In this document: positions 1 to 64,000 of the stretch, in pieces
Layout of the letters: every line of letters starts with the position of its first letter
Position numbering within the stretch: position 1 is the first letter of the stretch
Assembly: GCA_000697355.1 (NCBI GenBank)
Contig: JNEN01001244.1
Span: 1 to 64,000, forward strand
DNA: 64,000 bases
Reading direction: 5' to 3'
Source of the DNA: Syncephalastrum monosporum B8922
Taxonomy: Eukaryota > Mucoromycota > Mucoromycetes > Mucorales > Syncephalastraceae
Made by a program: the position numbers and the translations under genes
The notes under the pieces: generated by a model
The model's input: only the letters and a program-made list of their open reading frames with translations
What the model was told of the DNA's origin: nothing
The model's database searches: none

Positions 1-143
1 CGGCAAGTCCAGTTATGAGCGACATACTTGCCCGTGCCGGAATCACCGACCAGCAGCAACTTCAGCAGAAAGTCTACACCTCGAATGAGACACGGCATGC
101 TACTCACTCAGGACTCGCACTTACCATAAGCATCTGCCAACAT
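1..143 (-). CDS. Rab-family small GTPase, first exons only (partial)
   Basis: Two exons are visible. The start codon is at 143-141, giving a 19-nt coding exon 125-143 (MLADAY plus one base). A 51-nt GT-AG intron follows, then exon 28-73, which ends inside the Lys codon of the P-loop at a GTATGT donor; the rest lies outside the window. The joined start reads MLADAYDFLLKLLLVGDSGT and then GK, which is the beta-1 strand and G1 box of Rab GTPases that direct vesicle traffic. The GTGK form of the P-loop is seen in Rab4-like proteins, so an endosomal recycling Rab is possible, but the subfamily cannot be fixed from 21 residues. Confidence 0.75.
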
Positions 144-723
144 TGCGTGTATATAGGATAGGTATCAAACTTCGCAAAGGGAATAAAAAAAAAAGAGACA
201 GAGAGAAAAGGAAAAGGAAGAGCAAACAAAATACCAATAAAAAAGAGTTAAAGGGGGTGGATAGGGTCTTGTGTGCGTGCGTAAAGTAATATTTAGGTGG
301 CACAAAGACGAAACATCCCTCACTCATTCATAGCTCCACTTACATTCTACATGTCTTTTTCCTTTTATTTGGTGCAACCATCCAAGCGTCTGTTGGATCC
401 TTTTGACATCAGCCATACACACTTCTATGCATGATTACGTAGATACTTGGTGCGACCCATCGAACATTCTCTCCATCCTTCCTGCCACATTAGAAATATC
501 TCCATTGACCTATTCAGGACAAAAGTCCGTTCTATAAATGCATCCATCCTGTCAACACCTATGCCACCCTCCCACTCCCACTTTCCCCCGCTTCACCGCC
601 CACACCTATTCAAACCCAGGAGTGGTGTGCCTAGGGAATAAAAAGAATCTTTCGTTTTTATGTACATTTTGTGTAAAAAACGTCTAGCACACCACTTTTT
701 TTGGTCTTGATTTTTTTTGTTTT
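144..723. other. Intergenic region between Rab start and eRF3 3' end
   Basis: No convincing gene. Short ORFs here are low-complexity translations of purine-rich and pyrimidine-rich sequence. The segment should hold the Rab promoter and 5' UTR on one side and the eRF3 3' UTR on the other. Confidence 0.5.
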
Positions 724-2850
724 TTAGTTGTCCTGCTCGATGATCTTGGTCACTCGGCCAATCGCAATCGTTTTGCCTAAAAATGTCACAAACACACATT
801 TCCGTATGAGATCTACTATCCTCCACTTGGATTTCATGACGTACCTTCATCACGCAGCGTGAAGCGACCCAGCTGAGGATACTGCTCAAAGGTCTCGAGA
901 CAAAGAGGACCGGCGGTCTCGACGCGAGCAATGACCTTCTGGCCCTGCTTGACGAACTGCGGCGGTCGCTTCGACTTGCGGCCCGTCTTCTTGTCGATCA
1001 AGTGGAGCAGAGCGCCCAGCGTGATCTCCTCAATGGCAGCGTGGACGTGCATGACAGCGGTGTAGCCAGCGCAGATAATGTTCTTGTGATCCAGAATGGC
1101 AAGCTGGGCCTCGAAGGTCTGCGTGGTCCGGACAGGCTTCTTCTTGTCGCAGAGCAAGAAACCAGGTTGCACCTCCTACTCAAATCATTCAGTCGATCTA
1201 GACCTCATGGAATGGACACCGTCCTGAACTTACGTCTTCTTCGACACCCTTCAGACGGATACGGATATTGTCACCGCAAATGGCATGCTCGACTTCGTCT
1301 TCGGTCTCGTTGAAGATGGCAGACACTTCGCAGGTGCGCTAACCAACATGACAGGAATGAACATGGATGCTTCTTGTCATTGAGAACACTGTGGCAACTC
1401 ACCTTGTTGGGCATGAGCAAGACACTCTGACCCTTCTTGATGTGACCCGACTCGATCTTACCGACGAGGATGGTACCCATGTCCTTGTACTTTTCAGCGA
1501 CAGGGAACATGAGGGGCGCGTTCAGCTTGCGGTCGAGCGTCTGCATGTTGTCAAGGTACTCGAGCAGGGAGGGGCCGCTGTAGAAGGGGCACTTGTCGGT
1601 GCGCTCCTTGATGTTGGCACCGGTGAAGCCAGAGACGGGCATGAAGTAGACATCGGTCTTGGGGTTGTAGCCGGTCTGCTTCAAGAAGGGCGTCATCTTG
1701 GCGATGATCTCGTCGTAGCGGGCCTTGTCCCAATTGACGGTAGGGTCATCCATCTTGTTGATGGCCATGATGATCTTGTTGACACCGGAGGTCTTGGCCA
1801 GCATGGTGTGCTCACGGGTCTGACCACCACGCTCGAAACCAGTCTCGAATTCACCCTTACGGGCCGAGATGACCATGACACCGACATCGGCCTGGGACGC
1901 ACCGCTGATCATGCTGGGCACATAGTTCTTATGGCCCGGGGCATCGAGGATGGTGTATCGGCGCTTGTCGGTCTCGAAGAAAGCGCGACCGCACTCGACG
2001 GTCTTACCCTTGGCACGCTCCTCATTGTTGGTATCCAGGGCCCAGGACAGGTACCACGACTCACGGCCGGCCTCCTTGGCTTCCTTTTCGTACTTCTCCA
2101 TCGTACGCTTGTCGACCATGCCGGTGAGGTACAGGATGTTACCACCCATGGTGGACTTGCCGGCATCTAGAATCATGATTCCAGTGAGCCACTCTGAGAA
2201 GGTATCTACGGTGGTGAAACCTTACCGACGTGGCCCATAAAGACAATGTTGAGATGCTCTTTGCCGTACAGATCTTGGACAATCTCGTCATCGACCTGCT
2301 CGAGGTCGTTGTTGACAGCCTCCGCCTTCTCAGCAGCCTTTTCGGCGGCCTTGTCGGCCTCCTTCTTGGCCGACTTGGAAAGCGTGGCAGGCTTGGACGA
2401 GGCAGGCTTGGGAGCAGCAGCCTCACCCGAGGCAGGAGCAGCCGGAGCAGGCTTGGGAGCATCGGCCTTGGTTTCCGCAGCCGGAGCTGGTATAAAGTCA
2501 CTTAGGTGAGTTGCCAATCGAGATTAGACTTGCACGACTTACCAGCAGCAGCAGGAGCAGGAGCAGCCTCCGCAGCAGGCTTGGGATCCGACGTGAGCTT
2601 CATGACACGGGGAGCAGCTGGATGAGGTCGATGAATGAGTACACGTAATCTAACAACATGCAGTGCAATTTTTTTCAATTCTACCTGGAGCAGCGGCAGG
2701 AGCAGCAGCGGCAGCAGGAGGGGCAGCAGCAGGAGCACCGCCTGGAACGAAGGACTTCGCGGCAAAGTTAGGCTTCCATTCGGAGGCCTTTGGGTTGAGC
2801 GAAAGCTTGCTCGTGGCGTTGTTGAGGTTGTTAGCGTCTTGGCTGCTCAT
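724..2850 (-). CDS. SUP35: Translation release factor eRF3 (Sup35-type GTPase)
   Basis: eRF3 is the GTPase that works with eRF1 at stop codons. Seven exons: 2850-2685, 2617-2543, 2486-2226, 2166-1403, 1338-1234, 1175-845, 776-724; the sum is 1755 nt, 584 residues. The N-terminus carries a PAM2-like motif (LNPKASEWKP, about residues 16-25), the poly(A)-binding-protein contact of eRF3, with Trp where Phe is usual. An Ala/Pro/Lys-rich linker follows; there is no Gln/Asn prion-type region. The GTPase domain has G1 GHVDAGKST (split by an intron), G3 DAPGHK and G4 NKMD, followed by EF1A-like domains 2 and 3. The first ATG (2850) was chosen because an in-frame TTG upstream gives no conserved residues. 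It is divergent from the NOT3 gene, with 297 bp between the two starts. Both proteins act on mRNA poly(A) and termination. Confidence 0.95.
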
Positions 2851-3147
2851 TCTTAACCAAGGACTGTACTCCAATTAGAGCAACGAAAGGGGAAAGAGGG
2901 GATGAGTGGAAGAGAGAAAGAGAGACAGAACAAACTACTGCAAAGGCAAGAATAAATTTTTTGGGCGGCGACGTCATTGGGGGTTGGAAACCGTCTGAGC
3001 GGCTTATTCGCTTATTACATAGACCCTCTCCTTCCTTCTGTCTCTCTCTTTATTATCACAGACGCCGCTACATTCTTCATTTTCCCATTCTATACGACAA
3101 CAATCCACAAGAAAAAAACCCCTTCGTCCGTTCTTTTTTAGCCGACC
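2851..3147. promoter_or_regulatory. Shared divergent promoter of eRF3 and NOT3
   Basis: The 297 bp between the two start codons must hold both promoters. It contains a CRE-like GACGTCA (2970-2976) overlapping an inverted CCAAT (ATTGG, 2976-2980). Both are seen in the sequence; any function is inferred. Confidence 0.5.
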
Positions 3148-5565
3148 ATGTCTATGAAAAAGCTGCAGAGTGAGTACAGACATGCTCATCTCACTCAACG
3201 ACCATGGGCAGCGTATGAATGGCATTCTCAACCGGGTTTCTTTTCCTGTAGCCGAGATTGACAGGGTCTTGAAAAAGGTGTCAGAAGGCGTCGAGACGTT
3301 TGAGACCATCTTTGACAAGATTCAAGCCACGTCGAATATGAACCAGAAGGAGAAATACGAGCAGGACTTGAAGAAGGAAATCAAGAAACTGCAGAGATTA
3401 CGCGACCAAATCAAGACGTGGATCTCCTCCAACGAAATCAAGGACAAAAAGCAACTGGTTGAGAACCGTAAACTCATCGAGTCGCAAATGGAGCGGTTCA
3501 AGGCAATAGAAAAAGAAATGAAGACCAAGGCGTACTCCAAAGAGGGCCTGCTTCAGAAAGAGAAGATGGATCCAAAAGAAAAGGAAAAACTCGACACGTG
3601 CGACTGGATCACGACGACGGTGGACGAGCTGTCCAGGCAAATTGAGATGGCCGAGGCTGAACTCGAGACACTCCAGGGCACCACCAAACGCGGCAAAAAA
3701 GACCACAGCAAAGCAGAGCGCGTCGCTGAACTCGAACACCACATTGAGCGAAATAAATGGCACATCAACCGTCTCGAACTCACCCTCCGTCTGCTCGAGA
3801 ATGATCATCTGCCACCGGAACGAGTAAGTCAGGGAACCCAATGTGCTGAGACCGTGCATTCATGCTTTTTGCTTTCTCTAGGTCGTGTCCATCAAAGATG
3901 GTGTACAGTACTACATCGAATGCAACCTGGTAGGATCAACTTACATAAATAACACACACACAGAGAGAGAGAGACAGACATGACTGAACTCTTGGACAGG
4001 AACCAGACTTTGAGGAGGACGAGTATCTGTACGACGACCTGAATCTCGAAGAGGAAGAGGAGCTGTACGCGATTGGCACCGACGATTACTATGCTGGCCA
4101 CGACGAGAAGCCTGAGCCGGTAGAAGAAAAACCTAGCAAACGATCGACCCGAGAAAAAGAGAAAGAAAAGGAGAAAGAAAAAGAGAAAGAGGATGAGGTA
4201 AGACCGTCGATTGTCCTGGCCATGATGGATGGACACTCATGTGGTATACTCTAGTCATTATCATCCAGTCGAACAAGCAAAACCCAGCCGAGTCCAAAGC
4301 CAGGTAAGTCCATACACACATACACGGCAGAGGATGACAGAGCGGCATGCTTATTTTATTTTGGTTGGAAAAGATCCCAGTCCATCACCACAAGAAGAGG
4401 CCAAGGTGGTGAGTCCACTCAAGAGTGCGACAACCACCCCGATAGCAAGCAAGGCCACGCCCGAAGCGAGCCATGCGCCTGCACCGCTGACCGGGTTGAA
4501 ATATGCCCAAGCCGCAGCCGCGGGTGTGGACACCAAAAAGGACGACAAGCACGACAAACCGATCGAGAACGCATGGGCCGAGCCGCCCAAGATCATTGAC
4601 CAGGCCAAGCCCGCGTCCACGCAGTCGTCTTTGGACGCCAAACGCGTACAGTCCCCTGCGTCTGCCTCTTCCTCCATCGCAGGAGGGAGTGCTGCTGGTC
4701 AGCAACAACAACAGCAATCGCTCTTGGCATCTCAATACCCGGCCGCGGGCAAGGCCGTCGGCAGTTCTCACCTCCGCGACGCGCAGCTCCCCACTTCCGC
4801 CGACATGCAATCCCAACCGCCTTTGCCAGACATGACCGACGCACGGTTACCCATGTCTCTCGCCGACCTCGCACCTGCTTTTGAGGCAGTCAAGGCCAAG
4901 GGCGCGGGTAACGGCGACCTGCTCTACACCCACCAGATGCTGGAAGCCAGTCTTCAGCATATACCCGATCTGATCGACTCGGAGCGGTAAGGCCTCGACC
5001 CCTTCATCCCATTGCTTCATGTTATTCATGTGTACTTGAATCATTCAGACCCAAGGTGTATCAGCCGCGCAACCCGTACCCAACCCCAAGTTTCTATCCA
5101 CAGCAGCAACTTCCGATCTTTGATAACCCGGCCCTGTTTGAAAAGTTCGATATGGATGCGCTCTTCTTTATCTTTTACTACCAGCAGGGCACTTACCAAC
5201 AGTAAGTTATACAAAAAGTCTTTGAGAGAGAGCGAAAAGAACATCCAACTCACATCACCTGTTTTCGATAAAGGTACCTTGCGGCGAAGGAGCTCAAGAA
5301 GCAATCCTGGCGGTTCCACAAAAAGTACCTGACCTGGTTCCAGCGGCATGAGGAGCCCAAGCTGATCACGGAAGAGTATGAGCAAGGCACGTACATCTAC
5401 TTTGATTACGAGGGTGCATGGTGTCAACGAAAGAAGACCGAGTTCAGGTAATTTGAAAGACTTTTCACCTCGCTTTTAACGAAAAGATGTCACTCATGAT
5501 GATGGTCGTGGTGGTGGTGGTGGTTCTCTGTTAGATTCGAGTACCGTTATCTGGAAGAAGCATGA
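3148..5565 (+). CDS. NOT3: CCR4-NOT complex subunit 3 (NOT3/NOT5)
   Basis: Scaffold subunit of the CCR4-NOT deadenylase, which shortens mRNA poly(A) tails in the cytoplasm and also acts in transcription. Nine exons: 3148-3169, 3252-3823, 3882-3929, 4000-4197, 4255-4303, 4374-4986, 5049-5201, 5274-5447, 5535-5565; 1860 nt, 619 residues. The N-terminal domain ([19 protein letters not shown] onward, residues about 9-230) is the charged coiled coil of Not3/Not5. A low-complexity middle with a Lys/Glu run, Ala-rich and Gln-rich stretches follows. The C-terminal NOT box (about residues 500-619) has the family's [24 protein letters not shown] core, the [17 protein letters not shown] segment and the [12 protein letters not shown] ending. 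The first exon is only 22 nt. It is divergent from eRF3. Confidence 0.95.
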
Positions 5566-5927
5566 ATGCTTTCTGTACTTCGGCTTAATTTTTTCTGGTA
5601 GTTTCTTTCCCCCTTTTTCATATGTCCTCTGTCTCTCTGTCTCTCTCTCTATCACACACACACACACTCTCTCTCTTTCTTTCTGCTTGACCTACTCCTG
5701 ACATCCTTTCCTCTGACACGTAGCGTGCACTCAATATATAAATTGGCTTTTTTTGTTTTTTTTACATACTTGCTAAACGAAGACGTATATTCGGTAGAAG
5801 GGATTCACGATGAAATAATTTAGCCTGGATGACAGACATTTGGTGGGGCGGTGGTTAGGCGTGGCTTTTATTGGCTTTCTGGAATTATCGAAGCATTTTC
5901 TATTCAACTTAACACACATACATACGC
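5566..5927. other. Intergenic, NOT3 3' UTR and Utp23 promoter
   Basis: No gene seen. CT- and CA-rich microsatellite sequence at about 5632-5680 lies in the presumed NOT3 3' UTR. Confidence 0.5.
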
Positions 5928-6853
5928 ATGAGACCAAAGAGGCAGCACTTGTACCGGCGTGTCATGCACACGTACGGCATGACGTTTGGCTTTCATAAGC
6001 CGTACCAAGTACTGAGTAAGTAAGCATAAGTGAGGATCGAGGAGAATCGAGGATGGTTCGCGTGAACTCATACATTCTTACTTTGCACGCAGTGGACGCC
6101 AGTTTCTGTGAGGAAGCCGTACGACATCACGTTCGACCACAGCACGACGTAGCCGAAGTGCTGCAAGATCAGACCAAGTTGTGTAAGGCATAGCAAGGAC
6201 ACCCAAAAAAAAATAACGGAATGTGTGGACTCACCCCAATATGACCTTCAGTCGTGACCGAGTGTGTTTTGCAGGAATTGCGATCCAAGGGCGAAGACGA
6301 GAATGTCAAGGCGATCATGACCGCGAAACGGTGTGAACGCCGCCGCTGCCCGCATACGGCCAAGCCGATCCCCAGTGCAGAATGTCTGGCCGATGTGGTA
6401 GGCGAGTCCAACAAGTTCCGCTACTGCGTCGCCACGCAGGACGTGCCGCTGGCTCAGAAACTGAGAGCCATCCCGGGCGTGCCCATCATCCACTTCCAGA
6501 AGACGGTCTTGGTGCTGGAGGCACTGAGCAAGGCCACGAAGCAGTTTATCGAGAAGAACACGCTCGAGAAAACAGCCGTGCCTGCCAAAGAAGCCGAGCG
6601 GCTCCAGTCCGCCAAGCTCATCCAGGACGAAGAAAAGCCGATCCACAAGAAGAGAAAAGTCAAGGGACCCAACCCGCTCTCTGTCAAGAAGAAGACACGC
6701 TTACCGGATCCTCCCAAGAAGAAGAAACGCAAGTCTGAAGAAACAGACACGAAGAATACCAAGAAGCGGAAACGAACCAAAAAGACCAAAAAGCCTTCAG
6801 GCGAGGCGGCCCAGTCCAACCCAACCACACCCGATACGACAAAAGACACATAA
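5928..6853 (+). CDS. UTP23: rRNA-processing protein Utp23 (PIN-like)
   Basis: Nucleolar small-subunit processome factor needed for early 18S rRNA processing and snR30 release in yeast. Three exons: 5928-6015, 6093-6182, 6252-6853; 780 nt, 259 residues. The start MRPKRQHLYRRVMHTYGMTF followed by FHKPYQVL matches the Utp23 N-terminus. The PIN-like core continues through TECVLQELRSKGED and the zinc-binding segment with CERRRCPH and a later Cys (SAECL), then NKFRYCVATQD and VPIIHFQ. The last 80 residues are very basic (Lys/Arg runs), as expected for an RNA-binding nucleolar tail. Intron acceptors are CAG at 6090-6092 and 6249-6251. Its 3' end faces the 3' end of the CBS/PB1 gene, about 255 bp apart. 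Confidence 0.9.
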
Positions 6854-7016
6854 AAACATTGGAAAATTGCATGAGGCAAAACAAAAGATAGAATAAAAAA
6901 AAGCCATAAAATAGAAGAGACAGATATATGTATATTTATGTAGTGGGAAAAGGGGTCGGTGGGGTGGCCGCACAGGCCTAGTATGTGGGGGGTAAATCTA
7001 ATCTTGATGACTATTG

Positions 7017-7055
<39 letters not shown>

Positions 7056-7108
7056 TAAGACCACTACTTACTACGACAACTCGACTCTACTCGTGTTCTC
7101 GCTCAGGG
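6854..7108. repeat. Convergent 3' intergenic with (TAC)n microsatellite
   Basis: Short region between two tail-to-tail genes. A (TAC)n microsatellite occupies about 7018-7054. Confidence 0.8.
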
Positions 7109-9478
7109 TTAGCGATGTCTCGGGTTGACCCGCGAGTAGGCAAACACGCCGAGAATGACCACACCCAAGAAAGCGATCGCAGCCGGGAGCATCAACTCCT
7201 GGGGCAGGCCCGAGCCGGCCTGGTTCGGACCGATCTCGCTCTCATCATCGCTGTCGATGAGGCGCGACCGCCGCTTCGAGGCATGCCGACGGCGGTGCGA
7301 CGAATCGGAGCGCATGCTCGGCGAGGCCGGAGGAATATCGGGGGTAGCGACGCGCGGCGGCAGCGGCGAGGAGGGCGTGGCAGGAGGAGTAGCTGTGGCG
7401 GTGGTGGAGGCAGCGGCGAGTCCGGCCGCGCGCGTCTTATCATGCACAAAGAGCTTGACACGGTCCTGGCCGGTCTTGCGCGCGAGCTGGACCGCGTCGA
7501 CCACGTCATTGTCGGACGTGATCAAGACCTGGTCGTTCTCGTCGTCGAGGTACGACACCGTCAGCCAGTCCGACCCGTCGTCGTCTGTGTGTTCGTCTGC
7601 GACCTTGGCCCGCACCGTTTCAACGAGCTGGGTATAACTGCAAGCGCCCGTGAAGCGGTGCGTCTTGCCGCTGTCGGTGGTGAACTTGAACGCAAACGTG
7701 CCGTCGTCTGCATAACGGTGCGAGTGTTGCCGCGAGAGACGCTGCGAGGATACGTTGGAGAGCACGTCCTCGTTGTTGGCGACCATGCTCGCCGACTCGT
7801 TGGGCGTGATCTCTGGGAAGCCCTGTAGTTGCGAGAGCGACGCGGATGGCTCGGGTGAGATCGCGTGCAGCTGCGAGCGCGGATGCGATGAATAATGGTG
7901 CGACGAAAGCGGGTCGGACGACTGCGATTCGGATTCGGCCGTCTCGTTTGCACCAAAACTGTCCCAGAACCGAGACCACATGGGGCCTTCACCGTCATCG
8001 CCTTGTATGCTGTGGATCTAGATGAATAAAAGAACCAAGTCGTGGCTGTTAGGCAAATTTTTGATTTCTTTCCGGGCATGTTTTCGGATGTACCTGCTCC
8101 AGGGTAGCGTAGGTCAGACGCAGCACGTCGACCATGCCAACGACTTCTTCGCCATCCAGTACGGGCAGGTTCAGATAATGGCCATCTGAAACACAGGGAG
8201 ACAATCATCAGCCCAAAACACCCTCATCTCCCGCGCACCAATATTTTTGTTTACCATTCATGCGACGCAGCGCTTCCATGATGGACGTGTCCGGGGTAGC
8301 AGTATCAGGATGGGGTGTCATGACACGCACGACGGAGCAGTTCTCGGGATTGAGACCTGCAGCAATGACACGCAAGACGACGTCCTTTCTAAATGACACA
8401 TGAGTCCCCTATTCTCCTTCTTGTCTTTGCATATATATGTATATAATATATATGTATATAATATATATGTATAGTGCACTCACGCTCCAACTTACGTGGT
8501 AAAGATACCCGCCAGACCCTGACGGTCCGAGACAAGGACAGCCGTGGTGTGATACTCCTTCATCATTTGTGCAACGTCGCGGACGTTGGTCTTGACATTG
8601 ACCTCGGCAGGGGCGGTGCCATCCAAGACACTGTGCAGGTCAGGGCAGGACATGCGATCGCGGAGGGCTTCCATGTACTGCACGAGCTGGACCGGGCTGC
8701 TCGACCACTCTTTCTCAACACCCTCGAGGGCGTCGTACAACTTGCGTGATGAGCCATAGGCGCGCTCCATCTTGTCCAGCGCTTCATACAAGCATTTGGT
8801 GATATCGAGCAAGCCAAAGATATCGCCCTCTTCGTTACAGACTGGCAAGTGGCGGAACCCGCGCGAGACCATGAGGTTCAGGGCATCGGTCGCAGACGTG
8901 TCGGCCGTCACACACATGGGGCCCTTGGTCATGATCTGCGCCACCGTCGTCGCTCGTGCATCGAGAGACTCGGCCACAACACGGTAAGCCAGGTCCTTGG
9001 CCTATTCCATTGGAAAGGGAGTGAGCAGGCAAACAAAGAAAAGGAAAATACAAGAAGCTCAAAAAAAAAAAAAATTTAAACGTACGGTAAAGATACCGCT
9101 CAAATGGTCTTCCTCGTCCACGACCAAGACGCAATCGCCTCGCTTGGCTGCCATCATTTGAGCCGCTTCAATGACCAATAAGCTCTCCTTGACGGTCAGC
9201 GCCTGCGACGGACGCAGGGCAGAAACCGTGCCTGCAATCTTGCGCGTCTGGCGAATCCGTGTCGAGCCCGTTCGTTTTTTGGATAGCTCCTGCTCGAGCT
9301 TCTTGCGAATCGCCTAATCGAAGGAAATGTGAGTCCCATGTCATGTCAGAATAGCAACCATAAAAAATGCAAGACAGACCTCGTCCCGCTTGTTTTGTCG
9401 CTGGCGACTTCCGTCAGTGCTCTCAGGGCGGGAGGAAGCGGCAGACGAAGGGATTCTGCTGCTGGACCGTTTTGACAT
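7109..9478 (-). CDS. CBS-domain and PB1-domain protein with C-terminal membrane anchor
   Basis: Six exons: 9478-9380, 9313-9086, 9001-8496, 8388-8255, 8185-8094, 8017-7109; 1968 nt, 655 residues. After a Ser-rich start there are four CBS motifs in two pairs (for example SQALTVKESLLVIEAAQMM, TVAQIMTKGPMCVTADTS, EVNVKTNVRDVAQMM, SVVRVMTPHPDT, each pairing with a strand such as GIFT or GMVDVL). CBS pairs usually bind adenosyl nucleotides. A PB1-like domain follows (FAFKFTTDSGKTHRF to DENDQVLITSDNDVVDAV). The C-terminus is one hydrophobic helix (LPAAIAFLGVVILGVFAY) and a short basic tail, consistent with a tail anchor. This matches the fungal CBS/PB1 family (fission yeast Mug70-like), whose role is poorly known. 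The first donor (GTCTGT) is weak; the intron between exons 3 and 4 carries an AT microsatellite. Confidence 0.88.
8431..8473. repeat. AT-rich tandem repeat inside an intron
   Basis: About two and a half copies of a 16-bp unit (ATATATATGTATATA) lie inside the third intron of the CBS/PB1 gene. Confidence 0.85.
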
Positions 9479-11640
9479 TTAAAGAGGCAAGAGAACCACA
9501 AAATAAGAGAAAGAAGAAAAAAACAGAAAAAAAAAAAAACAAAGGGAAAAAAAAGCACGAGAGGTATGTGTTGTGCGTGTGTGTGTCTGTCGGAGGGGAG
9601 AGAGGGGCAACACAAGCAAGCAGAGACAAGAGACAAAGTCGGGTGTGTCGCGTTACGGAGGTTCAATGTTGTCTCTTCCGGGTCCTGTCCGAGATCCTCC
9701 TCTTATTCTCCAGGTTGACCCCCTTCCCTTTTCCTTGCCATCTTCCTTGCTTATATTCTTCTCTCCTCTTGCGTCCTCAATGCTACGGCTTTTACATTGA
9801 CAGACCTTTTGGGTCGTGCCTGTCACTGCCACATGTGAAGTCATAAGGTACCGTCAGCAGGCCTAGGCATTGCATCATTCTCAAAGTAGTACTTCGTCTC
9901 CCGGAAGCTGTCGTTGTCTTGTATGCATCTGCATGGCTCCCTTCAACTACGTACATGAAGTTTGCAGATAAACCGTCCTACATGCTGTGCTCCCAAAAAT
10001 TTGGGTTTGACTCGCCATGCCACATCCAATATATATATTAAAAAATCGCATGACGTCTTTGAAAATTCAGGGCAAGGAGGAATAGTATACCATTTCTTTT
10101 TAAACATAAGGTATGGAGGCAGTCCGCTTTCCAGTGAGCTTGCCAGAAACATGCGCTTCCGTCATCATGCAATATGTCTTCTGTGGAAGTTTATACACAA
10201 GTAATATAATGAGAAGTGTATGGTGCCACGGGCCCATGGTAGGTACGACCGGCTGAGGCAATTTTACAAGGCTGCTGGGAAGTCTAGAGGTCGTACATCC
10301 CAGTCATCGGCCTCACATTCTCTTCTTTGTGTAACTTATTCTAAGAAATCGCGTCCCGAATGACAACCGAAACATGGCATATCTCCTGCATTCATTGAAA
10401 TTAACGAAAGAAAGAAAAAAGTTCTTCACGCAGTGGATAATTTTGGGGTCAAAACAGGACTCTGCAATAAATGAATTCAACTTGCGGCAGGTGCTCAGCC
10501 ATCACAGCATATCTGCCTTAAAATCCTGTAGCATTTGCACAGTATACAGGTCCACCTGCTAGTAAAAATTTAAAGACCAAAGGTGTAATTTCATGTACGA
10601 TTCAGATTATGTTCTGTTAACGTTTTACATATACCAAATTTTCGATACTCTCATGTGTATCCTCTCCCACTTCTATTCAGATATATAGCACCCTCCCTCG
10701 CCAATCTAGAGATTCTTTACCACGAAAATACTACGCGCAACGTAGTCTACACCCAAGTCCCCACATGAATACACTTAAAAATCCGTACGCAACAAATTCA
10801 AGGCGAAGCCTTCACAAAGCTGGTTACTACACAAAATGATTTTGCCCTGTAATTATCATCGCAAACCCTATGTTTCTGTATCACAGATTTGCTTCCATAT
10901 GTTATTCGAGAACTGAAGATATAGTATCACATATGTATATAGCAGTGATTCACGGAAGGATACGGGTGTCTATGGCGACTAGACGTCTTATTTTGTCGAA
11001 TTCGACTGTTAACTCGGAAGCAAGTGACAAGGCGGTTTCACTCTTGCTATCGGCGCGCGCTTCTCTTTCACAAACAACATACCTGATGGGCATCCGAAAC
11101 CTCCACTATCACGCAAAAACAGCTGGAGTCTACGAGGAAAACGTCCCTCCCGATCAATATATGGACACCGGATAGGTGGACGTGTTTTTCATCGACGCGT
11201 GCCACATGTTTTTGTTACCCTCCTACAGACCATCGTTGGCCCAAGCCTGCTCATATAGGACCTCAATGTTACGAAACGTCAGTGGATGAATTGCATACCT
11301 GTACAACAGACTTGATAATAGTTTCCAATAGGTGTCAATGTAAAGGGCGCGCCTCTGGCAGAATTGGAGGGAGACTTGATGCAAGCGGTGGTGAAATCTA
11401 CTGTCGAACTGAAACTGTACTGCCGTCGGCTGTTGTCTCCTGCAAGGCATGCCTTTTGTTCGATATCCAGGCTGATTTTAGACCAAAGAGAGGCACAATT
11501 GCTCAACGGTCAGCAAGGACCAATCAAACACTGAGTGCGGCGAAGGACTCGTATCGGAAGCGTCGCACTCGCAACCGCGCTCAAACCCATGCACCTGCCT
11601 AGGCTCGCTTCAGTAGCACCATCAAATGTCTAATCTTCCA
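9479..11640. other. Gene-poor region upstream of the CBS/PB1 gene
   Basis: The first about 400 bp should hold the CBS/PB1 promoter. From about 9.9 to 11.6 kb the sequence is AT-rich, with only short ORFs lacking recognisable motifs or consistent splice structure. I see no gene, RNA or repeat that I can support. Confidence 0.5.
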
Positions 11641-11889
11641 AGTATAACAGTGCGTTGGTGTGTGCAGAGATAGATGCACAGGCATGTGCTAGGCCGGATT
11701 CATGTTTGCCTGGCCAGTTTTGGCTTTATCCTGGCTCGTATTGGCTTTATCCTGGTTGGTATTAACTATGATACCTTTCACGGTTTCCACTCGGTGGGCA
11801 TGTTTTTTGCACCACGTAATTTGGTATATGGCGATATTCTGGTAACTATAAGTGCACCTACTTTTATGCGATTCATTAACTTGACAGGC

Positions 11890-12605
11890 TTGGTTAGGCC
11901 GCAGACACCTGGTGTTCAAGACGAAGAAGAAGCTCCAAAAACCATCAGTTCGATGGAAAGTTCAGTGGCCGAAAGTTCGGCAAAGCAGGGTGTTCATGTC
12001 CAAACGCTCGCTTTCCAGTGCTCCCGTTCAAGCAGGAAAGGTCATCTTTCAGATATCTACTTCAAGTGGCGCACACAATCTGTACGTATACAATCGCCGT
12101 CTCCCGCAGCATAATGTGCAACCGGAGTATGTTGTACGTTGCTAAGCGAAAAGAAGTAGTCTCTCCTGTAATACTTGGACGTGCTTTACCTCGTTCTTAA
12201 GCCCCCCTGTTCTGAACGAATTTCACTCGGTTGGGTCTGTCTATCCCTACGACCCAGACAAGCCTGTAGCACACATGTGGATTCCCCTGGTACGTGAAAC
12301 AGCTTTTTCTCTTTCCGCTTTCCACACTTGTCTAAATCGCGCTATTTGTGGTTTTAAAAGGCGCTGCGCATGACTGTGGAGCTAGTTCCGGCAAACAAAG
12401 CGATCGTGATCCGGGTAGATTGGAGAATATGCCCCGATCTTCGGCGTAAGCGGGAAAAGAAATCAAGACAATGTATATTATGCACTTACACGAGAACACC
12501 TCTCATAGCTAGCCCAATGTAACCGACCTCAATCCGGAAATGCAGCAGGCCCTGGAAGAATTTCAGCGTATTGTCGCTCAGCGTTCGGCTCCCACTTTCG
12601 TTGTA
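11890..12605 (+). pseudogene. Unidentified multi-exon gene, truncated or decayed
   Basis: Protein-like exons joined by plausible splice sites: an exon about 11905-12126 ending at a GTATGT donor (contains APVQAGKVIFQISTSSG and NLYVYNRRLPQHNVQ), an exon starting about 12202 (PPVLNEFHSVGSVYPYDPD to MWIPL, donor GTACGT at 12290), an exon from about 12361 (ALRMTVELVPANKAIVIRV to CPDLR) and a last piece from about 12515 (NVTDLNPEMQQALEEF to APTF). The phase into the last exon does not match, and the reading runs into an integrase fragment, so the gene looks broken. No family was recognised; the segments look like beta-sheet domain sequence. The upstream part 11700-11760 has a short direct repeat (TTGGCTTTATCCTGG). 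Confidence 0.4.
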
Positions 12606-12719
12606 AGTCATTCAAATGGTACGGGATTCATATTCATACTTCGTGCTCATGCTAGGGGTGCTCTCGACTTACAGTGCGAAAAGGAATGGACGTCTGCTAA
12701 TCCAAATTGACAACCCCTC

Positions 12720-13145
12720 GAGTCGGAGAGACAGCTTGACGATGCACATGCCACAGTCTCCGATCGCGCTGGATGTGGTGCCACCGCTGTCTGTCCCAAC
12801 TGCATTACAAGGCCATCTCCTTCCGTTGCAAGCCCCTTCTCGCCCCTGGTCCTCCATCAGCATGGATTTTATTACCGGTGTTCCCTCTTCCACTCGTTTC
12901 GGCACAAGCTGGGTTGTAGTCGAACGTCTTAAAAAAGATGGCCCACTTTATTTCTTGCCGAGAAAGTATCGAGATATTTTGACACCATGAACTACCTGAC
13001 GAGATCGTATCCGATCGTGGCCCTTGTTCACATCTCGGTTCTAGCAGTAGCTCCTCCATACTCTAGGTGTTAAGTCCCGCATGTCCACCGCAGCACACCC
13101 ACAAACCGACGGCCAGACCGAAAGGACCAACGCCATGCCAAAGTA
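12720..13145 (+). mobile_element. Ty3/gypsy integrase fragment (decayed)
   Basis: In two frames the translation shows hallmark integrase stretches: SRPWSSISMDFITGVP followed by TSWVVVERLKK, then after a frame change LPDEIVSDRGPLFTSRF, stop codons, LHTLGVKSRMSTAAHPQTDG and QTERTN. These match the catalytic core of Ty3/gypsy integrases (the D of SMDF, the D of VSDRG and the region before the last acidic residue). Frameshifts and stops show it is dead. No LTR was found beside it. Confidence 0.85.
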
Positions 13146-13718
13146 GTACATTTCAGCAGCTTTTCTTGAGTTGGTAAGAGCGTCAAGGAGTGTCTCGATT
13201 TCTGTGTCAGTACTATTGGTAACACTTTTGCAGCAGATGTCTCGTGGACAGCAATATTGTTCCTTTGGATACAGTATTTATATTCAGATTGGGTTGATGT
13301 ATAAATGATTTCCTCATGTCTTCGTTTGGCCGGCGCGAAGACGAATAATTGCTAGGCCATACTTCCAGTACTGATCGCAATAAGATCCTTGCGACGGTCC
13401 CTTGCGCGGGCTCATTCTCTTCTTTGGATTGGCTTCGGTTGCCACGTCGCGAAAACATTTGTTTGAGCGTGCCCACTTTTGTGACCCTGGGTCACTCAGG
13501 AAAAAGCTCGAATGCTTGTTAGGTAGATGATGTCGTTTACGGTAGCCGGGTCAGCACTTTACACTGGTCGGATCGCTTATCGTCTTTAGCATACAAGCAG
13601 TCGGACAGACCGTGGTAATCATCGTCTGTGAGATCGCGAGACGGGCTATAGGTGGTGGTGTGTTTATTCGCAAAATGAGTAACAAGGACCTTAATTATCT
13701 AAGAATAAGAGAGATAGT

Positions 13719-14000
13719 TTAGACCTCATACGCTAGTACGGCTTCACCGTTTCTTACATATTGCAAATCTTTGTATTCGTTTAGAGCATCAGATACCCGT
13801 GGCGCATCTTCATCGTACTCGAAGGCACGTTTCGTCCAGGGCGTCCTTCGAAGATTATTCATCTTGAGTGTGGCAAGCAGGAGGGGAGTGCGTCGAATCG
13901 GATCAGAGACCGGGATACTCGCATCCCAAAAGAAAGTAAAATAGTCAGAATATCGATTGTCAGGCGAATCTGAACGGGACAGAGACAATTCACCTGCGTA
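13719..14000 (-). pseudogene. C-terminal fragment of a possible ankyrin-repeat gene
   Basis: An open stretch reads about SDSPDNRYSDYFTFF, then DPIRRTPLLLATLKMNNL and ends EYKDLQYVRNGEAVLAYEV. The TPLLLATLKMNN part resembles the start of an ankyrin repeat. It shares a 45-bp block (13933-13977) with 15086-15130, next to the ankyrin remnant on the same strand, so the two may be parts of one disrupted gene. This link is an inference. Confidence 0.4.
13933..13977. repeat. 45-bp block, first copy (pairs with 15086-15130)
   Basis: The block starts AAAGTAAAATAG and ends GGCGAATCTGAACGG. It matches 15086-15130 at 43 of 45 positions, in the same orientation, 1153 bp away. Confidence 0.9.
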
Positions 14001-14094
14001 TGCTGTTGAAGAGAGAAAAAGAGAGCAATCAGAATGGGTGAGGAAGAGAAGTAACCATCTTTCTTCAAGAATACAATTATTATACAGTACAGTA

Positions 14095-14271
14095 CAGTAG
14101 CCGCGCGGATAAGTTATACGCTCGAGAGATCCAAAAAAAATATAACAAAGGCCAGAATATAACCTATCTGGGCGTAGCTGCGCGGATACATTACACCTCG
14201 GGAAATTGGAAAAGAATAACTTAGGCCAGAATATAAATTTAATTGCGTATAACTTATCCGCGCGGCTACTG
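14095..14271. mobile_element. 177-bp MITE of Tc1/mariner type
   Basis: Perfect 27-bp terminal inverted repeats (14095-14121 and 14245-14271) begin CAGTAGCCGCGCGG and are flanked on both sides by TA (14093-14094, 14272-14273), the target duplication of Tc1/mariner elements. The inside holds no ORF but has a direct repeat (GGCCAGAATATAA near 14150 and 14224) and a partial copy of the terminal motif (GCTGCGCGGATA near 14177). Confidence 0.85.
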
Positions 14272-14850
14272 TACAAAGATATGGGGGTGGGTTCTTTTTT
14301 TTGGGAAGGATGGATATTGATAACTACGCTACTAGCTCTCTGGAGTCAAATGATCGAGTCGGTATAGGTGGGGGAATTGTAGCTGCTGAATAATGTTACT
14401 ACTGATATAACGTCAAAGTGCGAAAAATAAGCAGCAGAATAGGTGGATCACGGTGCTCGTGAAGGGGTGATGATGTCGTGGTCAATACTTGGGACGGTTT
14501 CCTGAATGACATCGGCCACCTCACAAATGTTGTAGAGACTCTCACGTCGTTCCATTGCAGCTTGGGTTTCCTGGCCAAGATCCACCATGAAGGATTCAAT
14601 TGCAAAAAGTAGATCCTAAGTTTCAAGCACGTCAACAAAGGTATTGGGCAGCATAATGACTCATTATGCTGCCCATGAGTATTGTCATATTCCATATTGT
14701 CCGACTTGACGAGCGTAGAAAATGCCATCGATGTTTATCATGATATAAATGTATCCTCCCGCTCCTAAATAAAGCAAAAGCGGAATTCACATACAAGATC
14801 TCAAGTTCTTAGTGCCATGCACTTACCAACAAAGTCGATCACGGCAGTGG
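14272..14850. other. Region between MITE and transposase remnant
   Basis: No supported gene. A 15-bp near-palindrome (AATGACTCATTATGC, about 14656) is present. The stretch may be the decayed 3' part of the neighbouring Tc1-like element, but no motif proves it. Confidence 0.3.
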
Positions 14851-14929
14851 TTTGCAGTGTATGACATCCTGGATCAAGCGAACAAAAGTAGGAAAAGATA
14901 GCGCCATTTGTTCTCAGATTCTTGTTCTG

Positions 14930-15090
14930 TTGAGCCTTAACCATGGTAGCGCCTGCACTGGCTGGCTTCACCTTAATACTACCAGTTCAATGTGTAGTGT
15001 AGCCCTTTTCGAAGCTGGCCTCGTCGGTTTAAAGGACCTTCTTCCAGCCGTCAAGGGTCCAGGACTTGTACTTTCTGGCAAAGGCAAAGT
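14930..15090 (-). mobile_element. Tc1-like transposase remnant
   Basis: On the minus strand the translation reads AFARKYKSWTLDGWKKVL, stop, TDEASFEKGYTTH, stop. This is the Tc1/mariner transposase region around the first catalytic Asp (usual form W..DWK.V.W.DE.SF). Two stop codons in 30 residues show it is dead. It sits next to the 45-bp block shared with 13933-13977. Confidence 0.7.
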
Positions 15091-15130
15091 AAAATAGCTA
15101 GAATATCGATTGTCAGGCGAATCTGAACGG
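15086..15130. repeat. 45-bp block, second copy (pairs with 13933-13977)
   Basis: Direct repeat of 13933-13977 with two mismatches. It abuts the Tc1-like transposase remnant. Confidence 0.9.
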
Positions 15131-15149
15131 CTGGGCCCAAATTTATCTT

Positions 15150-15525
15150 GCTTTACCTTCTTCGAGCAGCATCAGGACACATTGGATATTCCCGGCCAGG
15201 ACAGCTGCCAAAGAGTGAGTGGACGATATCAAAGCCTGAGTGCCGATAGTTTACCCATGTGCATCGGTTGGAGACCGTCGATGTCGCATACGCCATTATT
15301 CACCTTTGCACCTGCGCGCAGCAAGACGCGGGAGACAGCGGTCGCCTCTTGAAACTCGTCCGCAGGCGTCGTGCACGGGCGTACGCAAATGTCGGTCGCG
15401 TACCGTGTCGGGATTCACACTGGGCATTCCCTGCCAGAGCAGCTTCACTAGGCCAATCGCGCCGATGACGCAACGGTCAAGAGACTGTGAGCTTACTATC
15501 GGCTGCGCTTTTACGGGCACAAGTG
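15150..15525 (-). pseudogene. Ankyrin-repeat gene remnant
   Basis: Minus-strand pieces read IGLVKLLWQGMPSVNPD, RTPVHDAC, then after a one-base frame change EATAVSRVLLRAGAKVNN and GLQPMHM. A GTAAAC donor and CAG acceptor then join to AVLAGNIQCVLMLLEEG. These are textbook ankyrin-repeat segments (TPLHxA, VxxLLxxGA, GN). The frame change and the transposon debris on its 3' side mark it as broken, although an unusual intron could remove the frame change. Confidence 0.6.
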
Positions 15526-15546
15526 TCTAACAGAATGTGCATGAGG

Positions 15547-16135
15547 TTATCGTCTGCGGACGACAACATTTTTAGAAAAGAACCGATCCATGGCGGAATG
15601 GTTTGTTACCGCTTTAAATTGTTTCCCAAAAAGATAAGGTTGCAGTTGCTTTATCGCCCAAACGACTCCAAGGCACTCGAGCATCGATATTCCGTAGTTG
15701 TGTTCAGCACTTGATAAATCGTAACTGATATACAAGACAGCACCTTCGCGATGGTAGTCATCGAGTTGTGATAGTATGGCACCAAGGCCTAGGCACGATG
15801 CGTCGGTACTGAGACTGAACGGTTTCTCAAAGTCGGGTCGGGTAAGCACGGGTGCTTCTGTGGGCTCTTGTTCGAGTGTCTCGAAAGCTTGCGTCGTTTC
15901 TGGTGTCCACGGTTTTATGACGTCCTTGGTTTGCTCGTGCAAAGGTCTTGCGCTGGCGGCGAAGTTCTTTACGAACTGCGATAATACGAATCGAGACCGA
16001 GAAAACTCTTGAACGTCGGTCACGGTCTTGTCTGGGGCAACGGGTAGTCTTTTATTTTGGCGACTTTGCCTGGGTCAACTTTCAGTCCGTCTTTTGTTAC
16101 TATATATGCGAGGAACTTGAGCGAGGTTTTGAGTA
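15547..16135 (-). mobile_element. Ty3/gypsy reverse transcriptase-RNase H fragment (decayed)
   Basis: The minus-strand ORF 15547-16023 has the end of a reverse transcriptase (FVKNFAASARPLHEQTKD, KPWTPETTQAFETLE) and an RNase H start (FSLSTDASCLGLGAILSQ), then EHNYGISMLECLGVVWAI and YLFGKQFKAVTNHSA. This is the usual Ty3/gypsy RT-RNase H junction. Further upstream (to about 16135) another frame reads KVDPGKVAKIKDYP, the connecting part of the RT, so at least one frameshift or stop lies between. Opposite in strand to the integrase fragment at 12.7-13.1 kb, so not from one simple insertion. Confidence 0.85.
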
Positions 16136-16139
16136 TGGG

Positions 16140-16900
16140 TTGTGATATTCATATGGCTATTGATATTAATTGTTTTAATTATAGTTGCTGTAGTCGTAGT
16201 CAGCTTCCTGTAACTCAAGAGACATGAAAGGCATTCCTTTGGGCTTTATGAGCATGTGAGCTATACTAACCATACATAGGATGTTAAGAAGCAGTTGCGG
16301 TATAAAATACGTCTGTACAGGCACTTGAATACGTAATACTGTACGTGTAATAACGCTGAAACTATTTGTGCAAAGTATATGTGTCAAGGCATAAACGGAG
16401 GGAGAAAATATATTGGAAAGTCTAGCTTGTACGTTCTTGAGCTGTATACCAAGGTAAACACTTCATGTTATGGACTTTAACGATGCATTAGCAGTATGTT
16501 TCTCACTATCTCCCCCATTCCTCGCCACCCAAATTCAAAAGTACCATCTTCCATAAATACCATAATCTCGCGAGATGAGTCAATGGATTGGACGTCAGAT
16601 GTTGATTGTCGTATGAAGTGAAAAGGTGAACGGGGCGAGACTATAGTATTTTTAAACATCCTCTCTGACGTTAAGTTTACGGAAGAAGTAATGAAGAAAA
16701 ATGGGAAGCGGTCAATCCAGTAATAAAATAAGAAAAGAATGGAAAGTCGATTCACTGATAAAAGTGGTCAGCCGATGAAAAACAAAAAAAGGTGCTTTAT
16801 GCATGAATGGATCATGCAGGCCTGGAACATCGAAATTTGTGTTAAGTGATGAAATCCAGTTAATGCACGAAATAAAAAGGACGCTGATGAAGGTCAAATG
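16140..16900. other. AT-rich region without a recognised gene
   Basis: No ORF with coding character and no repeat that I can define. Confidence 0.5.
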
Positions 16901-16929
16901 TTATTCTATTTTCAGAAGCGTAGCCGTGC

Positions 16930-17935
16930 CTTTACTAGAGCGCAAAAATTACCATACGAAGTAGATCTGCATGGACCGCTGTCAGCTAAATTTACCATGG
17001 CCCACTCCTTCAGGTATATGGCCAATTCTTACAAAGTATAGCGAAGGATATCTAAAAGGACGCTGATAAACAGATACCTTATTTTCCCGCTCTTTCTCTA
17101 CTTTACGTAACCCAAAATGGCGATCACTCACTGAAAATATTGCGAAAGACATTTCCGGCCCAGATCTCAAGTTAACAAGCACACAATGGAAGAGCATGTG
17201 TCTGTTGTCGCTGTGGGTGAGTCTCATATCAGCATAGCTAGTTTACACTTCTAACGTCGAATTGATAACATAGGTGATGATTCATCATGCGAACAGACGC
17301 AGGCTTTCCTTGTTCTACCTGCATGTCATGACATAAATGCAACGGCCAGTCATAAGTCGTACCAAAGGGCCTGGGAATATTTCAAGAAGTTCCTGAAGGA
17401 CAAGGCACTCATCATGGGCGCGGTGGCGTGCGTATCGTGGCTGCAGGCCTGCCTCGAACCGGGACCCCTCAACAACGATGCTCGTGTGATTGACTTTTGC
17501 ATGCTGTGCAGTGACGAGCAATCTCTAGTAGAAGCTGCTTGGTGCTTCCTGTTCACCTTGGTGTATGCGATCGAACAAGTTGCGCAGACGCATCAATTGA
17601 TCGGCGAGAATCTGTACTCTGTCGATTCAAGAAAGAAAGAACGCGTTCAAACTGACTACGTTATCTGCTGTGGCTCGCGCAAGAACAGTGCAAATCGGTG
17701 TCTCGGTCTTGTAATGTTTGGGACGCCTTCACATTATCACGGCTGCCGATCGGTTGGATTTTATTGGCGTGACCACATTCACGGTAATGCAGAAGTGCTG
17801 CTATCTACGATACCTAACCTTGTCGTATCCTCGTTGAAGGCATTCCGCGTTGCTCTGGAACTTGTGCCCGAGGATAACATTCTCATGGTCTTCGCCTGCG
17901 CTAATGACTGGCGCAACTGGTGTACTGCACCTTAA
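16930..17935 (+). CDS. Unidentified multi-exon gene candidate
   Basis: The last exon is long and open to a TAA at 17935. Two joining schemes fit. A GTGAGT donor at 17217 may join to an acceptor at 17294-17296, linking TSTQWKSMCLLSLW to TQAFLVLPACHD. Alternatively a GTTAAC donor near 17171 may join to ATAG at about 17270. The last exon contains QRAWEYFKKFLKDK, GAVACVSWLQACLE, KKERVQTDYVICCGS and ends CANDWRNWCTAP. An exon upstream (about 16913-17000) may encode AFTRAQKLPYEVDLHG. No start codon could be fixed and no family recognised with confidence. The KKERVQTDYV pattern resembles segments of the GEVK-motif protein family seen at 44-45 kb, which is a weak lead only. Confidence 0.4.
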
Positions 17936-18516
17936 AAGACGTAAATAATACAATGCTTGTTTAGAATAGGCACTCAGTTTACAACATGATGCACCTAGGG
18001 TCCTCGGGCAAGGAAAAAAGCGATGGCCGAAATATCGCATATGGCCGCCAGAAGAGCAGCATCAACCTATTTCGTCGAATGTAATATAATGTGACGTCCA
18101 AGCAAAGCATAGGACTCACCTTTTACACGAGAGGTCTGTGCGTTCATTAACCCGCCCGCCCTCCGGCATATCTCTAGTTCGCGCTCTGTCAAAGATAGTT
18201 ACATAGATTTAGAGCTGCCAAAAAAAATTATATTGTTCGAAGTAAAACGGAGAACTATGAAAACCCAACCAAGCAGCAGACCTCGAAGTGTAATGCATAT
18301 GGTGTATCAACAGTAGTACGCGTTGCCATTTGTTTCATAATTTGCTTACGCCATATCGAATGTGTCAAGGACCTCATAGATCCTCTGGCTGCAGGGTGCC
18401 GTCGTGATTTGTAGCGCCACGAGAAAATGAAGATACAATAAGGTTGGTTTCCATCAATTAGACACTGTGTTAAAAGTGCCTTTATAGACTGTCTCTGCAT
18501 TGTCAAGTGCCAACGT

Positions 18517-18810
18517 GCATACCTGTAAGCTGCGACATGCGAAACAGTCTTCAAACATTGAAACCGAAGCGAATAGTGGGACGCATTCGACTTGCATCCC
18601 CGTTAAGACTCTCTGCAGCATTTTGTCGCCATACGCCTGTATTTCTTTGATATCACGTTTCCTACGCTTATCTTTGTCGCGGCGCGTTGCATTTTTCGGA
18701 TTGCAACCTGATGCTTTGAATGGCGTAGGCAGATGATACAAAATTGGATGCGCGGTCATGTACTCGACATCGACGGCAAAGTAAACGACCGAACGAGTTT
18801 TAAAATGTCG
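18517..18810 (-). CDS. Possible exon of an unidentified gene
   Basis: An open minus-strand stretch reads YFAVDVEYMTAHPILYHLPT, NATRRDKDKRRKRDIKEIQ, MLQRVLTGMQVECVPLF and ends FACRSLQ at a good GTATGC donor (about 18524). Its composition is protein-like, but no start, no full partner exons and no family were found. It may be a remnant. Confidence 0.25.
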
Positions 18811-19002
18811 CTTTCGCGTGTAAGATGCGAAAGTACTGAACTGCTTTTTTTTAAAAAAAAATAAAAAAAAAAAGGAATATGGACGACTCGAAGAAACAAT
18901 GTGAAGCGAACAAACTTGACGGAATGATTTATTCTATTTGGATTATTCTATATGTACAGATGGGAAGATAAAGCGAGGGTAGAGAGAGCAAGAAGAGTAA
19001 AT

Positions 19003-21110
<2,108 letters not shown>

Positions 21111-22051
21111 ATGACTGATATTTCCTTGCTGGTCCTCGGCCTGGGTTGGACAGGCCAGTTCATTACGCAGCAATGTGCGGCTCACAAGGTTGCCTATGCG
21201 GCGACGACGCGGGACGGTCGTCATGGCACCGTGACATGGACTCTCACGGATGAGCCCGATGTGTCGGCTTTGCCTCCCGCTCGCACCGTCCTCGTCACGT
21301 TTCCTGTCCTGTCTGGCAGTATCATGGAGAAGCTCATGACCGCGTATGAGGCCAAGCACAGCACTAAGGCGCACTGGATTCTCCTGTCCAGCACACGTCC
21401 TTTCTCAGGCAACCACCTGCCCGTCAGTGACCGACGCAGTCCGATGATGCCGAACGACCGCACGCCCGCCGAAGAGGTTACACTCGTGCGTCAGGGCACT
21501 GTTCTCCACCTCGCCGGTCTCTGGGGTGCTCAGCGGTAAGTCCGAAATGAACGGGGTATCACTCTGTGGGGGGGGGGTGTTGGAAGTGTGTCATGGCCCG
21601 GTACGCTAGGAAACCTGTGTCTCGCATGATCCAATCCAACCCATCTCGTCGTGTATTGATTGAGCTTAGCCAGCCGCGCAATTGGGTTCCTCGCTTTTCC
21701 ACCGAGCAAGCCATCCGTGCCAAGCTGCTGACCCGCCAGCTGCATCTTGTTCACGGTCAAGACGTCGCACGCGCTATTCTCGCTGTCCACGACCAGCCTC
21801 GCGGCGGCCGCTGGATCGTCACCGACCGCGGCTGCCAGGATTGGGTTCGGCTCTTTCTGGCGTGGGGTTCCCACGAGCAGCTAGTTATAGCGAGGCGCCT
21901 CGCTCACGAAGACGAGACATGCCGAGAAGCCCTTCATAATGGAACATTGGAAGAAGCAGCTGCACGTGGGGACGTGCAACCCGCTTTGGATTCGCGTGAG
22001 TTTTGGGATACCTTTGGCCTTGAGCCAAAAAACTTTTTGGAAGTCGAATGA
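21111..22051 (+). CDS. NAD(P)-binding Rossmann-fold protein (atypical SDR)
   Basis: Two exons: 21111-21535 and 21670-22051, 807 nt, 268 residues. The N-terminus ISLLVLGLGWTGQFI is a dinucleotide-binding glycine motif (GxGxxG). LLSSTRPFSG and HLAGLWGAQR follow the order of atypical extended SDRs of the YeeZ-like group, and LVHGQDVARAILAVHD is the usual later helix of NAD-dependent epimerase-like proteins. The substrate is unknown. The classical YxxxK catalytic pair is not evident. ATG 21111 was taken because the open frame upstream has no ATG. It converges on the PGDH-like gene with 86 bp between stop codons. Confidence 0.8.
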
Positions 22052-22137
22052 AATTATAATAAAAGAGGGTTGGTATGCAACTGGGATAAAACAGACAGAG
22101 TGATTTGGGAAAAGAAAAAGGAAATGGGGTATCGATA

Positions 22138-23359
22138 TTAGTATAATATGCTAGTTTCTATGCCGACACGCGCGCCCGCCAAGGCATTGCACAGTGACAA
22201 GAGCTGGTCTTCCGAGTTGTAGGGTGCTGATGAAGAGGTGAGCTGAGGCTACAAGATAAAAAAAAGATGCGAGATGAGATAAAGCGGCTCAAATCCACGC
22301 TATTTTGCAGGCACATGATAAAACTTACGGTAAGCTGTTCAAGGTGCCGCAGTAAGCGGGTCGAGACATGCTCTGCGCAAGCCGTTTGTCGCTCAACTGT
22401 CCAGCGTGCGGTGCGAGGGGTCAAGATGAGGTTTGGACAGCCTTCGACGAGATGCGGTGGCGGAGGACAGGGTAACTCGATGGCTGCACCCAACAAGGAG
22501 CCTGCATGCAATGCCTGTACCACCATCTGAAGAGATTCAACGTGATCCATGCAAGCTATCAGACGGATATGTTTCATCCTCGGTAGCCATCGTTTTGGAT
22601 CACCCAACACACAGACAAAGGTACTCTGAAGCACGCGCTCGATCGGTGCAGGGCGTGCTCGTCCAAAAGGTAAAACGTTGTCCATGACATCGTGATAGAC
22701 GACCGACATCCCAAGCGCTTCTGCGAGCACGGAAAGTGGAGTGGAATAACGACCGACGAGGCCCAGGGTTTTCTGCCGTATCTCCTGGCATCCCTGCGAC
22801 TCCTTGCGCCAGATCATATTGTGCATTTCCATGTTTCGGTCCCCGAGCTGCCGACTCAAACTTATCAGTTGCCCAATGATGAGTTCAGCATGACCATGCT
22901 CATCGTGGACAATCCGATCGGGCGCATTCAGCAGAGTGATCTACGCTGGTATGAGTACTTGTCATGCAAAAGAGGGCTACTTACGCCTCGCTTTCTGGCC
23001 GATGCTTCCAACGCAGGACTCCACGGCTCGGGCCCGAAACAGGCGATCACTCGGAGACTCGTAGCCGCCTCAAACAAGGCCTGGTCGATACAGCCCGGTG
23101 TCACGGTCCCGAGCGCATGGACACCGTTCATCCGCTGCAACAGCCCGCCTTTGAAGGCTATTTCTTGCGACACTTTCTCAACCTTTAAATTGCCACGTGA
23201 GGTCGTTAGACAAAAAAAAATCCACGCGCGCGCGTTAAGGTGTGTACTTGCCTGGTAACGGGAAAAAGGCTTCGGATCGATATCGCCCACAAGCAGGAGC
23301 TTGACGCCATCGCGGGTCTTCTTCACGTCATCAGCAAGTGTATTGGAAGCAGAAACCAT
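22138..23359 (-). CDS. Phosphoglycerate-dehydrogenase-like protein lacking catalytic residues
   Basis: Four exons: 23359-23252, 23182-22985, 22940-22329, 22248-22138; 1029 nt, 342 residues, all in frame. It follows D-3-phosphoglycerate dehydrogenase in order: GVHALGTV, VIACFGPEPWSPALEASARK, HGHAELIIGQLISLSRQLGD, LGLVGRYSTPLSVLAEALGM and VVYHDVMDNVLPFG. Yet the Rossmann glycines are changed (GxGxIG replaced by GLVGRYS). The segment of the catalytic Arg (usually NASRG) reads IACMDHV, that of the catalytic Glu reads AAIELPCPPPP, and that of the catalytic His (usually TPHIGG) reads TPRTARWT. The intact frame and splice sites argue for a maintained pseudoenzyme or a very recent decay. Its first intron (23251-23183) begins GC rather than GT. 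Confidence 0.8.
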
Positions 23360-24475
23360 GATGGCATGGATGGAAGAGAAAAAAGAAGTGCAGGAAGGAA
23401 GAGAAATGAGCCGCCCTGAATCACCGCTTTTAAAAGTTGGGGTTGGACTGCCCTGATTTTTGTCTGTGCGTCCCTCCGCTTTGATAGGAATTTTCGAGCA
23501 AATGTATCTTCTTCTACCAAAGTGCTCCCATGCAGTACATGCTGTTTCGAACAGCAAAAGATAAAAGACATTACTATGGTAGGGTCGATGTGATGCAACA
23601 CGGTGTTTCTGTGCTTTTAAATTGCAACGCTATCACTCCTACGCACGTGATGGCATTCATGCTCTGTCAGTTTCCTCTAGAATAAAGAGGCGTTCAAGTG
23701 TTTATCTGTTGGCAGGATGGAGTCCAGATCACAAGACATCTATAATGTTTATGTATACTTTCTGCATCGCTGCCTCCACATCCTATTGCTCAGTGCCTGC
23801 AGACCGATATATGATATCCGAGGAATGGTAACCATACATAAGAGCAATATAGCTATCTTGAAGGATGAGAAAGCAGACTATCAAGCAAGCTACCAAGGCA
23901 AAAGAAGAGAGGTGGTGGAAGGAACAAAAAGCAGATATGCAGAACGCATCCATTCAAAAAATAGTACATGCGTCCAGCCACTCACTGTCTGGAACGAACA
24001 AGAGCCACTGGTGGATGATCTAAATACTTCTATGAGCATACTTACAAGCAAATGGCTCTCCGTTGTCTTTTTTGGATTTAATGAGGCACTGAATACTCGA
24101 TAAAAAAAAGGAAGGAATTCATTCTGCCACAACGTCCTTTTATTCGCTTGGCAAGGTCCACACAGAAGAAATTGCTTGTCAAGCAATGAAGCCCAGTAGA
24201 AACGTTTGTGGGACACGGTAGAGTGCAGAAAAAGTTGGGCGATCCTGAATACAGCATGTACATTCTTCTGCTTTCATTAACAACCACTAAATATCGTGGC
24301 TGTGCTGCATAGATACGCTGCTCTGGTGGATGACATGCCCTACTTGGATCTACAGGCTTGGATCTACAGGTCATGAGAAGCAAACGAACCACTCGAATGC
24401 AGTGACAACCATGGTAGAAGCCCACGGTGTAGCAACGAAAAAGGATATAAGTTGGCCAGGCCAATTTCAAAAAAA

Positions 24476-24512
<37 letters not shown>

Positions 24513-26026
24513 ATAATAAGCAGACAGAGCGCGATTACATAAAGGCAATAAATACAATAACGAAGAGAGATCTGATTTGTTCTTTGATGACTTACAGTAT
24601 ATCTGCGTTTTGCCCATGTCTTCATGTCATATTCATTATTGATGCAAACAAACGGACTCTCACGTGTCGCCTTGCTTTGAGGCAGATAATTAATAGACTA
24701 TTGTGACATATGTGTATAGCATGTAACAATTGCGCCAAAGTTTTTTCGAACTACCCATTTGCGCAACATTGCTACTGCTGATTTCTTGTGTATCCTTTTT
24801 TTTTTCGCGATTCCCGCTTACATATGCTGCCCTGTTTCAAGTTCCAAGGGGTATCTCCAACAAACAAATAAATTGTCGGGTTATTGTCCGGGATAAGGGT
24901 CCAGATGTATGCATGCCTTGTATGCCTACAAGCGTTACCCTTATTTTCACATGTACTCGACTGTCTACGCGTGCATTAGAATGTGTGTCCCACGCGCAAC
25001 ATTTCTTTACGGCCCGATGAAGGCATCAATCGCTTCCCATTCAAATCACCTTGTTTGTATACACTGGAAAAAGTGAGGCCAAGAGGTGGAAGGCGGAAGG
25101 CACACCGGAAGTCTCCAAACAATGTTCATTGGTAAATCAGGATGCAGTGTCTATTGGTCAGTTTTGCAGCTTGACCAGTTCTTCTTTAAAACATGAGATT
25201 GTCTTGCTGACAAGAACATCGTAAATGATTTGCACATCGGTAGACAAGCGTGAGAATCACATTTATTTAGTCCAAATACGTCATCCTCTCCATTGTGATG
25301 GATAATCATGAGGGCATCACCCGAAAAGTACCTCAAAAAAAATCAAAAGGGACTCGTAAATGCGCCAGACGCGTGTGATCCACCCCCTTTGCACGATCTG
25401 GCACATAGAGTTAAAAGATAAGCCATTCCCCATCCAGTACACAAAATGTCTGCTTGTGCTGCAGATTTGACATCGAGGGGACAACGCAGCAACCGCGGAT
25501 GCGCGCATATGGAAACTGTTTATCCGTGATTTTGTAATGAAGAACTCATAAATCTCATATATATATACATATGTTTGGCGTTGAATTTGGGGGATGCCGT
25601 GCAACCTGAATCAATCGGCTTGGCGCGTCTTTTTTTTTTTTTTTCTGGTGGTCGTCATGGCAAGGTCAAAAGACAATAGTGAGCACTGCAATATGAATGA
25701 GAACGCGACGTTTCGCAGCGACTCGACACGTGGGGGTTTAAACTCGGTTTTTCCGGCTGGAGAGGAAAAGGAGAAAGGAAAGGCGGCGCGAAGGAGGGAA
25801 AAGGGGAGGATACAAACTGGGTAGGATTGGGGGTCGGAGCCAGTTGCGCAGAGTGCCGCGCGCGTGGACACACAGACCCGTGGCGATTCTTTTCAATACC
25901 AGACTTGGGGGTCCGTGTTGGGTACGTTGAATCTTACGCGTGAGTGACCGAGTGAGCCGACACACGCTCACACAAAAGAGAGAAAGAGATAGCAGAAGCA
26001 CTGGAGCAAAAAAAGTTGTTAGCTCA
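23360..26026. other. Gene-poor, AT-rich region
   Basis: No gene recognised in 2.7 kb. It contains an A-rich tract (24469-24510), a tandem 14-bp repeat (CTTGGATCTACAGG, about 24344-24371) and a T-run near 25630. ORFs are short and without motifs. Confidence 0.5.
24469..24510. repeat. Poly(A) tract
   Basis: About 40 nt of A interrupted by TT. It could be the tail of a retroposed sequence, but no body or target duplication was identified. Confidence 0.8.
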
Positions 26027-26034
26027 TGACGTCA
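26027..26034. promoter_or_regulatory. Perfect CRE palindrome upstream of the coiled-coil gene
   Basis: TGACGTCA, the binding site of ATF/CREB-type bZIP factors, lies 483 bp before the start codon at 26517. Seen directly; use is inferred. Confidence 0.4.
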
Positions 26035-26516
26035 TGGTCCAGCACCTGCCGTTGGTTGGTCATCAAGCGTTCAAGGAAAGAATGAAAGTGACCAAGAGGC
26101 GCAGGGCTCTTCTCTTCTTTTTTCCTTTTTATTTTGTGAGCAGTAAAAGAAGGGCAGAAAAAAAAAGACAGAGCGTTCTAAGATTCTTCTATTCCGCAGC
26201 AGCGAACGAAGCCATCTTCAAAGCAGCAGGACCACAGCAGCAGTCGCCGCGGTGTTCTTCTTTCGCTTTTCTTGTACTTTTTTTTTTCTGAAAACCGCGC
26301 ATACCACGTTCTCTTCGTTGCAGAACCTCTCACCCCCAGATTACTCTCTCGCGAAGTTTACCCCCTTATTGCTGCTCTATCACTACTATCATCCTCCTTG
26401 GCCAAAGTTACAACCCTCCAGCTAACAAAATACCGACCGCCAGCCCTCGACTCTCCATACGCTTCTTTCTCTCTTTTTTCCTCTTTCCCCTGTATACGCT
26501 TTTGTAAATACCAGTA

Positions 26517-28291
26517 ATGCAACAACCACCCTCTTCATCGTACCCATATCACCACCATCACCATCAGCTCCGGCCCTTGCGCGCAGCAACCGATACATCC
26601 CAACAGGCATTAGCAACAACAGCAGCAGCGGTGGAGACGGCATCGAGCGGGTCATCGGATCACCTGGAAAGCATTTTTCGTGCTGTACGAGACCAGGTAT
26701 GGAATGATTCACAGCACGCGCACACGCGCGGAGTTCATGCAATCATCATTTTGTTTTCTTTGCTTTTTTGATGCATGCAACCGAAGCACCCAAACGGATC
26801 ACTGATCGGAAATGGAAACTCGTCTAGGTCCATCGATGGGGTGATACTGCACGCTGGAAGATTGAGCTCATTCTCCTCAGTGACCAACAGCAAGATCGGA
26901 ACGTGTCTTACGCGGTATGTTTGTTGTGTTGTTTTTTGGATAAGAGGAAAAAAAAAAAAGGGAAAAGGGCGGAGCTAACATGACAATAGGTCAACCCTCG
27001 TGGCGATCGACGGCCTGAATTCCGACACTACGACCCGGCGCCTCATGTGAGTTGGAATTTTTTTTTTTTTTGTATCTCAATGAAGCGTATCTCAACATAC
27101 AATGACAGCACGTCGATGATCCTAGACGGAGACCTTTTCCGCACACGCCGAACCCAGCCGACCTCGAACGCGAGGTGAGTATCTGTCCAAACAACGGTCC
27201 CCATTGCCGTTTAATACATTACTTATCTTTTTTTTTAAAAACATAGCTTCAAGCCTCTGTGGAACGGCAGCGGTACCTCCAAGGCATTATCAACACGCAA
27301 GCGGAGCAATTGCAGCGCCTGGAGCAGCGGCAACACTCGCAGCAGGACAACAACGAAGAAATTGCGACAATGCGGAAAATCTATCTCTTGACGGTAGTAA
27401 AGACAAAGAAGAAACCGGACTAGGCCATTGTCACCTGATACTGATGTAGTATTTGTATATAGGAATACGAGCAAAACCAGCGGCACAACGCGGAAACAAT
27501 GAGGCTGCAAGGAGAGATCGAGGCTCTCGCCAAACGAATGAAGCGTATCACCAATGTGCTAAGGCAAATTGAAGTGATGGATCTTTCTCCTGAAGTATGT
27601 CCAGTAGAGGGTTAAAGAAAAACTGCTGATAGGGTGCTGTTGTCAGGAATCAGACATGAACGTGCATGAGCTACGCGAGGATTACCGTCTCTTATTACGT
27701 AAGCTGCACCTGCTCGAATTGCGTCTCTCTGCGCGCGATGCCGAGCTCAGCTACCTCCAAGATCTTGTTTGGGAGCAAAATCATGCGACCGATACACAGC
27801 AGCATCAGCAACCGCAGCCAACACAACCACAGCAACGCTTTCAGAGCAGTCCAGCTTTGCCGCACCGACCGTCACCGTTGCGACAGACGCTCGTGCCTCA
27901 TCAACGCATGCCTGAGCACGATTCGCTTCTCCTATCACCACCATTACCACCGCTCAGCAGCGAGCGACGCACGCCAGATCGGCTGGATGCCAGACAATCG
28001 CCTTCCATTGCAGCTCTGCTTGACGTTCCTCAAACCACGACGCACGCAACAGCTCAGCCTAACACTAAAACCTCAGTCGTGAGCCCTTCTCCTGCCTATC
28101 GTGCCTTGCTACCCATCAAAGCACCCAGCAGTAAGCATCAAGCCGTGATATCTTCGTCAATGTCGCCTACATCAGCAGTCAATGCTACGCCAGCGACCGC
28201 TAGCACTCATCATGCCACCTCCTCCCCGCAATCATCGCCTCTCCCTCGCAAGCGACGCTGGTCTTTCGATATGCATCAAACCACAATGTAA
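26517..28291 (+). CDS. Unidentified coiled-coil protein
   Basis: Seven exons, all phase 0: 26517-26696, 26828-26914, 26990-27046, 27109-27174, 27247-27393, 27463-27594, 27647-28291; 1314 nt, 437 residues. The N-terminus is Gln/His-rich. A short conserved-looking stretch (HRWGDTARWKIELILLSDQQ) follows. Then come helical charged segments (ASVERQRYLQGIINTQAEQL, NAETMRLQGEIEALAKRM, MNVHELREDYRLLLRKLHLL) with heptad-like spacing, about residues 130-270. The rest is Pro/Ser/Gln-rich low complexity, ending in a basic PLPRKRRWSF that could be a nuclear signal or kinase site. No family recognised. An alternative second exon starting at 26787 would read HPNGSLIGNG in another frame but breaks the uniform phase. 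Confidence 0.65.
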
Positions 28292-28529
28292 CATTTATGC
28301 AACATCTATACAGTCTGCACACACGTGTACACAGTTCATTACCACACTGATCTATCATACCATTTTACAATACACTATACACACACACACACACACATTC
28401 ATATACTGCAACCTACACAAGATCCAAAATCACACATAAACAAAGATTGATAGAAGATTGCAAGGATAGCAAAGCTAAAGAAGCTATAGAGCGGCCTATG
28501 ACAAATGATGCATACGGTAGCACGCCATT
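28292..28529. repeat. Convergent intergenic with (CA)n
   Basis: Tail-to-tail spacer with a CA microsatellite at about 28379-28397. Confidence 0.8.
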
Positions 28530-29313
28530 TCATGCTTGTGTGACGCGGACACCCCACTTGCTCAAGCGTATTCTATAGCCGATTCCGAGGACGATCAGGA
28601 TCAGTGCAACCCAGTGGAGCCAAATCAGTCCCTCGAAAGCCATGTTGTTGTAGACGTAATCAGCGCGGACACCGAGCTGAGCCGTGAGCCATACGATGAC
28701 TGTCAGCGTATAGCCCGTGATGCGATGATATTTCCAATATCGCTTTGCGGCTGGCGTGGTATAAGCGACGAGCAGACCGAAAATGACTTGGAAGATCAAG
28801 TAAAGGATCACGAGTAACCCAAGCTGTCCGTGCGCCCTGCAATCCCAATCCTGGTTCGTCAGTCACATCACACTGAAGAAGGTCGGTTTGGATACTTGCG
28901 AAGTAAAATGGTCTTTGTTTGAGATGACCTTGTTGTAATAGATGGCGGATACACCCAGGATAGCGGACGTTATCGCCGCGCCCTGCACAACGGCATGGCG
29001 CCGAAGGCCGCGTTGCTTCTCGATAGCGGTGCTTGTCGGTTGTAAAAGCGCGACGCCTGCAGCGATTTTGCGAGTCAGACCCAAGAACCAGACAAAGAAA
29101 GAAATTTATACCTTCGGTAAACAACACGATAAACAAGGTCATGAAGAACGGGTGGTATGAGAAGACGGAAAGGGGAATACGCGCAAGCACAGATACGACG
29201 AGACCCGCAAAGAGGAGGAGTCCAAGACGCACGCTGAGCATGGACAACGCATCGAAGGGACGACGCGAGGGTATGTCGGGCAAGAGAGGCATTTGTTCCT
29301 GCTGGCCAGCCAT
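28530..29313 (-). CDS. Cytochrome b561-domain membrane protein
   Basis: Three exons: 29313-29112, 29056-28896, 28850-28530; 684 nt, 227 residues. Six hydrophobic helices are visible (for example LGLLLFAGLVVSVLA, FMTLFIVLF, TSAILGVSAIYY, LLVILYLIFQVIFGLLVAY, LIWLHWVALILIVLGIG). Four histidines sit where cytochrome b561 proteins bind two b hemes: SYHP (His54), RRHAVVQG (His88), AHGQLG (His128) and KYHRITGY (His163). Such proteins move electrons across membranes, often with ascorbate-like donors and ferric acceptors. No DOMON domain or signal peptide is present. The last acceptor was chosen at CAG 28853-28851 because it keeps the frame (DWDCRAHGQLG). It is divergent from the BAG gene, 239 bp apart. 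Confidence 0.85.
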
Positions 29314-29552
29314 GGAAAAGGAACAGCAAAGAGTGGGGAGAGAAAAGAAAAGTATGAAGAAAAAAAAAAAAAAAGAAAGAGAGAAAGGAAATAGAATTTG
29401 CGGGAAGACAACAATTATACACTTTTTTTATTTCTTGGTTTCTTCTTTATCCAGCAGTAGACAGGAACAAGGACAAAACTCTGCTTTTTTTGTTCCTCTG
29501 CTCTTTCACCATACTCTCTTTAATCGTCACCCTCTTTCTTTGGAGAGCATTC

Positions 29553-30356
29553 ATGGCCACTCTGGCATCCTTCTTTGGCTGGCGTAAACCTTCCAAGAAG
29601 GAGCGTCTGTCTACCATCGTGCTCTCCTGGGATAAGCGCTACTTTGACATTGCCTTCCAGGACTTCCCCAATGGTCTGCAGCATGCCACTGTCAAGGACC
29701 TCAAACAGAAAGCCAAAGAAGCGACAGGCGTACCTATCGCCACCATGCGGCTCAAAGTGTCAGGAGGTAGAGACGTCATCTCGATTCGACTTGTAGAACG
29801 GCTAGACTCATGCTCTTCATTCCAGCATTTCTGAAAGACGATACGGCGGTGCTGACCAGTTGCGGCGTTCATCCCGGTTCGCTGGTAGAACTCTTGGGAC
29901 AGAAGGTCGATGTAAGTTGAATAAGGATACCTTTCTTTGTGCTGTTGTGCATTGACACTTCCGTTTCTCCAGACGGCGATGGTCCAAAAGGAGACAGCGT
30001 CAGGCAACCCAGAAGAATACGGCCTGGTGCGACGCATTGCGGATATTGTGGAGCCTCTGCAGGCCCAATTTGTAACAAAGATCGACAGCTTCGTTGCGAC
30101 GGTGCAGCAGCATAAGCAAGCCGGCACCCCTCTCAATGATGCTGACAAGAAGGGTCTCCAAGACAATGGCATCTATCTGTCCGAGACACTCATGCAAGCG
30201 CTTATCAAATTGGACGGTGTCGAGTGCCCCTTTGAATTCGAGACCGCTCGTCAGCGTCGCCGTGAAGGTGTGCGCTACGTCCAACGTCTGCTCGAGCGTG
30301 TCGACGAGACGCGTGCGGTTGCGAAAGAGCTTCTTCGTCCCCATACCAAGATATGA
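29553..30356 (+). CDS. BAG-domain co-chaperone with ubiquitin-like region
   Basis: BAG proteins are nucleotide-exchange factors for Hsp70. Three exons: 29553-29766, 29826-29911, 29973-30356; 684 nt, 227 residues. The N-terminal half is ubiquitin-like (STIVLSWDKRYFDIAFQD, VKDLKQKAKEATGVP, DTAVLTSCGVHPGSLVELLG). The C-terminal half is a three-helix BAG domain (VRRIADIVEPLQAQFVTKID, LSETLMQALIKLDGV, RREGVRYVQRLLERVDETR). This is the Bag1/Snl1 layout. The first ATG is 29553, but the frame stays open upstream and encodes a hydrophobic stretch (see findings). Confidence 0.9.
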
Positions 30357-30373
30357 GTCCAGTTAGACTGTTA

Positions 30374-30410
30374 GACACACACACACACACACACACTCTC
30401 TCTCTCTCTC
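30374..30410. repeat. (CA)n(CT)n microsatellite
   Basis: CA then CT dinucleotide repeats just after the BAG stop codon, in its presumed 3' UTR. Confidence 0.85.
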
Positions 30411-30671
30411 TCACCCTTTTTCTCTTCTTCGCACATATACACACACTGCTTGCATCTTCTTTTTCCTGCTCTTCTTTTGCCATTCTATCTGCCACTTCTA
30501 TCGCTCTCTGTTTTATACATACACACGCCAATCCATGGTCGACATGCTTTTGTACATATTGATGGGACTCGGGTGGGATTCAGTAGGACAGTTTACCCGA
30601 GACGACACATTATTTCCTTTTACGGGCTTTGCCTCAATCTGAGCGTCGTCCTGTTCTTTTTCTTTCGAAGG

Positions 30672-31142
30672 ATGCGATCGTCGTTGATTCAGCTCGCCCG
30701 AGTGAGCACCAAGGCTCCTCCTTTGCCTAAATTCTTCAAAGACCAGGATCTGACCCTCCGCCATGTACGATGCCCCCTTTCCTCGCCACCTCAGCCCGCA
30801 ACACAACACAACACACGTGCTCATGAGTTTTGTTTTATTTAGTTCCTTATCAAAGGTGAAGTCCTTTCTCTGTACCGCCAGATTTTGCGATGCACCAAAG
30901 GTACGACTCCGTATACGCTATACAACGACGAGCTATGCGTCACATGATACTGACAACCGACTCGCGAAACGTATATAGCACTGGAGAAATCACAGGCGAA
31001 AGATATTCGAGACTTCGCCCGACAGGATTTCGAGCGGTTCCGGCACGAACGGGACTACGACAAGATCCGCGCCCTGCTCTCGTCTGGAAAGCAGCAGATG
31101 CACAACCTCCAGACAGCCCTTAACCTCGCTCATGCTAAATAG
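30672..31142 (+). CDS. LYR-motif mitochondrial protein, LYRM2-like
   Basis: Three exons: 30672-30764, 30843-30900, 30979-31142; 315 nt, 104 residues. The N-terminus is basic and hydroxylated (MRSSLIQLARVSTKAPPLP), fitting a mitochondrial presequence. The LYR motif is SLYRQIL (residues 41-43), followed by DIRDFARQDFERFRHERDYD and the helical end NLQTALNLAHAK. Human LYRM2 has the same order and length and is linked to complex I. LYR proteins bind acyl carrier protein and help iron-sulfur or respiratory complex assembly. It converges on glucosidase II across a T-rich tract. Confidence 0.88.
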
Positions 31143-31301
31143 AATACCCTGTGTCCTTTTTTTTTTTTTTTTTTTTTTCTTTTTTTCTTTTTGATTGTCT
31201 CCATTGAGTGGCAATGGAAAAAAATAATGGATTTGTTGCTTTTTTATACAGATTTTGACATGCTTCTCATCCTGCTCTGCTGTTGCACCGTATGTACTGT
31301 A
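31143..31301. terminator. T-rich convergent 3' region
   Basis: A T-run of about 35 nt (31157-31193) lies between two tail-to-tail stop codons. It probably serves 3' end formation of one or both genes; this is inferred. Confidence 0.35.
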
Positions 31302-34300
31302 CTACTGCAGCTGCACCTTCCAGTCATAGTCTGCCACCGACAGCTTGGGGTCACGCAGCGTGAGCCGAGACAACGCAGCATCGTACTCAAAGTCGGCGGG
31401 CGAAGTCCAACCACCGTGAATGATTTGGACCTTGTTGGGCTTCTTGGACACGCCGAGGATGTGCAGGCGCTCGATACGGACCTTGTGCATCTTGGCAGCA
31501 TAGTCCGTCGCTGCCTTGCCATCCGGGTTCTCGTGCACGTTCACAGGAATCAGCACGCCGTCGGCCATCGTGAACTGGCTGTGGATGTACGCGCCTGTCT
31601 CAAAGTCATAGCTCTCGCCATCGTCAAGGTATAATTCACCTTGCGCTTGACCCTATTCACCCAAAAGTGAGTGCTAATGTTGCAACACATGGTATCCCAT
31701 CTGATCGCTCATTTTTTTTACCTTGGTGTCCAGAGCAACCACAAACGTGAATGGATCGAGTGCCATGGCGTGTGAGCTACGGCGGACGCGTTCACGGCGC
31801 GCCACAATGTGGCCACCACGGTAATAGGCAGGAATCTTTTCGAGGGGCGCCTTGACCGTGTGGCGGCCTGTCAGTTTGACAGGTGCATGCGTCTGCATAT
31901 CGTACCAAGGCTGTGCAATGCACGTGGGTGAGCCCTTTTTTTGAAAACTCCCTGTCGCATTATACTCTTACCTGGCTGCCAGCAAAGATCACATCCGTCT
32001 CGACAGCACCTTCTGTCGTCACAGGTTTCACCATGATACCCGAGCCGACCATGAACTGGTCTTCGACTGCAAAGAGCGACTCGTCCTCGGGGAACTCGAG
32101 CATCATGGGACGCATCATGGGCGTGCCGGTCTTGTGGGCCTCATAAAAGATGGTGTACCAGTAAGGCAGGAGGGCGTACCGTTCGCGAAGCGCCGCACGT
32201 GTCATGGTGCGATACGGTTCGGGCACGAGGTAGGGCTCACGACGCTTGGTGTCGATATGAGCGTGACCACGGAAGAAGGGCTGGAAGACACCGGCTTGGT
32301 ACCAGCGCACGAGGAGTTCCGAGGTCGGGTTGAAGAAGAAACCAGGGATATCGGCGCCAGTGAACACGATACCGCCCATGCCGTTCGTGAGAGACATCGG
32401 GTTCGAGTAGTATAATGCCTCCCAGTTGGCCATGTTGTCACCCGTCCACACTGCGCCATAGCGTTGTGCGCCGGCGTAGAATCCACGGGTGAGGACGAAC
32501 GGTCGGTGCTCGACCGCCGTACGCTCACGCACGCCATCGGCTGTAGCACCAAACTGTATATGTATATATTATGAGTACGCTGCTCACAGAAAAAGGCGTG
32601 TGATCCCACTTACGGATAAAAGGCTGTACATGTTGTGAAGGACACGATGCTCCCAGTTACCGTCGTGGATCATCTCCTTTTGCATGGTGATCTCAGGACC
32701 ATTGAAGATGGAAGGCTCGTTCATATCATTCCAGATATGCACGTTCTCGCGCGTGCCATCAAACTTGTCGAACCGGAACTGCTCCTTCCACCATTGACGA
32801 GCCTCAGGCTTGTTGAAATCCACCCAGGAGGACTGACCGGGCCAGCACCAAGCCTCGTAGTCCTCACCTGTAGGTTTCTTGACAAACAGAGACTTGTCCT
32901 TGGCCTCCTCACACGTACGGTAGTTATCCGCGCGTTTGATATGGGGATCAATGATCACGACAAGCTATAGAGTAGTCCTATCAGTTGTGTCATCAGGATA
33001 TCCTCTCCCAGAAATGTTACCTGGCGACCCTTGTGGTCAAGGACCTTCTCCATGCTGACGGGGTCCGGGAACTTGGTCTTCTCCCACGTGAAGTACTTGC
33101 GGTCATCGAGGTATTCAATATCAAGCCAGATCACATCATAGGGCATGTCATGCTCATCGAACTGTTCGTCCACGGTCAGCACATCCTTCTGGTTGATGTA
33201 GTTCCAGCGGCATTGGTGGTAGCCCAGCGCAAACAGCTGAGGAAGCATCGGAGGACCGGTGAGCTGCATGTACTGGCGGAGGACATCCTTCGGTGTGGGG
33301 CCCAAAAAGACAAAGACATCCAGGACCCCCGCCTCTGACATCCAGTGGGTCTGCGTGGATTGACGTTCGTCGTTCTTCTTTCCGAAATTGAAGACCTTCT
33401 GCATCGTGTTCTATGGAGATGATCAGTCAGGTTGGAACGCTCAATCAGCTCTCTGCTTCGTACTTTGGAATCGGCCTTCGTCTTGACAATGTCGATCCAG
33501 GTCTCGGAGGGGTTCATCCAAAAGACACCGGCAGATCGCTCGGGAGAGTGAGCCACCATGAAAGGCACAGCACCATAGAGCGAAGTGGGGCTGTCCAGTG
33601 CATACTCAAACACGTCGGTGTTGTAGAGACGGTAGGGTTCGGTGTACGCATTGTCACCGCCGCGGGTTTCCTTGAGCGACAAGCTCGAAGCGTGCTCGGG
33701 GATACCGTAGACATGCTCACAGTTGTGGAAGGTGATATCCATCGACAGACTTTCCGGACCTGAATACATGGCATGTATGAGCTACGATTATCATCCATTG
33801 TCATACGTCCTATACCGTTCGGCTTGGGATCCGTCCATGACTTGAATGTCTCCTCCCAGAGATCAGATTCCCAGGGCGCGTCGACCTGCTCGACCGAGCC
33901 ATCCTCCTTGGTCTGGTCGATCATCTTTGGCTTGTGGGTGTCCTTGGTGCGGAGATGTTCAAAGTGAAAGAAGCTGCGCTCGTTCAGGGTCACCACCGGG
34001 GCGTCATCCACGAGAAACTCGATCCGTAGCGGCTTCGGATGGATCAGGATCGAACGCGAGTCATCCCAGCGGAAGCGAGTGACTTCGCCGTCGTCGGTCG
34101 ACACCTCCAGGGCCTCCGCCGACACGGGCTCTTGGTGCAGTGTGAACTTGCCGTGCTCGTCATAGCGCGGGCGGATCGGCTGCTTTTCATTGATACGCAC
34201 GCGCGCGGTGTGGTCCTGCAGGACTTGCAGCTGCAGCGTCAGGTCGACGCCGGTGTCCGTGTTTCTCACGTCGGCCTCAAAGCGCGACTCGTCGTAATAA

Positions 34301-34509
34301 ATAGAATCGGTGACAATGGTGTAGGGCGACTCGAATGCGGGTGTGGAGCTTGCCATATCGGCATAGGCGCGATGACGGCGGCAGAAACCAGACTGGGCAC
34401 AGGTCTTGAAGTCCTCCTTCTTCATGGCAGCGACGAGGCTATAAAAAGCAAACCATACTGTCAAGATGAGGGATAGCCGGCAAGGCAGTTGTCTTGATGA
34501 CAGCCGCAT
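31302..34509 (-). CDS. Glucosidase II alpha subunit (GH31)
   Basis: ER enzyme that trims the two inner glucoses from N-glycans and so controls the calnexin cycle. Seven exons: 34509-33816, 33759-33464, 33410-33021, 32964-32614, 32553-31972, 31910-31722, 31652-31302; 2853 nt, 950 residues. The N-terminus has a signal peptide (LSLILTVWFAFYSLVAA) and the family start KKEDFKTCAQSGFCRRHR. The catalytic nucleophile lies in HIWNDMNEPS and the acid/base in AVWTGDNMANW. GIPEHASSL, WPGQSSWVDF and GAYIHSQFTMAD are also typical. No C-terminal retention signal is expected, since retention comes from the beta subunit, which is not in this window. Confidence 0.96.
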
Positions 34510-36079
34510 TGTTGGGTTGGTTCAGGCGCAAAGGTATATAACGTGTCCTTCTTTCCGTGGTCTTCGGGCTTCCTTTCTTCCTCCACTAATTTAAATGTCC
34601 GCTCGCCACCATGCTGATTTCCGGGTAACGAGAACACGAAACGGCTCACAGTGATACATAACGCCCAGGGATAGTGGCATGTGAGTCCTTCCAGTAAGTA
34701 AAAGGCCGCGTGCAGGACAGACCCATACGTGTAGCATTCTCTAATGCCTTCATGGCCAGCGATCGGTCGCCGCCGTGGCTGACCCTATTTTGCAAGGTAC
34801 GGAGATAAACGCCGCAAAAGCAATGTGGGTACCCCACTATGTCAGGCTCCCAACCGATAGGAACAGCAACACAGAAAGAATATAGCAACTTTGATCTAAT
34901 TTGACCTATAGAGATCTTAAACTTCAAGTCTTTTTCTGCTTTAAGACACAGGAACAGCAGCCACATGGAATGTTTGCGGACGGCTACAGCGGCGTGAACA
35001 TTGACGTGGCACAGCTACTGGTCCAGCAATACATGAAAGAAGAGTCGACGTTCAAGTCGGGCATGATTCTTTCATGCGAGATTCGTACTGTATACTATAC
35101 ACAAGCAGCCGTATTTAAAAGGGGAAGATCGAAAGGGAGCCGCGGTTGTGCGTCCAGTAAGGCTTCTTCAGGCTACACAGCGAGCGGCAGTTTATTTATA
35201 AGGATGAAATCATGGATGCGAATACCTTTGCTGCTGAAGCAAGGTCAGAGTGACACCGAAATTGACAGACGTCTGATGATATGCGTGCCCAGATCCCTTT
35301 ACGCTACATACATTACGTCGCACCTTCCCGGCCGAGCATAAGGGGGAATTAAAAAATGGTTCGTTGCGTGATATTGCGCAACATCAAAGCAAAGAGAAGG
35401 AAATCTTACACCGGATCGCTGACGGTACACACGCCAGACGGGGGGGCGAAGAAGAGGGACCGTGATTTGAATGGGACAAACGTCATACATGCGTGCAGCA
35501 CAATGGCAGTCTGTCGTATGTCACATGTCATATCAGCAGTGCCACAGTTCGCCAGCGATATACTACTGTACGTGTACCTACATGAGGTACATTTTTCTTT
35601 CGCCACTCGATATTTCACGCAGCATACAGTGAGTGTTGGTGATTCTGTTCAGCACGAAAAGAGTATAAAGAAAAAAACGAAGAAAAGGCGGAACAAGTAG
35701 ACCGAACGTGCATATGCAGGCGTGATTTGCCTGTTGGCGCAGGTCGTGGATATACAAATTTCAGGAGCATCTTCGTGTTTGATAGATGCTACACACGAAG
35801 AAAAGGGACCCTCCGAGATGCAGGTCACATCTACTCTCAAGCCAGGTATGCTGGTGAAGCGTAAGTGGTAAGGCGGTTGGTAGGATGCAGGAAACAAGAA
35901 GAAAACACGCGCGGATGAGCATGCGTCGTCTGGTTGTTCATGCCCTCCGGTCATGGGATGATCCAATAGGTGCGCTCATACAAAAAAAAAAGATGGAAAT
36001 CCTGCAAATGAGAAAAATGAAATTCGACCCATCTCTTCTCTTTTTGATACTCTAACCTATCTCTCGTACACACCGTGAC
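34510..36079. other. Intergenic region, no recognised gene
   Basis: Holds the glucosidase II promoter. An ORF at about 34901-35341 has some protein-like sequence (FADGYSGVNIDVAQLLVQQY), but no start context, splice partner or family was found. The remainder shows nothing. Confidence 0.45.
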
Positions 36080-36850
36080 ATGCCGTCTACAAGCAAAGAC
36101 CACCGGAGTGAGCTCATCTATAACGTAGCCGACAAGACGCTGCAGCAGATGGTGGACCTTATACCCCAGTTGCCGGATGATACTATGTTCACTAAACCTT
36201 CGGTCGTTATGCAAGGTGGCACCATTGGAAAACACGCCAGGTAAGCAGCAAGAGGACGAGAGCGCTCGTACCTTTGACTGACCCGGCTGCTGGCTGTAGA
36301 CACGTCTACGATCACTTTTACCTGTTGTTTGCCAATCTTACCAAGGACCCTAATTCTGAATGGCTCGTGGACTTTGACGCACGCGCTCGCAATGTGAGTT
36401 GGCTGTCATGGGGTGGGGTGGGGTAGGGGAAATATTGGATTGCGCTGAACTGACTCATTCTCATTAGTGTCCGATGGAGACTGCTCGAGAGGTCGCGATT
36501 CAGAAGTACCGTGATATTCAAACAAAGCTCGCGCAGCTGCGGGACCAGATCCCGCTCAGTACGCCGCTCACCTTGGCAGCGACGGTCGACCCCAGCGACG
36601 ACACCAAAGTGGAATTCTCGTCAACGTTCGACCGAGAACTCTGGTATTGCTGTATGCATGCGGTAAGTCAATATCGATACATACGCTATTGCAGCAGATC
36701 GCTCACTTCATTTATCCTATGTATTCATAGATACACCACTATGCAAGTGTGAAAGCTATTTGCATCGAAAATGGTCTTCAAGTACCACACGAGTTCGGTA
36801 CAGCCCCTTCCACTGTGCAATACGAGCACCAGCAGGCAGCCTCTAAATAG
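36080..36850 (+). CDS. DinB-like helical-bundle protein
   Basis: Four exons: 36080-36240, 36300-36393, 36468-36662, 36731-36850; 570 nt, 189 residues. It reads SELIYNVADKTLQQMVDLI, then GTIGKHARHVYDHFYLL, CPMETAREVAIQKYRDI, FDRELWYCCMHAIHHYASVK and ICIENGLQVPHEFGTAPST. The His residues of GKHARHVYDH and MHAIHHY are placed as in the DinB/YfiT metal-binding four-helix bundle. Fungal members are uncharacterised; some relatives are thiol-dependent transferases. The function here is unknown. Confidence 0.75.
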
Positions 36851-37440
36851 CCGCTTAACCTATTCCTTTGTATCGCCCTTTTCTATCTTTCCCCTTTCTG
36901 TCTTTCTATTTGTGTTATATCCCACGTGACCTTCTTATTGCGCAAGCTTACGCGACTGACCCACTTTGGCATGGTTTCACACGCTTTTTGCATCACTGTT
37001 GCTGCCGTGCATGTGGAGAGTCTGTGCTGGATATGTGCACTTGTCCGTATCTTGCATATGTATCATCAGATAAACTACTCAAATCTCATCCGTGGACAGG
37101 CCGCCATACATCTAAGAAAGAAAAAAAATACCTTCACCAGTGCGCTCATCGATATTCAGAAATCATATTGCACCACCGATCAAGTATCTTTATGCGCAAA
37201 CTATTAGTTTGGCTGATCATTTCGGCAGCGTGATTTCCATCAAGCACCGTAAAGCTTCGTGCTGACAGTAACTCTAGTGAAATGTTTCCGTACCAACTCC
37301 ATTGAAATGGCCACGTATTCCTTGGGGACGTAAGATCCTGAAAACATCGAACAGCTCTGGCGGCAAGCTAAATAGAGGCTACTGACCTTGAGTCTCATCT
37401 CCGCGCTCTCTTCTTGGTTGACGACGCGTACATAATTGAT
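36851..37440. other. Intergenic, no recognised gene
   Basis: Only short ORFs without motifs. Confidence 0.5.
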
Positions 37441-37469
37441 TGGCATAAGTCGTCTTTCTAATGACCGCT

Positions 37470-37650
37470 CAACTTGGTTCCTCGGTTACCAAAGAATGGA
37501 TCATTCAATTAAAGAAGCAAAAAGTATCACTTGCGGAGTTGGACATTCAATGGGTCAAGTGAGTCCCAGTCTATCGAAACGGTTCCTGGGCTACCAAAGA
37601 ACGGATCATTCAATTGAAGAACGAAAAATACCGCTTGCTGCTTTGCTCTG
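37470..37650. repeat. Diverged tandem duplication, unit about 107 bp
   Basis: GGTTCCTCGGTTACCAAAGA at about 37475 recurs as GGTTCCTGGGCTACCAAAGA at about 37582. In both copies GGATCATTCAATT and an A-rich stretch follow. In one frame the copies read TKEWIIQLKKQKVSLAELD and TKERIIQLKNEKYRLLL, which resembles a helix-turn-helix start, so this could be transposase debris. Confidence 0.7.
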
Positions 37651-38003
37651 AGGCTCAAGTGAACCCAGCCTATTGAAACGGGGTCTAAGACACAAAAGCA
37701 TAGAAAGGGTAGTACGGTAATAGAAGTTTGCGCTCCAGCAGGGGATCAGACAACTATAGTGTTAAGAAGGACTTCGCCTGTATAAAATAGGCTGTACAAG
37801 ACAAGGCTCCTTGCAGCATGATTTAGTGCGTTCCCGCTATTTTGCATGCTAGTGTGCAAGTGACATCCCTATTAGACGCGAATATGATTTGGATTGGACG
37901 GGCCTAAGAGATCGTGAGAGAGCTCAGCCACTGACAGGCTCGAATTTGGACATTCTGGGGTCGCGCTTTCGCGTTCTGTCACCTTTCCTCATTTATCCTC
38001 AAC
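37651..38003. promoter_or_regulatory. Upstream region of cyclophilin
   Basis: No gene seen. It presumably holds the cyclophilin promoter; no specific site stands out. Confidence 0.35.
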
Positions 38004-38820
38004 ATGGCCGCCAAGAACCTTCCCAAAGTCTTTTTCGATGTCGCCGTCAATGGCCAGCCTAGCGGTCGTATGACCTTTAAGGTAGGCCAGTCGGGAGTAT
38101 AGGAGCGTTCATTCGCTTATGGGACATTGTAGCTTTTCGCCGACACGGTTCCCAAGACGGCCGAGAACTTCCGCGCTCTTTGCACGGGTGAGAAGGGTAT
38201 CGGTCAGGCCGGCAAGCCCCTCCACTACAAGGGCAGCAGCTTGTAAGCTTGCATAGCATGGGTCATATGTAAACATATTCTGATCTCCCTCTGACGCTAG
38301 CCACCGCATTATCCCCGGCTTCATGGCCCAGGGTGGAGGTAGATGACGAGCATTTTGATATCAAACACACCAAGGCTGACTCAGCTATTTGTAGACTTCA
38401 CCCTTGGCGATGGTCGTGGTGGCGAGTCTATCTATGGTCGCACCTTCCCCGAGTAAGTGAAGAAGCACGGCGTCAAGCGCACACACGATCTAATGGACCT
38501 GGATCATAGTGAGAACTTCACCCTGAAGCACACTGGCAAGGGTGTCCTTTCCATGGCCAACGCGGGTCCCGTAAGACGCTATGAAATGCATGAGTGATGA
38601 GAAGGGAGAAGGGCTCGCTAACACGCTCACCTAGAACACCAACGGCTCGCAGTTCTTCATCACCTTCGACGACACGCCCTGGTTGGACGGTGCCCACACC
38701 GTCTTTGGCCAGATCTCGGAGGGTCAGGAGCTCCTCAAGCTTCTCGAGCAGAACGGCACCCGCTCTGGTGCTCCCCTTGCCAAGATCGACATTGTCGACT
38801 GTGGCGAGCTCAAGGAGTAG
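38004..38820 (+). CDS. Cyclophilin A-type peptidyl-prolyl isomerase
   Basis: Cytosolic prolyl isomerase and cyclosporin target. Six exons: 38004-38081, 38133-38242, 38301-38338, 38395-38452, 38510-38570, 38635-38820; 531 nt, 176 residues. Typical blocks are [50 protein letters not shown] and [11 protein letters not shown]. The active-site Arg (HRIIP), the QFFIT stretch and the ligand-binding Trp (TPWLDG) are all present. There is no signal peptide, so it is cytosolic. Five introns in a 531-nt gene make it unusually intron-dense. Confidence 0.97.
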
Positions 38821-39112
38821 ATGGAAATAAAAGAAAAGCACCTGTTTGTTATTGTGTCCTTGTATTTGTATTCGCAACAGATTCACATCCAGACAAAAAG
38901 TGTTGAGCCCTATAGCAGTATAGATATATGCGACAGTAGTAATACATACTCGAGACGAACGATGCGAGTCAAATCGCGCACAACAAGTATGGGCTGCGAA
39001 AGGTCACTCGCTCTTCCAAGCACCAATTTTTATGCTTCAGGTTGAATGAAAATGAGTACAAATTGGCACCGGGAAAACGCGGACGCGGTGTTCCTTGCCT
39101 CTTTGCAGATAC
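38821..39112. other. Cyclophilin 3' UTR and promoter of the next gene
   Basis: No ORF with coding character. A CTTTGCAG just before the next start codon could be the acceptor of a 5' UTR intron. Confidence 0.4.
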
Positions 39113-41211
39113 ATGGTCCTCGCCCCCAAATCAACCAACACAAAGATCCACGCCTTCTTCCCCAGCAGTCAACCCAACAGCAAGACTCGCGAACCCTCGT
39201 CCCAGTCGAATCGAGGCTTCTTTTCCACTCAGATCGACCCATCGTCTCAGAGTCAGAGCTCTCCTGAAGGCACCTATTCTTACAACGAGCTGCGGCGTCT
39301 CTCTCGTTTGCCCTTCATTAGCAGCAGCCAAGACATTGACGACGACGACGACGACTTTCAGCCGTCCCCTTTCCGCCGTCTACAGAGACAGCGCTCGTCT
39401 GAGAAAACAAAGGAGAAGGCGAAGGAAAAAGCCAAAGCCAAAGCCAAAGCCAAGGCAGTCGCTCCATCCTCGAGTGCCAGCAACGCATCTCAGCCATCGA
39501 CTTCTTCCACAAAGCAAAAGACACCTCCCAAGCGCACGCGCAGACAGCCATCCGCCGCAACGCAGTCCACGGCTCAGTCTCCTGTCATCAAAAAAGAAAG
39601 ACAAGCGACCCCCGCAGAAGACCAGCAGTTCGTGTTTGAAGATTTATCCAGCATGATCAAGAAAGAGCGTGGCGCCCAGCCGCCGGGAGACGACGACATT
39701 GCGCTTGAGTTTGATGATATCAGCGATCTGATAAAGAAAGAAAAAGGAGGCGTCCAGCCCAAAGAAGAAGAAGACGCGTTCACCTTTGACGGGGATGACT
39801 TATCGAACCTGATCAAAAAGGAACGCACATCAACACAGCAGAACGAGCCCGAGAACGACGACGCCATCGAATGGGATGATCTCAGCAGCCTGATCAAGGA
39901 GGAGAGAAAGCGACCACGCGTACAGCAACAACAGGAAAGACAAGACGACGTGGATGCGAGGGCTCTCCTTGACGATATATACGATCGCCCATCGTCTGCG
40001 TCTCACACCGATCGACGACACTCTCCCCAAGTATTTACACCCACCCCCAGCCCACCCCCTGCGCAGCGCCGACGTCTGGCTTCGCCCATTTCTCTCGCTG
40101 ATTCTTCTGAGCTGGCCCATACGAGAGCGCGCCGCGCCTCGCTCATTCAGCACCAGCCTCGAAGGTCCCCACCCAGATTTCCAGGTCCTGATGTACGCCC
40201 TCAGGTCCCACGATCACAACGACAGCAGGATTCATCACAACACCAACAACAACGATCTACGCTTGATACCCTTTTTATACCAAGAAGCTCTCGAAACACG
40301 CGACCTCATGAGGTAGACCTATATCTACAATTATCTATTTCTTTTTGCTGCAGGAAGCTCATACGGATCACGCATAGAGAGGAAGTCAAGAAACCACGCC
40401 TTGCCCGCTCTGTCAACAGGACTTCCCGACCGACACAATCGAAGCACATGCCTCAGACTGCAAGGGCCTTGTTGCACCGACCGCGAGAAGTTCCTCCATG
40501 GCGAGCACCAGCGCATCTGCGCCTGAAGAATGCCCTGTCTGTGGAGAGTACATACCCGCGGCTGAGCTGGAGCGTCATGTCAACGAGGAGCTCGAAGCAA
40601 ACGAGCAGGCCGCAGCGTACGAGGCAGGACCCTCTGGGACAAGTTACCCAAGCTTCTCCTCTTCGATCGCAGACACGTCCCACATTCACAGCAACAGCAA
40701 CACGAATGATGATGCGAGTGGTATCGAATCAGACTCGGACTGCAGCTTATTGGACCTGACAGCAGAGCAGAGTCAGACCCACTCGGTGGCCGACCCTGGT
40801 TTCCCAACCCCAAGCGCAAGTGCAGACGAGCCCGAGACGGTCGAGCTCGTCAGTGAGGGCGAGGGCGAAGGGGACGCTACCGGTCCCGTGGATGGCTTTG
40901 AGAGCATCCTCGGTCAGCGAGAAAACCCAGACCTGCAAGTCTACTTTAATCAGCTTGATCCGGACCGACGCAACGCGCGGAGCACACGAGGCCGTGGCAA
41001 CAGCGCCGCACGCGGAGGTTCAAGCAGTCGAAGCAGTAATCCGGGTCGAAGCAGCGGGAACGGCTCCGGTCGAGGAAGTTCAAGCCGCTACGACGCGTAC
41101 GGGCGTCCGAAATGGTACTTTAAAAAGAAAAAGTCGGCAAGAGGTTCAAGGTCGACGGGTGGCAGCAAGGGAAGCAAGAGCAAAGGAAAAGGCAGAGGCA
41201 AGGGCAAGTAA
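39113..41211 (+). CDS. PIP-box, repeated SUMO-site motif and Rad18-type zinc-finger protein
   Basis: Two exons: 39113-40312 and 40378-41211; 2034 nt, 677 residues. The N-terminus has a PCNA-box-like NTKIHAFF (residues 9-16). Five psi-K-x-E motifs follow (VIKKE, MIKKE, LIKKE twice, LIKEE; the Ile residues are at 159, 182, 207, 234 and 261). The last four are each preceded by an acidic DLS/DIS segment. Exon 2 opens with a Rad18/UBZ4-type finger CPLCQQDFPTDTIEAH...C (Cys409, Cys412, His424, Cys428) and a second CPVCGEYIPAAELERH in which Glu471 stands at the fourth ligand place. The end is Gly/Ser/Arg-rich with YGRPKWYFKKKK. PIP plus UBZ suggests binding of ubiquitinated PCNA at DNA damage; I do not recognise an exact family. 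The acceptor at 40375-40377 is required, because an earlier AG gives a stop. Confidence 0.7.
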
Positions 41212-41800
41212 GCAAGGCTCGCCACACCCAAGGCGCACATGGTGATTATGAGAACACAGGAGCTTTACATCATTAGCGCTGGTCATGAACAAAAAAAGCA
41301 TAAACCATACAAAATAAAATAGCTGTAATTTCTTGCCACGAGTGCTGATTGTCTGTCTCTCTCTACAACGTGACCCTTAACAGGGCGTATGCATATAATA
41401 CATATACGATGCCGCAACTCTTGTAATGGAGCCAGTGACGCAAAACTTTAAATGTTTATTTCAAGATATGAACAAGGATGTTTGCAAGATAAAAAAAAAA
41501 CCAAGCACGTTATTCCCTACTCTGGTAATGGAGAACACTCTTTTTGACATAGCACAACTTACTTTTGACGTCCCTACCTACATGTTCACGACCTCAAGAC
41601 ACACAATTTTGTGAAGACATAGAAGGAGGACCGGATGGGGGAAAGGAATGAGAAGAGGTAGGGACGAGGAAGGCAAGATACACACATCATCAAATAAAAA
41701 AGGGACACTTCTTTACCCAGCACACCCCACCTCTCCAATGATATGGACTCGTACATATGGAGTTATACATTTCTTTATAGTAGGAATGCACTGAATCTAG
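41212..41800. other. Intergenic, no recognised gene
   Basis: 3' UTR of the zinc-finger gene and AT-rich sequence; nothing else seen. Confidence 0.5.
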
Positions 41801-41879
41801 GTCTACAGTGGCCTGTGATGCAATACATACTGTAATGCAGTTCATCTTCCGCTATGATGTACATCAAAGCCCAAGCTTC

Positions 41880-42830
41880 CGCCCATTTCTATTGTTGCAC
41901 AGGCTACGCCGAGACCTTTCCGTAGACCCATTCACCAGCTGGATGCATGCCGTGAAGAAAGGCTGTTTGAAAAGAATTGCTGAGACGAGCTCAGGCAGAA
42001 ATCCGCTTTACCCACGGTAGCTATGACCGCGGTTTTCCGAGATGTCTACAAACACCGATTCGGGCAACGACAGAAACTCTCTCCTCACATGCTGATGCCT
42101 ACATGCCATTCATCATGTATCAAGCTCTCAGACACATCGAAGACTTTTACGAAGTGCAGCTTAAACTGGCCGACCGTCCCCAAGTCCAAGAAACTAGCTC
42201 ATGGGCTTACTCTGTCTTACAGACCCTACCAGAATGGTCACAGCTCGGTCGCCGTTATCGAAGAAAGTTGGCGAAGAGTCTTCACGAAGCTACCAATGGG
42301 GACATAGGTCACATGAACCTAGAAAAACTTTCGGAGCCGTCCTGTCGCAAGATCCGTGATGTCATCGACGATACAAGACATAGAATCGAAAGCTCACGTC
42401 AGTATCTAGGCGGTAATACCACCGGCATCCTATACGACCCTTGCTTTCTTCCGGATGTTCACCTACTGGTCGCTCCAGCAACGGCCATACTTCAGTTTGG
42501 CATCTTCGTTCCGCCTTGGCAGGCGCTACTCGACTATAGATGTCCACTCAAAACAGCCGTCTGGGATGCTATGGCGGCCTGTTGCCTTAACCCCGCTACC
42601 CCTCTCACGTTCTCGCATGTATCGATTATCAATCCTACCGACGTCCCCTCCATCCTTTCCCCACTGTCATTCCACGTCTTCCTTGCCTGTGTCCTGGCTT
42701 CCATTTGGCGCTGCCACTGGGACTTTGTTTTCAAGGGTGTGTCTTTTATCTTCTCGCGCGTAGCTGGCTTCCGGCGTATTGCGATCCATCGCTCCCGACG
42801 TGAATCTTCGGTACACTCCCGGAAATAAGG
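41880..42830 (+). mobile_element. LINE ORF2 C-terminal remnant
   Basis: The ORF 41977-42828 ends with RCPLKTAVWDAMAACCLNPA, SPLSFHVFLACVLASIWRCH and WDFVFKGVSF, the pattern found after the reverse transcriptase in fungal LINE elements (Cys-containing knuckle, VWD, then IWR.HW.FVF). The preceding part (LPEWSQLGRRYRRKLAKSLH and so on) fits the region linking RT and knuckle. No reverse transcriptase lies upstream, so this is a 5'-truncated copy. The other LINE piece in the window (61-63.5 kb) is on the opposite strand and covers the RT. Confidence 0.55.
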
Positions 42831-43149
42831 CTTTATATTCACAACGCACGCAAACTGCGGCGTTCGACACCACGCTGACTCGAAGGCATATGCCACCTAG
42901 CAGGCATTCCTGCGGGGACTGAAGCCATCCTCCGACTTTTCGCCGGGACATTTGATTTTGCCGTCATCGACTTTGCCGATAGGCTAAGAACTATCGATGG
43001 TCTAGCACCTCCACTTATGTCTACTGGCCATGTCAGAGCCGACGGTTACGTGATAGACTCTATCCTGGCAAGGCAAACTCAAGAAGGAGAACGTGTCAAG
43101 GATAAGAAGACTGGTTTGATGAACCTCTCGAGGCACAGGAAGTAAAAGC

Positions 43150-44200
43150 CGTTGTGGATCTGTGGCGCGAATTCCGCCCCTATCTCACATCTGCTGTTGC
43201 TCGCACAAAATTCGTCATCGCCGATTACGTGCCCTTCGTCGTCTTGTCGAACAAGATACTTGCTGCGTTACAAAGAAGCACGCTCGCAAAAACCTTGGTT
43301 CCCACGATTTCCGCCGGCTCCCTTATGGCGCTCGACGTTGACGCAACAGCCTTATATTGCATTTTTGGCGTTGCAAGAGCGGAGACACAGCTCTACAGTG
43401 AAGATGGGACAGTGATCAAGGATGCTTTTGAAGCAAATGCTCGGAAACAGCTCATGCTTGCAGGTCTCTTGGATATGGTCAAAGTACATGGCATTTGTCA
43501 ATGTCACCGGGCTTGTAGTGAGCGAAGCATGGCAAGAAAAGTATGAAATATGTATGGGGGGTCGACCCCGACTTCACCGAGATTATTGTCGCAAGCAATG
43601 GCCACGACGAAAAGCCATATCAAATCCGGAGGATGAGCGGTGTGGAGCTGAACTCCATGGTAGGTTACAAGAAACTGCTGGAAGGCAAACAAGAAGGAAC
43701 ATTGTAAACAGCATAACATAATGTGTAAGTTTTTGACTTCCAAAAATTCACATTTTGATAACCCATATGTTCATTGTGCTTTTTTTTTTCTTTTTTTCAG
43801 TGAATCCGAACGTCGAGCTACTGCACTTCAGCCAGAAGAAGTGCTGCCATCACAACATGAGGATTAGGAACAGTCCTATGTTTCAGGTGTTCTCTTGGCC
43901 TCCCAGGTTTGCAATTTCCAGCACTGTGCGATATTTTTTTAACCTGCGTGGTTTTTTTTTTTTTTTTTATTGTTCAGGAAGAATTTCCATCCGCTCTAAC
44001 AGACGATTATAATCCAAAGCGAAGAGCAGATCATATACTTGAATTAACTGGCGAAGATTGCGAACTGGCTGTGCGCTCCGAAAGCTGGATTCTTGATGGC
44101 TTTGATATCGCTGACGCATGTGGCAGAAAAGCAACGCAGTTATTGGGCAGACCTCAAGCATTATCTGACATCCGCCGCTTATTGCATGTATGACTTTGAG
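43150..44200 (+). pseudogene. Fragments of an unidentified expanded fungal protein
   Basis: Open pieces with plausible introns: FRPYLTSAVARTKFVIADYV to FEANARKQLMLAGLL (43154-43500), and EEFPSALTDDYNPKRRADHI, LTGEDCELAVRSESW, ILDGFDIADACGRKATQLLG (about 43979-44190) after a T-rich acceptor. Frames change between pieces. It lies just upstream of the GEVK-motif fragment and may be part of the same gene; that is inference. Confidence 0.35.
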
Positions 44201-44239
44201 GTCGTGTTCCAGGGTTCATTTACAATTTAGCTTTTTGAT

Positions 44240-45060
44240 TCCTTGTATAGGGCCATAAATAAAGTCTTTTTGTTCATGTCTATCTCCAAATATTTCCCCG
44301 GTCATGTACACTACTCAATAACAAGAAACATCGATGAATATGACAAGTACATTCCCGATAAGCCTGAATTGGCGACAAACTGGTGCATGGATATATCGCT
44401 GGTAGGAAAGACGATGCTGATGCAAGTACTTCATCTAAATCCGTTATTAACATCGCTGTTGCATCTTAGGAACCACCAAGAACATATCTACAATCGCTGT
44501 CTTGACAGCCGGATACGTGACAACGGCCGCCGAAAGCGATAAGGAAATCGATGTGCAAATTGCACATACACTTGTCCAAATGGAACAATAGAAATACAGC
44601 AAGTCAGAGACTCATATTTTTTTCTTCTAGTCTGCCTTTACTTGCTACAAAATGTCCTGATTCATCCTTGGAAGATTCACATGTGCATAACTTTGTTGCA
44701 CCAATGATAAAAGCCGTGTTTGACGATGAGTTCCAAGTGCTTTGGTACGAAAACAGTTGCCTGACTACACCACTGCAATGTTTCTTAGCGACTTCTGACT
44801 TTCTAGGGCCAATGGACAATTGAGAACGATCTCAAGCCTGATTTTTTTGTGGTGAAAGAAGCAGCAAGCTGTCGGCTTAAGCTAATTGTTGGTGAAGTCA
44901 AAAGGCCTCGTCATCGAAGCTGTCAAGGAGAAACCGATGTCGTAAAGCTTGGATCCTGTCGTTTATGGAATATTGGTGCATGGCTTTGGACTATCATCGT
45001 ACGCATTTGAGTTACGAGCTCCTCGACTGTATTGCATGCTATGCCTCAGCCGTGTCTAGA
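44240..45060 (+). pseudogene. GEVK-motif (PD-(D/E)xK-like) protein fragment
   Basis: Exon-like pieces read SLEDSHVHNFVAPMIKAVFD, FQVLWYENSC, then in another frame ENDLKPDFFVVKEAASC and LKLIVGEVKRPRHRS. The order of an E/DSxVxxFxxPxxxxxF start, a W, a KPD and a later GEVK fits an expanded Mucoromycota protein family that I know only as hypothetical proteins. The PD...ExK spacing suggests a nuclease-type fold. Frames differ between pieces, and introns could explain some changes. No start codon can be assigned. Confidence 0.4.
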
Positions 45061-45339
45061 TTTCTCAGAATATCATGCAGCTCTCGTCATTCCCTGTAGC
45101 TTGTCTCGCATCGCATAATTGAAGGTAACACATTGCAAGCATTTTAGGCAATATTGTACTGTATACAGTAGTGATTATTCCCCATCTCTTGAATGGTTTG
45201 TCCAATCGCGTTTTCACTTTGTTGAGAAAAAAGCAGCGATGCGATCCTAACAACGAACATAATGATGCATAAACAGGATGCAATCAATGCCCTCAATAAA
45301 ATCGATTCAAAATAAAAAAAAAGTGACTCGATGAAAAGT

Positions 45340-45385
45340 GAGCAGCAGCATTTAATAGCATTTAATAGCATTTAGCAACATTTAG
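45340..45385. repeat. Short tandem repeat (GCATTTAATA)n
   Basis: Three copies of AGCATTTAAT/AGCATTTAGC-like units in an AT-rich stretch. Confidence 0.7.
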
Positions 45386-45639
45386 CCTGATTGGTTAGAG
45401 GAAAGCTTTTTTTTTGCGGCTCCCGTTTTAAGACGGCAGGGCCATCCAGTGGAAGAAAAAGAATAGCCTGACAGAAGCTATTGTAACATTACCTTTTCTC
45501 AAAACGAGAGAGTTTACACCATACAGTAGTACTGTGTATTGTACATTAAATTTCCTTATCAAAATCTCCCAGATCAAACTCGCATCATGGCTACAATGTT
45601 TACCTTGGTGATTGATTCATGTATACAGAAAAAATAAAA

Positions 45640-45685
45640 TAAACGAAACGAAACGAAACGAAATAAAATGATATGATATGATATG
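45640..45685. repeat. Pentanucleotide microsatellites
   Basis: (CGAAA)n followed by (ATATG)n. Confidence 0.85.
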
Positions 45686-47307
45686 AATACATCGCTTGTC
45701 AAGGTAGATAGTTCAAGAAGCTCAATGATTACGTACACCAATGTGGTTTCCTTCCATTACACTTTTCTTTGCCCTCTGCTCTGTATTTCCTCATCCGCAA
45801 GCCTTCTAGACAAATGTAACCGGCTTTTTGGGCGATCAAGGTCTATTTCTTTGGCTCCCACATGATCCTATCGACGGGCAAGCAGGGTGATACACATTAT
45901 CTTAGGGTTATCTACTGTTTCTATGGGCCTTTGATACATTATTTTGTATTAAATTGCCCTTGAACGTTTCTTTTTCTTGTTTCTCCTTCTTTCTAGTTTC
46001 CATTCACACGCTCTCTTTCCTATAGCCTTGCAACGGGAATCTTTCTGTTACGGCAGCAAGCATTGACGAACACCAGCAAAGGTATGTCCCTGAGTTATAA
46101 TCATGCAGATTCCAATTGCCGCACGCCGACCGGCATGACGCGTTGCACAGACTCAAACATGCCCACTTGCACCTGGAGCCCGGTGACACAAGACCGCACA
46201 ACACAGCACACTGGCCAAAAAGCAGCACTCACTCTATGCTGATGGCCACGCCACCACTCGCGCATATACACATCAGAACAGGTAATTCACCACATCTATT
46301 CATGCACAGAAATTGATCCATCACCGTTTATCATCCCCAGCCAAGCCGCCACACTGCAGACAGGCCTCTTACTACCATTCCATGCTACCGCCAACCTCCC
46401 TGTTAGGTGACAACGGACATGTAGCACTACAATACCAGTGCATACATACCAAGCTATTTTCGTGTTCATTTTTTAGCCAATCAGCTCGCAGCTCCAACCA
46501 GTTTCAGGTTCCAAACCAAGTCCATACACGGTGCAGTGAAAACATTTCGATACCATGAGCTTTCCCGGCTGTCTTCACGCCTGTTTTGTAGATGCCACGC
46601 TCTCCAGTGCACGCTGATCAAGTCCTTGTCTCCATCACGATCATTTGCTACCGGTATCAAGGTGCATGCAACGCATACGAGCATAGTCTTTTGATACTTT
46701 CGACCAACGTGAGGATATGGAAGACGACTTTGATCCAGATGTGAAAATGCATAACGCGACGCCTATCTGATGGCTACTGTCTTGCGAGAGGAGCCTCGAT
46801 TAGCTATTTATATATATATATAACGTGAATAGAGCCCTGCCTTTTCGAGGGCCAGGACATCACCGGCTAAAGGATCATCAACTTGGGATATGTACCCACA
46901 GTCGTTCCATTCATATAATTATAACTCCTATCTCAAGCCTCTCAGCGTCAGAAAAAAGCTGCTCTTTCAAATCACACCAGGAATTAGGTTTGGAAAAGCT
47001 GAAGGAGAGAGAGCGCATGAGTTCTCATGATATAGATATCTGCCCAATCTAAAATTCGCAGACAAGCTCAGTTTACAATGTGTGAGACGTGAAAATTTTA
47101 CCTGGTAAAACTAGAAATGCCGGCACGCTCTGATTTACATGAAGCATGTCCATAGGTAAATATTGTAGTGATTAGATTTAATCTGTCCATGTCTGCATAA
47201 AAAACTTGGTTCAACTCAACCCACCACAGCAGGCAGAGCTGGCGAAAGATAGATAGAAATATATACATTATATAAAGACGAGCACGATTCCGGATAAAGC
47301 GATGTAT

Positions 47308-50300
47308 CTATGTTGAAGTGACAGCCGAGCACAGGCACGAGCAGTTGCTAACCGGGCATGTGGAGTGCTTTTGGAACCACTGTCGCATATGTGCAGCGTG
47401 CCCACCATGCCGGCACGTCTGACACCATGTAAACCACAAATCAAACCCGGATGGATCGGCTACATACAGTGGTAAGAGATATTCAATCACCTTTTATCAT
47501 CCATGCTCTCTTTTTTCTTTCCTTCTTGTCCTTACCTTGGTTCGGGTCATTGGCTGTGATGGCCCGCCGTAATGGGTCGACGGGTGTGCCGAGGTGCAAG
47601 AGACAGATGGTGCAACGTGGTAAAGGCTTGCGACAGCTGGGGCACACCGTAGGCTGAAATAGAATGAAAAAGGATGAGTGCGGGTCACCTCTCAGCATGT
47701 GATATTACCTTTTGTTTTGCCGAAGAAGAAGAGCGGCCACCGGAGGTGACAGGCGAAATACTAGCCTGAACGTTCATGCGCTTGCCGTCCCTGCTGCGCA
47801 CATTTTGAGCCAGCAAACTGTGGCCGAGGGACTGGGAGCAGTACGTGCACCGCACATAGATTTGAGGCGGGGCAATCTCGCTCGCGTTGTGCATGCGCTT
47901 ACCGCGCTCAATGTCGAACTGGGCGCGCTGTTTCCAGAGCTGCCACCGGTCAAGCAATCCTCGATAGCTATCGATCCAATGGTCGATCCGCTTGTCCTTG
48001 AATCGTCGTATCGCATAGCTCATCACCATGCTCGGGGTCTGAACGTCCCCGAACCGGTTCACGGTCTGCTCAAGCAAGTCGACACCCTTGCCGGTCAAAC
48101 CAGTAAGGAGGATGCCCTCTACGTCGCCGGTTTCCACGAGGTAGTCCATCAAGGTTGTTAAATACTCTGTAATCTATCGACTGGCATGAATAAAAAAAGT
48201 CATTTTGCAAAGATGATCTTACCTGATCGTCCTCCAATACACGTAATGCGATCGCGACGCGCTCCTTGAGTGAGAGTTGCGATTCGTTCAGGACGCGGAA
48301 CCAGTCGTTGGAAGCAATGTAGGCAAACAACGCGCTCAGGTACGGCCGGTGCTGCATATCCTGGCTGAGTGATTCGCAGAGGGTCCGCCACGTGGGATTG
48401 ACTGTAGTGGCACTCCCCGGTTGATAGCCGGCCAGCACGCCGGACATGAGTTTTCGCTGTTGATCTGTGCGCTCTCAAGTCAGTCAACCATCAAAGACGA
48501 AAAAATCCCAGCCAAGTACCATCTTCGAGATCAGCGCCGCCACGTTCGCTGCCGAGCGCCTCGATGGCACGTTCCGGGCAGCCATGGAAGAAGGCGAGAC
48601 CAGCCGCTTTATCGTACTCGCCCGCCGTCTCTAGTCTATAAATGATTGGCGTGAGTGCCCGAAAAATCGTCGATGCGGTCTCCTTACTTGACCAGCTCTT
48701 GCTCGAGCTCTTGGATAGAAAGACAGAATCCACAAGCACGCAGAGCTGTCTGCCGCTGGGCGAGTTTGGCTGTTTTGGCGATCGTAATATCGGTCGATTT
48801 GCGACGATCCGCGTCCTTGGCAAAGGACTTTGGACTGCTGAGATGGTTGGCCTTTTTGAGAGGCGTGGTCCATACGCCATAGACGCCCTGAAATCCAATG
48901 TCATTTGTACTGGCGGCGGCGGACGTTTTCGAGATCTGCTCAACGCCCAGGCCTATCGCGGAATGAGATGAAGCACATTCAAATAAAAGCGGTTACTTAC
49001 GACCGAGCCACATCCAGAGTTCGTATAGTTTGGGATCATTACGGGTAATAACCGCATTCTTGTCACACTAGATTGGAGACAACGGTTTAAACCCTGATAT
49101 GCTTCGCTACTAATGCACTTACATCCATGCAATAGCCCATCAAGGCCCGTTTTCTCATCACAACCGAGATATCATCCGCGAGCTCTGAGAGAAGATCCTT
49201 GCCAAAATAATCCATGGTGGTCGGTCTGTAGATGCGTCAATGAGAGATACCGCCATACCGTTTTTCTTTTCCTTTCTTTTACCTCGTCTCTGAGATAGTC
49301 AGCCGGCTCAGACCGCGCTCCATGTCATCCTGCCTTGTACCCTTGGCATTCAAGAACGAGAGCTCCTGACCATCGGTGAGCGTGAGTCCGCCGAGGGGCT
49401 GCCACGCCATCTGACACAGCTCCTGGAGCTGTGTAGATTCAAACTGCCCATCCCGATGCAGGGTCAAAATGCCCTGCCGCGACACCGAAGAGTTGCCCGA
49501 CATGGGTGGTATAAAGGCAAATGATGTTATGGTCTTGATGCCAATCTCGGGGGCTGCAGCGCACATGAGTCACTCCTGCTTGTCTTCTTCTCTCTATACC
49601 ACTTACTGATGCGCGACTTCCATAGCACGGGCACAGTAGGCTCACGCTTGGAAGAGGAAATCATCGGCTGTGAGGCGGGTGCCGAATTGCTGGTCAGGGT
49701 AGAGTGCTCGAAAGCATCCTGGAGATCGACGGTGGAGGTGGTCTCCTGAATATCCCAGAGCTGGAGATGATGGGTATCGCGTGCCAAAGACGCGAGTACG
49801 CCTGCACGCGAAGGTGAAAAGGCAATCTTGCCCAGGCCCTGCTTGCCGACGTCGGTATGGAGGGTCAAGACGGCTTCGCTCGTGTTGCGGATATCCCAGC
49901 ATTTGAGGATGCCTTCTTCGGTATAGGATGCGATGCGGTTTGGGTTGAAAGGGTCGACGACAGTACCGTACACGGCCTTGGTATTAAACTGGAGTGGGTG
50001 AGCGGTCGACTCGGCTTGGACCAGATATCATTGGATGCAAGTGAGTTTTCACATCTATCGAAAGCACTGCGCTTACCTCTAATGTCATAGACGCGCAAGA
50101 ATTTGGCGCCCATGCCGGTGATCAACAGGGGCGATCCGTTCTGGACGGACCAGGTGCAGGACGAGATGGCTTCGGAGGAGCCATACTGCTGAATGGGTCG
50201 CTGTTCTCGGTTTCTTTGCAGACAGGTCAGTAACTATTACAGGTTTGTTCACATCACGTATACACTCTTACGCGTTGGGCGGGGGCGGCTGCTGGAGCTC

Positions 50301-51045
50301 GAATCCTCCCGAGTGATATCCCGGCTTCCGATCTACATACATTCACTTAGAAACCCCCATTCTTTCTTCCTCGTCCAGCAGGAGCCTTACCATCCGGTTT
50401 CCAATGACTGACTATCTTTTCGTTGTAGCGCGACTGAGTGGGGGTCATGGACCCATGCGTGTTCGGGGTGTGACAGGCGCTGTCGACCGCTTGAGACACA
50501 TCCCAGACGAGCAGGCATGGATCATTGCGGACCTTGTCGAGGCCGGCTGCCAGCAGATGCGGGTGAGTTTTTGAAAACGAAACCACGTTGCAAGGCCGGG
50601 ACATTTTGACGCCGAGCACAGGATATTGGCGCATGGCTGCCCCGCGTGGGGACATGGGCCCGCCTCGCGAGTCGGTCGAGGCGTCGGTGGTGAGCGTATC
50701 GTGCATGCGCAACAGCAGCGTTTTGCCCGTCGTAAGTCCAACCGCGATCAAGTCGTGGCGCGTCGGATCCGGACACCAATCCGCACACTGCCAAAACAAT
50801 GAGTACATAGCAAGCAGAACAAACGTCGACTCACCATGACCAGCGTGATTTTGGGGACGTTGGAGACAAATTGAGCCTTGCCTGGGCCATCGTCTGACTA
50901 GAGACAAGTTAAACGTGGTGTCTACAAGAGAGGAATGACAACATACAGGTGGAATCCAGTCATAGAGCTTCAATTCGGTGCCGCTGACAAGAAACTGGTT
51001 GCGGTCTGAATGAGGAGACCAAATGATGGTCCTTGAAGCCGCCAT
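47308..51045 (-). CDS. SEA4: GATOR2/SEACAT subunit MIOS (Sea4-like)
   Basis: Subunit of the vacuolar SEA/GATOR complex that tunes TORC1 to amino acids. Fifteen exons: 51045-50947, 50897-50835, 50787-50391, 50332-50272, 50213-50077, 50014-49607, 49553-49283, 49225-49123, 49067-49001, 48952-48688, 48635-48520, 48464-48223, 48173-47709, 47653-47536, 47459-47308; 2964 nt, 987 residues. The N-terminus starts a WD40 propeller ([72 protein letters not shown]). Alpha-solenoid sequence follows ([40 protein letters not shown]). The C-terminus is the Mio zinc-binding module ([19 protein letters not shown], then [17 protein letters not shown] and CPVSNCSC). The last acceptor (TAG at 47462-47460) is the only one that keeps the frame. 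Confidence 0.95.
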
Positions 51046-51809
51046 GCCTGCCAAACAACCCGATATATAATGGAGAAGAAAAGAGAGGAAAAGGTGTATG
51101 CTGGATTTTTATTTCCTCGGCGTAGCACGAATATCAATCTACTGGGCGCTTCCCGCTTGGGCGTTTTGGATTTCTCGCGTTTTATACGTCGCGTTCTGGC
51201 ATTTATTAGCTTCGCGCTACCGCACTTTATGCAAATGCAACGGAGGTTGGAGTGAGGCAGTGATCACATCAGGACACAATACTGTGTCTTTCCGGCTGTC
51301 TTCAACGGGCACCCCACTGGAAGCTTGGGTATGCGTAACTGTATGGCGAAGACACTTGCTGGAGCCTGAGTAACATTACCTGGCCCCCACAGGCGCGAGT
51401 GGCGGCTGGTATCCTAGAGCCATGACAGAGTGCACATCCACGCTATGTGCTTCATGACACACCTTTTACTCGGGCTCAGGTTATGGCCACAGCAACTTCC
51501 ACTGATGGCCGGCATGAAACCCAAGGATCCGTTATGCGAATTTTATCTTTTATTATTGGGCCCCAAATTGGCCCTCATTCTTTGGTCCCAGTCCCCGCCC
51601 CGCTCTGCACACTGTGCATCCTAAATCACTGAGTTCCAGTTCGCATCACTCTAGTAAGAAAAAAACCTCTCCTCTCTTTTATTTCACTACACCTGACTTC
51701 GTGTGTGTGTGCGTGTGTGTGTGTGTGTCGTGCTTTGTAAGGACCCTACGCGTCGTGAAGTAGCTTTGCACTGACCTTTGGACACATAGCGCCTCTTGTA
51801 TATGCCGCC
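51046..51809. other. Divergent intergenic region between MIOS and ZW10
   Basis: About 760 bp between two start codons; no gene seen. A (GT)n run lies at about 51701-51728, some 80 bp before the ZW10 start. Confidence 0.6.
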
Positions 51810-54800
51810 ATGACCACTGCCCACAGCATCAGCGAGGTTCTCAGCAAAGACCACGACCTCAGCGTTCTGAACGAGGGTGGCATCGACACCCTGACTTCGA
51901 CCCTGCACAAATTGGAGGAGTCCCTCGCCAATGTCAAAAAAGACCTGTTTTCGACCGTGCATACCAATCTCGACGCCTTCATCACCTCGTACGACGGACA
52001 CCCTATCCACGATCGCGTCATTCGCATTGCCCAAGGCTCGTCGGACTCGACCGCGCTTGACGCCCTGCATCAATTCCACCAGCTACGCCACGAAGCACAG
52101 ATCAATGACCAGCAGATTGCCGCATTGCGCGTCCTGGACGGCCTTGTCGAAGCGATCGAAGCAGCCGAACGCAGCCTCGACGCCGCCGACGAGACGACGC
52201 TGCTGTCGCAAACAACGCGCGACCTACTCGATGTGAAGACGCGTGTCCAGGCGCTCCAAAGCGACACGCACGTCTGGCCCTTGGTACAGGCACTCGCAAT
52301 TCTCGAAGCGCGACACCAGGCTGCCCTCGCACGCCTCACGACGCACTGCCAGGAGACGTTTGGTGCGGCGGTGGTGGTGACCGAGTCCAGCCTGACCGTG
52401 CAAAGCGTGCCTTTTGCGGATATCATGCAGTCGCTGTCGCAGCTCGGCCTGCTCGCAGCCACACTGGCTGACCTCACGAAGCGCATCACGCGCACGCTCC
52501 TGCCCGCCTTGTTCGACCGTCGCCGGCTCTCGACCCATGCGACGTCCGATCACGGCCGCACCACGTTGCAACTCGACGCTGCCTCCGAAGAGATGGACTG
52601 CCCGGCCCTCCTCGCCAGTCTAGGCACGCTGCTCACTTTCTTTGCCCAGCGCGTGTTTGCCGAAGCGACACCCGACGACCGTCGTCTGTTTGGCAACCTG
52701 CTCCTGCCCGACACGTTTGAGGCCGTGATCCACCGCGCGCTCGAGCCCGCCGTCCCCGCCACGCCCGCCGAGCTGCCCTCCTTTGACGCCACCGCTGTGG
52801 CTGCGTCCGCTCTCGAGGAGCAATGCGTGCAGTGCGGCTTCTGGGTGGACGAGGCCCGCCCCTTGACGGCCTACGTCGCCGACATGGACGCCCATTTTGG
52901 CAAAAAGCGGCGCAACAAGATTCTCTCGGAGGGCCGTCAAATCATGATGCGCCGGCTGTACGCGACCGAGGAAGAGCCCGCGCTCGGCAGGATCACCCAG
53001 ACCCCCAAGGTGCTCGTCCTCCTGCTGCAAGAGACTCTGGCGGAAGCCGACAGCCTGGCGACGACGCACCCCATCTCAGCGGCACAACTCGTCCAGGTCC
53101 TGCACGACCTGCTCGATCTCTACCGCGCGCTCATGCCCCACTTCCACCGCGACCACTTCCTGGCCGAGCCCGCCCACGGCCTCTGCTTCCGTAACGACTG
53201 CTACTGGCTCGCGCACGCTATCCAACGCCTGCCCAACCACCCGCCCGCCCTCGATCGGCAGGCTGAGCAGCTGCGCGTCCTCGGCGAATCCTGGTACGAC
53301 GTCGCGCTCACCCAGCAATTCGACACGCTCGAGCACATCCTGCGCGACACCGACCGCTTCATTGGCATCACCGAGCCGAGACGGCACGAGCAGTGCGACC
53401 GGGCGCTGATGCGCGTCGTCGAGCGTATCGGCGCCTACGCCATGGACAACCGCGACGTGGTCGAGCCGTCGCTGTACCTGGACCTGACGAGCCAGCTCGT
53501 CGACCGCGTCCTGACCCGGCTGATCGACGATGTCGAGCAGCTCGATGACATTGGCGCGGACGACTCGCACCTGATTGCGCGGAGCCTGAACAGCCTGGTT
53601 CAGCTCGTCGGCGTGTTCGACGTGCCCGGCCAGGACGCCACGGACGCGATCGTCGCCGACCTCGTCGACAGCTGGAAGAAGTTTTGGATGCTCAACACGA
53701 TCCTAGAGAGCGGGCTGCGCGACATTATGCAGCATTACCGCCACGGCGAGCTCTGGATGTTTGCGCAGCCGGAGCTCGTCAAGCTGGTGTGCGCCCTTTT
53801 CGCCGACACCGAGCTGCGCGCCGCGAGTATCCACGAGATCAATTCAACGCGACCGCCCAAGCGCGAGGCGCCCTTTGCATCGGCGTCAGGCCGCGGACCC
53901 GGACCCGAACGCGAACCCGAGCCGGAGCCGGAGCCGATGCCTCAGGACAGGGCGCCTGCCCAGCCCCGTTCATTCGCCGCCGCGCCGCCGCTCGCTGAAG
54001 ACGAGGCCGACGGCTGGAACTGGGACGACGATATGCAGGACACCCATGCGGAGCACACGCCTGTCAAATCCGCATCCTTACTAGCCGAGGCTCCGCCACT
54101 CGACGAGCATGAAACAGAGGGCTGGGCCTCGGACGAGGAGATGCCTCTCAGAGACTACTCAGACACTGCCAAGCCCGGGTCTGCGCTGGCAGAAGCACCG
54201 CCGCTTGACGAGCACGAAACAGCAGGCTGGGGATCAGACGACGACGCCCCTCTGTTCGATAGACAGCCATCCCACGTCAAAGAAGCATCGCGCAGACAGC
54301 CCTCTCCTATGGTGGAGGCGCCACCGCTAGATGACGGCGACGTCGAAGGTTGGGGATCGGAGGAAGAACTACAAGAGCCATCCAAACAAGCGGATCGCCC
54401 GGGTTCACCATTAGAGGCAGCAGCCCGGACAGAAAGCAACCCCAAACACCACCCTGAAACGCCCCAGCCCCGCCACACCACACCCTCGCTGGCAGAAGCA
54501 CCGCCTCTTGAGGATACAATGGAAGGCTGGGGCTCAGACACGGACATGCACGTGGATTCCCGCACCGATACCTCTCTCACTGATTCTGCTGTTCCTGCTG
54601 CTGCTATGACCGCGACTATGTCTCCATCGCACGCCGATGCACAAAAGGTCGATACAGCGCATAGCATCCGGTCATCCCCTGCCCTCGCAGAAGCGCCACC
54701 GCTGGACGATACGCTGGAAGGCTGGGGTTCCGACAACGACGGCATGCATGCGGAACTCCACCATGACAAGGACGAGGAGGAGGATACCTCTCGCGCGGCT

Positions 54801-55136
54801 GCTGTCACCTCTTCGTCGTCCGCGGACGCACACGCACAACCTGCCAGCCCCGCCCGGGCTTCTCCCTCTTCCCTGGCAGAAGCACCGCCGCTGGACGACA
54901 CAATGGAAGGCTGGGCCTCCGACATGGAAGAAGCTGCCCAAGGGCCCGCACAGACCCAATCCATTCAAACTCCCCATGTATCACAGGAAGCGAGACCTGC
55001 TCCCATCCACCCATCCTCACCACTCGCCTCACGTCACCCTCCCCAGCATGCACACGCGTCTTTGGAGAATGAGCATGATGATGAGGACGACGGCGGATGG
55101 GGCGACGCAGACGAGGATGTCGTGTTCAAATCATAA
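51810..55136 (+). CDS. ZW10/Dsl1-like tethering protein with acidic Trp repeat tail
   Basis: Intronless, 1108 residues. Residues 1 to about 690 are helical and match the ZW10 family: LSTLHKLEESLANVKKDLFS-type start, DILMQ-like FADIMQSLSQLGLL, EEQCVQCGFWVDEARPLTAY, FGKKRRNKILSEGRQIMM, CFRNDCYWLAHAIQRLPNH. ZW10/Dsl1 tethers COPI vesicles at the ER, and in animals also serves the kinetochore. Residues about 720-1055 hold seven copies of a unit like LAEAPPLDDTMEGWGSD (at about 722, 757, 792, 833, 893, 958, 1020), and the end GGWGDADEDVVF is a shorter eighth. The first copy has GWNWDDD. Yeast Dsl1 uses acidic Trp motifs to bind COPI delta-COP. GC-rich coding sequence without introns contrasts with its neighbours. 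Confidence 0.8.
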   Translation: MTTAHSISEVLSKDHDLSVLNEGGIDTLTSTLHKLEESLANVKKDLFSTVHTNLDAFITSYDGHPIHDRVIRIAQGSSDSTALDALHQFHQLRHEAQINDQQIAALRVLDGLVEAIEAAERSLDAADETTLLSQTTRDLLDVKTRVQALQSDTHVWPLVQALAILEARHQAALARLTTHCQETFGAAVVVTESSLTVQSVPFADIMQSLSQLGLLAATLADLTKRITRTLLPALFDRRRLSTHATSDHGRTTLQLDAASEEMDCPALLASLGTLLTFFAQRVFAEATPDDRRLFGNLLLPDTFEAVIHRALEPAVPATPAELPSFDATAVAASALEEQCVQCGFWVDEARPLTAYVADMDAHFGKKRRNKILSEGRQIMMRRLYATEEEPALGRITQTPKVLVLLLQETLAEADSLATTHPISAAQLVQVLHDLLDLYRALMPHFHRDHFLAEPAHGLCFRNDCYWLAHAIQRLPNHPPALDRQAEQLRVLGESWYDVALTQQFDTLEHILRDTDRFIGITEPRRHEQCDRALMRVVERIGAYAMDNRDVVEPSLYLDLTSQLVDRVLTRLIDDVEQLDDIGADDSHLIARSLNSLVQLVGVFDVPGQDATDAIVADLVDSWKKFWMLNTILESGLRDIMQHYRHGELWMFAQPELVKLVCALFADTELRAASIHEINSTRPPKREAPFASASGRGPGPEREPEPEPEPMPQDRAPAQPRSFAAAPPLAEDEADGWNWDDDMQDTHAEHTPVKSASLLAEAPPLDEHETEGWASDEEMPLRDYSDTAKPGSALAEAPPLDEHETAGWGSDDDAPLFDRQPSHVKEASRRQPSPMVEAPPLDDGDVEGWGSEEELQEPSKQADRPGSPLEAAARTESNPKHHPETPQPRHTTPSLAEAPPLEDTMEGWGSDTDMHVDSRTDTSLTDSAVPAAAMTATMSPSHADAQKVDTAHSIRSSPALAEAPPLDDTLEGWGSDNDGMHAELHHDKDEEEDTSRAAAVTSSSSADAHAQPASPARASPSSLAEAPPLDDTMEGWASDMEEAAQGPAQTQSIQTPHVSQEARPAPIHPSSPLASRHPPQHAHASLENEHDDEDDGGWGDADEDVVFKS
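53970..55110 (+). repeat. Coding tandem repeats, APPLxD..EGWGSD units
   Basis: Seven imperfect copies, about 35-65 codons apart, each with a conserved core of about 20 codons (AEAPPL, two or three acidic residues, EGW[GA]SD) and variable spacers. The codons of the cores vary, so these are old or selected repeats rather than a recent expansion. Confidence 0.85.
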
Positions 55137-56272
55137 CACGCTAATAATAAACAAAAAGACGGCACCCTAAAGATGCCCTTGAAGCACGCACGTGTGCATG
55201 CTGTTTCGGCTTCCCACCTGGTCATTGACAAGTGCTATGCCCATCCTTCAAGTTCCCACGCGCTGAGCAAAAAAAAAAAAAGAAAAAGTGTATACAAAAA
55301 TGAAAGGGAACGAGACACAAAACGAATATGGCTCTGCGGTTGCGGCACGATGCTGCCTTTTGTGACATTACCATTCATGATGATACAGCAATGCAGAAAT
55401 GAAAGGGTCGGAGCCGACGGAACGGGATGGAAGGACGGGGATCTGCGCTCATATTCATCATTGTGGGTGGCATGTGTGAAAAGTGTGTGTGGGTGATACG
55501 GCGGGCTGGAGCCGACCTGCGGATGCCCGAATAAGGGCACGTGTCTTGGGGTTCTACTCCACCAAACAATTCCATACACGTGCGAAGCCCGCTTATCGTG
55601 ATATGCTTAAAGAAAAAGAGAAATGCGACTACCCTATACCCTTGAGTGTATTACGTGTGTCCATACAAACAACGAGGTAATTTTTCTCGTTTGCTGGTTG
55701 GTAGGTTGGTTTATTTTTTCAGGCACTGCCGGTCTGTCTTTGGTTTCAGGTAGTGATGACCAGATCTGTCCCCGCTCCTGGACCAATCAAAACATTCATT
55801 TCTTTCCATTGTGAAAGGCGGGCCATTCAATGGACAGGAATATCAAAGCAGAACGGATGCCCGGAAGAGCAAGCTGTCGGTGTGCGTGCGTGTGTGTGTG
55901 TGTGTGTGTGAATGACTATTGTGGTGTGGAGCTGTCTGTGTGAAGGCATGTCATGCAAAGAGCCAGATAAATAACAATTGATAACCATACCATATGCGAT
56001 ACGTACACACCACATGTGGATGGTTTCATTTGGGTTCGGTGACAGATTTATCACTTTCCCGCGACGGCATCCAATCAAAATGGGTGAATGCGAGCACCCA
56101 CTTCCCATTTCGCTATTTTCCCCCCCCCCCTTTTTCACTGCCTTTTATTTCTCTTTATCTTCTGCTCCTTTCTCTTCATTTCTTCCTTCCTCTCTTTCTC
56201 TCTTCTTCCTCTTTTTTGTTTGATTTATTCTCTCTACAATTCACTGACCGTGTCAATTCATATGATTTATGT
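55137..56272. other. Intergenic, no recognised gene
   Basis: ZW10 3' UTR, a (GT)n run (55881-55910) and a strongly pyrimidine-rich stretch (56118-56220) before the kinase start. The pyrimidine tract stays open in the kinase frame, but as Leu/Phe/Ser translation only. Confidence 0.55.
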
Positions 56273-57589
56273 ATGAATGTTACGCCCATGATCCAAGACC
56301 ACACTGCACCACTGACACTGTTGCCCTTTACCCATAAAGTGGGTGGTCACGTTGCCATGTTCCGCCTTGCTCCGAATGGAGCCCTCTGCAAGGCCGTGAC
56401 AGCAACGAAAGAGCAGCTTTTTTATGAAGATCTGCAATTCCACCCTCAATTCCAAGCTTTTGTTCCACGCTACATGGGCGTTGTTCGCATTACCTACAAG
56501 CAGCACACGCCGAATCACTACCAACCCGAGGTGGCCTGGGCTCGCCAGGGTGCCTCTCTTCCCTCACCCACAGCAGCAATGACAACACCGCTTAAGCAGC
56601 CATTGTCTGCGATAGATGGCATCAGTAGCCCTACAGTACCTCTTTCGCTCTCGCTTCCGAACAGTCTGGCTACTGCGTCTCCTGCATCGGCTGTATCTGC
56701 CGGAATGGCAACCGGATCCAGATCAACGGATACCAAGCAACGTCACTATCACCCGTACCATCCGGCTCCGCCCCATGATCGCAAGCCTGCACCGTCATCC
56801 CAACCCCAGTCACCCACCCGCTACTACGCCCCGCAACAGCAGCAGGAATTCATTGTGATCGAAGACCTCACCGCCGGACTGAAGAAACCGTGCGTGCTCG
56901 ATCTCAAGATGGGCACGCGACAGCATGGTATCTACGCGACGTATGCGAAAAAGACGAGCCAGACAAAGAAGTGCGAGCAGTCGACGAGCGGTCGGCTGGG
57001 CGTGCGCGTGTGTGGCATGCAAGTGTACAAATCCTGGATGGGCACGTACTCGGTGCAGGACAAATATGCAGGTCGCAAGCTCACGCCGACGTCATTCAGA
57101 GACACCTTGTACGACTTTCTGCATGACGGCTCCCGCCTCTGGCGCCACCACATCCCGCCCCTCCTCGACAAACTCAAGCAGCTCGCGCTCCTCATCCAGA
57201 AGCTGCGGGGTTACCGCTTCTTTGGTTCCAGCCTGCTTCTCATCTATGACGGCCTCGATCCGTCCGTCCCCATCGATGTTCGTATCGTCGACTTTGCCCA
57301 CTGTGTTACCCAGCGTGAGATGCAGGAAAACCTCGCCGACATGACCTGTCCTCCCTCCCGTCCAGCCGAATGCGACCACGGATACCTTCTCGGTTTGGAC
57401 ACTCTCATCGATACCTTTGATCACATTTACACTTCCTCTGCTTCTTCGTCTTCTTCTTCTTCTCTTTCTGGGTCGAGTACCCTGACGGACTATCGCCTTT
57501 CATCTTCCCCTCGTACAGCATCACAGCATACCACCACCGTCACCGTCACCCCCGCTTCTTCAGAAAACTCGTCTTCTGTCTCGCATTGA
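56273..57589 (+). CDS. Inositol hexakisphosphate kinase (Kcs1/IP6K type)
   Basis: Makes inositol pyrophosphates from InsP6. One exon, 438 residues. The N-terminus reads TLLPFTHKVGGHVAMFRLAP and ALCKAVTATKEQLFYEDLQF. The family signature PxxxDxKxG is PCVLDLKMGTRQHG (Asp210, Lys212). SSSLLLIYDG-like GSSLLLIYDGLDP, RIVDFAHC (Asp340) and DHGYLLGLDTLID complete the kinase. A Pro/Ser/His-rich insert (about residues 100-195) and a Ser-rich tail are low complexity. The start ATG 56273 gives MNVTPMIQDHTAPLTLLPF; the second Met (MIQDH) is possible. A four-codon upstream ORF (56262-56276) overlaps the start codon. Confidence 0.93.
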   Translation: MNVTPMIQDHTAPLTLLPFTHKVGGHVAMFRLAPNGALCKAVTATKEQLFYEDLQFHPQFQAFVPRYMGVVRITYKQHTPNHYQPEVAWARQGASLPSPTAAMTTPLKQPLSAIDGISSPTVPLSLSLPNSLATASPASAVSAGMATGSRSTDTKQRHYHPYHPAPPHDRKPAPSSQPQSPTRYYAPQQQQEFIVIEDLTAGLKKPCVLDLKMGTRQHGIYATYAKKTSQTKKCEQSTSGRLGVRVCGMQVYKSWMGTYSVQDKYAGRKLTPTSFRDTLYDFLHDGSRLWRHHIPPLLDKLKQLALLIQKLRGYRFFGSSLLLIYDGLDPSVPIDVRIVDFAHCVTQREMQENLADMTCPPSRPAECDHGYLLGLDTLIDTFDHIYTSSASSSSSSSLSGSSTLTDYRLSSSPRTASQHTTTVTVTPASSENSSSVSH

Positions 57590-58075
57590 ACCCTTTTCTT
57601 GTTAATATTTTTCCCCTTTTTGAGCATTTATACCTGTACATTTGCAAAATTAGCCTTTAATCCTGTATCAACTACGACGATGGTTTTTTTTATACACCTT
57701 AACATCGATAAAGTAACCCAGACATGATAGGATAGGATTGTGTGAGAAATCGAGGGACTTGTAAAATGCGAGACGCGCGCGATGAGTTTGGGACGTGAAC
57801 GGATGTATCTGTGGTGACTGCAGCTCATTCAATCTATCACGCAGTAATAGGCCACTGTCTTTCGAACACAAGGCGCTCACTCCAGTGATAGATCTCCCCC
57901 GTAGACAGGCGGCGCCCAGTCTTTTGAATGGATGATCAAATAAATGTGAATTAGTGATAATGAATTGGCGAGTGAACAATTAAGAAGAGGAGAATGTGAG
58001 TCAAATGATGGAGAGACACTGGGAAAAAGGGAAACCAAAGACCGCAAGAGAAAAAAAAAAAAAAAAAAAAAAACC

Positions 58076-58110
<35 letters not shown>

Positions 58111-58194
58111 ACGAAATTCTGATTGGGAGGCCCCGCTATCCAGCCCGGTCCTCTCTCTTTTTTTTTTTCCTTACTACTCGTAGACTGAATCACC
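57590..58194. other. Intergenic with long A-rich tract
   Basis: No gene. A 59-nt nearly pure A tract with one CCC break (58050-58108) lies shortly before the RanGAP start, followed by a T-run. Both could affect transcription or sequencing accuracy. Confidence 0.6.
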
Positions 58195-59458
58195 ATGGCC
58201 AGTGCGCCAATTAATCAATACACATTGGAGAACAACACGGTGTTCTCCATCGAGGGCAAGGGCCTCAAGCTGAATACCTCGGACGATGTCAAGGAGTTTG
58301 TCGACACGATCATGCAAATGGACGATCTCACCACGGTCTGTTTGAGCGGAAACACCCTCGGTGTCGAGGCCAGTCAAGCCTTGGCTAGCGCTCTCAAGAC
58401 CCGCACGTCTCTCAAGGTAAGATAGAGATAGACAAAGAGCGATAGAGAACGTGGCACTCATGGCGAAACAGCGTGCGCTTCTGTCTGACATTTTCACGGG
58501 TCGCCTCGTGAGCGAGATCCCGGATGCGTTGCAAGCCTTGTGCGATGCATTGGCCGAGACATCCCTGACTGAGCTTGACCTGAGTGACAATGCCTTTGGC
58601 CCGCGTTCGGCCCACCCGCTCGTCGGTCTGCTTACCGAGACGACCACCCTGACCACCCTCCGATTGAACAACAACGGCTTTGGCCCCAGTGGTGGCTTGA
58701 TGATTGCCGAGGCCCTTCAAAAGATGAAGGCGCCGCTCGACACGATTGTCTGTGGCCGGAATCGGCTCGAGGACGGCAGCTCGCCTGCGTTTGCCGATGC
58801 GTTTGCTCACCACAAGGACTCGCTTCGCGTCGTGCGCATGCCTCAGAACGGTATCCGCCCCGACGGTATCAAGGCCCTCGTGCGCGACGGTCTCCGCCAC
58901 TGCACGCGCCTCGAGCACCTCGACTTGCAAGACAACACCTTCACCCACAAGGGCAGCAAGGCCCTCGTTGCCGCGCTGCCTGCCTGGACGAGCATCGTCG
59001 AGCTCAACCTGAGCGACTGTCTCCTCTCCGGCCGCGGTGGCCTCGCCCTCGCCCAGGCCCTCCACAAGACGCGCTATCCCCTCGCCCGTCTGCGTCTCCA
59101 ATACAATGAAATCTGCGGCGACGCTGCCCTCATCCTTGCCGATGCCATTGCCGCCCATATGGACGCCCTGGTGCTGCTCGAACTGAACGGTAACCGCTTT
59201 GGTGAGGACGAGCGCGAGGCCCAGGCCATCCGGGCTGCTCTCGCGCAATGGGGTCACGATGAAGCCCTGGACGAACTCGACGATATGGAAGAAATTGACA
59301 GTGACGAGGAAGAGGAAGAGGAAGAGGAGGAAGATGAGTCCGACGAGGAAGACGAGCTCGTCAAGAAGGCCGACGCGGCCGAGGCCCAGGAACCCAAGAC
59401 CAAGGCGGCCAGCGAAGAAAATGACCTGGCCGCGCAGCTGGAAAAGACCCACATCTAA
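58195..59458 (+). CDS. RNA1: Ran GTPase-activating protein (Rna1/RanGAP)
   Basis: Stimulates GTP hydrolysis by Ran in the cytoplasm and so sets the direction of nuclear transport. Two exons: 58195-58416 and 58472-59458; 1209 nt, 402 residues. Leucine-rich repeats run from about residue 30 to 340 (LTTVCLSGNTLGVEASQALA, LTELDLSDNAFGP, TTLRLNNNGFGPSGG, LEHLDLQDNTFTHKGSKALV, LARLRLQYNEI, LLELNGNRFGED). CGRNRLEDGS carries the Asn (Asn171) known to act on Ran. An acidic tail follows (DELDDMEEIDSDEEEE) and the conserved end LEKTHI. Length and layout match fission yeast Rna1; there is no animal-type SUMO-binding C-terminal domain. Confidence 0.97.
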
Positions 59459-60930
59459 ATCGAAAGCAACGAACTCACCCCCACCCACCCCCCCCAGAAA
59501 GTGACCTTTTTGACTTTCTCTCCCACTCTACCCATCCCCCAATCTCCCCATCTTTATCTCTCTCTCTCTCACTCTCTCTCTCACTCCCTTGGCCCCCCGC
59601 TTATCCTTCGGCATCAGCACGGACATACACTCACTGATTCACAACCACATACACACACGCATTCTATTTCTATATAAACATGACATTTGTTTATACGCAC
59701 AAGATGACCTGAGTATGCTAGCATCTTTGTATCTGTACTTTTCACTGGGTCCATAAAAGGACGATTGTGTTGCTATGTAGTACGAAAGGAAGACTACAGA
59801 AAGAATTGAATGCCCCCTTCTTATCGGTTGCTATGCGAACCTATAATGAACTTGAATAGCTAAGATAATATTAAACTATACTGTAAGCCTGAAGAGTAGC
59901 ACCACATTTGAGAACAACTTTGCATATCGATGCATTGGAAGGATGTCATGGCATAGACACGTTTCATGTACAAGTGTTCCACCGCCCGGCACCGACGGCT
60001 TTTATCGGTGGCTCTACTTTGTCAGGAAAAATTGTTGAAGTATGTCAACTGCTCGGTCGTTTGGTATAAGAAAAACGGTCTTTGGATTACTAGCATATTG
60101 CGAGATGTGTAGACTATGAAATGGTGCAGATATGAGCGTCAGTGAGTGCCGAGATTTGCTTATCTTTGCTCTCTCTCCACTTTCGACATCGATGCCAACA
60201 AGAGCGTGGGCAGTCTTCACCGGCAGCTAAAGTAACCTAACCACGGCAACAACCGCTGACAACTGAGCCCCACTTACAAGGTCCTGCTTTGTAAACTACA
60301 GAAGTTATTCATCTGCATCATTCTTTTTTTCTTTTCTTTTTTTTTGGATACCAGCGTTGCGGGCCCGTGCTAAGAGGAGATAAGTAAAGCTATGGCGAGG
60401 ACAGCTGCAACACAAAGCACCGCAACTTCACAAACTCAATCAGCAGAACAACGATCTAGGCAGCCTTTGCATTCCACACTCGCTATTACTTCTGTATATA
60501 AGCTGACCAGTTTTACTCTAGTGAAGGTGGATGGGGTAGAATGCCGTAACCTGACTTTATCTCTGCGTAGCTAAGCGAAAGCCGCGAGACCAAACTGAAC
60601 ACGAATCTATACGTATTTTAGTGTAAGAACGCTAGGTAGAAGTTATGTACATGACACTTGACAGCATGAAGCTCTTTTGGCGCAGATGGAAAAACTATGT
60701 CTATTTGTAAAGTGGAGTATAAGGGGCTGTACCTGCAGGCGTAGTGCCCGCTTTTCTTTTTTTTTTTTGTCAAAAGTGGGGAAGAAAAAAGAAAAGTCCA
60801 CCAGGATTTTAATCTCCAAAAAACACGCCGCAATCCCAGCCCATATAGCTGTGGATTGAGGCACTCCGTGTTGATCGCTTTGAGAAATCATCGAAGAGGG
60901 GAAAAAGAGTTCAGTGGCAAATCCATGCTA
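59459..60930. other. Gene-poor region downstream of RanGAP
   Basis: CT- and CA-rich simple sequence in the presumed 3' UTR (about 59560-59660), then AT-rich sequence with no recognised gene. Confidence 0.55.
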
Positions 60931-60935
60931 GAGGT

Positions 60936-60943
60936 CCCCCCCC

Positions 60944-60978
<35 letters not shown>

Positions 60979-60980
60979 GG
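60936..60980. repeat. Poly(C)-poly(A)-poly(G) simple sequence
   Basis: A run of C, then about 32 A, then G, at the 3' side of the LINE remnant. The A-run is on the wrong strand to be that element's tail. Confidence 0.7.
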
Positions 60981-60999
60981 GAAAGAGGGCGGCGATGGT

Positions 61000-63475
61000 C
61001 TGTGCGGTGATCGTCCCTGTGTTACGTTGCTGGCGGTCGGGTCTGCGATGCACTCAGACAAAGCGTCGCGTGTGTCTCCGTCGTCCGGATGCCTCAGCCC
61101 ATCGATCTTGCAAACGATGAACGAGCAGGAGGGACCAGGCATTACGCAAGGAAGTCCAAGGAAGCCAATACGTTCGCCACTTGACCAGGCGGGGGCGATC
61201 GCGCGAGGAAACAGGCAAGTAGACAATTGACTCGATAAGCCGGCGAGGGCGCATACGCCGGACGCTTGAGAAATGTTCGCGGCGTTGCTCAAGCTCCTCG
61301 CGCCAGTGACAGGCTGAATACACATAATGCTTTATTCTGTATTTTGATATAAATGAGATGCTGGAGGGATGGCATGGGGCGTTGTTGCCCGAAAGGAAAC
61401 TTCTAACAATTTGGCGTACTCGTGGAGAGTCGCCAAGTCTCCCGAAGTCCTCCATTCATTGCGAATGACACGACATTTCTCAACAACGTGGAAACTGGCA
61501 GGTCGTGTGCACGCGTGACGAACTTGAGCTGCAGAGTTCGGGAACGAAGACCCGTCGACGGTAGGTCAGCGAGCACCAAGGGGACCATCGTGGGGATGGG
61601 CGGCGAGCACTGCTTTGGTTCATGACCATTTTGAGGCAGCCGCGCTGTGCTCGGTTCATGAGCTCGCGATGGTGATGCTGCCAAGGGATAAGAGCCAGAC
61701 CGTATTCGAGAACGGGACGTACGAACGTGCGATACTCCCATGCCGTACTGGTTTATGCCCAGAGAACGAAGAATTGCCATGACGCCCGTTGCCTTTGTTA
61801 TACGTTCGTTGAGGAGACGTGCGCTATCGACGCCGTGACAGGTAAAAGGAGGGCCGAGGTAGTTGAATACTTCGACCGACGCTAATATTTGGCCGTATAG
61901 ACGAGAAACGAGGCATCAGGGTAGTCCGGGGAGGATTTGACAACTGCACACTTGCTAGGGTGCCAGCGGTAACCGAGCAGACGGGAATGGGTGTCAGCAA
62001 CGTCGAGCAGGAACGGTATGTCCTCGGAAGCACCGATGAGGGCTACGTCGTCCGCATACAAGAGCGCTGTGACGGGCAGGATGGTGTCGTCGATGCGCCG
62101 AGGTGGCCGTCCACCACCCAGAACTCGACGGTAGGTCGGATTCTGCGCTGTGGTCTCGATGTGTCCACTAACGTCTGCGGTTCGTGGTAGGATTGGACGG
62201 CGGATCCGACCGACATGTTGGCGAAGTGCGCGGGGGAGCGAGTCGATGAACACTGCGTAGAGGATGGGGCTGAGGGTGGAGCCTTGAAGGACCCCACGCC
62301 TGGACCGTATCCATCTCGACTGGAAGTTTTGCAGGACGGCCGCAGTTTTCACATCTTCAAACATGTGGCGGAGAAGAAGGAAAAAAGGGCGAGACATGCA
62401 GGGAGACAAGGCATCCCAGATCACCGTGCGGTCCACCGAGTCATAGGCCGATTTGATGTCTAGGAATGCAAGCGAGGGCGGCTGACCCTACAGATGGCGG
62501 TACAGTTTGATCAGCGCATCCAGGACGAAGGCTTGGTCGAGAGCACCGCGTTGCTGACGGAAACCGCCCTGAGCGAGGTCGAGAGCCGGGATCGAGTCGA
62601 GCAACTTGGGCAGGAGAGCGCGTTCCAGGAGCTTGCGCAGGACACTGGTCAGGCTGATAGGGCGAAAATTTGCTGGGTCAGAGGGATCACCCTTCTTATG
62701 TAGGAACGACTTGCGCCGTCCTCCATGAAGTCGGGGTCCATGACCAGCACCAGCAGACGGTGAAGAACTTTGCAAGGACGAGTGACAGCGGCTGCACGAT
62801 GGGCTTTAGCATCGCCCCGGTGATATGGTCCTCACCAGGGGCTTTGCGCGGTGCGAGCTGTTTTATGAGGTTGCCAATTTCTTCTGCGTCAAACGGGGCC
62901 TCGGACGTGGGATCGGCGTGTGCAAACAGCGGGGCATGGCGTTGCCAATCCGGTCTTGCAACTTGCTCTCCGCCGAAGACTTGCGCTAGGTGGGAGACCA
63001 TGGCTTCGGCTGCTGCAACGGGGCCGGCGGGATGCGAGTAACCGGCAGGGGCGCGTCGATTGGCTCGCATCCGCTTTACAACCTGATTGGCTTTGGCGGG
63101 CGACTTGTATTCCATGTTCTGGCAGAACTGTTTCCAGGCGCGACGTCGTGTCCGCTTCACTTCTGCAGTGATTTTTGCCTTGGCGCGAGCAAGCGCGTTC
63201 CACCAACGGGCAACAAGGCGGATGTCCTGATGGCGGTAGCGTGTGCTGGTCTTCCACGCGTGGTAAGCCTTTTCACGCCGAGTTGCCAGAAGTTCTAACT
63301 CGTCTGTCCAGAACCACTCCCAGTGTTTGGGGTGCATGCGACCACGGCCTACACTGGTATCGACAGCTCTGTGAATGGCGGAGGTGATGGCGTTACTGAG
63401 TCGTTCGACATCGGATAAGCGAGCAGACGCGTAGGGCTGTTGTTGGGCGGCGGACAGCAAACGATTGAGCTCCAC
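61000..63475 (-). mobile_element. LINE (non-LTR) reverse transcriptase, decayed
   Basis: Minus-strand ORFs join into an ORF2-like protein: 63475-62696 (HWEWFWTDELELLATRREKA, then NLIKQLAPRKAPGEDHITG), a frameshift near 62.7 kb, 62775-62488 (IHKKGDPSDP-type start as HKKGDPSDPANFRPISLTS), a stop at 62488, then IKSAYDSVDRTVIWDAL with the RT Asp, GVLQGSTLSPILYAVFIDSL and the YADD active site (LLYADDVALIGASED, 62436-61882). A second frameshift and stop follow (61.8-61.4 kb, MAILRSLGINQYGMGV). No endonuclease domain is visible in the window, so the copy is 5'-truncated or the ORF starts inside. Not functional. Confidence 0.88.
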
Positions 63476-64000
63476 CCACTAGGGTAGACTCGACACGCTG
63501 TTTGAAGGAATCGACGCCCAGCATAAGCGCTTCAAGCCCCGCGAAATGCGTAGCTTCTGGTGCTGGCGGGGAACGTTCAACAGGGTACTTGTGCAGATGA
63601 GGCAGAATGGTACGCGAAACTCTGATGATGATGACCAGGCGACTGCTGCGACACTTTGTTCGAAAAAAAAAAAAAAAAAAAAGGTTACTGATTTGAGTCT
63701 CCCCTGAAGACCATAATTTAAATGAATGACAGATGATCGTTTATTCCCGAGAAAAGCAGTCATTGGCGATGGCGATGTGGGCCATGTATAGAATGAAATT
63801 GAGATTCAACAAGTATACCCTTCATTAATGCGACGACAAGAGATAAAAACAAAGGAAGGTACAAAAATATACTTATTACGGAAGACAGGGACAAACAAGA
63901 GAAGATGGGCAAATATGTCTGGCTCCGTACGGAAACGTATCCTCTCTTTCACCCATTTTGACAAGCGGTGCAATGTGCACTGGTATCAACTTCGTAGCAA
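63476..64000. other. Window end, no recognised gene
   Basis: Contains a 20-nt A-run (63663-63682) near the 5' end of the LINE remnant and otherwise AT-rich sequence without ORFs of note. Confidence 0.5.

Follow-up and report, generated by a model that had tools for sequence, protein, structure and literature searches.

Results

The gene and its setting

The window, which is the whole stretch of 64,000 nucleotides that was analysed, holds at positions 39113-41211 of the forward strand a gene of two exons that encodes a protein of 677 amino acids. This gene is real, and its coordinates are those given by the initial annotation, with a single 65-nt GT-AG intron lying inside them. Two choices for the intron were compatible in length, and 40313-40377 is the one whose removal gives a reading frame free of internal stops.

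39113..40312, forward strand: exon 1, residues 1-400, aligned with the homologue from Syncephalastrum racemosum
40313..40377, forward strand: intron of 65 nt, GT..AG; the homologue is continuous across the junction
40378..41211, forward strand: exon 2, residues 401-677 and the stop, as read from the sequence

Exon 1 is present in one copy according to a DNA search of the organism's own genome (27.5 Mb, 198 contigs). A search of plasmid DNA with the gene was empty, as expected for a fungal gene, and Rfam gave no match in the window. A cyclophilin gene (38004-38820; its start was read by eye and its C-terminal exon assigned by Pfam) ends about 290 bases upstream on the same strand. Positions 51759-57586 carry a ZW10/Dsl1-like open reading frame followed by one for an inositol polyphosphate kinase.

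Homologue and conserved islands

The only homologue that was found is BCR43DRAFT_493084 of S. racemosum (P0001 in our set), a protein of 680 amino acids that is named in UniRef as a UBZ4-type domain protein and is 64% identical by BLAST and 68% in the alignment. No further orthologue appeared, as searches with the whole protein (7,989 candidates), the fingers (101) and the repeat (164) each gave only this protein. The search method needs shared five-residue words, and the whole-protein search was probably crowded by low-complexity words; absence from other Mucorales thus cannot be concluded, and on these searches the protein is one found so far in two closely related moulds only. Searches within the own genome yielded one other weak match to the repeat (E 0.115) and two to the fingers (E 0.023 and 0.045), all of which were rejected as paralogues; they were read by eye as bZIP-like (L003), Pso2/SNM1A-like with a UBZ4 (L005) and RING-like (L006). 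The Pso2/SNM1A-like gene (contig C171, ~86.0-87.6 kb) has an N-terminal exon with two UIM-like motifs and a UBZ4, in which Asn replaces the Asp after the ligand His, as read by eye.

The features of the protein are as follows, with identities referring to the alignment of the two proteins.

39137..39160, forward strand: PIP-like octamer NTKIHAFF (residues 9-16), within 21/21 identical N-terminal residues
39278..39400, forward strand: conserved stretch 56-96 (NELRRLSRLPFISSSQDI..FQPSPFRRLQRQRSS), 38/48 alignment columns identical, 7 gap columns
39587..39598, forward strand: SUMO-type motif 1, IKKE (159-162), in SPVIKKE, VKKE in the homologue; without the acidic upstream half
39626..39670, forward strand: repeat R2, QFVFEDLSSMIKKER (172-186), 15/15 identical
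39701..39745, forward strand: repeat R3, ALEFDDISDLIKKEK (197-211), 12/15 identical; low-confidence helix 202-209
39779..39826, forward strand: repeat R4, FTFDGDDLSNLIKKER (223-238), 14/16 identical; low-confidence helix 229-236
39863..39907, forward strand: repeat R5, AIEWDDLSSLIKEER (251-265), 12/15 identical
40034..40096, forward strand: conserved stretch FTPTPSPPPAQRRRLASPISL (308-328), 20/21 identical
40163..40210, forward strand: conserved stretch RSPPRFPGPDVRPQVP (351-366), 15/16 identical
40253..40285, forward strand: putative second, degenerate PIP-like stretch RSTLDTLFIPR (381-391), QSTLDTLI in the homologue; 382-391 9/10 identical
40402..40461, forward strand: finger 1, C-x2-C-x11-H-x3-C (409-428), UBZ4/RAP80-like, in both proteins
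40531..40590, forward strand: finger 2, C-x2-C-x11-H-x3-E (452-471), UBZ-like, with Glu in place of the last ligand in both proteins
40729..40761, forward strand: putative SIM-like stretch SDSDCSLLDLT (518-528), LLDL in both proteins; 515-530 14/16 identical
40798..40848, forward strand: conserved stretch GFPTPSASADEPETVEL (541-557), 17/17 identical
40891..40983, forward strand: conserved stretch 572-602 (DGFESILGQ..NPDLQVYFNQLDPDRRNARS), 26/31 identical
41083..41133, forward strand: basic tail SRYDAYGRPKWYFKKKK (636-652), 12/17 identical

The PIP-like start, the repeats, the fingers (20/25 and 25/29 identical) and the SIM-like stretch stand out as islands of 80-100% identity, while 14 of the 16 linkers are at 21-55% (e.g., 2/9, 3/13, 7/18 and 3/14), a contrast that is flattered, as the borders between islands and linkers, like the composite pattern described below, were set after viewing the alignment. 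Two linkers are better kept, namely residues 97-156 (35/60) and the one that joins R3 to R4; the successive links from R2 to R5 are identical at 5/10, 7/11 and 3/13 positions. The base of this comparison is thin, with two proteins from one genus and little evolutionary depth. It should also be considered that five stretches (56-96, 308-328, 351-366, 541-557 and 572-602) show no recognised motif, yet are 79-100% conserved, like the fingers.

SUMO-type motifs and the composite repeat

Five psi-K-x-E motifs lie at Ile159, 182, 207, 234 and 261, at the intervals of 23, 25, 27 and 27 residues that the initial annotation had reported. Their number exceeds chance, as five such motifs occurred in none of 20,000 shuffles of the whole protein (mean 0.37), nor when residues 150-270 alone were shuffled 20,000 times (mean 0.31), and the other 20 of the 21 stop-to-stop open reading frames of at least 250 amino acids in the window have at most one each. 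The homologue has its sites at 164, 187, 211, 236 and 264, with Lys and Glu kept in all five motifs; the count and the two residues are thus conserved, although the exact spacing is not (23, 24, 25 and 28 in S. racemosum).

The acidic segment said to precede the last four motifs is indeed present, although the literal form proposed for it, F/W-x-[F/D]-D-[D/L]-[L/I]-S, matches none of the four. A pattern fitted after seeing the repeats, [FWLG][DE]D[LI][ST]x[LM]IK[KE]E[RK], matches all four in both proteins, and a slightly shorter form of it, found four times per protein, did not arise in 20,000 shuffles. As judged from the two aligned proteins, four of the SUMO-type sites sit in a longer, conserved, acidic and amphipathic unit of docking type, about 12 residues in length. 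A bare SUMO site would need IKKE only, as seen in motif 1 (SPVIKKE), which has no upstream half, whereas in the repeats this half is kept too. Since the conserved unit is longer than psi-K-x-E, the repeat calls for more than SUMO as its explanation. Pairs of repeats among R2-R5 use different codons at 3-7 of 8-9 shared residues, which rules out a recent tandem duplication and indicates that the repeats are old and maintained at the protein level.

By hydrophobic moment, R2-R4 rank in the top 0.9-3.4% of 11-mers and R5 in the top 7.9%, with motif 1 not among these. Three of the four repeats carry an aromatic residue. R4 has Gly at the first, mostly aromatic or hydrophobic position of the pattern. 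In a model of residues 1-400, built on a two-sequence alignment, the mean pLDDT is 47 and no residue of the 400 reaches 70; on this model, the protein looks largely disordered. Two of the four helices of the model fall on R3 and R4 and span the SUMO lysine, while R2 and R5 are non-helical. Hydrophobic moments and model together suggest, with low confidence, helical docking motifs.

The initial annotation had explained these features by a multi-SUMO scaffold that reads PCNA and ubiquitin, with a putative role in DNA-damage tolerance. In this model, the PIP box and the UBZ4 fingers would recognise ubiquitinated PCNA, and the acidic segments would do no more than tune SUMO transfer, as a hydrophobic-cluster or acidic context. 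Consistent with such a scaffold are the five strict motifs (five of five in both proteins), far above chance and with Lys and Glu kept in both species, their low-confidence, disordered-looking context in the model, motif 1, which has the SUMO core but no upstream half, and the SIM-like stretch; SUMO sites most often take the form [IVL]KxE (PMC3395311). The conserved unit, however, comprises about 12 residues, of which this model covers only four. We consider the multi-SUMO scaffold, the main rival of our preferred reading, rather unlikely. In the own genome, the Rad60-SLD model has 21 ubiquitin-fold matches, SUMO and ubiquitin taken together. It picked up head-to-tail arrays of ubiquitin folds, with units 228 bases apart, at C154:462335-464143 and C68:33430-34098, which are probably polyubiquitin genes.

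As the next rival, the protein could be a transcription or chromatin co-regulator with SUMO as the usual repressive mark, in which the repeats would be acidic-hydrophobic motifs for activation or for docking of coactivators (L-x-x-L-I with acidic surroundings). The acidic, amphipathic character of the repeats and their aromatic residues would suit such a role, which would nonetheless leave the invariant PIP-like N-terminus unexplained, and no DNA-binding domain scored above its curated cut-off. A co-regulator of this kind is unlikely.

Zinc fingers

The two fingers that had been described as of the ubiquitin-binding type are both present and kept in the homologue. The UBZ4 ligand set, C-x2-C-x11-H-x3-C, is complete in finger 1 of both proteins, while in finger 2 the last of the four zinc ligands is missing, with Glu471 in its place. 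The description of a Rad18-type finger holds for the ligand spacing at 409-428 and not for the nearest relative, as the best match of finger 1 in a profile search of the PDB is RAP80 (UIMC1; E 2.4e-5), with WRNIP1 also ahead of RAD18. The Pfam model zf-WRNIP1_ubi stays below its cut-off of 26.4 bits, with 24.3 bits for the own protein, 17.4 for the homologue and 22.3 for finger 1 of the homologue alone. For finger 2, the UBZs of RAD18 and Pol eta lead the structural alignment, in which the absence of a family from the list is not an exclusion; searched alone against the PDB, this finger has no significant relative (a lysine-biosynthesis protein comes first at E 0.013, with RAD18 at 0.079), and its weak RNF220, Di19 and PRP21-like matches in Pfam are all below cut-off. 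C2H2 DNA-binding fingers are not favoured, as no such model exceeded its cut-off and RAP80 and WRNIP1 lead for finger 1; further down the list of structural matches, however, there are C2H2 chains that bind DNA.

Of the Pro-Val beta loop that contacts ubiquitin in the WRNIP1/RAD18 group, both fingers keep the Pro and a hydrophobic residue. The helix Asp is replaced by Ser426 in finger 1 and Asn469 in finger 2; in WRNIP1, the corresponding Asp37 contacts Arg42 of ubiquitin (PMC4370504). Because the WRNIP1-type Asp is lost in both fingers, their reading of ubiquitin appears doubtful, although they may bind it in another mode, and this loss, together with the missing ligand of finger 2, also counts against the multi-SUMO scaffold described above.

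Finger 1 is identical to RAP80 509-532 at 14 of 24 positions (CPLCxQxFPxxxIExHAxxCxGL), which raises the possibility of a fungal RAP80 counterpart, with tandem zinc fingers and SUMO-linked recruitment to a BRCA1-A-like complex. RAP80 has a further C-x2-C-x11-H stretch of its own, 59 residues downstream, although the alignment there scores below zero, and the SIM-like stretch would also be in keeping with such a counterpart. A match of 24 residues is, however, insufficient for orthology. A whole-protein search of the PDB gave nothing below E 0.34, and in it the likeness to RAP80 did not extend past finger 1; one simple pattern found no UIM-like match in either protein, and UIM models were absent from the Pfam matches. 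To our knowledge, neither a PIP box nor repeats of this kind occur in RAP80, and the SIM of RAP80 lies at the opposite end of the protein from the SIM-like stretch seen here. We therefore regard a RAP80 counterpart as very improbable.

PCNA and RPA in the own genome

The N-terminal NTKIHAFF of the initial annotation is found at residues 9-16 and is kept in the homologue. Compared with Q-x-x-[ILMV]-x-x-[FYW]-[FYW], it agrees at three of four key positions, the first Gln being absent; this Gln is missing from 34% of a set of 77 collected PCNA motifs (PMC6881253). The own genome encodes PCNA (PCNA_N 3.4e-47).

The N-terminal domain of RPA1 is likewise encoded, matching Rep-A_N of Pfam at 1.7e-18 and human RPA70N at 1.3e-6, with its RYR aligned to the human RYR, which includes two groove arginines. 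The start of RPA1 (L029, C136:193020-193560) is split over four short exons. A six-frame search of the own genome with Rep-A_N gave nothing, with no positive control either, because the domain is split over exons; the joined exons do match. A 47-residue piece of RPA1 alone has no match in the PDB and one below cut-off in Pfam. By analogy, RPA70N should be considered a candidate partner for the repeats and not an identification.

Discussion

Proposed mechanism

Given the conserved clamp-binding-like start, the five SUMO-type sites, four of them within a repeated docking-like motif, and the two zinc knuckles that resemble ubiquitin fingers, the protein is probably a candidate platform for DNA repair assembly. 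The architecture and the conservation of islands can be read directly from the two proteins, and from these we infer every interaction that follows. Our preferred reading, to which we give a rough probability of 0.4 and which is thus tentative, is a nuclear adaptor, mostly disordered, that serves replication or repair, is anchored on PCNA and carries four tandem docking helices, each with a SUMO site. The N-terminal PIP-like box would tether the protein to PCNA, and the four acidic amphipathic units, [FWLG]-[DE]-D-[LI]-[ST]-x-[LM]-I-K-[KE]-E, would form short helices in the basic-hydrophobic groove of a partner, for which RPA70, with its N-terminal domain, is the first candidate. Each unit ends in a psi-K-x-E, which could be sumoylated. 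The tandem UBZ-like fingers would bind proteins, ubiquitin being a possible ligand of finger 1 and an unlikely one of finger 2. The SIM-like SLLDLT could retain partners that carry SUMO, or SUMO conjugates of the protein itself.

Several points speak against this reading of a PCNA-anchored adaptor. It is not obvious that the repeats, with their basic end KKE[RK], would suit a basic groove, R2 and R5 are not helical in the model, the PIP box is without its Gln, Gly takes the aromatic position in R4, and seven equally conserved stretches have no motif reading.

As a lysine within a bound helix would be hidden from Ubc9, docking and sumoylation may be alternative states of a switch. In the boldest form of this idea, which is speculative and in our opinion improbable, the protein would be a tandem SUMO-switchable docking array, in which each copy is either docked (helical, lysine hidden) or sumoylated (extended, docking blocked), and which, tethered to PCNA, would count up to four partners, such as RPA molecules, at a stalled fork. 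Should docking helix and SUMO site truly overlap, this would be a compact case of mutual exclusion between modification and contact, repeated four times in one chain, and this fungal lineage would have made its own clamp adaptor out of known short motifs. If they do not, what is known now is a conserved orphan protein of one genus. Fork scaffolds built of motifs change rapidly in evolution, and searches for domains easily overlook them.

Comparison with known systems

RAP80, the nearest relative of finger 1, has a SUMO-linked role (PMC8514019); the PIP-like start and the four docking repeats are extra in the Syncephalastrum protein. With the UBZ4 of WRNIP1 and RAD18, finger 1 shares the ligand spacing and the beta loop with Pro and a hydrophobic residue; it may also share the beta-beta-alpha fold, which is predicted for it, and Foldseek superposes the predicted finger on the WRNIP1 UBZ at 0.4-0.9 Å over 20-28 columns (three matches, E 0.09-0.43). 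The differences lie in Ser426 and Asn469 in place of the helix Asp, and in Glu471 in place of the last Cys of finger 2. RING and AAA have no Pfam match in the Syncephalastrum protein, with none for RING or SAP at E <= 10, and the finger region of the homologue reaches 20.2 bits against a cut-off of 175 for the rad18 model. Identity with RAD18 was thus rejected, and another gene, on C145, fits better, though its pieces are below cut-off: this Rad18-like gene has RING and C-terminal pieces, none over cut-off. A further gene of the own genome carries a WRNIP1-like finger.

The repeats recall the RPA70N-binding motifs of WRN, BLM, RAD9, ETAA1 and ATRIP in being acidic-hydrophobic and, in the model, short helices in a disordered chain. 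Such ligands are about 20 residues long and acidic-hydrophobic, with little shared sequence and with two in tandem in WRN (PMC10479964). The tandem copies described here recall those of WRN, and in R4 the residues are ordered F-x-x-D-D-[LI], as in RAD9 (F298, D301, D302, I303). The repeats differ, however, in ending in IKKE[RK], and the likeness is one of composition, with no shared consensus.

Adaptors that combine a PIP box with a UBZ4 include SPRTN, SNM1A and Pol kappa. The Syncephalastrum protein resembles these in pairing a clamp box with a UBZ4-like finger, and differs in having no enzymatic domain above cut-off and in its additional repeats and second finger. The literature on UBZ4, PIP, SUMO, RAP80 and Syncephalastrum DNA repair, represented in part by titles and the beginnings of abstracts, contained nothing on this protein, and the whole-protein, finger and repeat searches returned no other protein with this combination and composite repeat. 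All of the elements are known individually; on these searches, their combination and the composite repeat are peculiar to the two Syncephalastrum proteins.
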